Source of the DNA: Treponema sp.
GTDB lineage: Bacteria; Spirochaetota; Spirochaetia; Treponematales; Treponemataceae
Reading direction: 5' to 3'
DNA: 43,059 nt
NCBI GenBank assembly: GCA_017616165.1
Contig: JAFZYR010000028.1
Location: 1 to 43,059, forward strand
Under the pieces are notes generated by a model. That model saw nothing but the letters and a program-made list of their open reading frames with translations, did not search any database and was not told the DNA's origin. The translations under genes and the position numbers were made by a program. Below, piece by piece: positions 1-43,059 of this stretch (positions are counted from its first letter, which is position 1; every line of letters begins with the position of its first letter).

Positions 1-16
1 CATACCTTATTTTTTT

Positions 17-54
17 GGGAGGGGGTAAGAGGGGTTCTTAGGGGGGAAAGGGGG
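17..54 (+). other. Potential G-quadruplex
   Basis: Five G-runs (GGG at 17-19, GGGGG at 21-25, GGGG at 31-34, GGGGGG at 41-46, GGGGG at 50-54) are separated by loops of 1, 5, 6 and 3 bases. This satisfies the usual G3+N1-7 rule on the plus strand. Whether it folds is untested. It stands out because the surrounding genome is only moderately G+C-rich. Confidence 0.5.
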
Positions 55-171
55 AACACTTTTTGCGTGCCCGCAGTTTTAAGTTGCGGACTTTTAGATG
101 GCACTTCATCGCGATGTACCAGTGTTTCTTTTAGATTTAGTCTGGCGGCTTTCTCTGCCATAACCCATACA

Positions 172-248
172 ACAAAGGCCCACTTGCGGAAACAGGCAGA
201 TGCAAAAAGCGGAGGGTCCGCGAAGCGGTACCGTAGCGTTTGCAGCTG
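172..248. repeat. Repeat unit 1: 17-mer plus imperfect hairpin
   Basis: The 17-mer ACAAAGGCCCACTTGCG (172-188) is followed by a stem CAGATGCAAA (197-206) pairing with TTTGCAGCTG (239-248) with one mismatch. The loop holds a perfect inner hairpin GCGGA/TCCGC (209-221) and the palindrome CGGTACCG (226-233). The 17-mer recurs 109 bases downstream with a similar hairpin behind it. Confidence 0.5.
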
Positions 249-280
249 ACTGTGCTTTCATTGCTTGCTTGCGAGCTTGG

Positions 281-377
281 ACAAAGGCCCACTTGCGAGC
301 CCGCTAGTAAATGCAAACAGTGTGTGAACGAATGAAGCGCAACGAAATGGAGCTGAATGAGTGAACACTCTGTTTGC
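281..377. repeat. Repeat unit 2: 17-mer plus imperfect hairpin
   Basis: This is an exact second copy of ACAAAGGCCCACTTGCG (281-297), followed by GCAAACAGTGTGT (313-325), which is the inverted complement of ACACTCTGTTTGC (365-377) with one mismatch. The stem sequence resembles unit 1 but the loop is unrelated, so the two units share architecture rather than being a simple duplication. Confidence 0.5.
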
Positions 378-481
378 TACCTTTTCCACCATTCCGTGAA
401 AACTGATTACCGATACGCGTAGAGAGCGGAAGCGGTACGAAGTACGGCTGGAGCGAACGGCTCCAACCGATGCCTTTTTAT

Positions 482-1843
482 TTATGCGCTCATAATGTCG
501 TTCCAGGTTAGCTGCATAACGTTTCGCATGTTGTTGATCTTTTCTTCGGTCTCGTGATTTGAATAATGCTTTGACATGTCTTCGCTTCGGTGTCCCATAA
601 CTGCCTGTACTGTCTTGAGGTCTGTTCTTTGGCTTAAGATGGTTGCACAGAAGTGGCGTAAGCTGTGGAATACGATGTTTCTTTCTTTGCGTTGTTCTTC
701 GCTTACTCCGATTTTTTCAAGTGCATCATAAAGTCCATCGACGTAATATGATGGCCAGCATGGTTGTTCTGGTTTGACTGCCGAGAAGAATACATAGCTT
801 AAATCACTGAAATAAGGATTCTGCTTTGCCAGTGCATAAAGTTCTTCTAGTGTTTCGTGGTCTATAGGCAAATCGCGAACATCAGAATTCTTTGGCTTTT
901 TAAGTCCGTCTGTGTCGTTCCAGCTGTGCTGTACGTGGATTAAGTCTGCATCCAGATCCAAATCGCATACACGTAAACCGCTTATTTCTCCGGCTCTTAG
1001 TCCGCAGTAAATGCCAAGCTTAAATGCAAGCCTGTAGGTTTCATTAAGCCAATCAACTTTAAGAAGCTTTTTTACTTCGCTTTCTGTAGGGATTCCGCGT
1101 TCAAGTTCTTCTGCATTGAATCTTTCGATTCCGGCCATAGGGTTAGATTCAATCTTGTTGTTTTCGAAAAGATAACGCATTGCACGACTACCGCAATTTA
1201 TGGCCTTATTGACTGTTCCACCGCTGAGCTGCTTTTCTGTGTGCAGGTAGAAAAAGAAATCGTCTAAGGTTGTACGGTCCAGCTCCTGGACTGTTATTTC
1301 ATCGCCAAAGTATGGTCCCCAGTAATTTTTTACAAGGCCGAGCATCATATCTGTATGGCGTTTTGTCATGTTGTGACCGTGTGCAAGATAACGCTTAATG
1401 AACTCCGAATTATCATAATCCCAGAAATTGCGCAGGAATGATATAAGTGGAATGCCGGTTTCTTGAGGTTTTGAAATTGCGGTTTTCTGTGTCTTTTGTG
1501 ATTGTACAGGGAAGTTTTTTTCTGTATTTGCAAATTGAGAAGGTACAGCCAGATTAAACCTCTGTGCAAGCAGATTTATGAGTGTTTGGGCTTCTCCTTC
1601 TGTTACGGTTTCTGCGATAGTTTTAAGATTAAGTTTAGACTGAGTTCCTGCTGTGTAATAACTTCTTGAATTTGGGCGTGCTTCCGGAATGCCATTCTGG
1701 AGCCAGGTTGTTGCAATTACTGCAGCTTCGACCTGATCTTTTGTGTGTGTACTCTTGTCAGTAATCTTTTTTCCAGTGATTGGGTCAATGAAAATTACGT
1801 TGAAGTAACCGGATGCATTTGGATAGAGATAGAATTGGCGCAT
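482..1843 (-). CDS. Tyrosine recombinase / phage-type integrase
   Basis: A 453-residue site-specific recombinase of the tyrosine family, which cuts and rejoins DNA through a 3'-phosphotyrosine intermediate. The N-terminal ~70 residues look like an arm-site DNA-binding domain, followed by a SAM-like core-binding domain (about 130-240) and the catalytic domain. Catalytic signatures are visible: Arg in YCGLRAGEISGL, His and Arg in FHSLRHFCATIL, His in VMGHRSEDMSKHYSN, and the nucleophilic Tyr in the same block. A perfect AGGAGGT lies 8 bases before the ATG. It is transcribed away from the tRNA-Arg gene, and its upstream region carries an iteron array and a large inverted repeat. Integrase-beside-tRNA-3'-end is the classic arrangement of an integrated island, which here would extend leftward beyond the window. 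It is too long for an integron IntI, and I do not see the IntI-specific insert. Confidence 0.92.
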   Translation of the reverse strand: MRQFYLYPNASGYFNVIFIDPITGKKITDKSTHTKDQVEAAVIATTWLQNGIPEARPNSRSYYTAGTQSKLNLKTIAETVTEGEAQTLINLLAQRFNLAVPSQFANTEKNFPVQSQKTQKTAISKPQETGIPLISFLRNFWDYDNSEFIKRYLAHGHNMTKRHTDMMLGLVKNYWGPYFGDEITVQELDRTTLDDFFFYLHTEKQLSGGTVNKAINCGSRAMRYLFENNKIESNPMAGIERFNAEELERGIPTESEVKKLLKVDWLNETYRLAFKLGIYCGLRAGEISGLRVCDLDLDADLIHVQHSWNDTDGLKKPKNSDVRDLPIDHETLEELYALAKQNPYFSDLSYVFFSAVKPEQPCWPSYYVDGLYDALEKIGVSEEQRKERNIVFHSLRHFCATILSQRTDLKTVQAVMGHRSEDMSKHYSNHETEEKINNMRNVMQLTWNDIMSA

Positions 1844-1892
1844 TATAAAACCTCCTGTTTATCACGGATAAACATTGCGGTAAAAATAAGCT

Positions 1893-1932
1893 TTCCGAAG
1901 TCCTTCCGAAGTTTTTCCGAAAACTTCCCGAA
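1893..1932. promoter_or_regulatory. Four phased TTCCGAA iterons upstream of the integrase
   Basis: TTCCGAA occurs at 1893-1899, 1904-1910 and 1915-1921, and a variant TTCCCGAA at 1925-1932. The start-to-start spacing is 11, 11 and 10 bases, about one helical turn, so all sites face the same side of the DNA. They lie between the integrase start and the tRNA-Arg gene, where arm-type integrase or excisionase/repressor sites are expected. The ligand is inferred, not shown. Confidence 0.6.
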
Positions 1933-2002
1933 ATCCTAAGCTATTTTTACACGGTTTTGCGCCTTTTCCAGCAGGTAAGGAAGCAAAAAGTATTCAATAT
2001 TT

Positions 2003-2040
2003 TTATGCTAACTCTATATAACATATAGATTTAGGCATAA
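2003..2040. repeat. Large interrupted inverted repeat between integrase and tRNA
   Basis: The outer arms TTATGCTAA (2003-2011) and TTAGGCATAA (2031-2040) are inverted complements apart from one extra base. The inner arms CTATAT (2014-2019) and ATATAG (2023-2028) are perfect with a 3-base centre. It could be an operator, or the core site of the recombinase, placed 33 bases from the tRNA 3' end. No second copy is visible in the window. Confidence 0.45.
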
Positions 2041-2070
2041 AAAAAGGTTCATCGACTGATGAACCTTTTT
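2041..2070 (-). terminator. Rho-independent terminator of the tRNA operon
   Basis: The perfect stem AAAAAGGTTCATC / GATGAACCTTTTT with loop GACT lies immediately beyond the 3' end of tRNA-Arg. In the minus-strand direction the stem is followed by an A/T-rich run, and because the hairpin is flanked by A and T tracts it could act in both directions. It would stop transcription of the three-tRNA operon. Confidence 0.75.
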
Positions 2071-2072
2071 TT

Positions 2073-2147
2073 TGAGACTGACACGATTCGAACGTGCGAC
2101 CCCCACCTCCGCAGGGTGGTGCTCTAATCCAGCTGAGCTACAATCTC
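2073..2147 (-). tRNA. tRNA-Arg (anticodon GCG)
   Basis: A complete 75-base cloverleaf on the minus strand: acceptor GAGATTG pairs with CAGTCTC, the anticodon stem is CCACC/GGTGG with loop CTGCGGA, and the T-loop is TTCGAAT. The loop gives anticodon GCG, decoding CGC/CGU arginine codons. A73 and the AGCTGGATTA D-loop fit arginine identity. CCA is not encoded. It is the last gene of a Ser-Ser-Arg operon, and its 3' end borders the putative integrated element. Most bacteria read these codons with an ACG (inosine) tRNA, so the GCG anticodon is noteworthy. Confidence 0.88.
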
Positions 2148-2186
2148 AGATTAAAAAATCTTTTTGGTGCAGTAGAACTGCTTTCT

Positions 2187-2271
2187 CGGAAGCGACAGGA
2201 GTTGAACCTGCCCACCCCTTACGGAAGTGACGGATTAGCAATCCGTTGTATTACCGCTCTACCACGCTTCC
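2187..2271 (-). tRNA. tRNA-Ser (anticodon GCU)
   Basis: An 85-base class II tRNA on the minus strand. The acceptor GGAAGCG pairs with CGCTTCC, the anticodon stem is ACGGA/TCCGT with loop TTGCTAA (anticodon GCT, codons AGC/AGU), a long variable arm follows, and the discriminator is G as usual for serine. CCA is not encoded. It is the middle gene of the three-tRNA operon. Confidence 0.93.
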
Positions 2272-2278
2272 ATTTATG

Positions 2279-2364
2279 CGGAGCGAGAGGGATTCGAACC
2301 CCCGGACCCGTGAAGATCAACGGTTTTCAAGACCGCCCCAGTACGACCGCTTTGGTATCGCTCC
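2279..2364 (-). tRNA. tRNA-Ser (anticodon UGA)
   Basis: An 86-base class II tRNA on the minus strand. The acceptor GGAGCGA pairs with TCGCTCC, the anticodon stem is GCGGT/ACCGT with loop CTTGAAA (anticodon TGA), a long variable arm is present and the discriminator is G. CCA is not encoded. It is the first gene of the operon, 14 bases downstream of the -10 box. Confidence 0.93.
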
Positions 2365-2377
2365 AATAAGTTTTAAT

Positions 2378-2406
2378 AGAATATAGTGTTTTGCTAAAAA
2401 TGTCAA
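2378..2406 (-). promoter_or_regulatory. Sigma-70 promoter of the tRNA operon
   Basis: On the minus strand, a perfect -35 TTGACA (2406-2401) is separated by 17 bases from -10 TATTCT (2383-2378), with the first tRNA starting at 2364. This is a strong consensus promoter, as expected for stable RNA. It interlocks physically with the oppositely directed rsmI promoter. Confidence 0.85.
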
Positions 2407-2419
2407 GATGTGGTACACT
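2391..2419 (+). promoter_or_regulatory. Extended -10 promoter of the RsmI-like gene, predicted leaderless
   Basis: TTGCTA (2391-2396), a 17-base spacer, and TACACT (2414-2419) preceded by the extended -10 dinucleotide TG at 2411-2412. The expected start of transcription falls at about 2426, the A of the ATG. No Shine-Dalgarno sequence lies between, so the mRNA would be leaderless. Confidence 0.6.
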
Positions 2420-2425
2420 ATACCC

Positions 2426-3139
2426 ATGAATATTGAACCGGCTTTATATCTTATTCCTGTTACTCTGGGGGAGACTGACGTTGAGAGGGTACTGCCTTCT
2501 TATAATCATGACATTATTGTGGGCATAAAGCACTTTATTGTGGAAAATATACGTTCGGCAAGGCGGTTTTTGAAAAAGGTGGAAAAGTCTATTGATATTG
2601 ATGAGCTTACCTTTTATGAGCTTAACCGTCATACGGACCGCAAGTTTATTGGGGAATATTTGCAGGCGCTGGGGCAGAAAAAGCCGGTTGGGGTAATTTC
2701 GGAGGCAGGGTGTCCGGCTATTGCGGATCCTGGTTCCGACGTAGTGGCTATTGCGCAAAGCCGTGGGTACAGGGTTGTACCGCTGGTGGGGCCTTCTTCT
2801 ATTATTCTTTCGGTTATGGCAAGCGGGTTTAACGGGCAGTCGTTTGCGTTTAACGGGTATTTGCCGGCGGATGTTCCGGGGCGTGTGAAGGCGCTCAAAA
2901 AGCTGGAAAATAAGGTTTATAATGAAGGTCAGACTCAAAGCTTTATAGAAACTCCGTACCGCAATGCAAAAATGATTGAAACTATTTTGTCATCACTGCG
3001 GCCTCAGACTAAGCTTTGTATTGCGGCGGGCATTACCTGCCAGGAAGAATATATTCACACCAAAACTGTTGCACAGTGGAAAAAGGAAAAGCTGCCGGAG
3101 CTTGGAAAAATTCCGTGCATATTTGTGCTGGGGAAGTAG
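2426..3139 (+). CDS. RsmI-like SAM-dependent (tetrapyrrole methylase family) methyltransferase
   Basis: A 237-residue protein of the tetrapyrrole-methylase fold, closest to RsmI, which 2'-O-methylates C1402 of 16S rRNA. Visible signatures are the start MNIEPALYLIPVTLGE, the glycine-rich SAM/cofactor block GVISEAGCPAIADPG, VPLVGPSSIILSVMASGFNGQ, and FIETPYRN. It lacks the C-terminal extension of the ~280-residue E. coli RsmI; from memory, the short form and its wording resemble Bacteroidota proteins. An in-frame ATG at 2408 lies upstream, but I chose 2426 because family similarity begins there and an extended -10 box sits just before it. The stop codon is fused to a family A repeat. Confidence 0.85.
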   Translation: MNIEPALYLIPVTLGETDVERVLPSYNHDIIVGIKHFIVENIRSARRFLKKVEKSIDIDELTFYELNRHTDRKFIGEYLQALGQKKPVGVISEAGCPAIADPGSDVVAIAQSRGYRVVPLVGPSSIILSVMASGFNGQSFAFNGYLPADVPGRVKALKKLENKVYNEGQTQSFIETPYRNAKMIETILSSLRPQTKLCIAAGITCQEEYIHTKTVAQWKKEKLPELGKIPCIFVLGK

Positions 3140-3244
3140 ATTGCTTCGTCGCTCGCTGCGCTCGCTCCTCGCAATGACGTGGCTTGGCTCGCTGCGCTCG
3201 CTCCTCGCAATGACACGTGGGGTCCCTGAGGCTCTCGAAGGGCA
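3138..3244. repeat. Two family A repeats and one family B repeat
   Basis: Family A copies lie at 3138-3179 (overlapping the stop codon of the RsmI-like gene) and 3186-3214, both in the orientation ending CTCGCAATGAC. Each is internally extended by extra CGCT units. A family B copy, GGTCCCTGAGG...CGAAGGGC, follows at about 3220-3243. Together they fill the gap between two convergent genes, where their hairpins may serve as terminators. The short open frames here are translations of repeats, not genes. Confidence 0.85.
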
Positions 3245-4921
3245 CTAATTATACGGCTTCACTCCCGCCGGTACATACTCTCCGTTTAAAACTCCCAGCA
3301 TGGCACGCAGACTAAACTCGCATCGCCAGCTGTAGCCAAGCAGGATGGTGTCGGCCCAGCCTAAGTCGTTGGTAAGCTCGGGCGACATTGTAGAAAGTAT
3401 ATAAACTGTTTTGCCCTTGTTCTTAAAATAATTTGCAATTTTTACGTGGTTCTCGTTTGAAACGCAGATGATGATTGTCTGGTAGCTGGCCGAAATGTCC
3501 GGCAGCTGGTCTATTATCCACTGGGTTTCGTTTGGACCTGTGTCGTAGTTAAAGTAAACCTGGCCGGCATTCGGGTAGCGCAAAAGGGCGTCGTTAAAGA
3601 ATACCGAAAGTGAACCCAGCAAAAGAATCTTGCCGCTGGTGTTTGTATCAATAGGGTAGGTTCCCTGTTTCTGCACTGTAATGGAACGGCAGGCCTGTTC
3701 TATAAAATATTTTTCTCCCTCGCGGTCGGGGATGTAGTTGTCAATTGTGTCTGGGTCCGGGTAAAGCGGAGCGGGGTCTGCCTGATTTTTGTAGTAGTCC
3801 AGCTTGGCCTTGATTACGCGGTAGGCGGAATCCTTTACGCGGGCCTTAAAGGCTGGGTCGGTATCCATAAGCTCAAGGTTTTTGTACCACAAGGCTTCGT
3901 TAAGCTGTGCGGTGCGCGAGCTTAGGATTATGTCGTTGCCGGCTTCTATGGCAAGCTTAAAGGCGTTGGAAATTGTGCCTGCGTAAATTGTGGCTCCTAC
4001 CATTTCCATGTCGTCGGTAATTATAAGGCCTTTAAAGCCCATCTGATTGCGAAGCAGATCTGTAAGAAAATATTTGGAAAGCGAGGCAGGGGCTCCGCTT
4101 GAATCTATCTGCGGAAAGCTAAGGTGACCCGACATGAGAGCCGGGGTTTCTTCCTGAATGATGTAGGTGTACGGAACCAGTTCGCGGTTTTTAAAAGTTT
4201 CAAAGTCTATGTTAATTTGTGGCAGGCGTCCGTGGGAGTCCAGGTCTGTGTCACCGTGGCCCGGGAAATGCTTTACTGTTGGAATTACTCCTGCCGCAAT
4301 TGAACCTGCTGCAAAGGCAGCTCCAAGAATGCCAACCTTGTTAGGGTCGTCGCCAAAGGATCTTGTTCCGATGATTGATGAATCGTGATTTGTAAACAAG
4401 TCTACGGTTGGCGCAAAGTTCATGTTTATGCCAAGCGCTTTAATTTCGCGGCTTATGTAGTAGGCGCTGTACCAGGCGTCTGCAGGGTAGCCGGCAGCTC
4501 CAATTGCCATGTTGCCCGGAGTGATAAGTGTGTCGCCCTTTACGTGACGGATTGAACCTCCCTCCTGGTCTGTTGCAACAAAAAGCGGAATCTGAAAGCG
4601 GTTATTCTGTGAGCTTTTTTGCAGGGAATTGATTGACTTGGCAACCAGATGAATGTCGTTGGTGTTCCAGCCGAATACCTTTACGTTTCCAAGCCCGCGT
4701 GAAACCCAGTCGTACAAAAGTGTTTCTGGTTCAGCGCCTGCCCAGCCAAACATAAGAATCTGTGAATACAGCTCGCTGTTTGTCATCTGGTCTACTATTG
4801 TCTGTGCCAGCTGCTCGTTTGGAACATCATCCCAAAAGCTTACGTTTTGTGCATGCGCAGTGCTGGGAATGAGGAATAGGGCAATGAGTGAACTCAATAC
4901 AAGGGCAAGCGCTTTTTTCAT
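3245..4921 (-). CDS. Secreted glycoside hydrolase family 3 beta-N-acetylhexosaminidase (NagZ-like)
   Basis: A 558-residue exported enzyme. A signal peptide spans about 1-24 (MKK..., AHA cleavage), followed by a GH3 TIM barrel. The diagnostic NagZ-type histidine/aspartate dyad loop KHFPGHGDTDLDSH is at 217-230, the substrate loop ATDQEGG near 116-122, and the nucleophile in ITDDMEM is Asp303. Enzymes with this loop remove beta-linked N-acetylglucosamine, typically from muropeptides or chitin-type sugars. Residues ~390-558 form a second domain that may be a GH3 C-terminal domain. Unlike cytoplasmic NagZ of E. coli (about 340 residues), it should act outside the inner membrane. It lies 1 base downstream of trxB, with no clear ribosome binding site of its own, so translation is probably coupled to trxB. 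Confidence 0.9.
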   Translation of the reverse strand: MKKALALVLSSLIALFLIPSTAHAQNVSFWDDVPNEQLAQTIVDQMTNSELYSQILMFGWAGAEPETLLYDWVSRGLGNVKVFGWNTNDIHLVAKSINSLQKSSQNNRFQIPLFVATDQEGGSIRHVKGDTLITPGNMAIGAAGYPADAWYSAYYISREIKALGINMNFAPTVDLFTNHDSSIIGTRSFGDDPNKVGILGAAFAAGSIAAGVIPTVKHFPGHGDTDLDSHGRLPQINIDFETFKNRELVPYTYIIQEETPALMSGHLSFPQIDSSGAPASLSKYFLTDLLRNQMGFKGLIITDDMEMVGATIYAGTISNAFKLAIEAGNDIILSSRTAQLNEALWYKNLELMDTDPAFKARVKDSAYRVIKAKLDYYKNQADPAPLYPDPDTIDNYIPDREGEKYFIEQACRSITVQKQGTYPIDTNTSGKILLLGSLSVFFNDALLRYPNAGQVYFNYDTGPNETQWIIDQLPDISASYQTIIICVSNENHVKIANYFKNKGKTVYILSTMSPELTNDLGWADTILLGYSWRCEFSLRAMLGVLNGEYVPAGVKPYN

Positions 4922-4922
4922 T

Positions 4923-5831
4923 TTACATTAATTCTTTTGCTGCGTTTGCCGCAATTGCTCCGTCGTTTACTGCCGTTACTATCTGTCTGAACGGTTTGCT
5001 TCTTACGTCTCCGGCTGCAAAAAGTCCCGGTATGGAGGTCTGCATGTTCTGGTCGGTTATGATGTAGCCGCCTTCATCCTTTTTGAGCATTTCTACAAGC
5101 TCGGTCTGGGGAGCCATGCCCGCAAAGATGAATACTGCATTGCATTCCAGCTGGGTCTGCTGTCCGGTTTTTACGTTTTCTATGGTTATTGATTCTACCT
5201 TGTTTGTTCCGTTTATTGATTTGACTACGGTATCGTAAACAGGCTTTACTCCGGCGGCAAGCATTTTGTCTACTACCGCCTTTTGTGCACGGAAGCTGTC
5301 GCGCCTGTGAATTATGCTTACGTCATTTGAAATTGTAGAAAGGTATACTGCTTCGCTGCAGGCAGAGTCTCCGCCTCCAACTACTACAATTTTTTTGTTG
5401 CGGAAAAACGGTCCGTCGCAGGTTGCGCAGTAGGAAACTCCGCGGCCTGTAAATTCTTTTTCGCCCGGTACTCCAAGATTTTTGTGAACGGCACCTGTTG
5501 CAATGCAAAGAGCCTTGCTGGTAAAAATGGTGTCGTTGGTTTTTATTACAAAGTCGCTGCCTTTTTTGTCTATGGAGCTTACCTGTGCGTTTTTGATTAC
5601 TGCTCCAAAGGCCAGCGCCTGATTTTTCATTACTTCTATAAAATCATAACCGTTTACTGCGGGATATACTCCGGGATAATTTTCAAGGTCGGCAATCTGT
5701 GTTACCTGTCCGCCGCCGCCCATGCCTTCGAGCACCAGAGTTTTAAGTCCTCCGCGGGCTGCATACTGTGCAGAGCTAAGTCCGGCCGGGCCTGCTCCAA
5801 TTATGATATAATCAAAAATCTCGTTTTCCAT
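4923..5831 (-). CDS. trxB: Thioredoxin reductase
   Basis: A 302-residue FAD/NADPH flavoenzyme that reduces thioredoxin in the cytoplasm. It shows the FAD-binding GAGPAG at 12-17, the redox-active CATC with Cys135 and Cys138, the NADPH-binding GGGDSA at 152-157, and the C-terminal FAD motif GLFAAGDVR. Length and order match low-Mr bacterial TrxB. No thioredoxin gene lies nearby. It heads a two-gene unit with the GH3 enzyme. A TATAAT box sits only 7 bases before the ATG, predicting a near-leaderless transcript; an AAGG lies too close to the ATG to be a good Shine-Dalgarno site. Confidence 0.96.
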   Translation of the reverse strand: MENEIFDYIIIGAGPAGLSSAQYAARGGLKTLVLEGMGGGGQVTQIADLENYPGVYPAVNGYDFIEVMKNQALAFGAVIKNAQVSSIDKKGSDFVIKTNDTIFTSKALCIATGAVHKNLGVPGEKEFTGRGVSYCATCDGPFFRNKKIVVVGGGDSACSEAVYLSTISNDVSIIHRRDSFRAQKAVVDKMLAAGVKPVYDTVVKSINGTNKVESITIENVKTGQQTQLECNAVFIFAGMAPQTELVEMLKKDEGGYIITDQNMQTSIPGLFAAGDVRSKPFRQIVTAVNDGAIAANAAKELM

Positions 5832-5838
5832 GCCTTGT

Positions 5839-5844
5839 ATTATA
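5839..5844 (-). promoter_or_regulatory. -10 box of trxB, predicted leaderless
   Basis: TATAAT on the minus strand (5844-5839) is followed by the 7 bases ACAAGGC and then the trxB ATG, so transcription should start at or 1-2 bases before the start codon. No good -35 box is visible; that region lies in the end of the upstream DTW gene. Confidence 0.5.
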
Positions 5845-5854
5845 GCAGATTTTT

Positions 5855-6586
5855 TTACTCAAATAAATACTTGGGCAGCTCTTTTATTTTGTTGTATTTG
5901 GCGTCGTAGTCGTGGGAGTTGGTACGGAGTCCAAGCACGCGTTCGTTTTCGGCTGTAAGCTGAAGCTTTATCATTTCTTTAAAAATTGTCATGAGCGGGG
6001 TGGGGTCAATTGCAGGGTCTACTACGCCCTTGCTTTGAAGCTCCTTGATGATGTAGTGGCAGCATTCAATTGTGCTTATGCATTCAGGGCTTGGCTCGCG
6101 TTTAAACGTAAAAATTGAACGGTAGCTGCCTGCAAAGCTGAGCTTGGGGAGCTCTAAGAGGAACGGATTTTTTTGAATGAGCTTGCGTGCGCAAAACCAG
6201 GTTGCATCCAGGATGATGATAAGGAGGCGTTTTGTGGCGGTCGTTGTGTCGGTTGGTGCGGCGGTCGGTGCTGCGGGGCGTATGCGTTCAATAAACTCGT
6301 CGTTGTTTATGTTTAAGGCGTCTTGTCCCGGGTACATCAAAACCGGAAAATACTGCGGGTCGTTTACAAGGCTTTGGAACTGGACGTTGTTTGCAAAATC
6401 CTGACCCACAATAATCTGGGAATCCTTAAGGCAGATGTGTGCAAGGTAGCCGGTTCCTGTTCTTGTACGGCGGAATTCCTTGGGGTGCATTAAAAAAACA
6501 AACTTTACACCGGTGTCCAGCTCGCGCGCAAAACGGCACAGGCATACAGACTTGGGCTTAAAACATTTAAAACAACGCTCACTCAT
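5855..6586 (-). CDS. DTW-domain protein (TapT-like tRNA-uridine aminocarboxypropyltransferase)
   Basis: A protein of about 243 residues of the DTW family (YfiP/TapT, DTWD1), which adds a 3-amino-3-carboxypropyl group from SAM to a uridine of tRNA. The N-terminus has the family's zinc-type cysteines (MSERCFKCFKPKSVCLCRF), followed by FLMHPKEFRRTRTGTGYLAH and the DTW-region motif IILDATWFCARK, then the conserved PKLSF and IFTFKREPSPECISTIE. I placed the start at 6586 because the cysteine cluster begins there; ATG 6595 is also possible, and the longer frame to 6742 overlaps the divergent lptC. A low-complexity Pro/Ala/Thr stretch sits mid-protein. The exact tRNA position modified is not deducible. 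Confidence 0.85.
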   Translation of the reverse strand: MSERCFKCFKPKSVCLCRFARELDTGVKFVFLMHPKEFRRTRTGTGYLAHICLKDSQIIVGQDFANNVQFQSLVNDPQYFPVLMYPGQDALNINNDEFIERIRPAAPTAAPTDTTTATKRLLIIILDATWFCARKLIQKNPFLLELPKLSFAGSYRSIFTFKREPSPECISTIECCHYIIKELQSKGVVDPAIDPTPLMTIFKEMIKLQLTAENERVLGLRTNSHDYDAKYNKIKELPKYLFE

Positions 6587-6589
6587 AAA

Positions 6590-6618
6590 TTGCATATTAG
6601 CATATTTTCTTTTATAAT
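6590..6618 (+). promoter_or_regulatory. Promoter of the lpt operon, predicted leaderless
   Basis: TTGCAT (6590-6595), 17 bases, then a perfect TATAAT (6613-6618). The ATG of lptC begins at 6627, so transcription should start about 2 bases upstream of it. There is no room for a Shine-Dalgarno site. The -35 region overlaps the start of the divergent DTW gene. Confidence 0.7.
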
Positions 6619-6626
6619 AGAAGAAT

Positions 6627-7226
6627 ATGAAGTACTGTTGGGGTGCTGCGGTGCTTTTTTTTGCTGCAGCCTTAAGCTTTTTTTCTTGTTCCCTCAAATA
6701 TGATGATGCGGTAGATGCAGAAAAAAACACGCCGGAATTCATTTTTAATGAGGCTAAGCTTGTGCGCTACAAGGACGGCAACGAAGAGGTGCGCGTTCAG
6801 GCTCAGAATATTGAACAGTACAAAAACTCAAGCATAACCTACGGCAAAAACGTAAAGTTTATGACCTACGACAAGGACCACAAGCTTGAAACAGAAGGCT
6901 CCTGCGGCTATCTTTTTGCAGATACCGACTCCGAGCTTTATGAGCTTTATGACGGAATAAAGCTGTTCAGCAGTGTGCAGAATACAAACTTTTTTGCAGA
7001 TATGCTAAGATGGAACGGCAAGACCGAGCAGCTTACCGGCGGAAGACGCGACACTGTGCGCATAGAAAAAGACGGAACCATCATTTACGGCACAGGCTTT
7101 TCGGCCAGCGGGGTGAGCAAAAAGTTCAGCTTTGCAGGCACCGTAAGCGGCGAAATCGAAGCCAAGGATAAGGAAGCTGGCAGCGATACCCAGTCGGAAA
7201 ATGAACAGGAGGAGCAGCGTGATTAA
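6627..7226 (+). CDS. lptC: LptC-like lipopolysaccharide-transport lipoprotein
   Basis: A 199-residue predicted lipoprotein with an N-terminal hydrophobic segment and lipobox-like LSFFSC (Cys21). The body contains beta-rich repeats typical of the OstA/LptC fold (EFIFNEAKLVRYKDGNEEVRVQA, in pieces across 37-59). LptC normally spans the inner membrane once and hands lipid from LptBFG to LptA; here a lipid anchor would serve instead. The C-terminal tail is charged and Glu-rich. It is first in lptC-lptA-lptB, with overlapping stop and start codons. Treponemes lack classical LPS, so the cargo is probably another envelope glycolipid or lipid; that is inference. Confidence 0.85.
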   Translation: MKYCWGAAVLFFAAALSFFSCSLKYDDAVDAEKNTPEFIFNEAKLVRYKDGNEEVRVQAQNIEQYKNSSITYGKNVKFMTYDKDHKLETEGSCGYLFADTDSELYELYDGIKLFSSVQNTNFFADMLRWNGKTEQLTGGRRDTVRIEKDGTIIYGTGFSASGVSKKFSFAGTVSGEIEAKDKEAGSDTQSENEQEEQRD

Positions 7227-7863
7227 AAAGACCTTTGCACTTGTACTGTGCCTCCTTTTTACAGCCGGTGCCTTTGCCGAAAAAATTACCTTTTCTGCCG
7301 GCAATATGTCGGGCCAGGCTGGAGATTCTTCTGCTACAACAACCCTCACAGGCGGCGCTTTTATTCAAACCTCTTCTATGGAAATTAGTGCCGACCAGAT
7401 TGAGCTTAGCGGCGACGACTACCGTTTTATAAATGCCACCGGAAACATAAGCGGAAAAAATCTTGAAACCAAAATGGAATTTACCTGTGACTCCATGAGC
7501 TACGACCGTCAGACAAAGGTTGCGGTGCTTCAGGGTAATGTTCATCTTGTAGACCTTGAAAACGACGTTAAGGCCGACGCCCAGATAATTGAATACAGTC
7601 AGAATACAAATATTGCGGTTTTGCAGATTGATATAAATCTTACGCAGAAAAAAAATGTTTGTACGGGCTCCTATGCCGTGTATCAGAAAAACGAACAGAT
7701 GCTGGAAATAAGCGGAAACGCACAGGTTAAGCAGGATCAGGATGTGTTCCGTGCCCAGCAGATTACGCTCAACCTGGAAACACAAAACATCACCCTGTCC
7801 GGAAACGTAAAGGGCTCTGTTACAGAATCTGCAAAAAAAGAGGAGGGGACTGATGGAGAATGA
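7219..7863 (+). CDS. lptA: LptA/OstA-like periplasmic lipid-transport protein
   Basis: About 214 residues, exported by the signal peptide [20 protein letters not shown]. Repeated OstA-type beta strands follow ([60 protein letters not shown]), forming the beta-jellyroll bridge that carries lipid across the periplasm. I chose GTG at 7219 because a perfect AGGAGG at 7207-7212 precedes it by 6 bases; the in-frame ATG at 7201 lies upstream of that site. The start overlaps the lptC stop by 8 bases and the end overlaps lptB by 11, so the three genes are translationally coupled. Confidence 0.88.
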
Positions 7864-8590
7864 GACTCCGCTTTTGCGCGTAAACAGCCTTTATAAATCC
7901 TTTGGCCGCAAGGAAGTTGTTCGCGGTATTGATTTTACCATGAAAACCGGAGAAATCCTTGGACTTTTGGGACCAAACGGGGCCGGCAAAACTACAACCT
8001 TTTATATGGTAGTTGGCTTTTATCGTCCTACTGCCGGCGAGGTTTTCTTAAACGACAAGTGCATTACGCGCCTTCCAATGTACAAGCGTGCAAGACTTGG
8101 CATTTCGTACCTGCCGCAGGAGCCTTCGGTTTTCCGCAAATTTACTGTAGAAGAAAACATCTGGTCTGTTCTGGAGACCCGCACCGACTTGAGCTACAAG
8201 GAAAAAAAGCAGCGATTGGATGACCTTATAGAAGAATTTTCCATTGGTCGCATACGCTATCAAAAGGCCTATACACTTTCGGGTGGTGAACGCCGCCGTA
8301 CAGAAATTGCACGCTCGCTTGCCATTGAACCAAAGTTCCTTTTGCTGGACGAGCCCTTTGCCGGAATTGACCCTATTGCCGTAGCCGACATCAAGGCAGT
8401 AATCAAGCTGCTTGCCAACCGCGGTATTGGAATCCTTATTACCGACCACAATGTACGCGATACCCTGGAAATTACCGACCGCGCCATCATCATCAACACC
8501 GGGCAGATCATGCTCCAGGGCACCAAGGACGAAATTCTTGCCAGCGAGCTTGCCCGCGAAGTCTACCTCGGTAAAAATTTCAGTATGTAA
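7853..8590 (+). CDS. lptB: LptB, ABC-transporter ATPase of the lipid export system
   Basis: A 245-residue ATPase powering lipid extraction from the inner membrane. It has Walker [10 protein letters not shown] near 39-47, a Q-loop in [19 protein letters not shown], signature LSGGERRR, Walker [14 protein letters not shown], and switch His in [12 protein letters not shown]. The C-terminal [10 protein letters not shown] is the LptB-specific ending, which separates it from amino-acid importer ATPases. GAGGAGGGG precedes the ATG. The membrane partners LptF/LptG are not recognisable in this window. Confidence 0.96.
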
Positions 8591-8595
8591 TTCAT

Positions 8596-8624
8596 TTGTC
8601 TTTTCCCCGTTTGTGATGTATAAT
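8596..8624 (+). promoter_or_regulatory. Promoter of cheR, predicted leaderless
   Basis: TTGTCT (8596-8601), 17 bases, then a perfect TATAAT (8619-8624); the cheR ATG begins at 8633, leaving an expected leader of 0-2 bases and no Shine-Dalgarno site. It lies in the 42-base gap after lptB, so cheR-cheB can be transcribed separately from the lpt genes. Confidence 0.7.
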
Positions 8625-8632
8625 AAATTACT

Positions 8633-9448
8633 ATGCTTGAAGTTCTTAACGACAATGATTACGAACAGTTTCGCAAGGTTATTTATGACGAATGTGGAAT
8701 AACCTTTTCGGCTACTAACCGTTCTATTCTGGACAGCCGCATCAAGGATTTGCTCAGACGCAAAAATCTGCAGACTCCTGCCGAATACATGGCGCTGGTT
8801 CTTAAGAACCCGGAAGAAATGAAGGAGATGCTGGATTCTGTTACTACAAATCTTACACGCTTTTTCCGCAATCAGCCGCATTTTGATGCCTTTATAAACT
8901 ATATCATTCCAGCTGTAATCGAAAACAAAAAGAAGGGGCTGGACCGTACAATCCGCGTATGGAGTGCGGGCTGTTCTACCGGCGAAGAGCCATATACCAT
9001 TGCCATGATTCTTAAGGAAATTGTTCCTCCCGGCTTTGACTTTAAGATTACTGCTTCTGACATTTCGCTCAAGTCGCTCATGGTTGGGCAGCAGGGCTTT
9101 TATGGAGACAACAAGGTAGACGGCATTCCTGCCAACTATCTGGAAAAATATTTTACAAAAGTAGAAGGCGGCTATCAGGTAAAAAAGGAGCTGCAGGATA
9201 CAATTCATTTTGACTACCATAATCTTATGAACGATTCTGGTGCGCGCAATCTGGATGTTGTTTTCTGCCGCAACGTTCTTATTTATTTTGATGAAGCTGC
9301 TCAGCGTGCTGTAATCAACCGCTTCTGGGATGCAATGGCACCTCAGTCTTATCTGTTCATAGGACATTCGGAGTCGCTTTTTGGAATGAAAACTCAGTTT
9401 GAATTCCTTAAGACCGACTGGGCATGTCTGTATAGAAAAAATCGTTAG
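8633..9448 (+). CDS. cheR: Chemotaxis protein methyltransferase CheR
   Basis: A 271-residue SAM-dependent enzyme that methylates glutamates of chemoreceptors during adaptation. The N-terminal helical domain (1-75) is followed by the Rossmann methyltransferase domain with SAM loop VWSAGCSTGEEPYTIAM, acidic motif TASDISLKSL, catalytic-pocket segment DVVFCRNVLIYFDE, and the terminal LFIGHSESLFG. Length is normal. It is followed by cheB 36 bases downstream, forming an adaptation module. Confidence 0.97.
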   Translation: MLEVLNDNDYEQFRKVIYDECGITFSATNRSILDSRIKDLLRRKNLQTPAEYMALVLKNPEEMKEMLDSVTTNLTRFFRNQPHFDAFINYIIPAVIENKKKGLDRTIRVWSAGCSTGEEPYTIAMILKEIVPPGFDFKITASDISLKSLMVGQQGFYGDNKVDGIPANYLEKYFTKVEGGYQVKKELQDTIHFDYHNLMNDSGARNLDVVFCRNVLIYFDEAAQRAVINRFWDAMAPQSYLFIGHSESLFGMKTQFEFLKTDWACLYRKNR

Positions 9449-9484
9449 AATTGTAAGTCTGTAGAATAAGGAAGCTTGGCCGGT

Positions 9485-10681
9485 ATGGATAAAATTTCGG
9501 TTTTAATTTGTGATGACTCTGCTTTGATGCGAAATCTTATTAGCCGCATTATTTCGGATTACGAAGGACTTGAGGTAGTTGCCAAGGCTGAAAACGGCAA
9601 GGACCTTCTTGAAAAAATTCCTGTTTACAAGCCTGACGTAATTCTTCTGGATATAGAAATGCCTGTAATGACGGGTGTTCAGTTCCTTGAAAAACGACGG
9701 GAAATGCGCATAGACATTCCTGTTATCATACTTTCGAGCATTGCCACAGAGGGTGCCAGTGTTACCATCCGCTGTCTTGAGCTTGGTGCGTCCGACTTTA
9801 TTACAAAGCCGGGTGGTTCTTCTGTAACGCTCAAAATCGGCGATGTTTCCACAGACATTATTGAATATGTTTCCAGCTATGGTGGTTCTTATGCTGCCCT
9901 GCACGGAAAACGTGTTCCGGATCCGGACTTTTTTACACATCAGATTAAGCTCAAGGCTGCTGCCAAGTTTGTTGCCCAAAAGAAGGGTGAAGATGCCGCC
10001 AAGCTTGCTGCTGTTACCAAAACAGAGTTTCCTGCTACTGCTTCGTGGATGGCACCGCGCAACAAGGAGCCTGCCGTTATCACTCCGGAGCGGGAAGGCG
10101 GACGCATAGAAATTATTGCAATTGGTATTTCTACCGGTGGTCCTAATGCCCTGCGCGAAATGCTTGCACGTATTTCTCCAGACCTGCAGCAGCCGGTGCT
10201 TATTGTTCAGCACATGCCTGCGGGCTTTACCACAGAATTTGCAGAAAGCCTTAATACTATATGTCCGCTTACTGTTACCGAAGCCAAGGACGGAGAGCCT
10301 GTTTTGAGCGGCCACGTTTATATTGCGCCAGGTAACTATCATATGACGGTTGAAAAGCATGCAATAAGCGCAACTATCCGTTTGAATCAGAATGACCTTC
10401 GTAACGGTCACAGACCTAGTGCCGACGAGCTTTTTGAATCTGTTGCACGCTTTTACCAGAACCATGCGCTTGGCGTAATTATGACGGGTATGGGACGCGA
10501 CGGTGCTGCCCAGCTTGCCGAAATGCGCAAAAAGGGTGCCTGGACGCTTGGACAGGATGCTGCTTCGAGCATTGTATACGGCATGCCTAAGGTTGCCTGG
10601 GAATTGGGTGGTGTTCAAAAGCAGGTTCCGCTCGACCGTCTGGCCGACGAAATCAATACCCTTGCCAGCACTCACCGCTAA
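9485..10681 (+). CDS. cheB: Chemotaxis response regulator / protein-glutamate methylesterase CheB
   Basis: A 398-residue two-domain enzyme. The receiver domain (1-120) has acidic residues in LICDDSA, phospho-acceptor Asp56 in LLDIEMP, and Lys in ITKPGG. The C-terminal methylesterase has the catalytic triad Ser216 (GISTGG), His243 (VQHMPAGF) and Asp339 (TGMGRDGA). It removes receptor methyl esters made by CheR and deamidates glutamines. The linker is a longer than usual Ala/Lys-rich stretch (about 150-205). I prefer ATG 9485, which has AAGGAAG 10 bases upstream, over an in-frame TTG at 9476. The stop overlaps the convergent TPR gene by 4 bases. Confidence 0.97.
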   Translation: MDKISVLICDDSALMRNLISRIISDYEGLEVVAKAENGKDLLEKIPVYKPDVILLDIEMPVMTGVQFLEKRREMRIDIPVIILSSIATEGASVTIRCLELGASDFITKPGGSSVTLKIGDVSTDIIEYVSSYGGSYAALHGKRVPDPDFFTHQIKLKAAAKFVAQKKGEDAAKLAAVTKTEFPATASWMAPRNKEPAVITPEREGGRIEIIAIGISTGGPNALREMLARISPDLQQPVLIVQHMPAGFTTEFAESLNTICPLTVTEAKDGEPVLSGHVYIAPGNYHMTVEKHAISATIRLNQNDLRNGHRPSADELFESVARFYQNHALGVIMTGMGRDGAAQLAEMRKKGAWTLGQDAASSIVYGMPKVAWELGGVQKQVPLDRLADEINTLASTHR

Positions 10682-11190
10682 AAATCTTTGAGTCTTTTAG
10701 TACATTCATCCGCGCCGTTTTTGTTGTTCAGCTGGGTATAGGTGTCTCTAAGATTGTAAAGCGCGTCTGCATAATACGGATTAATGCTTATTGCGTGCTC
10801 AAAGCTTTCGCTTGCAAGCTCGTATTTTTCCATATTAAAAAAGGCAACTCCGGTAAGGTTCCAGAATGCAGGATTTTCAGGCCAGTTGTCTAAGCCCTCC
10901 TGACTGTACAAAAGTGAACCCTCGTAATCCTCCTGCTGAATGCACATGGTGCTAAGCGTTTCCAGTACATCCTGGCGGTCCGGGGCAATCTGGTGTGCCT
11001 TTTCCAGCGAGGCGCGGGCGTTTGCAAGGTCGCCTGAGTCGCGGTAGGTAATGCCCAGGTTATACCACAAAAGGTAATTGTTGCGTTCTATGATGATGGC
11101 GCGTTTAAAACAGGCAATGGCTTCGTTGTATTCTCCACCGGAAGCGAGTATTATAGCCTGATTATTAAGCTTGTCTGGTCTCTCTCTCAT
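10678..11190 (-). CDS. Small tetratricopeptide-repeat protein
   Basis: A 170-residue protein made almost entirely of about four TPR helical hairpins (for example NNYLLWYNLGITYRDSG, NPAFWNLTGVAFFNMEKYE, NPYYADALYNLRDTY). There is no signal peptide, so it is probably a cytoplasmic scaffold for protein-protein contacts; the partner is unknown. Its ATG overlaps the stop of the polyprenyl synthase in an ATGA junction, so the two are translationally coupled. Confidence 0.85.
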   Translation of the reverse strand: MRERPDKLNNQAIILASGGEYNEAIACFKRAIIIERNNYLLWYNLGITYRDSGDLANARASLEKAHQIAPDRQDVLETLSTMCIQQEDYEGSLLYSQEGLDNWPENPAFWNLTGVAFFNMEKYELASESFEHAISINPYYADALYNLRDTYTQLNNKNGADECTKRLKDF

Positions 11191-12272
11191 CTGAATTTCT
11201 CCGGTATCATTGAATTAAAAAGCTCTGTAATGAGCGGCTCCCTTGCAAACTGTGCGCAGTTGGTGGCAATAAGGCGTTTTCCTTCCTCTGCGGCGTCTTT
11301 TATGCAGGAGCTGGTGTTTAAAAGTGCTATACATTCTTCTACGGCAGGGGAGTCTATTCCTTCCTTGCCTGCTATTTCCATAAGGCTGCAGATTTTGTCC
11401 TTGTCCTGCGGTTTTTGCTGTAGGTGCAGCAGTACCGGGAGTGATTTTTTGCCTTCTACAATGTCGTCGCCCCTTTTTTTGCCCGGGTTTCCGTCTGTAA
11501 GGTTTATTACATCATCAATAATTTGAAAGCCAACACCTATCTGGGCGGCAATCTGTCCGTACTTTTCTGCGGTCTTGTGGTCTGCGCCTCCTGCTATAAA
11601 GCCAATCTTGGCGGCAAGGCTTGCAAGGGTTCCGGTTTTGTTTTGAACCATGGCGCGGTATTCGTCCATTGTCGGGAAAATTTGTTTGTTTCGGTGCCAG
11701 TAAATGTCCATGGCCTGTCCAAGATGAAGACGCCTAAGCTCGTTTGTATAAAGCTTGTAAAAGGTAAGGCGCTGCTGGTCGGTCAGGTCAAGCTGGTTTA
11801 AGCACACTGGGGCTTCAAAATAAAGCCAGCTTGCGGCGTTTAAAGCTGTGTCCAGTCCGTAGGTAATGTGGGCTGCAGGCTTTCCGCGGCGCAGGTCGGC
11901 ACTGTCTTCTATGTCGTCGTGAATAAGGCTTGCGGTATGAACAAATTCTACAAGCGGGGTAAGCGCATAGGCTGTATCCAGCGGGAGCGGGGCAGTGGAG
12001 CTGTCATTGTGGGTTGTGCGTGTGTCATCGTCAAGCTTTTGGGCCAGCTGGTAACAAAGGATTAAAAAAAGCGGGCGCCAGCGTTTTCCGCCAAGATCTA
12101 TGAGCGTTTTATTTGGTTCTATGAGGTTTTGAATAAAGCTTTTGTTTGAATTGATTGCGTCGCTAAGTGGGCCAAAGCTGCTGTCCTGCCAGGCGGTGGA
12201 AAAATCCATTTTGAGTGCCTGGTCCAGCTTTTGTTCTATTTTTTCCATGTGGGCGCGTAAGTTTTCATTCAT
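11187..12272 (-). CDS. Polyprenyl diphosphate synthase (trans-isoprenyl synthase family)
   Basis: About 361 residues. It shows GGKRWRP near 61-67, the first aspartate-rich motif DDIED at 119-123 followed by DLRRGKPAAH, and the second aspartate-rich region IIDDVINLTDG followed by GKKRGDDIVEGKKSLPVL. These enzymes chain isopentenyl diphosphate units onto an allylic primer using Mg2+. The second motif reads DDVIN instead of DDxxD, a conservative loss of the third Asp. Chain length cannot be read reliably. I place the start at 12272: an open frame extends to 12380, but that extension runs into the DnaA-box region and is not family-like. A TATACT box ends 7 bases before this ATG, again predicting a leaderless mRNA. 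Confidence 0.9.
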   Translation of the reverse strand: MNENLRAHMEKIEQKLDQALKMDFSTAWQDSSFGPLSDAINSNKSFIQNLIEPNKTLIDLGGKRWRPLFLILCYQLAQKLDDDTRTTHNDSSTAPLPLDTAYALTPLVEFVHTASLIHDDIEDSADLRRGKPAAHITYGLDTALNAASWLYFEAPVCLNQLDLTDQQRLTFYKLYTNELRRLHLGQAMDIYWHRNKQIFPTMDEYRAMVQNKTGTLASLAAKIGFIAGGADHKTAEKYGQIAAQIGVGFQIIDDVINLTDGNPGKKRGDDIVEGKKSLPVLLHLQQKPQDKDKICSLMEIAGKEGIDSPAVEECIALLNTSSCIKDAAEEGKRLIATNCAQFAREPLITELFNSMIPEKFR

Positions 12273-12279
12273 ATATTTA

Positions 12280-12285
12280 AGTATA
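12280..12285 (-). promoter_or_regulatory. -10 box of the polyprenyl synthase gene, predicted leaderless
   Basis: TATACT on the minus strand (12285-12280), followed by the 7 bases TAAATAT and the ATG at 12272. No good -35 element is visible at the right distance; the upstream sequence is A/T-rich. Confidence 0.45.
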
Positions 12286-12455
12286 GCTAAAAACGGTAAT
12301 TTTTTAAAGGAAAAAAATATGCACTTATACACACAGCTTGTACACGGGTTATACACAAGATATCCACATTCTGTGTACACTATATAGGGGTTTCACCGGA
12401 ATTCCATACAAATATGCTATACATTTTAGTTTTGTACTTTTTACAAAAAGTGTTT

Positions 12456-12482
12456 CTAAATCCTTGTATTATAAGGATTTAG
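12456..12482. repeat. Perfect inverted repeat within the DnaA-box region
   Basis: CTAAATCCTT (12456-12465) and AAGGATTTAG (12473-12482) are exact inverted complements with a 7-base loop. A shorter palindrome ACTTTTT-AC-AAAAAGT lies just upstream at 12437-12452. Neither is followed by a clean T-run. Confidence 0.6.
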
Positions 12483-12551
12483 AGCGTTTTTGACGGGCGA
12501 GCGGTGTTTTTTACTACATATTTATGTATTTGAGCACCCTGGGTTAAAAAT

Positions 12552-12588
12552 AAAAAACTTTGTTTTTATAAAAAAAACAAAGTTTTTT
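12552..12588. terminator. A/T-rich hairpin, possible bidirectional terminator or unwinding element
   Basis: The arms AAAAACTTTGTTTTT and AAAAACAAAGTTTTT are inverted complements around a short ATAAA centre. It lies just beside the right DnaA-box pair and downstream of the minus-strand STAS gene, so it could terminate that gene or provide the easily melted DNA expected beside DnaA boxes. Confidence 0.55.
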
Positions 12589-12633
12589 GCACAGTTATCC
12601 ACAAGTTATACACATTGAACTTGTAGGTAAATA

Positions 12634-13185
12634 TTAGCCCAGAGAAACTTCTCCGCGGTCGTTGATTGCAAGAATTGACTTGCAGCCTGAACAGCGGAAG
12701 CGGCCCGACTTTGTGGCACGGAGCTTTTTGCTGCAAACAGGACAATCGATAATAAGAGGGAATACAGAAGTAGTAGTAGTACCGCCTTCAGAGAAGAACG
12801 AAACTGCCTCTTCTGTAGAGTTTTTAATATTAAAGAACTGAGAGAAGCCGAGCAACTGGAATACTTCGTAAACCTTTGGCTGGATTTCAAGAAGAACTAC
12901 GTCTCCGCCCTTTGGCTTTACCATTTTAAGGAATACGGTAAAGGATCCGATACCGGTAGAAGAAACATAATTAAGTGCGGCGCAGTTGAATACAAGATTA
13001 ACAAAGCCTGCTTCTATTACTTGTGTTATTTTTTTCTGGAAGTAAGTGGAGTTGTAAGTATCGATATAGCCGGTAAGATAAACGATGAGTCCGTTAGGTA
13101 CACCAAAGGATTTGTCAAGTCTGATTTGAAGGCTGTCGTCCTTATCAACATCAAATCCAGGTATTACCGCGTTGTTATTTTCCAT
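12634..13185 (-). CDS. STAS-domain anti-sigma-factor antagonist with C-terminal zinc ribbon
   Basis: A protein of about 183 residues. Residues ~15-125 form a STAS domain of the SpoIIAA/RsbV type, which binds or releases a partner protein depending on phosphorylation. At the usual phospho-serine position the sequence reads VSSTGIGSF, so the acceptor would be Thr (or a neighbouring Ser). The C-terminus adds a zinc ribbon CPVCSKK...CSGC, an unusual fusion suggesting nucleic-acid or protein contact. I chose ATG 13185, with GGAG about 12 bases upstream; an upstream in-frame GTG at 13197 would overlap that site. It borders the DnaA-box cluster at its 3' end. Confidence 0.85.
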   Translation of the reverse strand: MENNNAVIPGFDVDKDDSLQIRLDKSFGVPNGLIVYLTGYIDTYNSTYFQKKITQVIEAGFVNLVFNCAALNYVSSTGIGSFTVFLKMVKPKGGDVVLLEIQPKVYEVFQLLGFSQFFNIKNSTEEAVSFFSEGGTTTTSVFPLIIDCPVCSKKLRATKSGRFRCSGCKSILAINDRGEVSLG

Positions 13186-13228
13186 AATAAAAATCACTCC
13201 AACATTTTTTTTAAAATATATACACTAT

Positions 13229-13258
13229 ATAATACTATATATCTTATGCTTCTGTCAA
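13229..13258 (-). promoter_or_regulatory. Promoter of the STAS/zinc-ribbon gene
   Basis: A perfect -35 TTGACA on the minus strand (13258-13253), an 18-base spacer, and -10 TATTAT (13234-13229). It leaves a leader of about 40 bases that contains the GGAG ribosome binding site. Confidence 0.6.
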
Positions 13259-13299
13259 ACGGAAAACAAAAGATTTTTAGTCAAAGCCCCTTTTATAGT

Positions 13300-13326
13300 A
13301 GATTAACAGGGCATTTTTGCCGATAA
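13300..13326 (+). promoter_or_regulatory. Sigma-28-like promoter upstream of the membrane/TPR gene pair
   Basis: GCCGATAA at 13319-13326 matches the sigma-28 (FliA/WhiG) -10 consensus exactly. The -35 side (TTAACAGG region, about 13303-13310) is weak against TAAAGTTT. The box ends 24 bases before the ATG, and an AGAAGGA site lies in that leader. Confidence 0.55.
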
Positions 13327-13350
13327 TATGAAGAGAAGGATTTTTGTTAT

Positions 13351-14310
13351 ATGAAAAAAGCGCTCAAACTGGTTCTTATGTATTTTCTGGTACTTCTGAT
13401 TGGAACTGCCATAGGAATGTTTTTTTATACAATTTATCTGTCCGTTCAGGGAGCCGTTGCCGGTACTCCTTTTTCACTGTTCAATAAGACCGATCTGCTG
13501 CGCGCCCTTTTTTATGTGCTTTTGTGCGTGTTCATTTTTGTCTGTCCGGTGATGGTTTATATCCGCATAAGCAACAATGGTGGAATAGCTCATTTTATTT
13601 TCTTTATCCTTCTTTCGGGCATTACCTGGGCAATCTGTGTGCCGGCCCTTCTTCATTATGAATCCAAGGTTATGTACAACGTAAAGGATTCTTCCAAAAT
13701 GCTTACCGGCGGCTATTTCCGCGAGAATAACGGCAAGATTTATTACTTTACTTCTGATTACAATGTAAATCCTTATCTTGATACAACTTCCATTGTCATA
13801 GATACAGACCCTGACGGTCAGGTTGATATTCAGAATATTAAACCGACTCAGGACTTTTTCCTGTTCCGTGAATCTGCACCTTACAAGGACAGCCTCATCA
13901 AAAATACAATGGATGAGCACAAGCCTAAGTATTCAATCATTTCGTTTGATTTAATCAAGCAGTGTGCTGTTCAGGCCTTTGCTAAAAAATGGACCTTCTG
14001 GCTGGGCTTTTTCTCTCTGGGCCTTGTGCTTGCTTCGCTTTACGGTGCGGCCAGTCTTTTCCGCTGGAAGCTTTTGAACAGTGGCTTTTTGATGCTTGCA
14101 ACCTTCCTTATTCTTGCGGCAAACACCCTGTACTTTCATCCGGTTTTTGTTTCGTTCCGCCGCCAGCATCTGGATCCAAACAGATTTTTTGTTTTCCTTT
14201 CAAAATATATTGATAATCCGTTTCTTGTGCTTTGCAATGTTCTTTTTAGTCTTATCCTTCTTATTATTGGAATTGTCTGCTTTGCTACAAGAAAAAAGAG
14301 AATGTACTAG
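13351..14310 (+). CDS. Conserved membrane protein of unknown function
   Basis: A 319-residue protein I do not recognise. Hydrophobic segments lie at about 5-27, 46-72, 78-102, 212-236, 240-262 and 290-312, so six membrane spans are predicted. A soluble loop of about 110 residues between spans 3 and 4 (VMYNVKDSSKMLTGGYFRENNGKIYYFTSDYN..., quoted in part) is probably extracytoplasmic. AGAAGGA precedes the ATG. It forms an operon with the next gene (15-base gap), and the pair is preceded by a sigma-28-like box, so a motility or envelope role is possible but unproven. The first residues could also pass for an uncleaved signal anchor. Confidence 0.75.
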   Translation: MKKALKLVLMYFLVLLIGTAIGMFFYTIYLSVQGAVAGTPFSLFNKTDLLRALFYVLLCVFIFVCPVMVYIRISNNGGIAHFIFFILLSGITWAICVPALLHYESKVMYNVKDSSKMLTGGYFRENNGKIYYFTSDYNVNPYLDTTSIVIDTDPDGQVDIQNIKPTQDFFLFRESAPYKDSLIKNTMDEHKPKYSIISFDLIKQCAVQAFAKKWTFWLGFFSLGLVLASLYGAASLFRWKLLNSGFLMLATFLILAANTLYFHPVFVSFRRQHLDPNRFFVFLSKYIDNPFLVLCNVLFSLILLIIGIVCFATRKKRMY

Positions 14311-14325
14311 GGGAGAGGGGCAGTT

Positions 14326-16161
14326 ATGAAAAAGATTTTTACAATACTTTCTGTATTTTTAGGTCTGGGCTTTGTTATCTGTATTGTAACCGGTATGTTC
14401 ATGCCTGTTCCTGCCGAAGTTCCTGCACGTTCAAACTTTTTGTATAAGTTTTGCATTGGGCTTGAATATTTTGCACGCTTTTTGCCTGCCATGGCCATTT
14501 CGGGCTTTGTAATTTCGTTTTCGGTTTATTTTGGTCACAACAGCGAAGGAAGTACACAGCGCTTTTCTCCTGCAATGGGAGACCGCTACAAGGCTGTAAT
14601 GATTGCGGCTTTGAGCTGTACCTTCCTGGTAACCTTGAGCAACGAAACCTTTTCACTGTGGTCGCAGAAAAAACGCACCCAGCTTGTAAACAAGACAAAA
14701 ATCATCAAGGAATATATTGATGTCGGTAACCTTTTGCTGGATAACGGACTGAACGAGCGTGCCCTCATTTATGCCAATGCTGCACTCAAGCTCAATCCTA
14801 ATTCCAACGAAGCGCGCGACCTTAAAAGCCGTGCCGACATGGAAATAAACAGAATTTATACCAGTGAGCTGCGCTTTGACCTTACCAAGGCCGAGCCGCT
14901 TGAGATTGCCGATAACTCCCTCATCATGGATACAGAAAAAATCAGCGATTCCTACAAGTGCCTTTTGCAGTCACGCTCTGCCTATGATAACGAGCAGTGG
15001 TTTAATGCCCACTACTACGCCGAGCTTGGAATTAAGCTTAGTGATCCAAAAAATCCTAATATGGATGAGCTTCGAGACCTTAGTGCCAAGGCCTGGAATA
15101 ACATTACCCAGCTGCACAAAAGTGTTTCGGGCGTTGAATATGACATTTATGATTTAAAATATAAGGGCTATCTGGCGCTTGTGAACAAAAACGACCTGGA
15201 AGCCTACTATATATTCCGTGGTCTTTTGGAAACCTACCCCGAAACTGCGCGAGATTCTGACGTAACCTTCTATCTTGAGGTTGCTACCGACCGCATTGAA
15301 CAGGAATACTTTTTTGTAGACGAAACTCTGGAGCTTTCTTCTTTTGAAAGTGCCAACGATGTTTATTTTGCCTATACTCACAAAAACGGTGCCAAGGAAA
15401 TTGTTTACTTTAAGGGTGTTACTTCGGTTCAGTCTACGGGTCAGTCAATCCAGTACCTGCGCGATCTGACAATTGTGAGCCTTGATGCCTACGGCAAGTT
15501 TATCCGCAAGCTTAGTGTTCCTTATGCCAAGCTCATGCCTGTAAGCGTAAAAAATCTTACTGCCCAGACCAAGGACCTGCTTTTAATTGATGAAAAAACC
15601 GATTTTGTTCCATATATACTGCTCAAATCTGTGGGCCGCGATGACGAAAGCATTCAGTTTGGACCGACCTACACCTATGCAGACGGTTCTGTAGAAACAA
15701 CTCCGGAGTATTTGATTTTCCCAATTAAGTATTCCGACTTCCTGATGCTCGAAACCTCTCCTGCAAATCCTAAGACTGGCTCCTTGCTGCACCTTATTCG
15801 TTTTGCCAAGGATGCTGCTTCTTACGGCTTTGCACGCGAGCTTTATGCGCAGACCTTGTTGAACAGACTTTTGTTCCCGCTGTTTATGCTGGTGCTGTTT
15901 ATAATACTTGCCGGCTTTGCCTGGGATAACCGCGTTGGTGCCAACCAGATGTTCCGCTTCTCCTGGGTTTTCAGCTTCCCGTTCATCATTGTCCTGAGTT
16001 ACTTTGCCTATAACTTTATTTTCATCCTGTTTAAGCTCATAAACTTTGTAATCCTAAGCTTTGTAAACGGAATGGGCGCAGTCTTTGCCGCCGCAGGAAT
16101 CTACATAGCAATCCTGCTCCTGGTTTCCATCTCCTTCATGGCCCGCAACACCAGCGAGTAG
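14326..16161 (+). CDS. Membrane protein with N- and C-terminal transmembrane segments and a TPR-like core
   Basis: A 611-residue protein. Three N-terminal spans (about 5-27, 43-66, 86-105) are followed by TPR-like helices (LLLDNGLNERALIYANAAL, and SAYDNEQWFNAHYYAELGI), then a beta-rich soluble domain (about 330-500) and three C-terminal spans (about 505-600). The two-ended membrane layout with a large soluble middle recalls LptF/LptG-like or other envelope-spanning transport proteins, but I see no defining motif. The ribosome binding site GGGGAGAGGGG is strong. It is cotranscribed with the preceding membrane gene; the two likely form one complex. Confidence 0.75.
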   Translation: MKKIFTILSVFLGLGFVICIVTGMFMPVPAEVPARSNFLYKFCIGLEYFARFLPAMAISGFVISFSVYFGHNSEGSTQRFSPAMGDRYKAVMIAALSCTFLVTLSNETFSLWSQKKRTQLVNKTKIIKEYIDVGNLLLDNGLNERALIYANAALKLNPNSNEARDLKSRADMEINRIYTSELRFDLTKAEPLEIADNSLIMDTEKISDSYKCLLQSRSAYDNEQWFNAHYYAELGIKLSDPKNPNMDELRDLSAKAWNNITQLHKSVSGVEYDIYDLKYKGYLALVNKNDLEAYYIFRGLLETYPETARDSDVTFYLEVATDRIEQEYFFVDETLELSSFESANDVYFAYTHKNGAKEIVYFKGVTSVQSTGQSIQYLRDLTIVSLDAYGKFIRKLSVPYAKLMPVSVKNLTAQTKDLLLIDEKTDFVPYILLKSVGRDDESIQFGPTYTYADGSVETTPEYLIFPIKYSDFLMLETSPANPKTGSLLHLIRFAKDAASYGFARELYAQTLLNRLLFPLFMLVLFIILAGFAWDNRVGANQMFRFSWVFSFPFIIVLSYFAYNFIFILFKLINFVILSFVNGMGAVFAAAGIYIAILLLVSISFMARNTSE

Positions 16162-16166
16162 CAGTG

Positions 16167-16195
16167 CGTCATTGCGAGTGCAACGAAGCAATCCA
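16167..16195. repeat. Family A dispersed repeat
   Basis: A single copy, CGTCATTGCGAG...GAAGCAATCCA, placed 5 bases after the stop codon of the preceding gene and just upstream of the apt promoter. Confidence 0.85.
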
Positions 16196-16202
16196 TCTCT
16201 CA

Positions 16203-16231
16203 TTGACTGTAAACCTGCATAGTTTTATAAT
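16203..16231 (+). promoter_or_regulatory. Promoter of apt
   Basis: TTGACT (16203-16208), 17-base spacer, and perfect TATAAT (16226-16231). It gives a leader of about 27 bases carrying AGAAGG, in contrast to the leaderless genes in this window. Confidence 0.8.
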
Positions 16232-16264
16232 GAGTGCATTCTTTATAAAAACAGAAGGTTCTTT

Positions 16265-16795
16265 ATGACTTTAGAAATGCTCGACAAGGCTGTACGCCGC
16301 GTACCTGATTTTCCAAAACCTGGAATTCTTTTTTATGATATTACGGGAGTTCTTGTAAACCCTGAGGCACTTAAGTTTTGCATTGATCAGATGGTAGAAA
16401 AATACAAGGATACTAAGATTGATGCAGTTGCCGGTGTAGAAAGCCGCGGGTTTATTTTTGCAGCCCCGTTTGCTGAGCGTCTTGGAATCCCTCTTGTTTT
16501 AATCCGCAAAAAAGGCAAGCTTCCTGGCGAAACCTACCAGTGCAGCTATTCTCTTGAATATGGAACTGCAACAATAGAAGTTCACAAAGCCGATATCAAA
16601 AAGGGCGGACGCTATCTTGTTGTAGACGATTTAATTGCAACAGGCGGCACGCTCGCTGCAGCCAAAAACCTCATAGAGCAAGGGGGCGGGGAAGTTACCG
16701 ATTTCTTTGGTGTCATCGGTCTTCCCGCATTGAATTACGAGTCCGTTTTAGCACCTTGTAAAGTGACAACTTTAATTAACTACGACGGTGAGTAA
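16265..16795 (+). CDS. apt: Adenine phosphoribosyltransferase
   Basis: A 176-residue purine-salvage enzyme converting adenine and PRPP to AMP. The type I PRTase PRPP loop VVDDLIATGGT is at 119-129, the adenine-binding segment VAGVESRGFIFAAP at about 55-68, and the flexible loop RKKGKLPGET at 81-90. Length and motif order match bacterial Apt. AGAAGG lies 5 bases before the ATG, behind a consensus promoter. Confidence 0.97.
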   Translation: MTLEMLDKAVRRVPDFPKPGILFYDITGVLVNPEALKFCIDQMVEKYKDTKIDAVAGVESRGFIFAAPFAERLGIPLVLIRKKGKLPGETYQCSYSLEYGTATIEVHKADIKKGGRYLVVDDLIATGGTLAAAKNLIEQGGGEVTDFFGVIGLPALNYESVLAPCKVTTLINYDGE

Positions 16796-16822
16796 ATAGA
16801 ATCATCATTACGACGAACAAAT

Positions 16823-16908
16823 CGTCATTGCGAGCGAAGCGCGGCAATCCACGTAATACCAGGCATGTAAGTATTTGGATTGCCACGGCCAGTGGCCTCG
16901 CAATGACG
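16823..16908. repeat. Inverted pair of family A repeats
   Basis: One copy at 16823-16851 and a second in opposite orientation at 16876-16908, separated by 24 bases. Transcribed together they would fold into a long hairpin between apt and asnA. Confidence 0.85.
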
Positions 16909-16925
16909 GAACAGGAGACAATAAA

Positions 16926-17957
16926 ATGATTAAATTACCTTCAAAATATAAATCAATCCTTAGCACACGCGAAACAGAACATGCGATTGTGGCAATAAAG
17001 GACTTTTTTCAGCTGGCCTTGAGCACCGAGCTTAACCTTTACCGCGTAACTGCACCTCTTTTTGTAGGAGCCGGCACCGGAATTAATGACGACCTTAACG
17101 GTGTTGAACGCCCTGTAAGCTTTCCTGTAAAGGACCTTGGCGAAGCAAAAATGGAAATCGTTCAGTCGCTTGCAAAATGGAAGCGCATGAAAATCACTTC
17201 GCTTGGACTTGAGCCTGGCTTTGGTATTTACACCGACATGAATGCCCTGCGTCCTGATGAAGAGCTTGATGCAATTCATTCTATATACGTAGATCAGTGG
17301 GACTGGGAAATGGCAATTGATCCAAAGGACCGCACTGTGTTCTTCCTTCACGAAATTGTAAAGAAGGTTTACCGCTGCATCCAGCGCACAGAGTTCTTTA
17401 TTTACGACCGCTATCCTGCAATCAAGCCTGTGCTTCCAAAGGAAATCAAAATTTTGTATGCAGATGACCTGCAGAAAAAATATCCTAAGCTCACACCAAA
17501 GGAGCGCGAGGACAAGGTTGCCAGGGAATACGGTGCTGTATTTATTACAGGTATTGGCGGCAAGCTCCCGGACGGAACAATTCACGACGGACGTGCTCCG
17601 GACTACGACGACTGGATTACCGAAAGCGGCGACGGTCATCGCGGTTTGAACGGAGACATTCTTGTATGGAACCCTGTTCTGGAGCGTGCCTTTGAGCTTA
17701 GTTCTATGGGAATCCGTGTAAGCCCGGAAAGTCTTAAGGCTCAGCTGGAAGAACGCGGCTGCCCTGGACGTGCCAAGTTTGAATTCCATTCCAAGCTTTT
17801 GAAGGGCGAACTCACACAGACCTTGGGTGGCGGTATAGGCCAGTCTCGCTTGTGCATGTTCCTCTTACGAAAAGCCCACATCGGCGAAACCCAGGTTAGC
17901 GTCTGGACCGACCAGATTAAGGCTGACTGCAAGAAGCGGGGAATTGAACTGTTGTAG
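16926..17957 (+). CDS. asnA: Aspartate--ammonia ligase
   Basis: A 343-residue ammonia-dependent asparagine synthetase, structurally related to class II aminoacyl-tRNA synthetases. Recognisable blocks are STRETEHAIVAIKDFFQ, VTAPLFVGAGTGINDDLNG, VDQWDWEMAI, the ATP-site region around GDILVWNPVLERAFELSSMGIRV (in part), and the motif-3-like GGGIGQSRLCMFLL. The open frame extends upstream to 16875, but that part is a family A repeat; ATG 16926, preceded by AGGAGA, gives the normal length. The stop codon abuts another repeat cluster. Confidence 0.96.
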   Translation: MIKLPSKYKSILSTRETEHAIVAIKDFFQLALSTELNLYRVTAPLFVGAGTGINDDLNGVERPVSFPVKDLGEAKMEIVQSLAKWKRMKITSLGLEPGFGIYTDMNALRPDEELDAIHSIYVDQWDWEMAIDPKDRTVFFLHEIVKKVYRCIQRTEFFIYDRYPAIKPVLPKEIKILYADDLQKKYPKLTPKEREDKVAREYGAVFITGIGGKLPDGTIHDGRAPDYDDWITESGDGHRGLNGDILVWNPVLERAFELSSMGIRVSPESLKAQLEERGCPGRAKFEFHSKLLKGELTQTLGGGIGQSRLCMFLLRKAHIGETQVSVWTDQIKADCKKRGIELL

Positions 17958-17958
17958 A

Positions 17959-18061
17959 TGGATTGCTTCGCTGCGCTCGCAATGACGGTCATTGCGAGGA
18001 GCACAGCGACGTGGCATTACAATTACCGTCATTGCGAGGAGCGCAGCGACGTGGCAATCCA
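17959..18061. repeat. Cluster of three family A repeats
   Basis: Copies at 17959-17987 (reverse orientation), 17988-18017 (forward, with a variant end) and 18027-18061 (forward, complete). The first two are joined head to head with no gap. The cluster fills the whole gap between asnA and the next gene and ends 12 bases before its ATG. Confidence 0.85.
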
Positions 18062-18072
18062 CATTGTAAGAT

Positions 18073-19059
18073 ATGATAACTGAATACAAATTCACATCCC
18101 AAGAACTGGAAGCTCAAATTGCCACCCTTAATGAAAAGGGCATCACTGAGTTTTCCATTCACGATGAGTCCGTGGCAAAGGATAAAAAACGTGTGCTTAA
18201 GATAATAAATCTTGTGGCACGCTTTGCTCCGGACGTTTTTGTTTCTATACTCGTCGATGCCTCTGTAATTGACCGCGAGGTTGCCGCAGCCGCTACTCAG
18301 ATTTTCTGCTCGTTTGATATTCCGCTGGAGTGTACAGCCAAGGGCGGCAAGCTGCTTTTTGATAAAAAGTTTTATTCTGCCAAGGCGCGCCTGCTAAATG
18401 ATTTTGGGCTCGTATTCGGCTTTATGCTTACCTATGCTGTTGGCACCGGAGACACCTCCAAGCTTTTTATGGAACGACTGGACTTTGCGGTAGGGCAGTA
18501 TCCTAATCATATTGAATTTCCGCAGCTTATGAATACCGAGCTGGATCCTCCAAGGGTAACGGGCATTTTTTCTGCCGCCGACATCCGTTATTGCCGCGAT
18601 ACTGCCTTTGCCTGCCAGACCTTTTATACAGCGGGAAGGGCAGTTCCCTGGTTTTTGTCTGTACTCAAGCCCCTGCGCATTTATGCCTCACGTTTTTTCA
18701 GTGATTTTGCAGAATGGCAGAGGGTAAACAATTGCAGCTACAAAAGCGGCTTTGATCCACATGCCGTAAATCACAAGGAAATTGAAAAAATGCAGCTGGT
18801 CTTTCTGGATCAGAAATATGAAGAAAAAAATTGCCATAACTTAATCACCCTGGTGCATGATATTGTTGCCTTAAACGGTGCAATGTCGCGTCTTGCCGGA
18901 GAAGGCGAGCAGGCTCAGCTTGTAACTTCTTATAATCCTGATGATTTATTAAGTGAAGAGGCTGTTGACCTTGTTTCGTTCTGCGAAAATGTGTGCATGG
19001 AAGAATGTAAGGTGCGCATTTTTGAAACTCAGGACGGACCAGATTACGAAGTGATTTAA
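18073..19059 (+). CDS. Unknown protein with a radical-SAM-like barrel lacking the iron-sulfur motif
   Basis: 328 residues. The N-terminal ~150 residues read like the beta/alpha repeats of B12-type radical SAM enzymes (ITEFSIHDESVAKDKKRVLKIINLV, in part; then VSILVDASVIDREVAAAA and FDIPLECTAKGGKLLFDKKF), but the CxxxCxxC cluster-binding motif is absent, as is the preceding barrel strand. The remainder contains PNHIEFPQLMNTELDPP and an acidic C-terminus with scattered cysteines. It may therefore be a degenerate or non-catalytic relative; the family call is by eye only. There is no clear ribosome binding site before the ATG at 18073, because a repeat ends just upstream. The next gene follows after 11 bases, so the two are probably cotranscribed. 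Confidence 0.7.
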   Translation: MITEYKFTSQELEAQIATLNEKGITEFSIHDESVAKDKKRVLKIINLVARFAPDVFVSILVDASVIDREVAAAATQIFCSFDIPLECTAKGGKLLFDKKFYSAKARLLNDFGLVFGFMLTYAVGTGDTSKLFMERLDFAVGQYPNHIEFPQLMNTELDPPRVTGIFSAADIRYCRDTAFACQTFYTAGRAVPWFLSVLKPLRIYASRFFSDFAEWQRVNNCSYKSGFDPHAVNHKEIEKMQLVFLDQKYEEKNCHNLITLVHDIVALNGAMSRLAGEGEQAQLVTSYNPDDLLSEEAVDLVSFCENVCMEECKVRIFETQDGPDYEVI

Positions 19060-19070
19060 GAGGTAATGCA

Positions 19071-20045
19071 ATGGAACTTTCAATGAAAAACACAATCAAG
19101 CTTTCCGTAGGCGTATGTCTTATTATTGTTGCACTTATTACTGCCGGCTGCAGTAAAAAATCCAAAAATGCTTATTCCGGCCAGCGAGCCACCAGCAGCA
19201 CCGCACTAAAAGAATCCAAATTAGCTGTCGCCGGCCGTGGCTATAATTCCGCCGCCGACGCAGTGTATCTTGATGAAGCCGAATACTCATACGAGATGTT
19301 AGAAGAAAGTCCTGCGGTCCCTGAGGCGCTCGAAGGGTCGCTTGAAAATGGCTCTGCATCTGAATTTGAGCGCAAGCTAATCCGCACCGGCAACGTAACC
19401 CTCGAAGTTCAGACCGTAAGCGATGCCGAAGAAAAAATATCTTCCTGGGCAAAGTCTCTTGGCGGTTACATAACAAATGCAAATACCTGGGAATATGGTG
19501 CAAGCTTTACCGTGCGTGTTCCTTCCGAACGCTTTGATGATGCCATGGCTGAAGCAGGAGATTTTGGTCGTGTTACCAACCGCAGCGTAAACAGCCAGGA
19601 CGTAAGCGACAACTATTATGATTTACAGGCTCGCCTTCAGACAAAATACATTTTGCGTGACAAGCTCCAGTCTTATTTGAGCCAGGCCAAGGATATAAAG
19701 GACCTTCTGGAAATTGAACGCCAGCTCAACTCTGTACTCGAAGAAATAGACAGCACCGAAAGCCGCTTTAAAAGACTTGCCGGCCAGGTTGATTATTCTA
19801 CTATATATATAAGCATGCAGTTTGAACGCGGCAAGGACGAAGGCGGCATCATACTTCCTGATGTAAAGAATTCATGGAACGAGTTTGTTTCGAATGTAAT
19901 AGGCTTTTTCTGGGGCCTGCTAAAGGTTTTGTTCTATGTAGTAATTTACGGAATCCCAATCCTAGCCGTAGCCGCCTTCTTCTTCTGGCTCCTCTTTGGC
20001 AAGGTAGGACTTTTGGTTAAGCTGTTTAAGAAGTTGAAGAAATAA
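19071..20045 (+). CDS. DUF4349-domain lipoprotein
   Basis: A 324-residue envelope protein. The signal peptide ends in the lipobox LITAGC (Cys27). A low-complexity linker is followed by a DUF4349 domain: IRTGNVTLEVQTVSDAEEKI, GGYITNANTW, FTVRVPSERFDDAM, DVSDNYYDLQARL, a coiled-coil helix (DIKDLLEIERQLNSVLEEID), then VDYSTIYISMQFE and a C-terminal membrane helix (about 275-310) with a lysine-rich tail. The function of DUF4349 is unknown. AGAGGT precedes the ATG. The linker peptide VPEALEGS is encoded by an in-frame family B repeat (19316-19340). Confidence 0.88.
   Translation: MELSMKNTIKLSVGVCLIIVALITAGCSKKSKNAYSGQRATSSTALKESKLAVAGRGYNSAADAVYLDEAEYSYEMLEESPAVPEALEGSLENGSASEFERKLIRTGNVTLEVQTVSDAEEKISSWAKSLGGYITNANTWEYGASFTVRVPSERFDDAMAEAGDFGRVTNRSVNSQDVSDNYYDLQARLQTKYILRDKLQSYLSQAKDIKDLLEIERQLNSVLEEIDSTESRFKRLAGQVDYSTIYISMQFERGKDEGGIILPDVKNSWNEFVSNVIGFFWGLLKVLFYVVIYGIPILAVAAFFFWLLFGKVGLLVKLFKKLKK
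19316..19340 (+). repeat. Family B repeat inside a coding sequence
   Basis: GGTCCCTGAGG...CGAAGGGTC lies in frame in the linker of the DUF4349 lipoprotein and encodes VPEALEGS. The same element occurs outside genes at 3220-3243 and 20050-20107 and inside two other genes. Confidence 0.8.
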
Positions 20046-20049
20046 AAAA

Positions 20050-20107
20050 CCCTTCGACAGGCTCAGGGAACACACTATTGTATGGGGTCCCTGAGCCTGT
20101 CGAAGGG
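20050..20107. terminator. Inverted pair of family B repeats forming a 20-bp stem
   Basis: CCCTTCGACAGGCTCAGGGA (20050-20069) and TCCCTGAGCCTGTCGAAGGG (20088-20107) are exact inverted complements with an 18-base loop. The pair lies between two convergent genes, so it probably acts as a bidirectional terminator or RNA-stability hairpin, although T-runs are short. A partial repeat starting GTCATTCTGAGCG follows at 20113. Confidence 0.8.
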
Positions 20108-20130
20108 CGTTTCGTCATTCTGAGCGCAGT

Positions 20131-20688
20131 TTATTTTTCGTCTTTAGCACCGTAATATTTATGTGCCTTTGCAACGTCAGTAGTAAAGGTAAGTGCTGTT
20201 TTAGTTATGCTTTTTACTTGAATTTCTTTATTTTCGAGTGTTAATGTTTTAAGAAGTTCATCGTTTACATACAGTTTTAAAGTGCCCTCGTTTTCTGCAT
20301 CACCTTCATATGTACCTTTATATTGTGTTTCTTTATTTGAAGTACTGCCATCAGGTCTAATGTACATTATCCAGTTTCCACCTGTTCCTTTTGTATTTGG
20401 TGAAAAGCTTATTTGGTAAATACAATCTGCATAGTATACTCCATCTTTATCGGTGAATGAAAAATGTGTAGTATCAGTATAATACTTATGTGCAAATTGG
20501 TTATCTGACAAATAGAAAGTGTGGTTGATAGGTGTTTCATCCCCCTGTTGCTGTGATCCACTGTTTCCTGCATTACCTGCTCTTCCAAAGCCTGTGTTTC
20601 CAGGGTTAAAAAGGCCGTCACATGAGGCGAGGCCAATTACCATTGTAAAAGCCAGAAGTACGCCAAACAATTTACATATTTTTTTCAT
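20131..20688 (-). CDS. Small lipoprotein of unknown function
   Basis: About 185 residues. The signal peptide ends in the lipobox GLASC (Cys23). A short Gly/Asn/Gln linker follows (NPGNTGFGRAGNAGNSGSQQ), then a compact beta-rich domain with many Lys/Thr/Tyr residues (YYADCIYQISFSPNTKG, GTYEGDAENEGTLKLYVND). No enzyme motif is visible. I chose ATG 20688 because GGAGG sits 8 bases upstream; the in-frame TTG at 20703 overlaps that site. It is transcribed divergently from the pseudouridine synthase gene. Confidence 0.8.
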   Translation of the reverse strand: MKKICKLFGVLLAFTMVIGLASCDGLFNPGNTGFGRAGNAGNSGSQQQGDETPINHTFYLSDNQFAHKYYTDTTHFSFTDKDGVYYADCIYQISFSPNTKGTGGNWIMYIRPDGSTSNKETQYKGTYEGDAENEGTLKLYVNDELLKTLTLENKEIQVKSITKTALTFTTDVAKAHKYYGAKDEK

Positions 20689-20707
20689 CTTAGATTCCTC
20701 CAAATTA

Positions 20708-20752
20708 TTGTTTGATACATATTATTATAGTACAATTTGGCTGTATATGAAA
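20708..20752. promoter_or_regulatory. Overlapping divergent promoters
   Basis: Plus strand: TTGTTT (20708-20713), 17 bases, TACAAT (20731-20736), giving a leader of about 4 bases for the RluA-type gene. Minus strand: TATAAT (20729-20724) with a TTTCAT -35 (20752-20747) for the lipoprotein. The two -10 boxes are 1 base apart, so one polymerase would exclude the other. Confidence 0.6.
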
Positions 20753-21700
20753 GAAAAATTGTCTTTCGTCACGCAACAAAAAATAAGCCTCAACGAATAT
20801 CTTCGCACCATGCTGTCGCAGGAAAAAAGCCTTTTGGACCAGGAGCTTTCCAATTCCAAAATCCGCAGGCTCATAGTGGCAGGGGCGGTAAGTGTAAACG
20901 GGCACACTGTAACCCGGCCTGCTTTTGAACTTCGCGGCAAGTCTCAGGTTTGTGTTGAGTTTGATACCGACAAATTCTTTTTTGAAAAACAGCCCGACGA
21001 CATTCAGTTTGAAGTTACCGACTCAAGCGTACTTTACGAAGACGAAAATCTTATCTTTATAAATAAGCCGGCCTTTTTTCCCGTTGAACAGACAATTACC
21101 GGCAGCCGCGCCAACCTGCATGATGCAGTTGTGGACTACCTGTGGAAGCGTGATCCTTCGCTGCGGAATCCTCCTTATGTCGGCATAATGCACCGCCTTG
21201 ACCGAACCACCAGCGGCGTCATCGTCTTTACCAAAAACCGCAGTGTAAACAAAGCAGTTTCAGAGGTTTTCCAGTCCCACAACCTTACAAAAAAATATTT
21301 AGCTGTATGCCCGGTTGACGCCTCCCGTCATGCTGAACTTGTTTCAGCATCCCCCTTCACTGTAGAAATGTTCATGGCCCGCGTCTCCCCCAAATCCCAA
21401 ACCGCAAAGTGGGGCCAGGTTCCGGAGCAAAAAGGCGGCCAGTATTCCAAAACCGAATTCCGTGTGCTCAAAGAACTGACAGTAGAAAACACCCCCTGCC
21501 TCCTGGTAGAATGCACTCTATTCACCGGCCGTACCCACCAGATCCGGGTCCATCTTGCAAGCCAGGGCCTCCCGATTCTAGGCGACACCCTCTACGGCGC
21601 CCCCCCCGCAAAACGCATCTATCTTCACTCCCACCACCTCGCCTTTGAAATTAATAATAAACTATATGCTGTAACATCCGAGTTTCCAAATTATAAATAA
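20747..21700 (+). CDS. RluA-family RNA pseudouridine synthase with S4 domain
   Basis: About 317 residues. An N-terminal S4 RNA-binding domain (about 10-65, KIRRLIVAGAVSVNGHTVTR region) is followed by the catalytic domain with the RluA signature GIMHRLDRTTSGVIVFTKN, whose Asp is the nucleophile, and the closing motif GRTHQIRVHLASQGLPILGD. It isomerises uridine in rRNA or tRNA; the target cannot be told. The frame is open to 20519, but 20747 is the start that fits the family and promoter. Two oddities: residues ~193-202 (SRHAELVSAS) are encoded by an inserted family C repeat, and the last codons lie inside the left arm of a 211-bp inverted repeat. Confidence 0.9.
   Translation: MKEKLSFVTQQKISLNEYLRTMLSQEKSLLDQELSNSKIRRLIVAGAVSVNGHTVTRPAFELRGKSQVCVEFDTDKFFFEKQPDDIQFEVTDSSVLYEDENLIFINKPAFFPVEQTITGSRANLHDAVVDYLWKRDPSLRNPPYVGIMHRLDRTTSGVIVFTKNRSVNKAVSEVFQSHNLTKKYLAVCPVDASRHAELVSASPFTVEMFMARVSPKSQTAKWGQVPEQKGGQYSKTEFRVLKELTVENTPCLLVECTLFTGRTHQIRVHLASQGLPILGDTLYGAPPAKRIYLHSHHLAFEINNKLYAVTSEFPNYK
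21326..21351 (+). repeat. Family C repeat inside the RluA-type gene
   Basis: CGTCATGCTGAACTTG...CAGCATC, a palindromic element with arms ATGCTGAA and TTTCAGCAT, is translated as SRHAELVSAS. A second, intergenic copy lies at 35326-35352. It falls between the catalytic RLD motif and the C-terminal half, presumably in a surface loop. Confidence 0.8.
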
Positions 21701-21888
21701 TTAAAGAATAAATTGTCGCGAGGGAGCAAAACGGGGGGCAAAATGACTCTGTTTGTTGAATGCCGCGGGAGCGGCATGTCAATAGTTCCATTGCAACAAA
21801 CAGCGTCAAGCGGCTAGCCGGCGGTTTTGACCCCCGTTTTGAGACCGGAAGACATTTTGATTCAATAATTTATAATTTGGAAGCTCGG
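21678..21888. repeat. 211-bp nested inverted repeat, MITE-like or structured RNA
   Basis: The terminal 25-base arms at 21678-21702 and 21864-21888 are inverted complements with two mismatches (CCGAGTTTCCAAATTATAAA against the complement of the right end). Inside, AAAACGGGGGGCAAAA (21728-21743) pairs with TTTTGACCCCCGTTTT (21825-21840), CTGTTTGTTG (21749-21758) with CAACAAACAG (21794-21803), and the centre is a perfect ATGCCGC/GCGGCAT hairpin with GGGA loop (21760-21777). A side hairpin CGGCTAGCCG sits at 21811-21820. The left arm contains the stop codon of the RluA-type gene. There is no gene inside, and no clear target-site duplication. Confidence 0.75.
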
Positions 21889-21892
21889 TATA

Positions 21893-21918
21893 TAAAATCC
21901 GTTGCATTTTCCCGATAA
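21893..21918 (+). promoter_or_regulatory. Sigma-28-like promoter of the papain-fold lipoprotein gene
   Basis: TAAAATCC (21893-21900), 10 bases, CCCGATAA (21911-21918), close to the sigma-28 consensus TAAAGTTT-N11-GCCGATAA. A TATAAT (21930-21935) also lies nearby but is too close to the ribosome binding site to be the obvious choice. The ATG follows 33 bases after the box, with GGGAGA in the leader. Confidence 0.55.
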
Positions 21919-21951
21919 TGTAGTACAATTATAATATTGGGAGACTCAATA

Positions 21952-22947
21952 ATGAAAAAATTATTAATTCTTGTGGCAGCTGTGGCTGTGACTCTGGTTG
22001 GATGTAAGAAAGAGCTTACATTCGAAAATTATGACAGCAAAATTGATGTAATTGCTTCTGGTGTAGCTCCGGCTGATATTGAGGCCTGGGAAAACGAAGT
22101 TGATTCAGACTTTGCAGCAGTTTTGGAAGCACTTGGAAATGACGGCGACCTTGAAGTACTCGAGGCTTTTGATGCAAAGTACGGAACCAGCATGGCAGAA
22201 ACAGGCGCTCGTTATGCAGAAGCACGCGCAGCTCGTTCAGGCAGCTCAAGCTCAAGCTCAAGCAGCTATCCTGCAATGCAGAACATGCCGTTTAACAAGG
22301 ATGGTGCTGTTTACGTTTCAGGCGGAACAGACGACCTTATTGGAACTGTAGTAGACTGGGTTTCTCCAAAGACACTCCCTGGTTCATACTATCACGCAGC
22401 AGTTCTTGATCTTGATAAGTATGACCCTTACAACGAAAACGTTTACTGTCTCGAAACTGCAATCTCTAAGGGTGCAGGTTATGAGTCAGCTTACAACTGG
22501 CGTACAAAGGTAAATGCTGCTGTTCTTAATCCAAAATATACTTTGACAAAATCTAAGCTCGATTCAGCTCAGGCTTACATGGATTACTACTGTGATATGG
22601 ACAACACAAACATGGAATACGGCTTCTTCAAGAACACCGTAAACATCTTTAATGTTGTTACAAAAGCCGATACCTACACCTGGTACTGTACAAAAGTTGT
22701 ATGGTGGGTTTACAACCTTTATGGCTGGGACATTGACTCTAACGACAACCGCATTGACTGGACAACCTCTGGACTGTACACAATCGTAAAGGACTACTAC
22801 TATGTACGTTACTTCTACAGCTCTTCTAAGAGAAAGGCTGCAATCAACGACTACATGAACAGTGCAAAAAAGAACATCGTTCTTGCCGAAGAAATTATGT
22901 TCTCTCCATACTTCACAAAAGTATTTGAAAACATAAGGGAATACTAA
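21952..22947 (+). CDS. Lipoprotein with predicted circularly permuted papain-like (YiiX/NlpC-P60-type) domain
   Basis: About 331 residues. The lipobox LVGC (Cys18) is followed by an alpha-helical acidic segment, a run of nine serines (about 97-105), then a domain reading GTVVDWVSPKTLPGSYYHAAV (in part), ETAISKGAGYES and YTWYCTKVVWWVYNLYGWDI. The order His148, Glu168, then Cys246 matches permuted NlpC/P60 proteases such as YaeF/YiiX, in which the catalytic His precedes the Cys. These act on peptides, amides or lipids. Catalysis is predicted, not shown. I chose ATG 21952, with GGGAGA upstream, over a TTG at 21937. The stop overlaps the next ATG by one base, so the two lipoproteins are coupled. 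Confidence 0.78.
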   Translation: MKKLLILVAAVAVTLVGCKKELTFENYDSKIDVIASGVAPADIEAWENEVDSDFAAVLEALGNDGDLEVLEAFDAKYGTSMAETGARYAEARAARSGSSSSSSSSYPAMQNMPFNKDGAVYVSGGTDDLIGTVVDWVSPKTLPGSYYHAAVLDLDKYDPYNENVYCLETAISKGAGYESAYNWRTKVNAAVLNPKYTLTKSKLDSAQAYMDYYCDMDNTNMEYGFFKNTVNIFNVVTKADTYTWYCTKVVWWVYNLYGWDIDSNDNRIDWTTSGLYTIVKDYYYVRYFYSSSKRKAAINDYMNSAKKNIVLAEEIMFSPYFTKVFENIREY

Positions 22948-24044
22948 TGCAAACTCTGTCCAATGCAACCGCAAAGGGCAGAAGTAATACCGCAGGTTGT
23001 CTAAAGCTTGCGGTATTTTTTTTATTCTGTCTGTGTTTATTTTCTGCTTGTCCTCAAGATGCCTCTGGCGGTGAAGCTGCTGTCCTTCCTTATGTAATAT
23101 ATGGAAAGCTTTATTCTTTTAGTCCTTCCTCGCTTGAAGAAGACAGAATTACACAGCATGATTTTTTTAATGTTCCGGACAGCTTTACTCAAAATGCAAC
23201 TGCTGCCTCCAAAAAAAAGGGATATATTCTTGCCTGGAATCAGCAGAATAAAAAGCTTTATCATATTACGGGGCAAAAGCTTGCATCAAAGGTTGACTTA
23301 AAGGCCAACCAGGTTTATGCGGGTTCAAATTATATCCTTGCTCAGTCTTCGTCTTTTATAGACAACAAGGGCTTTTCTTTTACATTATATTCTATTAAAT
23401 ACTCCTTGAACGGACGGAAAATCAAGCTTCGTTCGGTGTGGACCGGCTATATCGACTGCTTTGTTTCTAATTTCTTTTTTACAAATGATGGCGTGTGCGT
23501 TGCCGGAGGAACCCGCGATGACACAAAGAACAATGCTTTTTATATAACTGAAGACGATATTCACAAATGCTTTAGCACTGCAAAGGATTCCGACTTTTTA
23601 AGGCTCATACCTGTGGAAAAGTCAAAAGGGGCGAGCGTTTCAAAAGTTTATGCCTTCTTAAGCTGCCGTGAAAAATTTACCCGGGAAGCCATGCTTTATT
23701 CATTTAATCTGGACGATGCTCCGGAAAAGGCTCAGGAAATTAATCTTGGTGATGATGCCCTGCTTCCACAAGGCTTTGACTGCTTCTTTGGCTATGGCTT
23801 TGAATCCAACGGTAAAATTGTCCTTCCTGCGAGTATTAACAATGAAATAAACTTTGTATGCTATGATTACGCTGCGGGCAAAATTACAAAAGTGGTTTCT
23901 GATGCCGTAGGCTGCTTTACCGCTCTTGCCAACAGCCCGGATGGCTTTTACTATATAGCCCGCGACCCGACAATTGAAGATTCCTGGTACGGAATTTCCC
24001 TTTTTGATGGCCAGGAATGCAAAAAAATCACAAAATTTTTCTAA
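22947..24044 (+). CDS. Lipoprotein of unknown function
   Basis: 365 residues. A long N-region precedes the lipobox LFSAC (Cys35). The mature part is beta-rich with spaced motifs such as GYILAWNQQNKKLYHITG, SVWTGYIDCFVSNFFFTND, MLYSFNLDDAPEKAQEI and SPDGFYYIARDP, suggesting a beta-propeller-like or WD-like repeat fold, though I cannot name a family. It overlaps the stop of the papain-fold lipoprotein (TAATG junction) and has AAGGGA as ribosome binding site. Cotranscription suggests the two act together at the cell surface or in the periplasm. Confidence 0.75.
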   Translation: MQTLSNATAKGRSNTAGCLKLAVFFLFCLCLFSACPQDASGGEAAVLPYVIYGKLYSFSPSSLEEDRITQHDFFNVPDSFTQNATAASKKKGYILAWNQQNKKLYHITGQKLASKVDLKANQVYAGSNYILAQSSSFIDNKGFSFTLYSIKYSLNGRKIKLRSVWTGYIDCFVSNFFFTNDGVCVAGGTRDDTKNNAFYITEDDIHKCFSTAKDSDFLRLIPVEKSKGASVSKVYAFLSCREKFTREAMLYSFNLDDAPEKAQEINLGDDALLPQGFDCFFGYGFESNGKIVLPASINNEINFVCYDYAAGKITKVVSDAVGCFTALANSPDGFYYIARDPTIEDSWYGISLFDGQECKKITKFF

Positions 24045-24050
24045 ATTCTG

Positions 24051-24105
24051 TTGACGATTACACGCATAAATCATTAATTTTAAAGTAAGAATAAAATTTT
24101 ACTTT
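24051..24105 (+). promoter_or_regulatory. Promoter and palindromic operator candidate of grpE
   Basis: TTGACG (24051-24056), 17 bases, TTAATT (24074-24079). An inverted repeat AAAGTAA (24082-24088) / TTACTTT (24099-24105) straddles the expected transcription start near 24086, as an operator would. It is not the HrcA/CIRCE sequence (TTAGCACTC-N9-GAGTGCTAA), which I looked for and did not find here. Confidence 0.45.
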
Positions 24106-24117
24106 GTGGGTAGTGTA

Positions 24118-24789
24118 ATGTCAGACAAAGAAAACGAAAATTTGGAAGAAGAAAAGGTTCAGAACGAAGGTGCAGCTGAAGCTGGAACAGACGCTGGATC
24201 AGAAGGTGGCCCTTCGAGTGCCTCAGGGACCACAGATGGTGCTTCAGGGACCACAGACGGTGCCTCAGGAACCACAGATGGCACAGACGGTGCAGATGCT
24301 GCCGCTTCTGAAAAGGAGCTTACTCCCGAAGAAAAAATTGCTGCTCTGGAAAAAGAGATTGCAGATCTTAAGACTCAGGCACTTTACAAGGCTGCTGAAA
24401 ATGACAACTGGCGCAAGCGCATGATGCAGCAGAAGGATGAAGCTGTAGCTTATGCAAATGCTTCGCTGCTTGGTGACTTGCTCGACAGTCTGGACAACTT
24501 TGACCGCACTCTTGATGCCGCAAAGGATGCAAAGGACGCAAAATCTATTGCAGACGGAATCAAGATGATAAACAAATCGCTGGTTAAACTGCTCGAAGAC
24601 AAATATGGTCTTGTAAGCTACGGAAAAGAAGGCGACGAGTTTAATCCGGAAGAGCACGAAGCCATTGGCCGTCAGGAAGACGAAAAAGCCAAAAAAGAAA
24701 CACTGGCTCAGGTTTATCTTAAGGGCTACAAGCTTAAAGATAAGGTTATAAGACATGCTAAGGTAATGGTTAAGGTACCAAAACAATAG
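24118..24789 (+). CDS. grpE: GrpE, nucleotide exchange factor of DnaK
   Basis: About 223 residues. GrpE releases ADP from DnaK in the heat-shock chaperone cycle. A long disordered acidic N-terminus is followed by a coiled coil (EKIAALEKEIADLKTQALYK) and the C-terminal beta domain (KYGLVSYGKEGDEFNPEEHEAI, in part; VYLKGYKLKDKVIRHAKVMV). I chose ATG 24118; an in-frame GTG at 24106 is possible. The N-terminus holds a reverse-oriented family B repeat followed by three near-identical 21-base units encoding ASGTTDG. It is first gene of the grpE-dnaK-dnaJ cluster. Confidence 0.95.
   Translation: MSDKENENLEEEKVQNEGAAEAGTDAGSEGGPSSASGTTDGASGTTDGASGTTDGTDGADAAASEKELTPEEKIAALEKEIADLKTQALYKAAENDNWRKRMMQQKDEAVAYANASLLGDLLDSLDNFDRTLDAAKDAKDAKSIADGIKMINKSLVKLLEDKYGLVSYGKEGDEFNPEEHEAIGRQEDEKAKKETLAQVYLKGYKLKDKVIRHAKVMVKVPKQ
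24208..24282 (+). repeat. Family B repeat with 21-bp tandem amplification inside grpE
   Basis: GGCCCTTCGAGTGCCTCAGG (starting 24208) is family B in reverse orientation. Its right half CCTCAGGGACC is then repeated in three 21-base units (24220-24240, 24241-24261, 24262-24282), each encoding ASGTTDG. The second and third units differ from the first by two or three bases each. Confidence 0.85.
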
Positions 24790-24791
24790 CC

Positions 24792-24865
24792 CGTCATTGC
24801 GAGCACAAAGTGCGAAGCAATCCAGGTAAGTAGATTGCCACGTCGCTGCGCTCCTCGCAATGACG
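24792..24865. repeat. Inverted pair of family A repeats between grpE and dnaK
   Basis: A forward copy at 24792-24824 and a reverse copy at 24831-24865 face each other across a 6-base spacer, predicting a strong hairpin in the grpE-dnaK transcript. Confidence 0.85.
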
Positions 24866-24905
24866 ATGGTGATAAATAAGTAAATAATATTGAGAGGTAT
24901 AAATT

Positions 24906-26876
24906 ATGGGTAAGATTATTGGTATTGACTTGGGAACAACAAACTCTTGTGTCGCTGTAATGGAAAACGGCGAACCAGTCGTAATTCAGAATGCAGAAGG
25001 CGGAAGAACAACACCTTCTATTGTAGGATTTACATCTAAGGGAGACCGCATTGTTGGTGCTCCTGCTAAAAACCAGATGGTAACAAACCCTAAGAACACA
25101 ATTTATTCTGTAAAACGTCTTATCGGACACAGATTCAGTGAGCTTCAGGGTGAAGCAACAAAGCTTCCATATAAAGTAATTGATAACGGCTCAGACTGCC
25201 GTGTAGAAGTAGAAGAGGGCGGAGCTGCAAAGCAGTATTCACCACAGGAAATCTCTGCTTTCATCCTTCAGAAAATGAAGAAAACTGCAGAAGACTATCT
25301 TGGAGAAGCTGTAACAGAAGCTGTTATTACAGTACCTGCTTACTTCAACGACTCTCAGCGCCAGGCAACAAAGGATGCCGGTAAGATTGCAGGCCTTGAT
25401 GTAAAGCGTATTATCAACGAGCCTACAGCTGCTTCTCTTGCATTCGGATTCAATAAGGATCAGGACAAGGAAAAGACAATTGCTGTATACGACCTTGGTG
25501 GTGGTACCTTTGATATTTCTATTCTTGAGCTTGGTGACGGTGTATTCGAAGTTAAGTCTACAAACGGTGATACTCACCTTGGTGGCGATGACTGGGACCG
25601 TGTAATCATCAACTGGCTCGTAGATCAGTTTAAGGCAGATACAGGCATTGACCTTTCTAAGGATCCAATGGCTATGCAGCGTCTGCGTGAAGCTGCTGAA
25701 AATGCAAAGATCAGCCTTTCAAGCCAGACAACTACAGATATCAACCTTCCATTCATCACTGCTGATGCAACAGGTCCAAAGCACTTGCAGAAGTCTTTGA
25801 CACGTGCTCAGTTTGAACAGATGACTGATGGCCTTTATGAACGCACAAAGGAACCTTGCCGCAAGGCTCTTGCCGATGCAGGTATTTCTGCTGCCGACAT
25901 TGATGAGGTTCTCCTTGTTGGTGGTTCTTCTCGTATGCCAAAGGTTCAGGAAGTTGTTAAACAGATTTTTGGTAAAGAGGGTAGCCGTGCTGTAAACCCA
26001 GATGAAGCAGTTGCAGTAGGGGCAGCAATCCAGGGTGGTGTACTTGGCGGTGACGTAAAGGATGTTCTCCTTCTTGATGTTACTCCTCTTTCACTTGGTA
26101 TTGAAACAATGGGTGGCGTATTCACAAAGCTTATCCCTCGCAATACAACTATTCCTACAAAGAAGAGCCAGATCTTCTCTACTGCTGCCGACGGACAGAC
26201 TGCTGTATCAATTCACGTACTTCAGGGTGAACGCGAAATGGCAGACCAGAACAGAACTCTCGGACGCTTTGACCTGGTAGGTATTCCGGCTGCTCCACGT
26301 GGTGTTCCACAGATTGAAGTAACCTTCGATATCGATGCCAACGGTATTGTTCACGTATCTGCTAAGGATCTTGGTACAGGTAAGGAACAGCACATCCAGA
26401 TTACATCTTCTTCCGGACTTTCTGATGAAGAAATTGAAAAGATGGTTAAGGATGCCGAAGCAAATGCTGCAGCAGATAAGGCTAAGCGCGAAGGCGTAGA
26501 TGCCCGCAACGAAGCCGACAGCCTCATTTATGCAACCGAAAAATCTATCAAGGATCTTGGAGACAAGATTAACGGTGCAGAAAAAGAAAAGGTAGAAGCT
26601 GCAATTGCTGCCCTTAAGCAGGCTCTCCAGGGTGACAACGTAGAAGACATCAAGGCTAAGACAGAAGAGCTTAAGCAGTCTTCTTACAAGATTGCCGAAG
26701 AGCTTTACAAGCAGCAGGGTGCAGCTGGAGCTCAAGGTGGTGCAGAAGGCGCTGCCGGTGCAGACGCCGGTGCAGAAGGTGCCGCAGACGCTGGTGCAGA
26801 AGGCGAAAAGAAGTCCGGCTTTGACAAAGGCTCTGCAGACGATGTAGAGTACGAAGTCAAGGATGATGAAAAATAA
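24906..26876 (+). CDS. dnaK: Molecular chaperone DnaK (Hsp70)
   Basis: A 656-residue ATP-dependent chaperone. Signatures are [16 protein letters not shown] at the N-terminus, the phosphate-2 motif [16 protein letters not shown], the adenosine motif [13 protein letters not shown], and the substrate-binding domain beginning [14 protein letters not shown]. The C-terminal lid is followed by a Gly/Ala/Glu-rich tail ending EYEVKDDEK. Length is normal. GAGAGG precedes the ATG. It is expected to work with GrpE and DnaJ encoded on either side, but family A hairpins separate all three genes, so message levels may differ. Confidence 0.99.
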
Positions 26877-26881
26877 AAAAA

Positions 26882-26982
26882 TGGATTGCCACGTCGCTGC
26901 GCTCCTGACGCAAAGCTTACCGACGTTTTGCTGCGCAAAAGTCGCGCAATGACGTCATTGCGAGCGTAGCGAAGCAATCCAC
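26882..26982. repeat. Family A repeats, one interrupted by a nested hairpin
   Basis: A reverse copy starts at 26882, is broken after CGCTCCT by about 36 bases, and resumes with CGCGCAATGACG ending at 26954. The inserted sequence contains its own inverted repeat (CGACGTTTTGC / GCAAAAGTCG). An intact forward copy follows at 26953-26982, overlapping its end by 2 bases. Confidence 0.75.
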
Positions 26983-27000
26983 TAATCAGGATAAACCAAA

Positions 27001-28155
27001 ATGGCAAAACGCGACTATTATGAAGTATTAGGTGTTGAAAAATCGGCAGACCAGGATACCATCAAAAAGGCATACCGTAAGCTTGCCGTAAAATATCATC
27101 CGGACCGAAATCCAGGCGACAAAGAGGCCGAGGAAAAATTCAAGGAGGCTACAGAAGCCTACGAGATTTTGTCCGATGAAGAAAAACGCCCTATTTATGA
27201 TCAGTACGGTTTTGCCGGCCTTGAAGGAATGGGAGGCGGCGGTGGCGGCGGAGCCCAGTATTCACACGCTTTCCATGACTTTAGCGACCTGTTTGGTGGA
27301 GCCGGTGGCGGCTTCTCCGATATTTTCGAAAGCATATTTGGCGGTGGCTTTGGAGGCGGTTCCCGCGGAGGAAGCAGACGCAGTGGTCCTGCAGCCGGTT
27401 CTTCGCTCCGATACGACCTTCACATCCTGTTTAAGGATGCCGTTTACGGAACCTCTGCCGACATTCATTTTAAACACAACGAAGCCTGTTCTGCCTGTCA
27501 CGGAACGGGTGGAGCCGCAGGCTCAAGCAAAAAGACCTGTCCAACCTGTAATGGAATGGGCCAGGTTCGTCAGGGCAACGGCTTTTTTACAATTCAGCAG
27601 ACCTGTCCTACCTGCCGTGGTAAGGGCGTAACAATAGACAAGCCTTGTCCAAGCTGCCGCGGAACCGGTATTACCGAAAAGAGCAAGATGATGTCGCTCA
27701 AGATTCCAGCCGGTTCAGACAACGGAAAACGCATTGTAATTCCGGGCCAGGGTGACGCAGGAGAAAACGGTGGACCAGCAGGAGACTTGGTAGTAGTACT
27801 CCACGTAGATTCTCATCCACTTTTCGAACGCGACGGTCAGGATTTGTACTGTGCAGTGCCGGTTTCTATGGCTCAGGCTGCACTTGGCGCCGATATTACC
27901 ATAAATTCCCTTGACGGAAAGAAGGTTACCATAAAAATCCCTTCTGGAACCACCAACGGAAAGCTTTTGCGCATAAAAGGCGAGGGTGTTCCTATGGCTG
28001 GAAGCACTCGCAAGGGCGATCTTTACGTTAAACTCATGGTTCAGATTCCTCAGAAGCTCAGCAGTAAGCAAAAAGAGCTTCTTCAGGCCTATATGGAGCT
28101 TGAAAACCCACCAAGCAACCCGGACTTAATGCCGCTGTCTAAGCTGGAGCAATAG
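27001..28155 (+). CDS. dnaJ: Co-chaperone DnaJ (Hsp40)
   Basis: 384 residues. The J domain (1-70) carries the HPD motif at 33-35, which stimulates DnaK ATPase. A Gly/Phe-rich linker (about 80-130) is followed by a zinc-binding region with four CxxCxGxG-type motifs ([32 protein letters not shown]) and the two C-terminal peptide-binding domains ending near [16 protein letters not shown]. It is a complete class A DnaJ. AGGA lies 12-15 bases before the ATG. It is the last gene of the chaperone cluster. Confidence 0.98.
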
Positions 28156-28163
28156 CAATCAAA

Positions 28164-28224
28164 TGGATTGCCGCGCTGCGCTCGCAATGACGACTTGGAT
28201 TGCCGCGCTGCGCTCGCAATGACG
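28164..28224. repeat. Two tandem family A repeats
   Basis: Identical-orientation copies at 28164-28192 and 28196-28224, each TGGATTGCC...CGCAATGACG, separated by 3 bases downstream of dnaJ. The two are nearly identical, suggesting recent duplication. Confidence 0.85.
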
Positions 28225-28254
28225 GAGTGTTTGCCCTTCAATGACGAAAAAAAG

Positions 28255-28282
28255 TACGAATTTTCCCCAAATTTGCCGATAA
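28255..28282 (+). promoter_or_regulatory. Sigma-28-like promoter of the phosphatase module
   Basis: An exact GCCGATAA (28275-28282) with a weak -35 TACGAATT (28255-28262) 12 bases upstream. An alternative sigma-70 extended -10, TGATAGAAT (28285-28293), overlaps. The gene begins 37 bases after the sigma-28-like box with GAGGT as ribosome binding site. Confidence 0.5.
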
Positions 28283-28319
28283 TGTGATAGAATAGTAGTA
28301 TCATAAATTTGAGGTGAGT

Positions 28320-29714
28320 ATGTATAAGACGCGGAGAAAAATCGTAACAATTTTCGTATATATTTTTGCGGTTGTTTTATTTATAGGCTTTTCATTATTT
28401 CTTATTCCGGCAAAGGCAGATGCAAAACCTTCTGTTTATTCGCTGCTTGCCGTTGCTGTTTTCTTTTGGGCAGTAATTTTTCTTGCACTCAAGCTCAAGG
28501 ATGCTCTTATTTCCAAGGTTCGCCACGATACACTGGAAAAGGGTGAGACTGTAATCATCAAAAAATTTATTGACAGACTCCGTTTCTGTTATACTCTTGA
28601 TGATTTTTATGTTGCAATCGGAGACTTTCTGGAAAGAAGGGGAGACTGTGCTGTCCTTCTTATTGATCGTGAAAAAAACTATACCTTATACAACAGTCCA
28701 AACAGAATCACTGCTTCTGAAAATATCCGCGAAAAAATGTGTCAGAACTTTGAAGTAAACTGGAAGGACGGCTACTACTACTTTGACCGCCACTTTGGTG
28801 TTACCTCACGCCTTAAAAAGTCACGCGGCTTCTTCTTGTGTTCAGAAAAGCAGCATATGTTTGTTTTCTGTACTTATACAAGACTTTTTGACCAGAGTAT
28901 TTATGAGCAGCTCTTTGAAGAATACAAGCGCTTTATCAAACGAACAGGTACTATTTCTCAGCTTTCTGAAATTGCGGCTACAACAAAGGAATGGCAGCAG
29001 CTTGCCGAAACACAGCAGTCCTTCCTTCCGCAGAAGATTCCAAATATTCCAAACCTCAAGATTGCTACTTACTTCCGTCCGCTTGTAAACGTATCGGGCG
29101 ACTACTTTTCAATTCTTCCTATTGATAAGAGCAAAACCCTGCTCATGCTTGGAGACGTTTCGGGTAAGGGACTTCCTGCCGCGCTCATCATGGGTTTGGT
29201 AATGAACACTGTAAAGATTATCGAAGACAAGGAAGACCTGGTTGGCGTAATCAAGGCTATTGATAAATCAATTAAGGGCATGCACCTTCAGGATAAATAT
29301 ACTGTATTGTTCCTTAGTATTATCGATACCGAAAAAATGAAGATCCGCTACATCAATGCTTCCATGTCGGATCCTATTATTCTTTCACCTTCTCCGGACG
29401 GCTACCGAATCAAGCCGCTTACTTCTAATGCTTCGCTTGTCGGAATTCTTGATATGGGTGATGTTACCGTTGCCGAAAAACGCCTGTTCCGAGGAGATAC
29501 CATCCTTATGGCAACTGACGGTGTTTCCGAAGTAATGGATGATTCTGGCGTTGAGCTTGGTGATACAGATATTTATAAAAAGACACTCATTGCGGGTGCC
29601 TCTAAATCTCCAAAAGAATTTGTTGATGATATTGTAGATCTTATCTGGAAATATAACGGCGATAAAAAACTTCATGATGACGTTACAATGATGATTGCCA
29701 AGGTAGGTTACTAA
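28320..29714 (+). CDS. Membrane-anchored PP2C-type (RsbU/SpoIIE) serine phosphatase
   Basis: About 464 residues. Two N-terminal membrane helices (about 9-30 and 40-60) are followed by a soluble sensor-like region (about 80-230) and a PPM/SpoIIE phosphatase domain: FLPQKIPNIPNLKIATYFRP, VSGDYFSI, LMLGDVSGKGLPAALIMG, MATDGVSEVMDDSG and DDVTMMIAKVG. The aspartates in these blocks are the Mn/Mg ligands. Such enzymes dephosphorylate STAS antagonists in partner-switching pathways. I chose ATG 28320 over an in-frame GTG at 28314, because GAGGT is better spaced for the ATG. It is followed after 1 base by a second phosphatase. Confidence 0.9.
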   Translation: MYKTRRKIVTIFVYIFAVVLFIGFSLFLIPAKADAKPSVYSLLAVAVFFWAVIFLALKLKDALISKVRHDTLEKGETVIIKKFIDRLRFCYTLDDFYVAIGDFLERRGDCAVLLIDREKNYTLYNSPNRITASENIREKMCQNFEVNWKDGYYYFDRHFGVTSRLKKSRGFFLCSEKQHMFVFCTYTRLFDQSIYEQLFEEYKRFIKRTGTISQLSEIAATTKEWQQLAETQQSFLPQKIPNIPNLKIATYFRPLVNVSGDYFSILPIDKSKTLLMLGDVSGKGLPAALIMGLVMNTVKIIEDKEDLVGVIKAIDKSIKGMHLQDKYTVLFLSIIDTEKMKIRYINASMSDPIILSPSPDGYRIKPLTSNASLVGILDMGDVTVAEKRLFRGDTILMATDGVSEVMDDSGVELGDTDIYKKTLIAGASKSPKEFVDDIVDLIWKYNGDKKLHDDVTMMIAKVGY

Positions 29715-29715
29715 T

Positions 29716-32235
29716 ATGGTTTTTATTCTATTAAATTGTCTTCTTCTAGCATGCTTTATATTCATTACTTACTATATAGATAAACACGGTAACGAGCTTT
29801 CCAATTCCGGTAACTCGCTGCTGGTTCCTCTGCTTTTTGCCAGCCTTGAGGTTTTCCTTTATATTCTTGTAATGCTTTTCAAGGGCAAGTGGCTGGAATC
29901 TCTTACCATAAACTTTATCCGCATCATATTCTGTCTTGATGGTATATTCCTGGTTTCGTTCAGCTTTGGACTTATCGGGCTTTCTGTAAAAATCAACAAG
30001 GCCTTACCAAGAATTGTTCAGTGGCTGCTTTATATTTTTGCGGTTTACGTTGTATTCTTCCAGTTCCAGGACATTTCTATTGACGAAACCCTTAACATGA
30101 ATATTGGTTCTGAACCGTTCTTTAGCGGCGAGGCTCAAAAGTTTTTCCCATGGGACTGGGTATTTGTTTATAATACACTTTACAAGCTGCTTGTTCCGGG
30201 AACCGCCTTCCTCTTCCTTATGGTTTTTGAAGAAAGAAAGGGCAGCCAGCTTCAGAAATATCAGAGTATTGTAATTTTTGAAGGTGTCGTACTTATGTGG
30301 GCACTTTCTTACCTGTTCAGATTCCTTGCTTCTGTAAATGCTTCGTTTGCTTCGCTTTATATGTATTCATACCTTGCAATGTATGTTCTTATTGTTCTGG
30401 CCCTGCAGAAAAAATCTGTTCCGTCAAGACGAGCCTATGTTGCAACTCTGTTTAAGAATTTGATCAGCTATATTATTCCGGGTGCTGCTATTGGTCTTGC
30501 AGTAATGTTCCTTCAGCCTTCCGGAAACTTTTATACATCAAACTTTATTGTTCTGTTTATTGTAGTTTCTATTATTGCAATTTTGTTTGCGCTGTTCATT
30601 TCGGATGTAATGTCAAATAACTCAAGACTTTATTCTTCGGATTATGGTCCGGCTCTTGAGCGTCAGCTTGGTTCAATTGACTATTCCGGCGAAATGGATG
30701 ATATCATCAACCGAATGTACGCAATCTTCCATAAGCACGTAGAAGCCAGCTCTATGAACGTATACATTTTGAACAACAAGAACGTTCTGGAAACTGCCTA
30801 TACTTCAAACGGCTTTACAACTACAATTCCTGTAAACAATGTAATGTTCGAAACCCTGCTTAATATTAACCGTTCGGTTGTATGTTATTCGCAGGTTGGA
30901 AACGTTCATGACCTTTCTACAATCGAAGAACAGCTTACAAAATTCTTTGAGGAAACTAAGTCTGATGCAATGTTCATTTTGAACGAAGGTCACAATATTC
31001 TTGGTCTTATTACAATCGGTAAAAAGGTCAGCGGCGACCACTACAAGGATTACGACTACAACACCTTCTTAAAGCTGTATTCATACTTCTTTGTATTCGG
31101 TTACTACATGCGTAACATTTCCAACAAGGAAATCATTTCGGTAGTAAACCGCGAAATTAAGATGTCTTCTCAGATCATTACTTCTATTCAGGAAAACATT
31201 GACCACGTTAAAAATGATAAGGTAGATACCGGTTACCTGATGGTTCCTGCCCGAAACATTGGTGGTGAATTTATTGATATGATTCGTCTTACCGAAACCC
31301 GCCACCTGTTTGTAGTAGGCGATATGTCCGGTAAAGGTATTGCGGCTTCCATGAACATGGTAATTTTAAAGTCCATCATCCGAACCTACCTTGCCGAAAC
31401 TCACGACTTTAAAGAGCTTGTAATTAAGATTAACAGCTTTATCCGTGACTCGCTGAACAAGGGTACAATCTTTGCCGGTCTGTTTGCTTTGATTGATTTT
31501 GAAACCGATACAATGTACTACATCAACTGTGGTATTCCGGCCTTGATGCTCTATACTCAGGTTTATAACAACGTAATTGAGATTCAGGGTAGTGGACACA
31601 TTCTTGGCTTTGTTAAGGATATTTCTCCGTATATCAGCGTTAAGACAACCAAGCTTAATCGTGGTGATATTATTCTTGCCTGTACCGACGGTCTTGTTCA
31701 GTCACACTCGCTTCGTGGTGAACAGTTTGGTAAGGAAAGAATCCAGCAGTGCGTACTTGATAACTCAACTTATCCGGCACAGCGTATGGCCCAGTTTACC
31801 TTTGACAGCCTCATGAAGTTTATGTCAAAGGAAATGGAAGACGACGTTTCTATCCTTGTATTGAAGTACGAAACTGCCCGCCAGTTCAACGAAGAAGAAG
31901 GTGCAGAAGCTGCTGAGGGTGAAGAAGAGCCAGTTACAGAAGAAGGCAATGCCGAAGAGTTTGCAGACATCTCGGCCCCAGAGGTTACAGAAGAGCCTGC
32001 AGAAACCACTTCAGAAGAAGTTGCCGCTGTGCAAGTTTCCGAAGGAAACTTGGAGAGTTCGCGAAGCGAACGACTCCCTGAGGCTCTCGAAGGGCCCGCA
32101 GAAGCTCCAACTTCTTCAGAAACACCCGCCGCTCCCGAAGACGACTTCTTCATAAACGATAACGTCCTTCCAGACGACCCGGACATTCCGGATTTGAGTA
32201 ATCTTGACGAGATGATCAAGAACGCTGGCCTTTAA
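29716..32235 (+). CDS. Large multi-span membrane PP2C-type phosphatase with acidic tail
   Basis: 839 residues. About eight N-terminal hydrophobic segments (1-300) resemble a 7TMR-type sensor, followed by a GAF-like region (about 310-450) and a SpoIIE/PP2C domain with GGEFIDMIRL, VGDMSGKGIAASMNM, ILACTDGLVQSH and DDVSILVLKYE. The first metal motif has Glu where RsbU proteins have Asp (GGEF versus GGDF/Y), which may alter activity. A Glu/Pro/Ala-rich disordered tail (about 715-839) contains a family B repeat translated LPEALEG. Cotranscribed with the upstream phosphatase and the downstream STAS protein. Confidence 0.9.
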   Translation: MVFILLNCLLLACFIFITYYIDKHGNELSNSGNSLLVPLLFASLEVFLYILVMLFKGKWLESLTINFIRIIFCLDGIFLVSFSFGLIGLSVKINKALPRIVQWLLYIFAVYVVFFQFQDISIDETLNMNIGSEPFFSGEAQKFFPWDWVFVYNTLYKLLVPGTAFLFLMVFEERKGSQLQKYQSIVIFEGVVLMWALSYLFRFLASVNASFASLYMYSYLAMYVLIVLALQKKSVPSRRAYVATLFKNLISYIIPGAAIGLAVMFLQPSGNFYTSNFIVLFIVVSIIAILFALFISDVMSNNSRLYSSDYGPALERQLGSIDYSGEMDDIINRMYAIFHKHVEASSMNVYILNNKNVLETAYTSNGFTTTIPVNNVMFETLLNINRSVVCYSQVGNVHDLSTIEEQLTKFFEETKSDAMFILNEGHNILGLITIGKKVSGDHYKDYDYNTFLKLYSYFFVFGYYMRNISNKEIISVVNREIKMSSQIITSIQENIDHVKNDKVDTGYLMVPARNIGGEFIDMIRLTETRHLFVVGDMSGKGIAASMNMVILKSIIRTYLAETHDFKELVIKINSFIRDSLNKGTIFAGLFALIDFETDTMYYINCGIPALMLYTQVYNNVIEIQGSGHILGFVKDISPYISVKTTKLNRGDIILACTDGLVQSHSLRGEQFGKERIQQCVLDNSTYPAQRMAQFTFDSLMKFMSKEMEDDVSILVLKYETARQFNEEEGAEAAEGEEEPVTEEGNAEEFADISAPEVTEEPAETTSEEVAAVQVSEGNLESSRSERLPEALEGPAEAPTSSETPAAPEDDFFINDNVLPDDPDIPDLSNLDEMIKNAGL
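32057..32096 (+). repeat. Family B repeat and palindrome inside the phosphatase tail
   Basis: The palindrome GTTCGC-GAA-GCGAAC (32057-32071) is followed directly by a family B element CTCCCTGAGG...CGAAGGGCC (32074-32096), encoding SSRSERLPEALEG in frame. It sits in the disordered acidic tail, where an insertion would be tolerated. Confidence 0.8.
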
Positions 32236-32255
32236 TTTTACAGGAGGAGTGAATT

Positions 32256-32582
32256 ATGGAACAGATTGCAATTACAGAAAAAGATGGTGCAAACTATCAC
32301 TTATATGAACTTGACGGCGCTTTGAATGCCTATACCCTTGGTGAATTCCAGGATACCCTGTACGATGCAGTTCAGAAAAACAACGTTGTACTTGATATGT
32401 CTCGTCTTGTAGAACTTGACGCTTCGGGCATTGGCCTTTTGATGTCTGCCTACAACGATTCCGAAGACGCCGGCAACAAGCTCTACTTTATGACCATGTC
32501 GAATGAAGCAGATAAGGCAATTGCAGCGACGGGATTTAAGTATGTATTTAATCTTATAAATTCCGTCACTGAGGTTAAGTAA
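32256..32582 (+). CDS. STAS-domain anti-sigma-factor antagonist (SpoIIAA/RsbV-like)
   Basis: 108 residues, a single STAS domain. The phospho-acceptor block reads LDASGIGLLMSAY, where the Ser corresponds to the phosphorylated serine of SpoIIAA. It is the likely substrate of the two phosphatases encoded immediately upstream in the same operon; dephosphorylated antagonist would capture an anti-sigma or other switch kinase. No RsbW/SpoIIAB kinase is encoded in the window. AGGAGGAG precedes the ATG. Confidence 0.92.
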   Translation: MEQIAITEKDGANYHLYELDGALNAYTLGEFQDTLYDAVQKNNVVLDMSRLVELDASGIGLLMSAYNDSEDAGNKLYFMTMSNEADKAIAATGFKYVFNLINSVTEVK

Positions 32583-32585
32583 AAG

Positions 32586-32606
32586 ACCCCGAAACAAGTT
32601 CGGGGT
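32586..32606. terminator. GC-rich hairpin after the partner-switching operon
   Basis: ACCCCGAA (32586-32593) and TTCGGGGT (32599-32606) with a 5-base loop ACAAG, just after the STAS stop codon. It also resembles the widespread GAACTTGTTTCGGGG type of dispersed repeat, related in layout to family C. No T-run follows. Confidence 0.65.
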
Positions 32607-32613
32607 GACTATG

Positions 32614-32701
32614 TGTCATTGCGAGGAACGTAGTGACGTGGCAATCCACATATAAGTATGCATTCTAATACGTGGATTGCTTCGCTTCGCTCGCAATGAC
32701 G
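32614..32701. repeat. Inverted pair of family A repeats
   Basis: A forward copy at 32614-32648 and a reverse copy at 32673-32701 fill the gap between the convergent STAS and leuS genes, and end 4 bases from the leuS stop codon. Confidence 0.85.
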
Positions 32702-32704
32702 TTT

Positions 32705-35257
32705 CTATTTAACAACAATATTTACCAGCTTATTCGGCACAACAATCGTCTTTACAACTTCATGTCCGTCGGTAAACTTCTTTACACCTTCAAGAGTAAA
32801 TGCTGTTGCTTTGAGTTCTTCCTGGTCGGTATTTGGGGCTGCCATGAACTTGTCGCGGAGCTTTCCGTTTACCATTACTACAATCTGAACTTCATCATCC
32901 TTTGTAAACTCTGCATTTACTGTTGGCCATGCTTCGTAAGCAATTGTCTTTTTGTTGCCAAGCTTTTCCCAGAGCTCTTCGCCAAGGTGTGGTGCGTATG
33001 GAGACAAGATCTTTACAAAGTCGGCCCACATGCTCTTTGGAACTTCATTAAGCTTACTAACTTCGTTAATGAAAATCATCATCTGGCTTATAGCTGTATT
33101 AAAGTTTAATGTTGCTGTGTCGTCAGTTACCTTCTTTACAGTCTGAGCAAAGGTTTTGCGTGCGCTGACCAGGGCTTTGTCTTCGAGCTTACATGTTATG
33201 TCAATGTCAGCCATTGGCTTTTCGCTAACGGCCCAAACTTTTTCAAGGAAGCGGTGGATTCCGACAATTCCCTGTGTTGACCAAGGCTTAGACATTGTAA
33301 GAGGTCCCATGAACATTTCGTACATACGAACACTGTCGGCACCGTAGGCTTTAATTTCGTCATCAGGGTTTACAACGTTTTTGAGCGACTTACTCATCTT
33401 TGCAACAATCTGTTCAAGCTCTTCACCGGTTGCTTTTTCTATAAACTTGCCGTCGTCCTTCTGTTCAACTTCGTCAACTGGAACAAGAGTCTTGTTCTTG
33501 CGCTGGAAGGCAAAAGAAGTAATCATACCCTGGTTTACAAGGCGCTGGAACGGCTCTTTTGTCGAAACAACTCCAATATCATAAAGGACTTTGTGCCAGA
33601 AGCGTGCATAAAGCAGGTGAAGAACGGCATGTTCAGCACCACCAATATACAAGTCTACAGGCATCCAGTATTTTTCTTTATCCTTTGCACAGAATTCCTT
33701 ATCGTTGTGAGGGTCAAGGTAGCGCAGGTAGTACCAGCAGCTTCCGCCCCACTGAGGCATTGTGTTTGTTTCGCGCTTTGCAGCTCCGCCACACTTAGGA
33801 CAATTGCAGTTTACCCAGGAATCAATTGCAGCAAGAGGAGACTCGCCGGTACCAGTTGGCTGGTAAGTTTTTACTTCAGGCAGGGTGAGTGGGAGTTCTT
33901 CTTCCGGAACCGGCACTGTACCACAAGTCGGGCAGTGTACCAGAGGAATTGGTTCACCCCAGTAGCGCTGACGGCTGTAGATCCAGTCGCGGAGCTTGTA
34001 GTTGATAGCCTTTTTACCAACGCCCTTTTCTGCAAGCCATTCAAGCATTTTGTTAATGGCATCCTGCTTGTTCAGTCCGTCAAGGAATTCAGAGTTTACA
34101 TGGATTCCGTCTTCTGTCCAAGCCTGAGTCTGTACGTCAACTTCGCTCTTCAAAACTTCGATAATCGGCAGGTTGAACTTTTTGGCAAAGTCCCAGTCGC
34201 GGTCATCGTGAGCAGGTACAGCCATAATTGCACCGGTTCCGTATGAAATAAGAACATAGTCTGCAATCCAGATTGGGATGAGCTTTCCGTTTACAGGGTT
34301 GATTGCATAGCTTCCGCTGAATACACCGGTTTTATCCTTTGCAAGGTCTGTACGTTCAAGATCAGACTTCTTTGCGGCTTCTTCCTGATATTTCTTTACG
34401 GCGTCTGCCTGTTCTGCAGTTGTAATTGCCGGGATAATCTTGTGCTCTGGGCTAACTACCATATAAGTTGCACCAAACAAAGTATCGCAGCGGGTTGTAT
34501 AAACTGTAAGCTTGTTGTCGGTTGGCTTTCCGTCCTTGTCGGCAACTGTAAAGGTAACTTCGGCACCTGTTGATTTTCCAATCCAGTTGTGCTGCATTGC
34601 CTTTACGCTTTCAGGCCAGTCAAGACCTTCAAGATCGTTGTCCAGACGGTCTGCATATTCTGTAATTTTTAAAATCCACTGGCGGATTGTTTTATGAGTT
34701 ACAATTGCACCACAGCGTTCACATTTGCCTTCTTTAACTTCCTCGTTGGCAAGACCTGTCAAACAGCTTGGACACCAGTTGATTGGAGTTTCTGCTTCGT
34801 AAGCAAGGCCTTTTTTGTAAAGCTGCAGGAAAATCCACTGAGTCCATTTGTAATAATCTGGCTCACAAGTCGATACGCAGCGGTCCCAGTCATAGCTGAA
34901 TCCGAGCGACTTAATCTGCTGAGTGAATTTTTCGATATTTGCATTTGTAGTTACTTTTGGATGAGTTCCGGTTTTAATAGCATAGTTTTCTGCAGGAAGA
35001 CCAAAGGCATCATAGCCCATAGGGTGAAGAACGTTGTATCCGTTCATACGTAGGTAGCGGCAGTAAATATCAGTTGCGGTATAACCTTCCGGATGTCCAA
35101 CATGAAGGCCGGCTGCACTTGGATACGGGAACATGTCCAGTACATACATGCGTTTTTCAGCCGGAACAGATTCATCCTCGGTTACCTTAAAAGTCTTGTT
35201 GTCGTCCCAATACTTCTGCCATTTAGGCTCGATTGTTTCAAATGGATACTTACTCAA
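32705..35257 (-). CDS. leuS: Leucyl-tRNA synthetase
   Basis: An 850-residue class I synthetase charging tRNA-Leu. The HIGH-type motif HVGH is at 52-55 in [20 protein letters not shown], the editing domain (about 220-420) contains [21 protein letters not shown] (in part), and KMSKS lies near residue 620 in [14 protein letters not shown]. Length and motif order are those of bacterial LeuRS. The start codon is TTG at 35257, with AGGTG 8 bases upstream and no usable ATG in the right place; a rare start may lower expression. A TATAAT box at 35296-35291 gives a leader of about 27 bases. I saw no T-box. Confidence 0.97.
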
Positions 35258-35290
35258 TTTGTGCCACCTTAAATATAAAATATTTCACCT

Positions 35291-35296
35291 ATTATA
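35291..35296 (-). promoter_or_regulatory. -10 box of leuS
   Basis: TATAAT on the minus strand (35296-35291), about 34 bases before the TTG start. The -35 region is weak. Confidence 0.5.
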
Positions 35297-35325
35297 GTAA
35301 AAATCTTTTTTTTGTGGAAGTGACC

Positions 35326-35352
35326 CGTCATCCTGAACTTGTTTCAGAATCT
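35326..35352. repeat. Family C repeat, intergenic copy
   Basis: CGTCATCCTGAACTTG...CAGAATCT lies between the divergent leuS and antitoxin genes. It differs by a few bases from the copy inside the RluA-type gene at 21326-21351. Confidence 0.8.
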
Positions 35353-35375
35353 CTTGAAAATAAATAGCCACAACA

Positions 35376-35404
35376 TTGACAAATAGCTATATTGCATTCA
35401 TAAT
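35376..35404 (+). promoter_or_regulatory. Promoter of the toxin-antitoxin operon with operator candidate
   Basis: A perfect TTGACA (35376-35381), 17 bases, CATAAT (35399-35404). The spacer contains the palindrome ATAGCTAT, and AAATAGC occurs twice 19 bases apart (35362 and 35381). Phd-type antitoxins repress their own promoter through such repeats, so autoregulation is likely but inferred. Confidence 0.65.
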
Positions 35405-35427
35405 TAAAGCGTCAGGAGGATTACCAC

Positions 35428-35742
35428 ATGGCAAACACTAATAATGCAATTCCAATTTTCGAAGCTAAAAATCGCCTGCCGTTTTATATTCATCAGGCAG
35501 AAAACGGGTCACCGGTTCAGATAATGCGTCATAATAAGGTTGTAGCTTATCTGGTTTCTAAAGAAGATTTTGAAAAGGCAGCTGCGCCAAAAGAAAAGAG
35601 TCTTGTAGAAAAAATTCAGGAGAGCCGCAAAGAGTATGGGCTGGAGTATGATGATTTTGATTACACTTCTTATTTTGATAGTTTAAGAGAAACCAGCTGT
35701 TACGGTCGTGAAGATTCTGAACATATTTTTGATGAGGTGTAA
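35428..35742 (+). CDS. Phd/YefM-family antitoxin
   Basis: 104 residues. The N-terminal ~55 residues form the Phd/YefM DNA-binding fold (IPIFEAKNRLPFYIHQAENG, then QIMRHNKVVAYLVSKEDFE). The C-terminal acidic, aromatic tail (YGLEYDDFDYTSYFDSLRE) is the kind that wraps the toxin and blocks its active site. A perfect AGGAGGA precedes the ATG. The toxin gene follows after 2 bases. Confidence 0.88.
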   Translation: MANTNNAIPIFEAKNRLPFYIHQAENGSPVQIMRHNKVVAYLVSKEDFEKAAAPKEKSLVEKIQESRKEYGLEYDDFDYTSYFDSLRETSCYGREDSEHIFDEV

Positions 35743-35744
35743 TT

Positions 35745-36179
35745 ATGATAAGACCTTATTATTTGCTGGATTCAAATTTGATTTCTGAAATACTTAAGCC
35801 ATCACCTGATAAGGTTGTCTGCAAAAAAATGATTGAGTATCAGAATCTGTGTGCTTTACCTTCTACTGTGTGGAATGAACTTATTTATGGTGTAAACATA
35901 CTGGAGCAGGGTAAAAGAAAGGATTTTCTTTTTTCAAAAATAATAAAAGATGTGCAATCAACTTTTGAAATCATTCAATATGATAATCACGCTGCCTGGA
36001 TTCAAGCCGATATTCGTGCACGATTAAAGCAGGTTGGAACTCCTGTTGATTTTCCCGACACCCAGATTGCCTCCATTGCCGTTGCCAACAACATGATTTT
36101 AGTAACCCGCAATATCAAACACTTTGAGCCTATCCAGCAGGTTTGCCCGCTCATGCTCGAAAACTGGTTTGAGGAATGA
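35745..36179 (+). CDS. VapC-type PIN-domain ribonuclease toxin
   Basis: 144 residues. PIN-domain acidic residues are in place: Asp9 (YYLLDSN), Glu45 (STVWNELIYG) and Asp105 (VDFPDTQIASIA), with the closing ILVTRNIKHFEPI typical of VapC. These toxins cut RNA, often tRNA or rRNA, in a Mg2+-dependent manner when free of antitoxin. It is paired here with a Phd-type, not a VapB-type, antitoxin. A weak A/T hairpin (AAAACTAGTTTT at 36193-36204, then T's) lies just after the gene and may terminate the operon. Confidence 0.9.
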   Translation: MIRPYYLLDSNLISEILKPSPDKVVCKKMIEYQNLCALPSTVWNELIYGVNILEQGKRKDFLFSKIIKDVQSTFEIIQYDNHAAWIQADIRARLKQVGTPVDFPDTQIASIAVANNMILVTRNIKHFEPIQQVCPLMLENWFEE

Positions 36180-36244
36180 AGAGTGAAGAAAGAAAACTAG
36201 TTTTTTATTCATATATCCTGTAAAATAAAAGCAGGAGACTCTTT

Positions 36245-39200
36245 ATGAACAACAAGTATCTGACTTTTTTTAGAAGCCTGTTATTTTCCGGACTTATTAT
36301 TGTTTTGCTTACTTTTCTTACAGGCTGCGAAAACTTTCTTAAGGGCAATGATGTTAAATCACAATTAGAAGAATTAATTGCCTACGAAAACGCCCTTACA
36401 CATCAGCTTATAGTAAGGTCTGACCCTGCAATGGGTTCCTTCCTTTCTGAAGGCGAAAAAGACTGCAAGCTTGGCTTTACAACCACGCTGCAGTTTACAA
36501 TGAATACCGAAGACTACGTTTTCCACGGCTTTGAAGCAGTCTGCGTAAATGACCCGTCCCAAAGCCGCGCCGACTGTGTAGACTTTACAATAAACCAGGC
36601 CGAAAGCGACCCCTCCAAAGGCATTTACAAGGTTACCGTAAAGTTGCTCAAGGCTGCCGATGACATTTTAATCAGACCGGTGTGCGTGCTTATTCCTGCA
36701 GTGGTGTACTATGAGCCGGAGTCTAAGTCACCGAATTATTTGAATACTCCAATAGTTATTCATTTTAATATGCCTATGGATCCTCTTAATGTATTGGAAA
36801 AAGATAATCAGGGAAATTATAAAAACATTTTTATTGAATACTTAGGAGAAAATCTTTTAGGAAAGTTTGAAAAACCAAGTTTTGATTCTTCAAATACTAA
36901 TCTTTTTCTTTATCCAAAAGGTGGAGAGTTAAAAGAATTTTTTAAAGATAAAGAAACTGCATATTATGAAATAGATATTACACTGAAGAATATTTTTGTT
37001 TTGCAGAATGTAGATGGAAAAGATTATAATCTTTCTCTCAAAGGTAATAATAATTCTGATTATTCATTTATTGTAAGGTACAGATATGCCACAGAAGATA
37101 GTAAACCAGTTCAATATATATTTAAAGCAACAAGACACGAAATTTCTATAGATTCAATAGATGAGCTGGAAGAAGATGATGAATTTAAATATGGTAGCCT
37201 CAATCTTTCTATGTCATTAAATGCAGACGAAGTTATTATTGCAAGAGAAGATCAGTTGCATAACAGAGCAGGAGAAGTAATCTATCTTTATGGAGTATTT
37301 TATGATGCAGATAGTGGAATAAGAGCTGTAAGAATAAACGAGCATCATACAAAAGAACCATTTTATGCAGAAGATGTAAATATTAACGGAAAGGATGATA
37401 AAACAACTTACTATTACATAAATGATAAGAATCAAGCAGTACAATGGGTTGATTATGGAGATGGCTATGTAACATTCTGCATAAAACATTATATGAAATC
37501 ACAAAATGGAGCCGTTAATATAACAGTTGATGTTTTAGATGGAGCCGGTAATACTCCTGAAGAAAAAGATGCTTATGATCATTCAATTAATAATGCATTT
37601 ACAGTAATAAAACGAGATTACAAAAACTTCTTCAAACCAGATACATTTTATTACAGGCTTTATAATGGTGGTTTTGATAGAAATAATGAGTGGTCTGACT
37701 ACATAAGTAATAAATATACTGAAAATGAAATTACGTTTGATAGTACTGAATACAATAATCATTTAAAGAAACTTTATTTGAATAGTTTAAATGATGTATG
37801 GGGGCTTTGTTCACTATATGGGTGGACAACAATTCCTATTGAAAGCATGACTATTCAATGTAGATATATAAATAAATATAATAAGGAAATTACCGCGAAT
37901 TTTGTGCCTGTTGATATAGAAAGCGAAGAACATTATTATTGGGAGCTCGATCTTGATGTAGAAAAGATAGGCGGAACTGAACTTACTTTAATTGTTGCAG
38001 ATGATATGGGAAACAGAGCAGAAGTTAAATACACAATTCCAGAATCAAGTTCTATATCCTATAAAAAAGATGGTAACAATGTAAGTTTCTTTTCTTCGAG
38101 CGGATATCCTATTAATGGTTTACTTCAGGTTCGCGATGAGGCTTATGCAAAGACGATTTTTTCTGATAATATAGATATTGCTCAAAATAATAATTACAAG
38201 ATATGTCCGAGATTTAATCTTTATAACGGATGTTTTTATACAGAAATATCAGATTTAGAGATTAATTCAAATTCGGTGTCGGATTCTTTAGAATATTCAA
38301 TTCAAAACTGTCAGGTACATATTTCTGAATCGCCAAGAGATGGTTCTCGTGTACTTGATGTAACCGTAACTATTGATGAAGATGCATGGAAAAAATTTGA
38401 TGCAATATATGCAGATTTTTCGAATTATTATTATATTCCAGAAGTTGATGGAGAGTATAGCAGAAAACATTTTGTCAAAGGAGATAATTCTATAAAAGTT
38501 AAAATTTTTGATAATTATCTATATGCAGAAGAATATACCTGTACTGTTTATGGTATAAAAAATAACCGTGTTTCACCAGGCAAAGAAGTAAAATTTGGTC
38601 CTGTTACCGGTATTCAATATGATAATACACCACCAGATATGGATTTTACACTTCCATTTTATTCTAAACCATATGTTGAAATTACTATTACTGATGAACA
38701 ATCTGGTCCTGACCATGGAATAATTTCAATAAATGGATATGAACATTATTTTGAAGGGGATTCCATAAAGATTTATGACTGGGATATAAACTTGGATTCT
38801 GATTCTCGGTTACATATTATTGCAGAAACTTATGACAAAGCCGGTAATAAGGGAAAAGGCAGTGCTGCTACAGGTATCCAATGGTTTCCGGTAACTTCTA
38901 TAGAAAAACAGAGTACTTTGTGGAATTTGTTTATAACTTCAAAAACAACTGCAGGTTTTACAAAACAATATCTCTCTAATGGAACAATTACAAGTTATTA
39001 TCTAAACACAGATGGTACATGGACTAAATGTGATGATCAAAAATTGGGTACTAAAATTTCAGAAAGAGAAATAATTAATGGACTTTATACAATAAAAGCA
39101 AGCAATCTGACACTTCCTGCAGATAAATTTGTCAAGATTATACACCATGTTCCTACCGGAAACTATTCATACCCAACATATTTTTACACAGGCACAATAG

Positions 39201-39526
39201 ATCCACAGGTGAATACTGGTGCGTATGATATGGTTTTACCGTATAGTACGTCTACATCAAAGGTAATTATTTCAAGTGATGGTCCTGTTTTTGTTCATAC
39301 TGCTGTAACTGACAGAGGTTATGAGGTATGTAAAAACTGGGATGTTAAAGAATGGGAATTTTATAAAAAATCTATAGGCGATAAATATATTGATTTTACA
39401 ACTAACAATGCCCAGCAAAAATACGAAATTCCAATCTCTGAAATTACCAGCGGTCAGTGCTATGTTGTAATCGCTCACTTTACCAACGGTAAAACAGAAA
39501 TGAGCGATGTTTTCCAGATGCCGTAA
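36245..39526 (+). CDS. Very large lipoprotein with Ig-like domains and an AT-rich interior
   Basis: 1093 residues. The signal peptide ends in the lipobox FLTGC (Cys28). About residues 160-185 resemble an SbsA/Big_5-type Ig-like domain (NTPIVIHFNMPMDPLNVL). The rest is beta-rich with repeated segments such as VDVLDGAGNTPEEKDAYDHS, LTLIVADDMGNRAE and AETYDKAGNKGKGS, typical of bacterial Ig-like surface repeats. Composition changes sharply: by hand, 36541-36600 is about 53% G+C, 36781-36840 about 22%, 37621-37680 about 30%, and 39421-39480 about 40%. In the interior arginine is mostly AGA and ATA is common, unlike neighbours. The ribosome binding site is CAGGAGA. Its function is not known; surface display is likely. 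Confidence 0.85.
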   Translation: MNNKYLTFFRSLLFSGLIIVLLTFLTGCENFLKGNDVKSQLEELIAYENALTHQLIVRSDPAMGSFLSEGEKDCKLGFTTTLQFTMNTEDYVFHGFEAVCVNDPSQSRADCVDFTINQAESDPSKGIYKVTVKLLKAADDILIRPVCVLIPAVVYYEPESKSPNYLNTPIVIHFNMPMDPLNVLEKDNQGNYKNIFIEYLGENLLGKFEKPSFDSSNTNLFLYPKGGELKEFFKDKETAYYEIDITLKNIFVLQNVDGKDYNLSLKGNNNSDYSFIVRYRYATEDSKPVQYIFKATRHEISIDSIDELEEDDEFKYGSLNLSMSLNADEVIIAREDQLHNRAGEVIYLYGVFYDADSGIRAVRINEHHTKEPFYAEDVNINGKDDKTTYYYINDKNQAVQWVDYGDGYVTFCIKHYMKSQNGAVNITVDVLDGAGNTPEEKDAYDHSINNAFTVIKRDYKNFFKPDTFYYRLYNGGFDRNNEWSDYISNKYTENEITFDSTEYNNHLKKLYLNSLNDVWGLCSLYGWTTIPIESMTIQCRYINKYNKEITANFVPVDIESEEHYYWELDLDVEKIGGTELTLIVADDMGNRAEVKYTIPESSSISYKKDGNNVSFFSSSGYPINGLLQVRDEAYAKTIFSDNIDIAQNNNYKICPRFNLYNGCFYTEISDLEINSNSVSDSLEYSIQNCQVHISESPRDGSRVLDVTVTIDEDAWKKFDAIYADFSNYYYIPEVDGEYSRKHFVKGDNSIKVKIFDNYLYAEEYTCTVYGIKNNRVSPGKEVKFGPVTGIQYDNTPPDMDFTLPFYSKPYVEITITDEQSGPDHGIISINGYEHYFEGDSIKIYDWDINLDSDSRLHIIAETYDKAGNKGKGSAATGIQWFPVTSIEKQSTLWNLFITSKTTAGFTKQYLSNGTITSYYLNTDGTWTKCDDQKLGTKISEREIINGLYTIKASNLTLPADKFVKIIHHVPTGNYSYPTYFYTGTIDPQVNTGAYDMVLPYSTSTSKVIISSDGPVFVHTAVTDRGYEVCKNWDVKEWEFYKKSIGDKYIDFTTNNAQQKYEIPISEITSGQCYVVIAHFTNGKTEMSDVFQMP

Positions 39527-39528
39527 TT

Positions 39529-40218
39529 ATGGAACAGACAGACACACTCTTAAACGGTAATAAAATTATTCAGGACTCTGCGGCTTTTATGTTTGGCATA
39601 GATGCGGTGCAGCTTGCGGAGTTTGCCTGTCGTGGGGTGCGCGAGGGCGACACTGTAATTGACCTTGGAACCGGCAACGGCATTCTGCCTCTGCTTATGG
39701 AAAAGGCCTGCAAAGCATCACACTTTACGGGACTTGAGATTCAAAAAAAATCTGCGGACCTGGCAAAGCGCAGTGTGGAACTCAACGGGCTTGGGGACAA
39801 AATTGACATAGTGCAGGGCGACCTTAAAAATGCAGCCGAACTTTTCCCCAAACACAGTTTTAATGTAGTGGTGTCAAATCCGCCTTATGCACTTGTCAGT
39901 CAGGGAAAGCAGAATGCACGCGATGAAAAAACAATTGCGCGGCACGAGGTTTTGTGCACCATAGAAGATGTAGTGGCTGCTGCAGATTTTCTGCTTCATA
40001 CGCATGGGCGCTTTTTTATGATACACAGGCCGGAGCGACTGGCTCAGATTTTTGAAGCGCTGGGACGACACGCACTGGAACCAAAACAGCTGGAATTAAT
40101 CCAGCCGTTTCCTGATGAGGCAGCAAATCTTGTTTTGATTGAGGCACGCAAAAATGCACAGCCGGGAATAAAGCTGCTCCCGACTGTGAACGTGCGTAAT
40201 TCTAGAACAGACTCTTGA
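39529..40218 (+). CDS. tRNA1(Val) (adenine-37-N6)-methyltransferase-like protein (TrmN6/YfiC family)
   Basis: 229 residues. SAM-binding motif DLGTGNG is at 45-51, the acidic motif FTGLEIQ follows, and the N6-adenine methyltransferase catalytic motif NPPY is at 117-120. It opens with DTLLNGNKIIQDSAAFMFGIDAVQLAEF (in part), typical of YfiC/TrmN6, which methylates A37 of tRNA-Val. Length fits. It begins 2 bases after the stop of the large lipoprotein gene, with no strong ribosome binding site, and its last 17 bases overlap the convergent TIGR03545-type gene. Confidence 0.88.
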   Translation: MEQTDTLLNGNKIIQDSAAFMFGIDAVQLAEFACRGVREGDTVIDLGTGNGILPLLMEKACKASHFTGLEIQKKSADLAKRSVELNGLGDKIDIVQGDLKNAAELFPKHSFNVVVSNPPYALVSQGKQNARDEKTIARHEVLCTIEDVVAAADFLLHTHGRFFMIHRPERLAQIFEALGRHALEPKQLELIQPFPDEAANLVLIEARKNAQPGIKLLPTVNVRNSRTDS

Positions 40219-42463
40219 GCTTAGACTTGGCAGCGTCGGTTGCCTTGTCCTTGGCAGAATTAACTGCATCGGTTGCGGCAGATTTTGCCTTTCCTACAGT
40301 TGCATCTTCAAGCTCTTTGCGTTTTGCATCAACCTTTGCGTAAAGGTCATCAATATTCTTTTTGTAGCCGTTGAGCTTTTCTGTAATATCATTAAAGCTG
40401 TTGATTTCGCCAAATGCTCCGTTAGAGAACTCATTTATCTTGGCAAACATTTCCTGTTCAACCTTTTCCTTAATTACTCCAAGCTGATTTGTCATTTCGG
40501 CGGTAAACGCATTCATAAACTGACGGTCTACATCGGTCATGAGCTTAAGGTCTATACCCGAAGACTGAGTAAAGCCTGCTTCAACTCCAAGCTTCATAGA
40601 ACGGATTTTTTGAAGTGTATTTGCATAAATTGTAGAAACAAATTCCGGTTCAAAGCTTGGGGCAGAAAGTGCAAGCTCTGTAAAGAAGCTTGTTCCGCTT
40701 AAGCTAAAGCCGTCGTTTTCAAAAATCTTGAGGATAAAATCAAGCTGAGTTTTAGAAGAATCAATTCCAGGAACTCCCGGAATGTTTCCGATTTTTTCTG
40801 CAGGGTAGGCTAGAGCAAGCTTGTCGCAGTTGTAGTTAGCAAGAACTAACGGCTCTTTAGAGGACTCGCGGGTATCAACTGTAATTTTTGCCTTGTGGTC
40901 AATATTCAGGAAGGTTGCAGTAATATTTGCTACGGCAGGCTTTCCTGTAAGATCCATGTTGTTTGTCAAATCAGAAGCATCAAAGGCAAAGGCAGGACCG
41001 GAACCGGCAGCCTTTTTAATCCAGAACTTTGGTGCGGAGTCGGACTTATAGTAAACTGTGCGTCCGTCGGCTCGTGCTACAGTGTAGGTTTTCTTTTCCT
41101 TCTTTGGCTTATTCTTTTTGTTGTTCTTGGCATCCATGAGCATGTCTACAGCCTTGGTGTAATATGGATAGTATTTTCCAAGCAGCTGATAAATGATTGA
41201 ATCAAAGGTGCCCGAAATAAAGTTTTTGCCGGTATCAAGATTAATTGAAGTAAACTTGTTTACCTGCTTCTGGACAATTGCCTTGTCGTTGTTGATTGCA
41301 TTTTGAAGCTGTGTTGCAAGACCACCAACTCCGTTTACATCTGACTGAACTTCCTTAAGAACTGTGTCTGCATCATTTTTGAGGGAATCAAGATTTGTCT
41401 TAAGGTCGTTTACAGCATCAAGCGCTTCCTTGATTTTTGTAGGATTTGACTGAAGTGAATTTACATCAATGCTCATTACTGTGTCAGAAGAAGTCTTTAC
41501 TGTTTCAAGCTTAGCTTTAATTTCATCTGGCTTGGCCTTATATTTTTCGGTAAGTGCCTTGGCCTGTGCCTGAATATCCTTAGAAACCTGAGGAGTCTGC
41601 ATCTGGTCCTGGCATTCCTTTAAGATGGTTTCCGGATTGTACTGATCAAAAAGTCCCGAGATAGAATCCTTTAAGGTGCCCATTGCTGCATCCTTTTTTG
41701 ATTCCAGCGAAACCATAAAGGCAGACTTTTCATTCTGCTTGGCCTTTTTCTTTGCTTCCTTTTCCTTTTTCTTCTGGATTTTGGCAAGGCGCTTTGCAGA
41801 AATATCACCAGAATATTTGCGGTCGGTGTTTGTCTCTACGCCAAGAATGGAAAGCTCGTTGGCAACAAAGCGCGACTTGAGCAGCTGGTTCATATCAAAA
41901 TCAAAGGTAAGCGATTCTATCGAGAACAGATTTTTCATCGGTTCTTTTTTGTTGGCAACCTGCCAGCCCTTCATTCTGAATGAGGATTTTATAAAGCTTA
42001 TGTTTAAGTAATCAATGTCGCACTTGGCTTCAAAAATGCTTTCGCAGGAAGAGGTAATTACCTTGCGGGCAATGATGTTCTTTGTAAGGGTAAGTGTAAT
42101 AATCACAGCGGCAACAACAGCAACAGTTGCAATAAGCGGCAGAAGCTTGATGCGTCCCTTGTTCTGTTTGATTTCGGCTGCCATTGTTTCAAGACGGCCA
42201 AGCTCCTTTTTTTCAAAAAGCTGGTCCTTTGGAATTGCAAGGAGTTCTACGCCTTTTTTATTCTGTCCTGCCGGTTTGAAAAATGAAGAAACAAATTTCT
42301 GGTCCTCGGGAATAAACAGCTTGCCGAGAATCTGCTTATCAAACTGCTTTTGTGTAAAGGTCTTTTTAAAAAGCTTAGGCAGTTTTTTTGCAGGATATTT
42401 TTTGATTTCCTTTGGAGGCTTTGGTTCCTTCTTTGCCTTTGGAGTTTTTTCTTCTTTTTTCAT
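40202..42463 (-). CDS. TIGR03545-family inner-membrane protein
   Basis: 753 residues. A highly basic Pro/Lys-rich cytoplasmic N-terminus is followed by one membrane helix (about 106-127) and a long extracytoplasmic part. The first section after the helix (SIFEAKCDIDYLNISFIKSSFRMKGWQVAN, in part) looks AsmA/DUF748-like. A lysine-rich linker leads into long coiled coils (about 240-420), a beta region and a final coiled coil. The TIGR03545 family is known only as an uncharacterised protein of bacteria with outer membranes, usually paired with TIGR03546. Here its ATG overlaps the stop of the TIGR03546-type gene in an ATGA junction, and TAGGAGA serves as ribosome binding site. A role in lipid transport across the envelope is plausible, by analogy with AsmA-like proteins. 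Confidence 0.82.
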   Translation of the reverse strand: MKKEEKTPKAKKEPKPPKEIKKYPAKKLPKLFKKTFTQKQFDKQILGKLFIPEDQKFVSSFFKPAGQNKKGVELLAIPKDQLFEKKELGRLETMAAEIKQNKGRIKLLPLIATVAVVAAVIITLTLTKNIIARKVITSSCESIFEAKCDIDYLNISFIKSSFRMKGWQVANKKEPMKNLFSIESLTFDFDMNQLLKSRFVANELSILGVETNTDRKYSGDISAKRLAKIQKKKEKEAKKKAKQNEKSAFMVSLESKKDAAMGTLKDSISGLFDQYNPETILKECQDQMQTPQVSKDIQAQAKALTEKYKAKPDEIKAKLETVKTSSDTVMSIDVNSLQSNPTKIKEALDAVNDLKTNLDSLKNDADTVLKEVQSDVNGVGGLATQLQNAINNDKAIVQKQVNKFTSINLDTGKNFISGTFDSIIYQLLGKYYPYYTKAVDMLMDAKNNKKNKPKKEKKTYTVARADGRTVYYKSDSAPKFWIKKAAGSGPAFAFDASDLTNNMDLTGKPAVANITATFLNIDHKAKITVDTRESSKEPLVLANYNCDKLALAYPAEKIGNIPGVPGIDSSKTQLDFILKIFENDGFSLSGTSFFTELALSAPSFEPEFVSTIYANTLQKIRSMKLGVEAGFTQSSGIDLKLMTDVDRQFMNAFTAEMTNQLGVIKEKVEQEMFAKINEFSNGAFGEINSFNDITEKLNGYKKNIDDLYAKVDAKRKELEDATVGKAKSAATDAVNSAKDKATDAAKSKLKSLF

Positions 42464-42963
42464 GACATTTCTCCTATTTTAACAATGAGAGGCAGTTTTG
42501 AAAGATAAACAACAAGCTTTGTCTTGCGAACTGCCGGTGCAAGGAAGGCGCGCCAGTATTTGAGGAAGAGGCGTACCAGCCAGTAAACAGGAATGTAAAG
42601 CACTAAAGATACTAAAAGTGAGCCCATTACAATTGTGTTGTTGAATTTTGTAAAGCCCACGAACGGAATATCAAGCAGCCAGGAGAAGAAAGGTCTTAGC
42701 TTTTCAATGTTTAGGAACCACCAGCCGATTGTGTCGAAAAAGTTGTCCAAGGTAGGGGCCAGCAGCGAAAACAGGAAGGTAAACAGAATAAAAGAACCTT
42801 TATTAATCCTTACAAATAGGAAGAATATTGTAAGAATGTACCACAGGGCATTGGTTTTTGGCATAAAACCAAGAATCATTCCCAGACAAACGGCATGAGC
42901 AATTGCACCGGGATGCACATTGCTGTTCAGCGCCTTAAAAAAACGTATGAGAGCCTTGAGCAT
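42460..42963 (-). CDS. TIGR03546-family membrane protein
   Basis: About 167 residues with roughly three to four membrane spans (around 20-75 and 105-140). Family-like blocks are FFKALNSNVHPGAIAHAVCL and GMILGFMPKTNALWYILTIFF, reminiscent of DUF2062 proteins. I chose ATG 42963, which has AAGGAGA 5-6 bases upstream; the frame extends to 43056 but only through promoter-like and repeat DNA. A possible promoter TTGCGC-17-TATATA lies just upstream. It is the first gene of the two-gene unit with the TIGR03545-type protein. Confidence 0.85.
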   Translation of the reverse strand: MLKALIRFFKALNSNVHPGAIAHAVCLGMILGFMPKTNALWYILTIFFLFVRINKGSFILFTFLFSLLAPTLDNFFDTIGWWFLNIEKLRPFFSWLLDIPFVGFTKFNNTIVMGSLLVSLVLYIPVYWLVRLFLKYWRAFLAPAVRKTKLVVYLSKLPLIVKIGEMS

Positions 42964-43031
42964 AAAATCTCCTTTTTTTTCTATATATATTCTATTCCAA
43001 CACTGCGCAAAATGCAATATTATGATAACAA

Positions 43032-43059
43032 CGTCATTGCGAGCGCAGCGCTGCAATCC
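43032..43059. repeat. Family A repeat, cut by the window end
   Basis: CGTCATTGCGAGCGCAGC...GCAATCC runs to the last base of the window. It lies upstream of the TIGR03546-type gene. Confidence 0.85.

Follow-up and report, generated by a model that had tools for sequence, protein, structure and literature searches.

Two groups of DnaA boxes set around a central palindrome form a conserved element away from the replication origin, and we predict with moderate confidence that, through arrays bridged at the palindrome, it exerts remote control on the active DnaA that reaches a distant origin. The element lies at 12273-12633 of the window, by which we mean the whole analysed stretch of 43,059 nt; this is contig C101 of a 148-contig, 2.62 Mb MAG of a gut treponeme of the T. 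bryantii group, and the named relatives of this source genome are Treponema, T. bryantii XBD1002 among them. In the proposed mechanism DnaA would load onto both phased box arrays, and a putative dimeric architectural protein would bind the palindrome and bend or bridge the DNA, so that the arrays would meet. The looped complex might then speed DnaA-ATP hydrolysis in a datA-like manner, exchange ADP for ATP as DARS sites do, or store DnaA like the B. subtilis clusters, and the site would thereby set the amount of active DnaA at the distant origin.

Box arrays and palindrome in the gap

The gap is bounded by the 3' end of a gene for a STAS-domain protein of the anti-sigma-factor-antagonist type (12634-13185, minus strand; PF01740 E 2e-21, TIGR00377 above cut-off) and by the start of its left neighbour, a polyprenyl (isoprenoid) synthase gene (11187-12272, minus strand; PF00348 E 2.5e-58). 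Five exact TTWTNCACA boxes were found in it, all on the plus strand: TTATACACA at 12325-12333 and again at 12349-12357 in the left group, and TTTTGCACA at 12585-12593, TTATCCACA at 12595-12603 and TTATACACA at 12606-12614 in the right group. Besides, the left group holds two imperfect plus-strand boxes, the weak TTGTACACG at 12338-12346, with two mismatches to TTWTNCACA and 13 bp from the previous box, and ATATCCACA at 12360-12368 with one mismatch. With these counted, the boxes are stepped by 13, 11 and 11 bp on the left and by 10 and 11 bp on the right, and AT content is 71% in the stretch that separates the groups as compared to 57% in the window. The two groups, their uniform orientation and regular spacing and the AT-rich stretch between them, all described in an earlier sequence-only reading of this DNA, are thus confirmed. 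Exact TTATNCACA occurs on the plus strand at 12325, 12349, 12595 and 12606 and nowhere else in the 43 kb window. Four copies anywhere in the window were reached by 8 of 100 shuffles; genome-wide there are 122 copies in 2.62 Mb, and by a Poisson estimate four within 290 bp are expected approximately 4.5e-5 times.

Inverted repeats, noted by the same reading as perfect, are also present. One is a hairpin at 12552-12588 on the minus strand, in the sense of the STAS gene, with perfect 16-nt arms (12552-12567 and 12573-12588) and a folding energy of -14 kcal/mol (z -4.2); from its sequence it looks like the terminator of the STAS gene. Such terminators follow the STAS gene in 49 of 56 related sequences (reversed control 9, antisense 5), and we did not count them as evidence for the element because loci without it have them too. 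The other is a 29-bp dyad at 12455-12483, with 14-nt arms that are 93% complementary and a 25-bp core TAAATCCTTGTATTATAAGGATTTA at 12457-12481 (PWM score 32.6). Apart from the boxes, no part of the element is more conserved than this dyad, a point that the earlier reading had not made. The plus-strand GTTTCAC at 12390-12396, read in the sequence, is half of a parS-like site; in 56 stretches of 620 bp downstream of the STAS gene this half-site was counted 43 times against 3.5-4.3 expected, an approximately ten-fold enrichment spread over 23 of the 56. A search of Rfam gave no match above gathering at the element.

The palindrome lies midway between the groups, some ten helical turns away from the majority of boxes, with box centres mostly at about -106, -115 and +109/110, +120/121, +130 and +141 from its own centre. 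On either side the phase statistic is highest for a period of 10.5-10.75 bp (R 0.70-0.73, against 0.38-0.40 at 9 and 13 bp), a broad peak (on the right side 0.70 at 10.0 and 0.71 at 11.0) that is partly owed to the 11-bp steps within the groups. Most boxes are thus in helical phase with the palindrome, and same-face spacing around a central site may be a requirement of a looped complex. Five exact boxes within 290 bp could instead serve as a passive sink that titrates DnaA as in the B. subtilis clusters, the palindrome being an unrelated regulator's site, and DnaA-box clusters outside oriC are on record (PMC5043019, PMC5010248); however, neither the phasing to the palindrome nor its conserved midway position would be needed by a pure sink, and we consider this explanation unlikely.

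Conservation and neighbouring genes

Relatives were gathered via the synthase and via the STAS gene, and 20 further ones by place. The 53 STAS-downstream sequences, our own included, were reduced to 39 distinct ones by identical first 250 bp, and 17 of the 20 later sequences were added (the other 3, too short, were excluded) to give 56. Same-strand box pairs 165-330 bp apart were present downstream of the STAS gene in 44 of the 56, our own included (0-1 in shuffles), and in 41 the palindrome stands between boxes of the same strand (0/56 in each of 20 shuffle rounds), counts that are not independent events as the 56 sequences are kin. Among the remaining 15, five have the palindrome and boxes otherwise arranged, three have boxes without the palindrome and seven are boxless; judging from these sequences, some species do without the element. 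Under a strict search without mismatch, for which the match in the window spans 12349-12593, the full pattern was found in 24 of 200 genomes of the genus at one locus each, overlaps merged (control 0), and was absent from the other 176; across the family it was found in 26 of 274 genomes and 3 of 20 genera (reversed control 0). The STAS gene adjoins all 25 inspected of these 26 family matches (G218 was left out), and three genera have the element behind the 3' end of this gene.

As the gap precedes the synthase gene, it might be a promoter or operator through which DnaA controls the synthase or the STAS gene. PMC9879097 describes DnaA as a transcription factor in other bacteria, and a promoter-like site was detected at 12308-12280, a weak signal since the scanned 2.5 kb contain 8 sites of this type and shuffles 5.2. 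Several arrangements argue against such control, which we regard as improbable: the element lies 3' of the STAS gene, the synthase is displaced in L035 (3.5 kb away), and in G018, a member of another genus with a 58% identical STAS protein, the element is followed by a different gene. Moreover, the boxes lie mostly on the opposite strand relative to the STAS gene in 5 of the 56 sequences, and copies stand beside unrelated genes. The gene next to the element is also another one in L394, and the STAS gene and element are flipped together relative to the synthase in L038 (whose sequence equals L133). The same architecture was found in G068, G111, G126 and G152, where the flanks that were retrieved contain no STAS gene, and in G068 and G152 the stretches taken from the STAS gene contain neither boxes nor palindrome. 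By all these arrangements the element is independent of its neighbour genes.

Further copies of the palindrome

A PWM for the palindrome was built from 23 element sites (consensus TAATTCTTTATAATATAAAGAATTA), which makes the scores of elements partly circular; among 17 later sequences outside the training set, a score above 11 was reached by 11 and missed by 6. On the 265-kb T. bryantii contig the element is the single match above 11. With one mismatch allowed, the pattern was found in 86 of 118 genomes of the genus, with one match seen in the reversed control (G084). Copies scoring above 17 lie on the dnaN side at 14 of 38 dnaA loci (one place counted twice), with two more upstream of dnaA, and nine lie at the 3' end of gyrA. 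Others adjoin plasmid-type parA genes, and in four genomes (L288, L293, L326 and L336) a copy precedes a sigma-70 family gene by 87-138 bp. Dispersed palindromic repeats of about 40 bp containing the 25-mer core were observed in G108 and G115 (L289, L304, L318, L320, L331-L333) and are possibly a REP-like family of one lineage. The palindrome is not replication-specific, as indicated by its sigma-70, integrase and dispersed-repeat copies.

The integrase-linked copies lie between tRNA 3' ends and tyrosine recombinase genes, at 38 bp from the tRNA (Arg, Phe, Gly), at 25 bp (Met, in two genomes) or at 3-6 bp (Met, Pro, Leu, Val). The tRNA-linked loci (L207, L211, L212, L216, L218, L220, L307, L317, L324, L325 and L352) mostly adjoin recombinases of different subfamilies, with weak recombinase calls for two of them, a fragment at tRNA-Phe without a Pfam match and one at tRNA-Gly below cut-off; an exception is L337, a weak site (score 17.8) 56 bp from tRNA-Asp at which no integrase was found. 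The window itself has a second copy of this kind at 2009-2033, 38 bp past the 3' end of a tRNA-Arg gene (2072-2148) and before a tyrosine recombinase gene (482-1843); this is probably where an integrated island that extends off the left end of the window is attached.

Such placement, together with the copies beside plasmid-type parA, could suggest that the palindrome is the core or an arm site of a tyrosine recombinase and the element a relic of a mobile replicon. We hold this recombination or attachment site to be quite improbable, since the element in the window has no integrase or tRNA beside it and is kept by the STAS gene in three genera, and since eight tRNA- or integrase-linked copies have no DnaA box within 400 bp. 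In the mechanism that we prefer, the putative palindrome protein would rather be common to origin and integrase attachment regions.

That the palindrome is a transcription terminator hairpin with an incidental box pattern is very improbable: it is frequently placed behind the 3' ends of genes (gyrA, tRNAs), and in the window a terminator scan picks it out on either strand, but the would-be loop is conserved, a T or A tract occurs only 27 times at 126 palindrome sites, and the arms show no covariation at pairs 7/19, 8/18 and 10/16 in 117 distinct 25-mers, three of the four variable pairs, the fourth, 4/22, being above shuffles (0.51 vs 0.31). As these three pairs do not covary, the palindrome reads as a protein dyad and not as an RNA hairpin. 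Known binding sites were also compared with it. For a LexA-type SOS box, the palindromes whose surroundings were read (G142, G103 and our own) are not at recA or lexA by gene recognition. For a dif site, the copies nearest the skew maximum of G142 (1.67 and 1.71 Mb) are one integrase-linked and one poorly symmetric. By eye, no match was seen between the palindrome core and the EbfC site GTnAC as given in PMC9879097.

The chromosomal origin and known DnaA-control loci

The sequence-only reading had taken the gap for a candidate replication origin and proposed the position of the GC-skew minimum as a check, and this main interpretation is not supported. The cumulative skew of the window shows a local maximum near the element, and in relatives the minima lie at dnaA/gyrA. 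In G142 (43 sampled 20-kb stretches) the minimum falls at the ends of the 3,431,497-bp contig, which carry dnaA, gyrA, four TTATCCACA boxes and six TGTTTCACATGAAAC sites, and the maximum at 1.80-1.86 Mb, while the element (2,568,364-2,568,586) sits on the falling slope. For T. bryantii XBD1002, of which 385 kb out of about 3,200 kb were covered, the skew has its minimum at 185-190 kb of C11, with dnaA at 189.4 kb, and the 265-kb contig that carries its element shows no minimum. In G115 (16 stretches) the skew climbs over approximately the first 1.3 Mb of the contig and declines beyond; around the element, at 389 kb, it stays close to zero and shows no minimum. The origin region of G142 at 3424001-3424706 (L192) contains six TGTTTCACATGAAAC and one TTTCACGTGAAA.

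As the same reading had remarked, no dnaA or dnaN adjoins the element; both are on another contig of the source genome, C125, where the gap between them holds, in order, boxes, the palindrome (C125:2929-2953), a further box and TATTATTACTACTAC, a DnaA-trio-like array, named by a term that the title of PMC8235120 uses, which we take to be the unwinding module. Arrays of four such repeats were found at 22 of 37 dnaA loci, the other 15 being without an array by the definition used and some of them incomplete, and in none of the 56 STAS-downstream sequences (2 of 56 when three repeats sufficed). Because it is without the trio-like array, the element resembles an origin-like DnaA platform minus the unwinding part.

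The GC skew in three relatives, the missing array and the genome's own dnaA locus, with its boxes, palindrome and array, rule out the element as chromosomal oriC; in spite of the two box groups in an AT-rich gap and the palindrome shared with the dnaA-dnaN gap, an origin, or a second one firing under some conditions, is highly implausible. Gene direction had been offered in support of an origin: the bias towards the plus strand on the right holds, with 19 of 23 ORFs of at least 100 aa in place of the 24 genes originally counted, and orientation on the left is mixed as reported (4 of 11 such ORFs on the plus strand). The fallback offered alongside, a site titrating or otherwise handling DnaA, agrees with the evidence.

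Another box cluster of the source genome, on its contig C53 (L194, 1262-1473), has four TTATCCACA, two per strand and facing each other; it was rejected as the origin as it adjoins a relaxase gene, and it probably sits on a mobilisable element. In four genomes that consist of one or two contigs, the distance of the element from the presumed origin, taken as contig start or end, amounts to 10.6, 14.0, 14.6 and 25.2% of genome length, one of the four (G110) being without the full box-palindrome arrangement; G018 (41.9%) was left out as the first 3 kb of its contig have no dnaA match. As these distances vary, the position of the element is not fixed.

The predicted remote control has counterparts in other bacteria. 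In E. coli, datA stimulates DnaA-ATP hydrolysis, and DARS1 and DARS2, each built on three core DnaA boxes whose order is fixed, bring about ADP release from DnaA. Integrase attachment sites also use IHF and Fis, a role that matches the tRNA-integrase copies of the palindrome described here. According to PMC4585315 and PMC10380432, datA requires an IHF site flanked by correctly spaced boxes and DARS2 requires IHF and Fis; moving datA or DARS alters their activity (PMC5010248).

Like datA, the element is a non-origin box cluster with boxes flanking a central site for a second protein, and spacing is important in datA and conserved in the element; a terminator or attenuator is also near datA (PMC10950094). 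Unlike datA, it has a 25-bp palindrome, groups approximately 200-250 bp apart and a variable distance from the presumed origin, and the IHF consensus WATCAANNNNTTR is absent from 12273-12633 and present in 2 of the 56 STAS-downstream stretches of 620 bp. With DARS1 and DARS2 it shares a non-coding box cluster far from oriC, and DARS2 likewise needs nucleoid proteins (IHF, Fis); the palindrome differs in being longer than a Fis site. The DnaA-box clusters of B. subtilis, reportedly described by Okumura et al. in 2012, are similar in having multiple boxes away from oriC, in a distant phylum, and differ from the element, whose two arrays around a palindrome were located by the strict search at a single place per genome. 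The treponeme's own dnaA-dnaN origin shares the boxes and the palindrome with the element, which differs from it in having arrays on both sides of the palindrome and no trio-like array, whereas at the origin a box, the array and dnaN follow. Among the three modes of action, we lean towards datA-like negative control over DARS-like and storage modes because datA likewise has boxes flanking a bending-protein site with spacing important (PMC4585315).

No datA- or DARS-type locus of a spirochaete was found described in the open-licence literature. Tentatively, the element may be a treponeme DnaA-control locus of a new plan, with two arrays about ten turns from a palindrome whose putative architectural protein would also serve oriC, tRNA-integrase regions and plasmid partition loci, a possible spirochaete counterpart of IHF and Fis tying replication timing to mobile-element integration. 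If this is real, remote DnaA control through a non-coding site with an architectural protein at its centre either evolved or was retained in a lineage far from the proteobacteria. The 25-bp palindrome offers a defined bait for finding its protein, which apparently serves origins and mobile-element attachment regions.

Apart from these, an ORF of 1093 aa was observed at 36245-39526 in the lowest-GC stretch of the window (approximately 31% at 37001-39000 as compared to 43% overall), a region that was possibly acquired.
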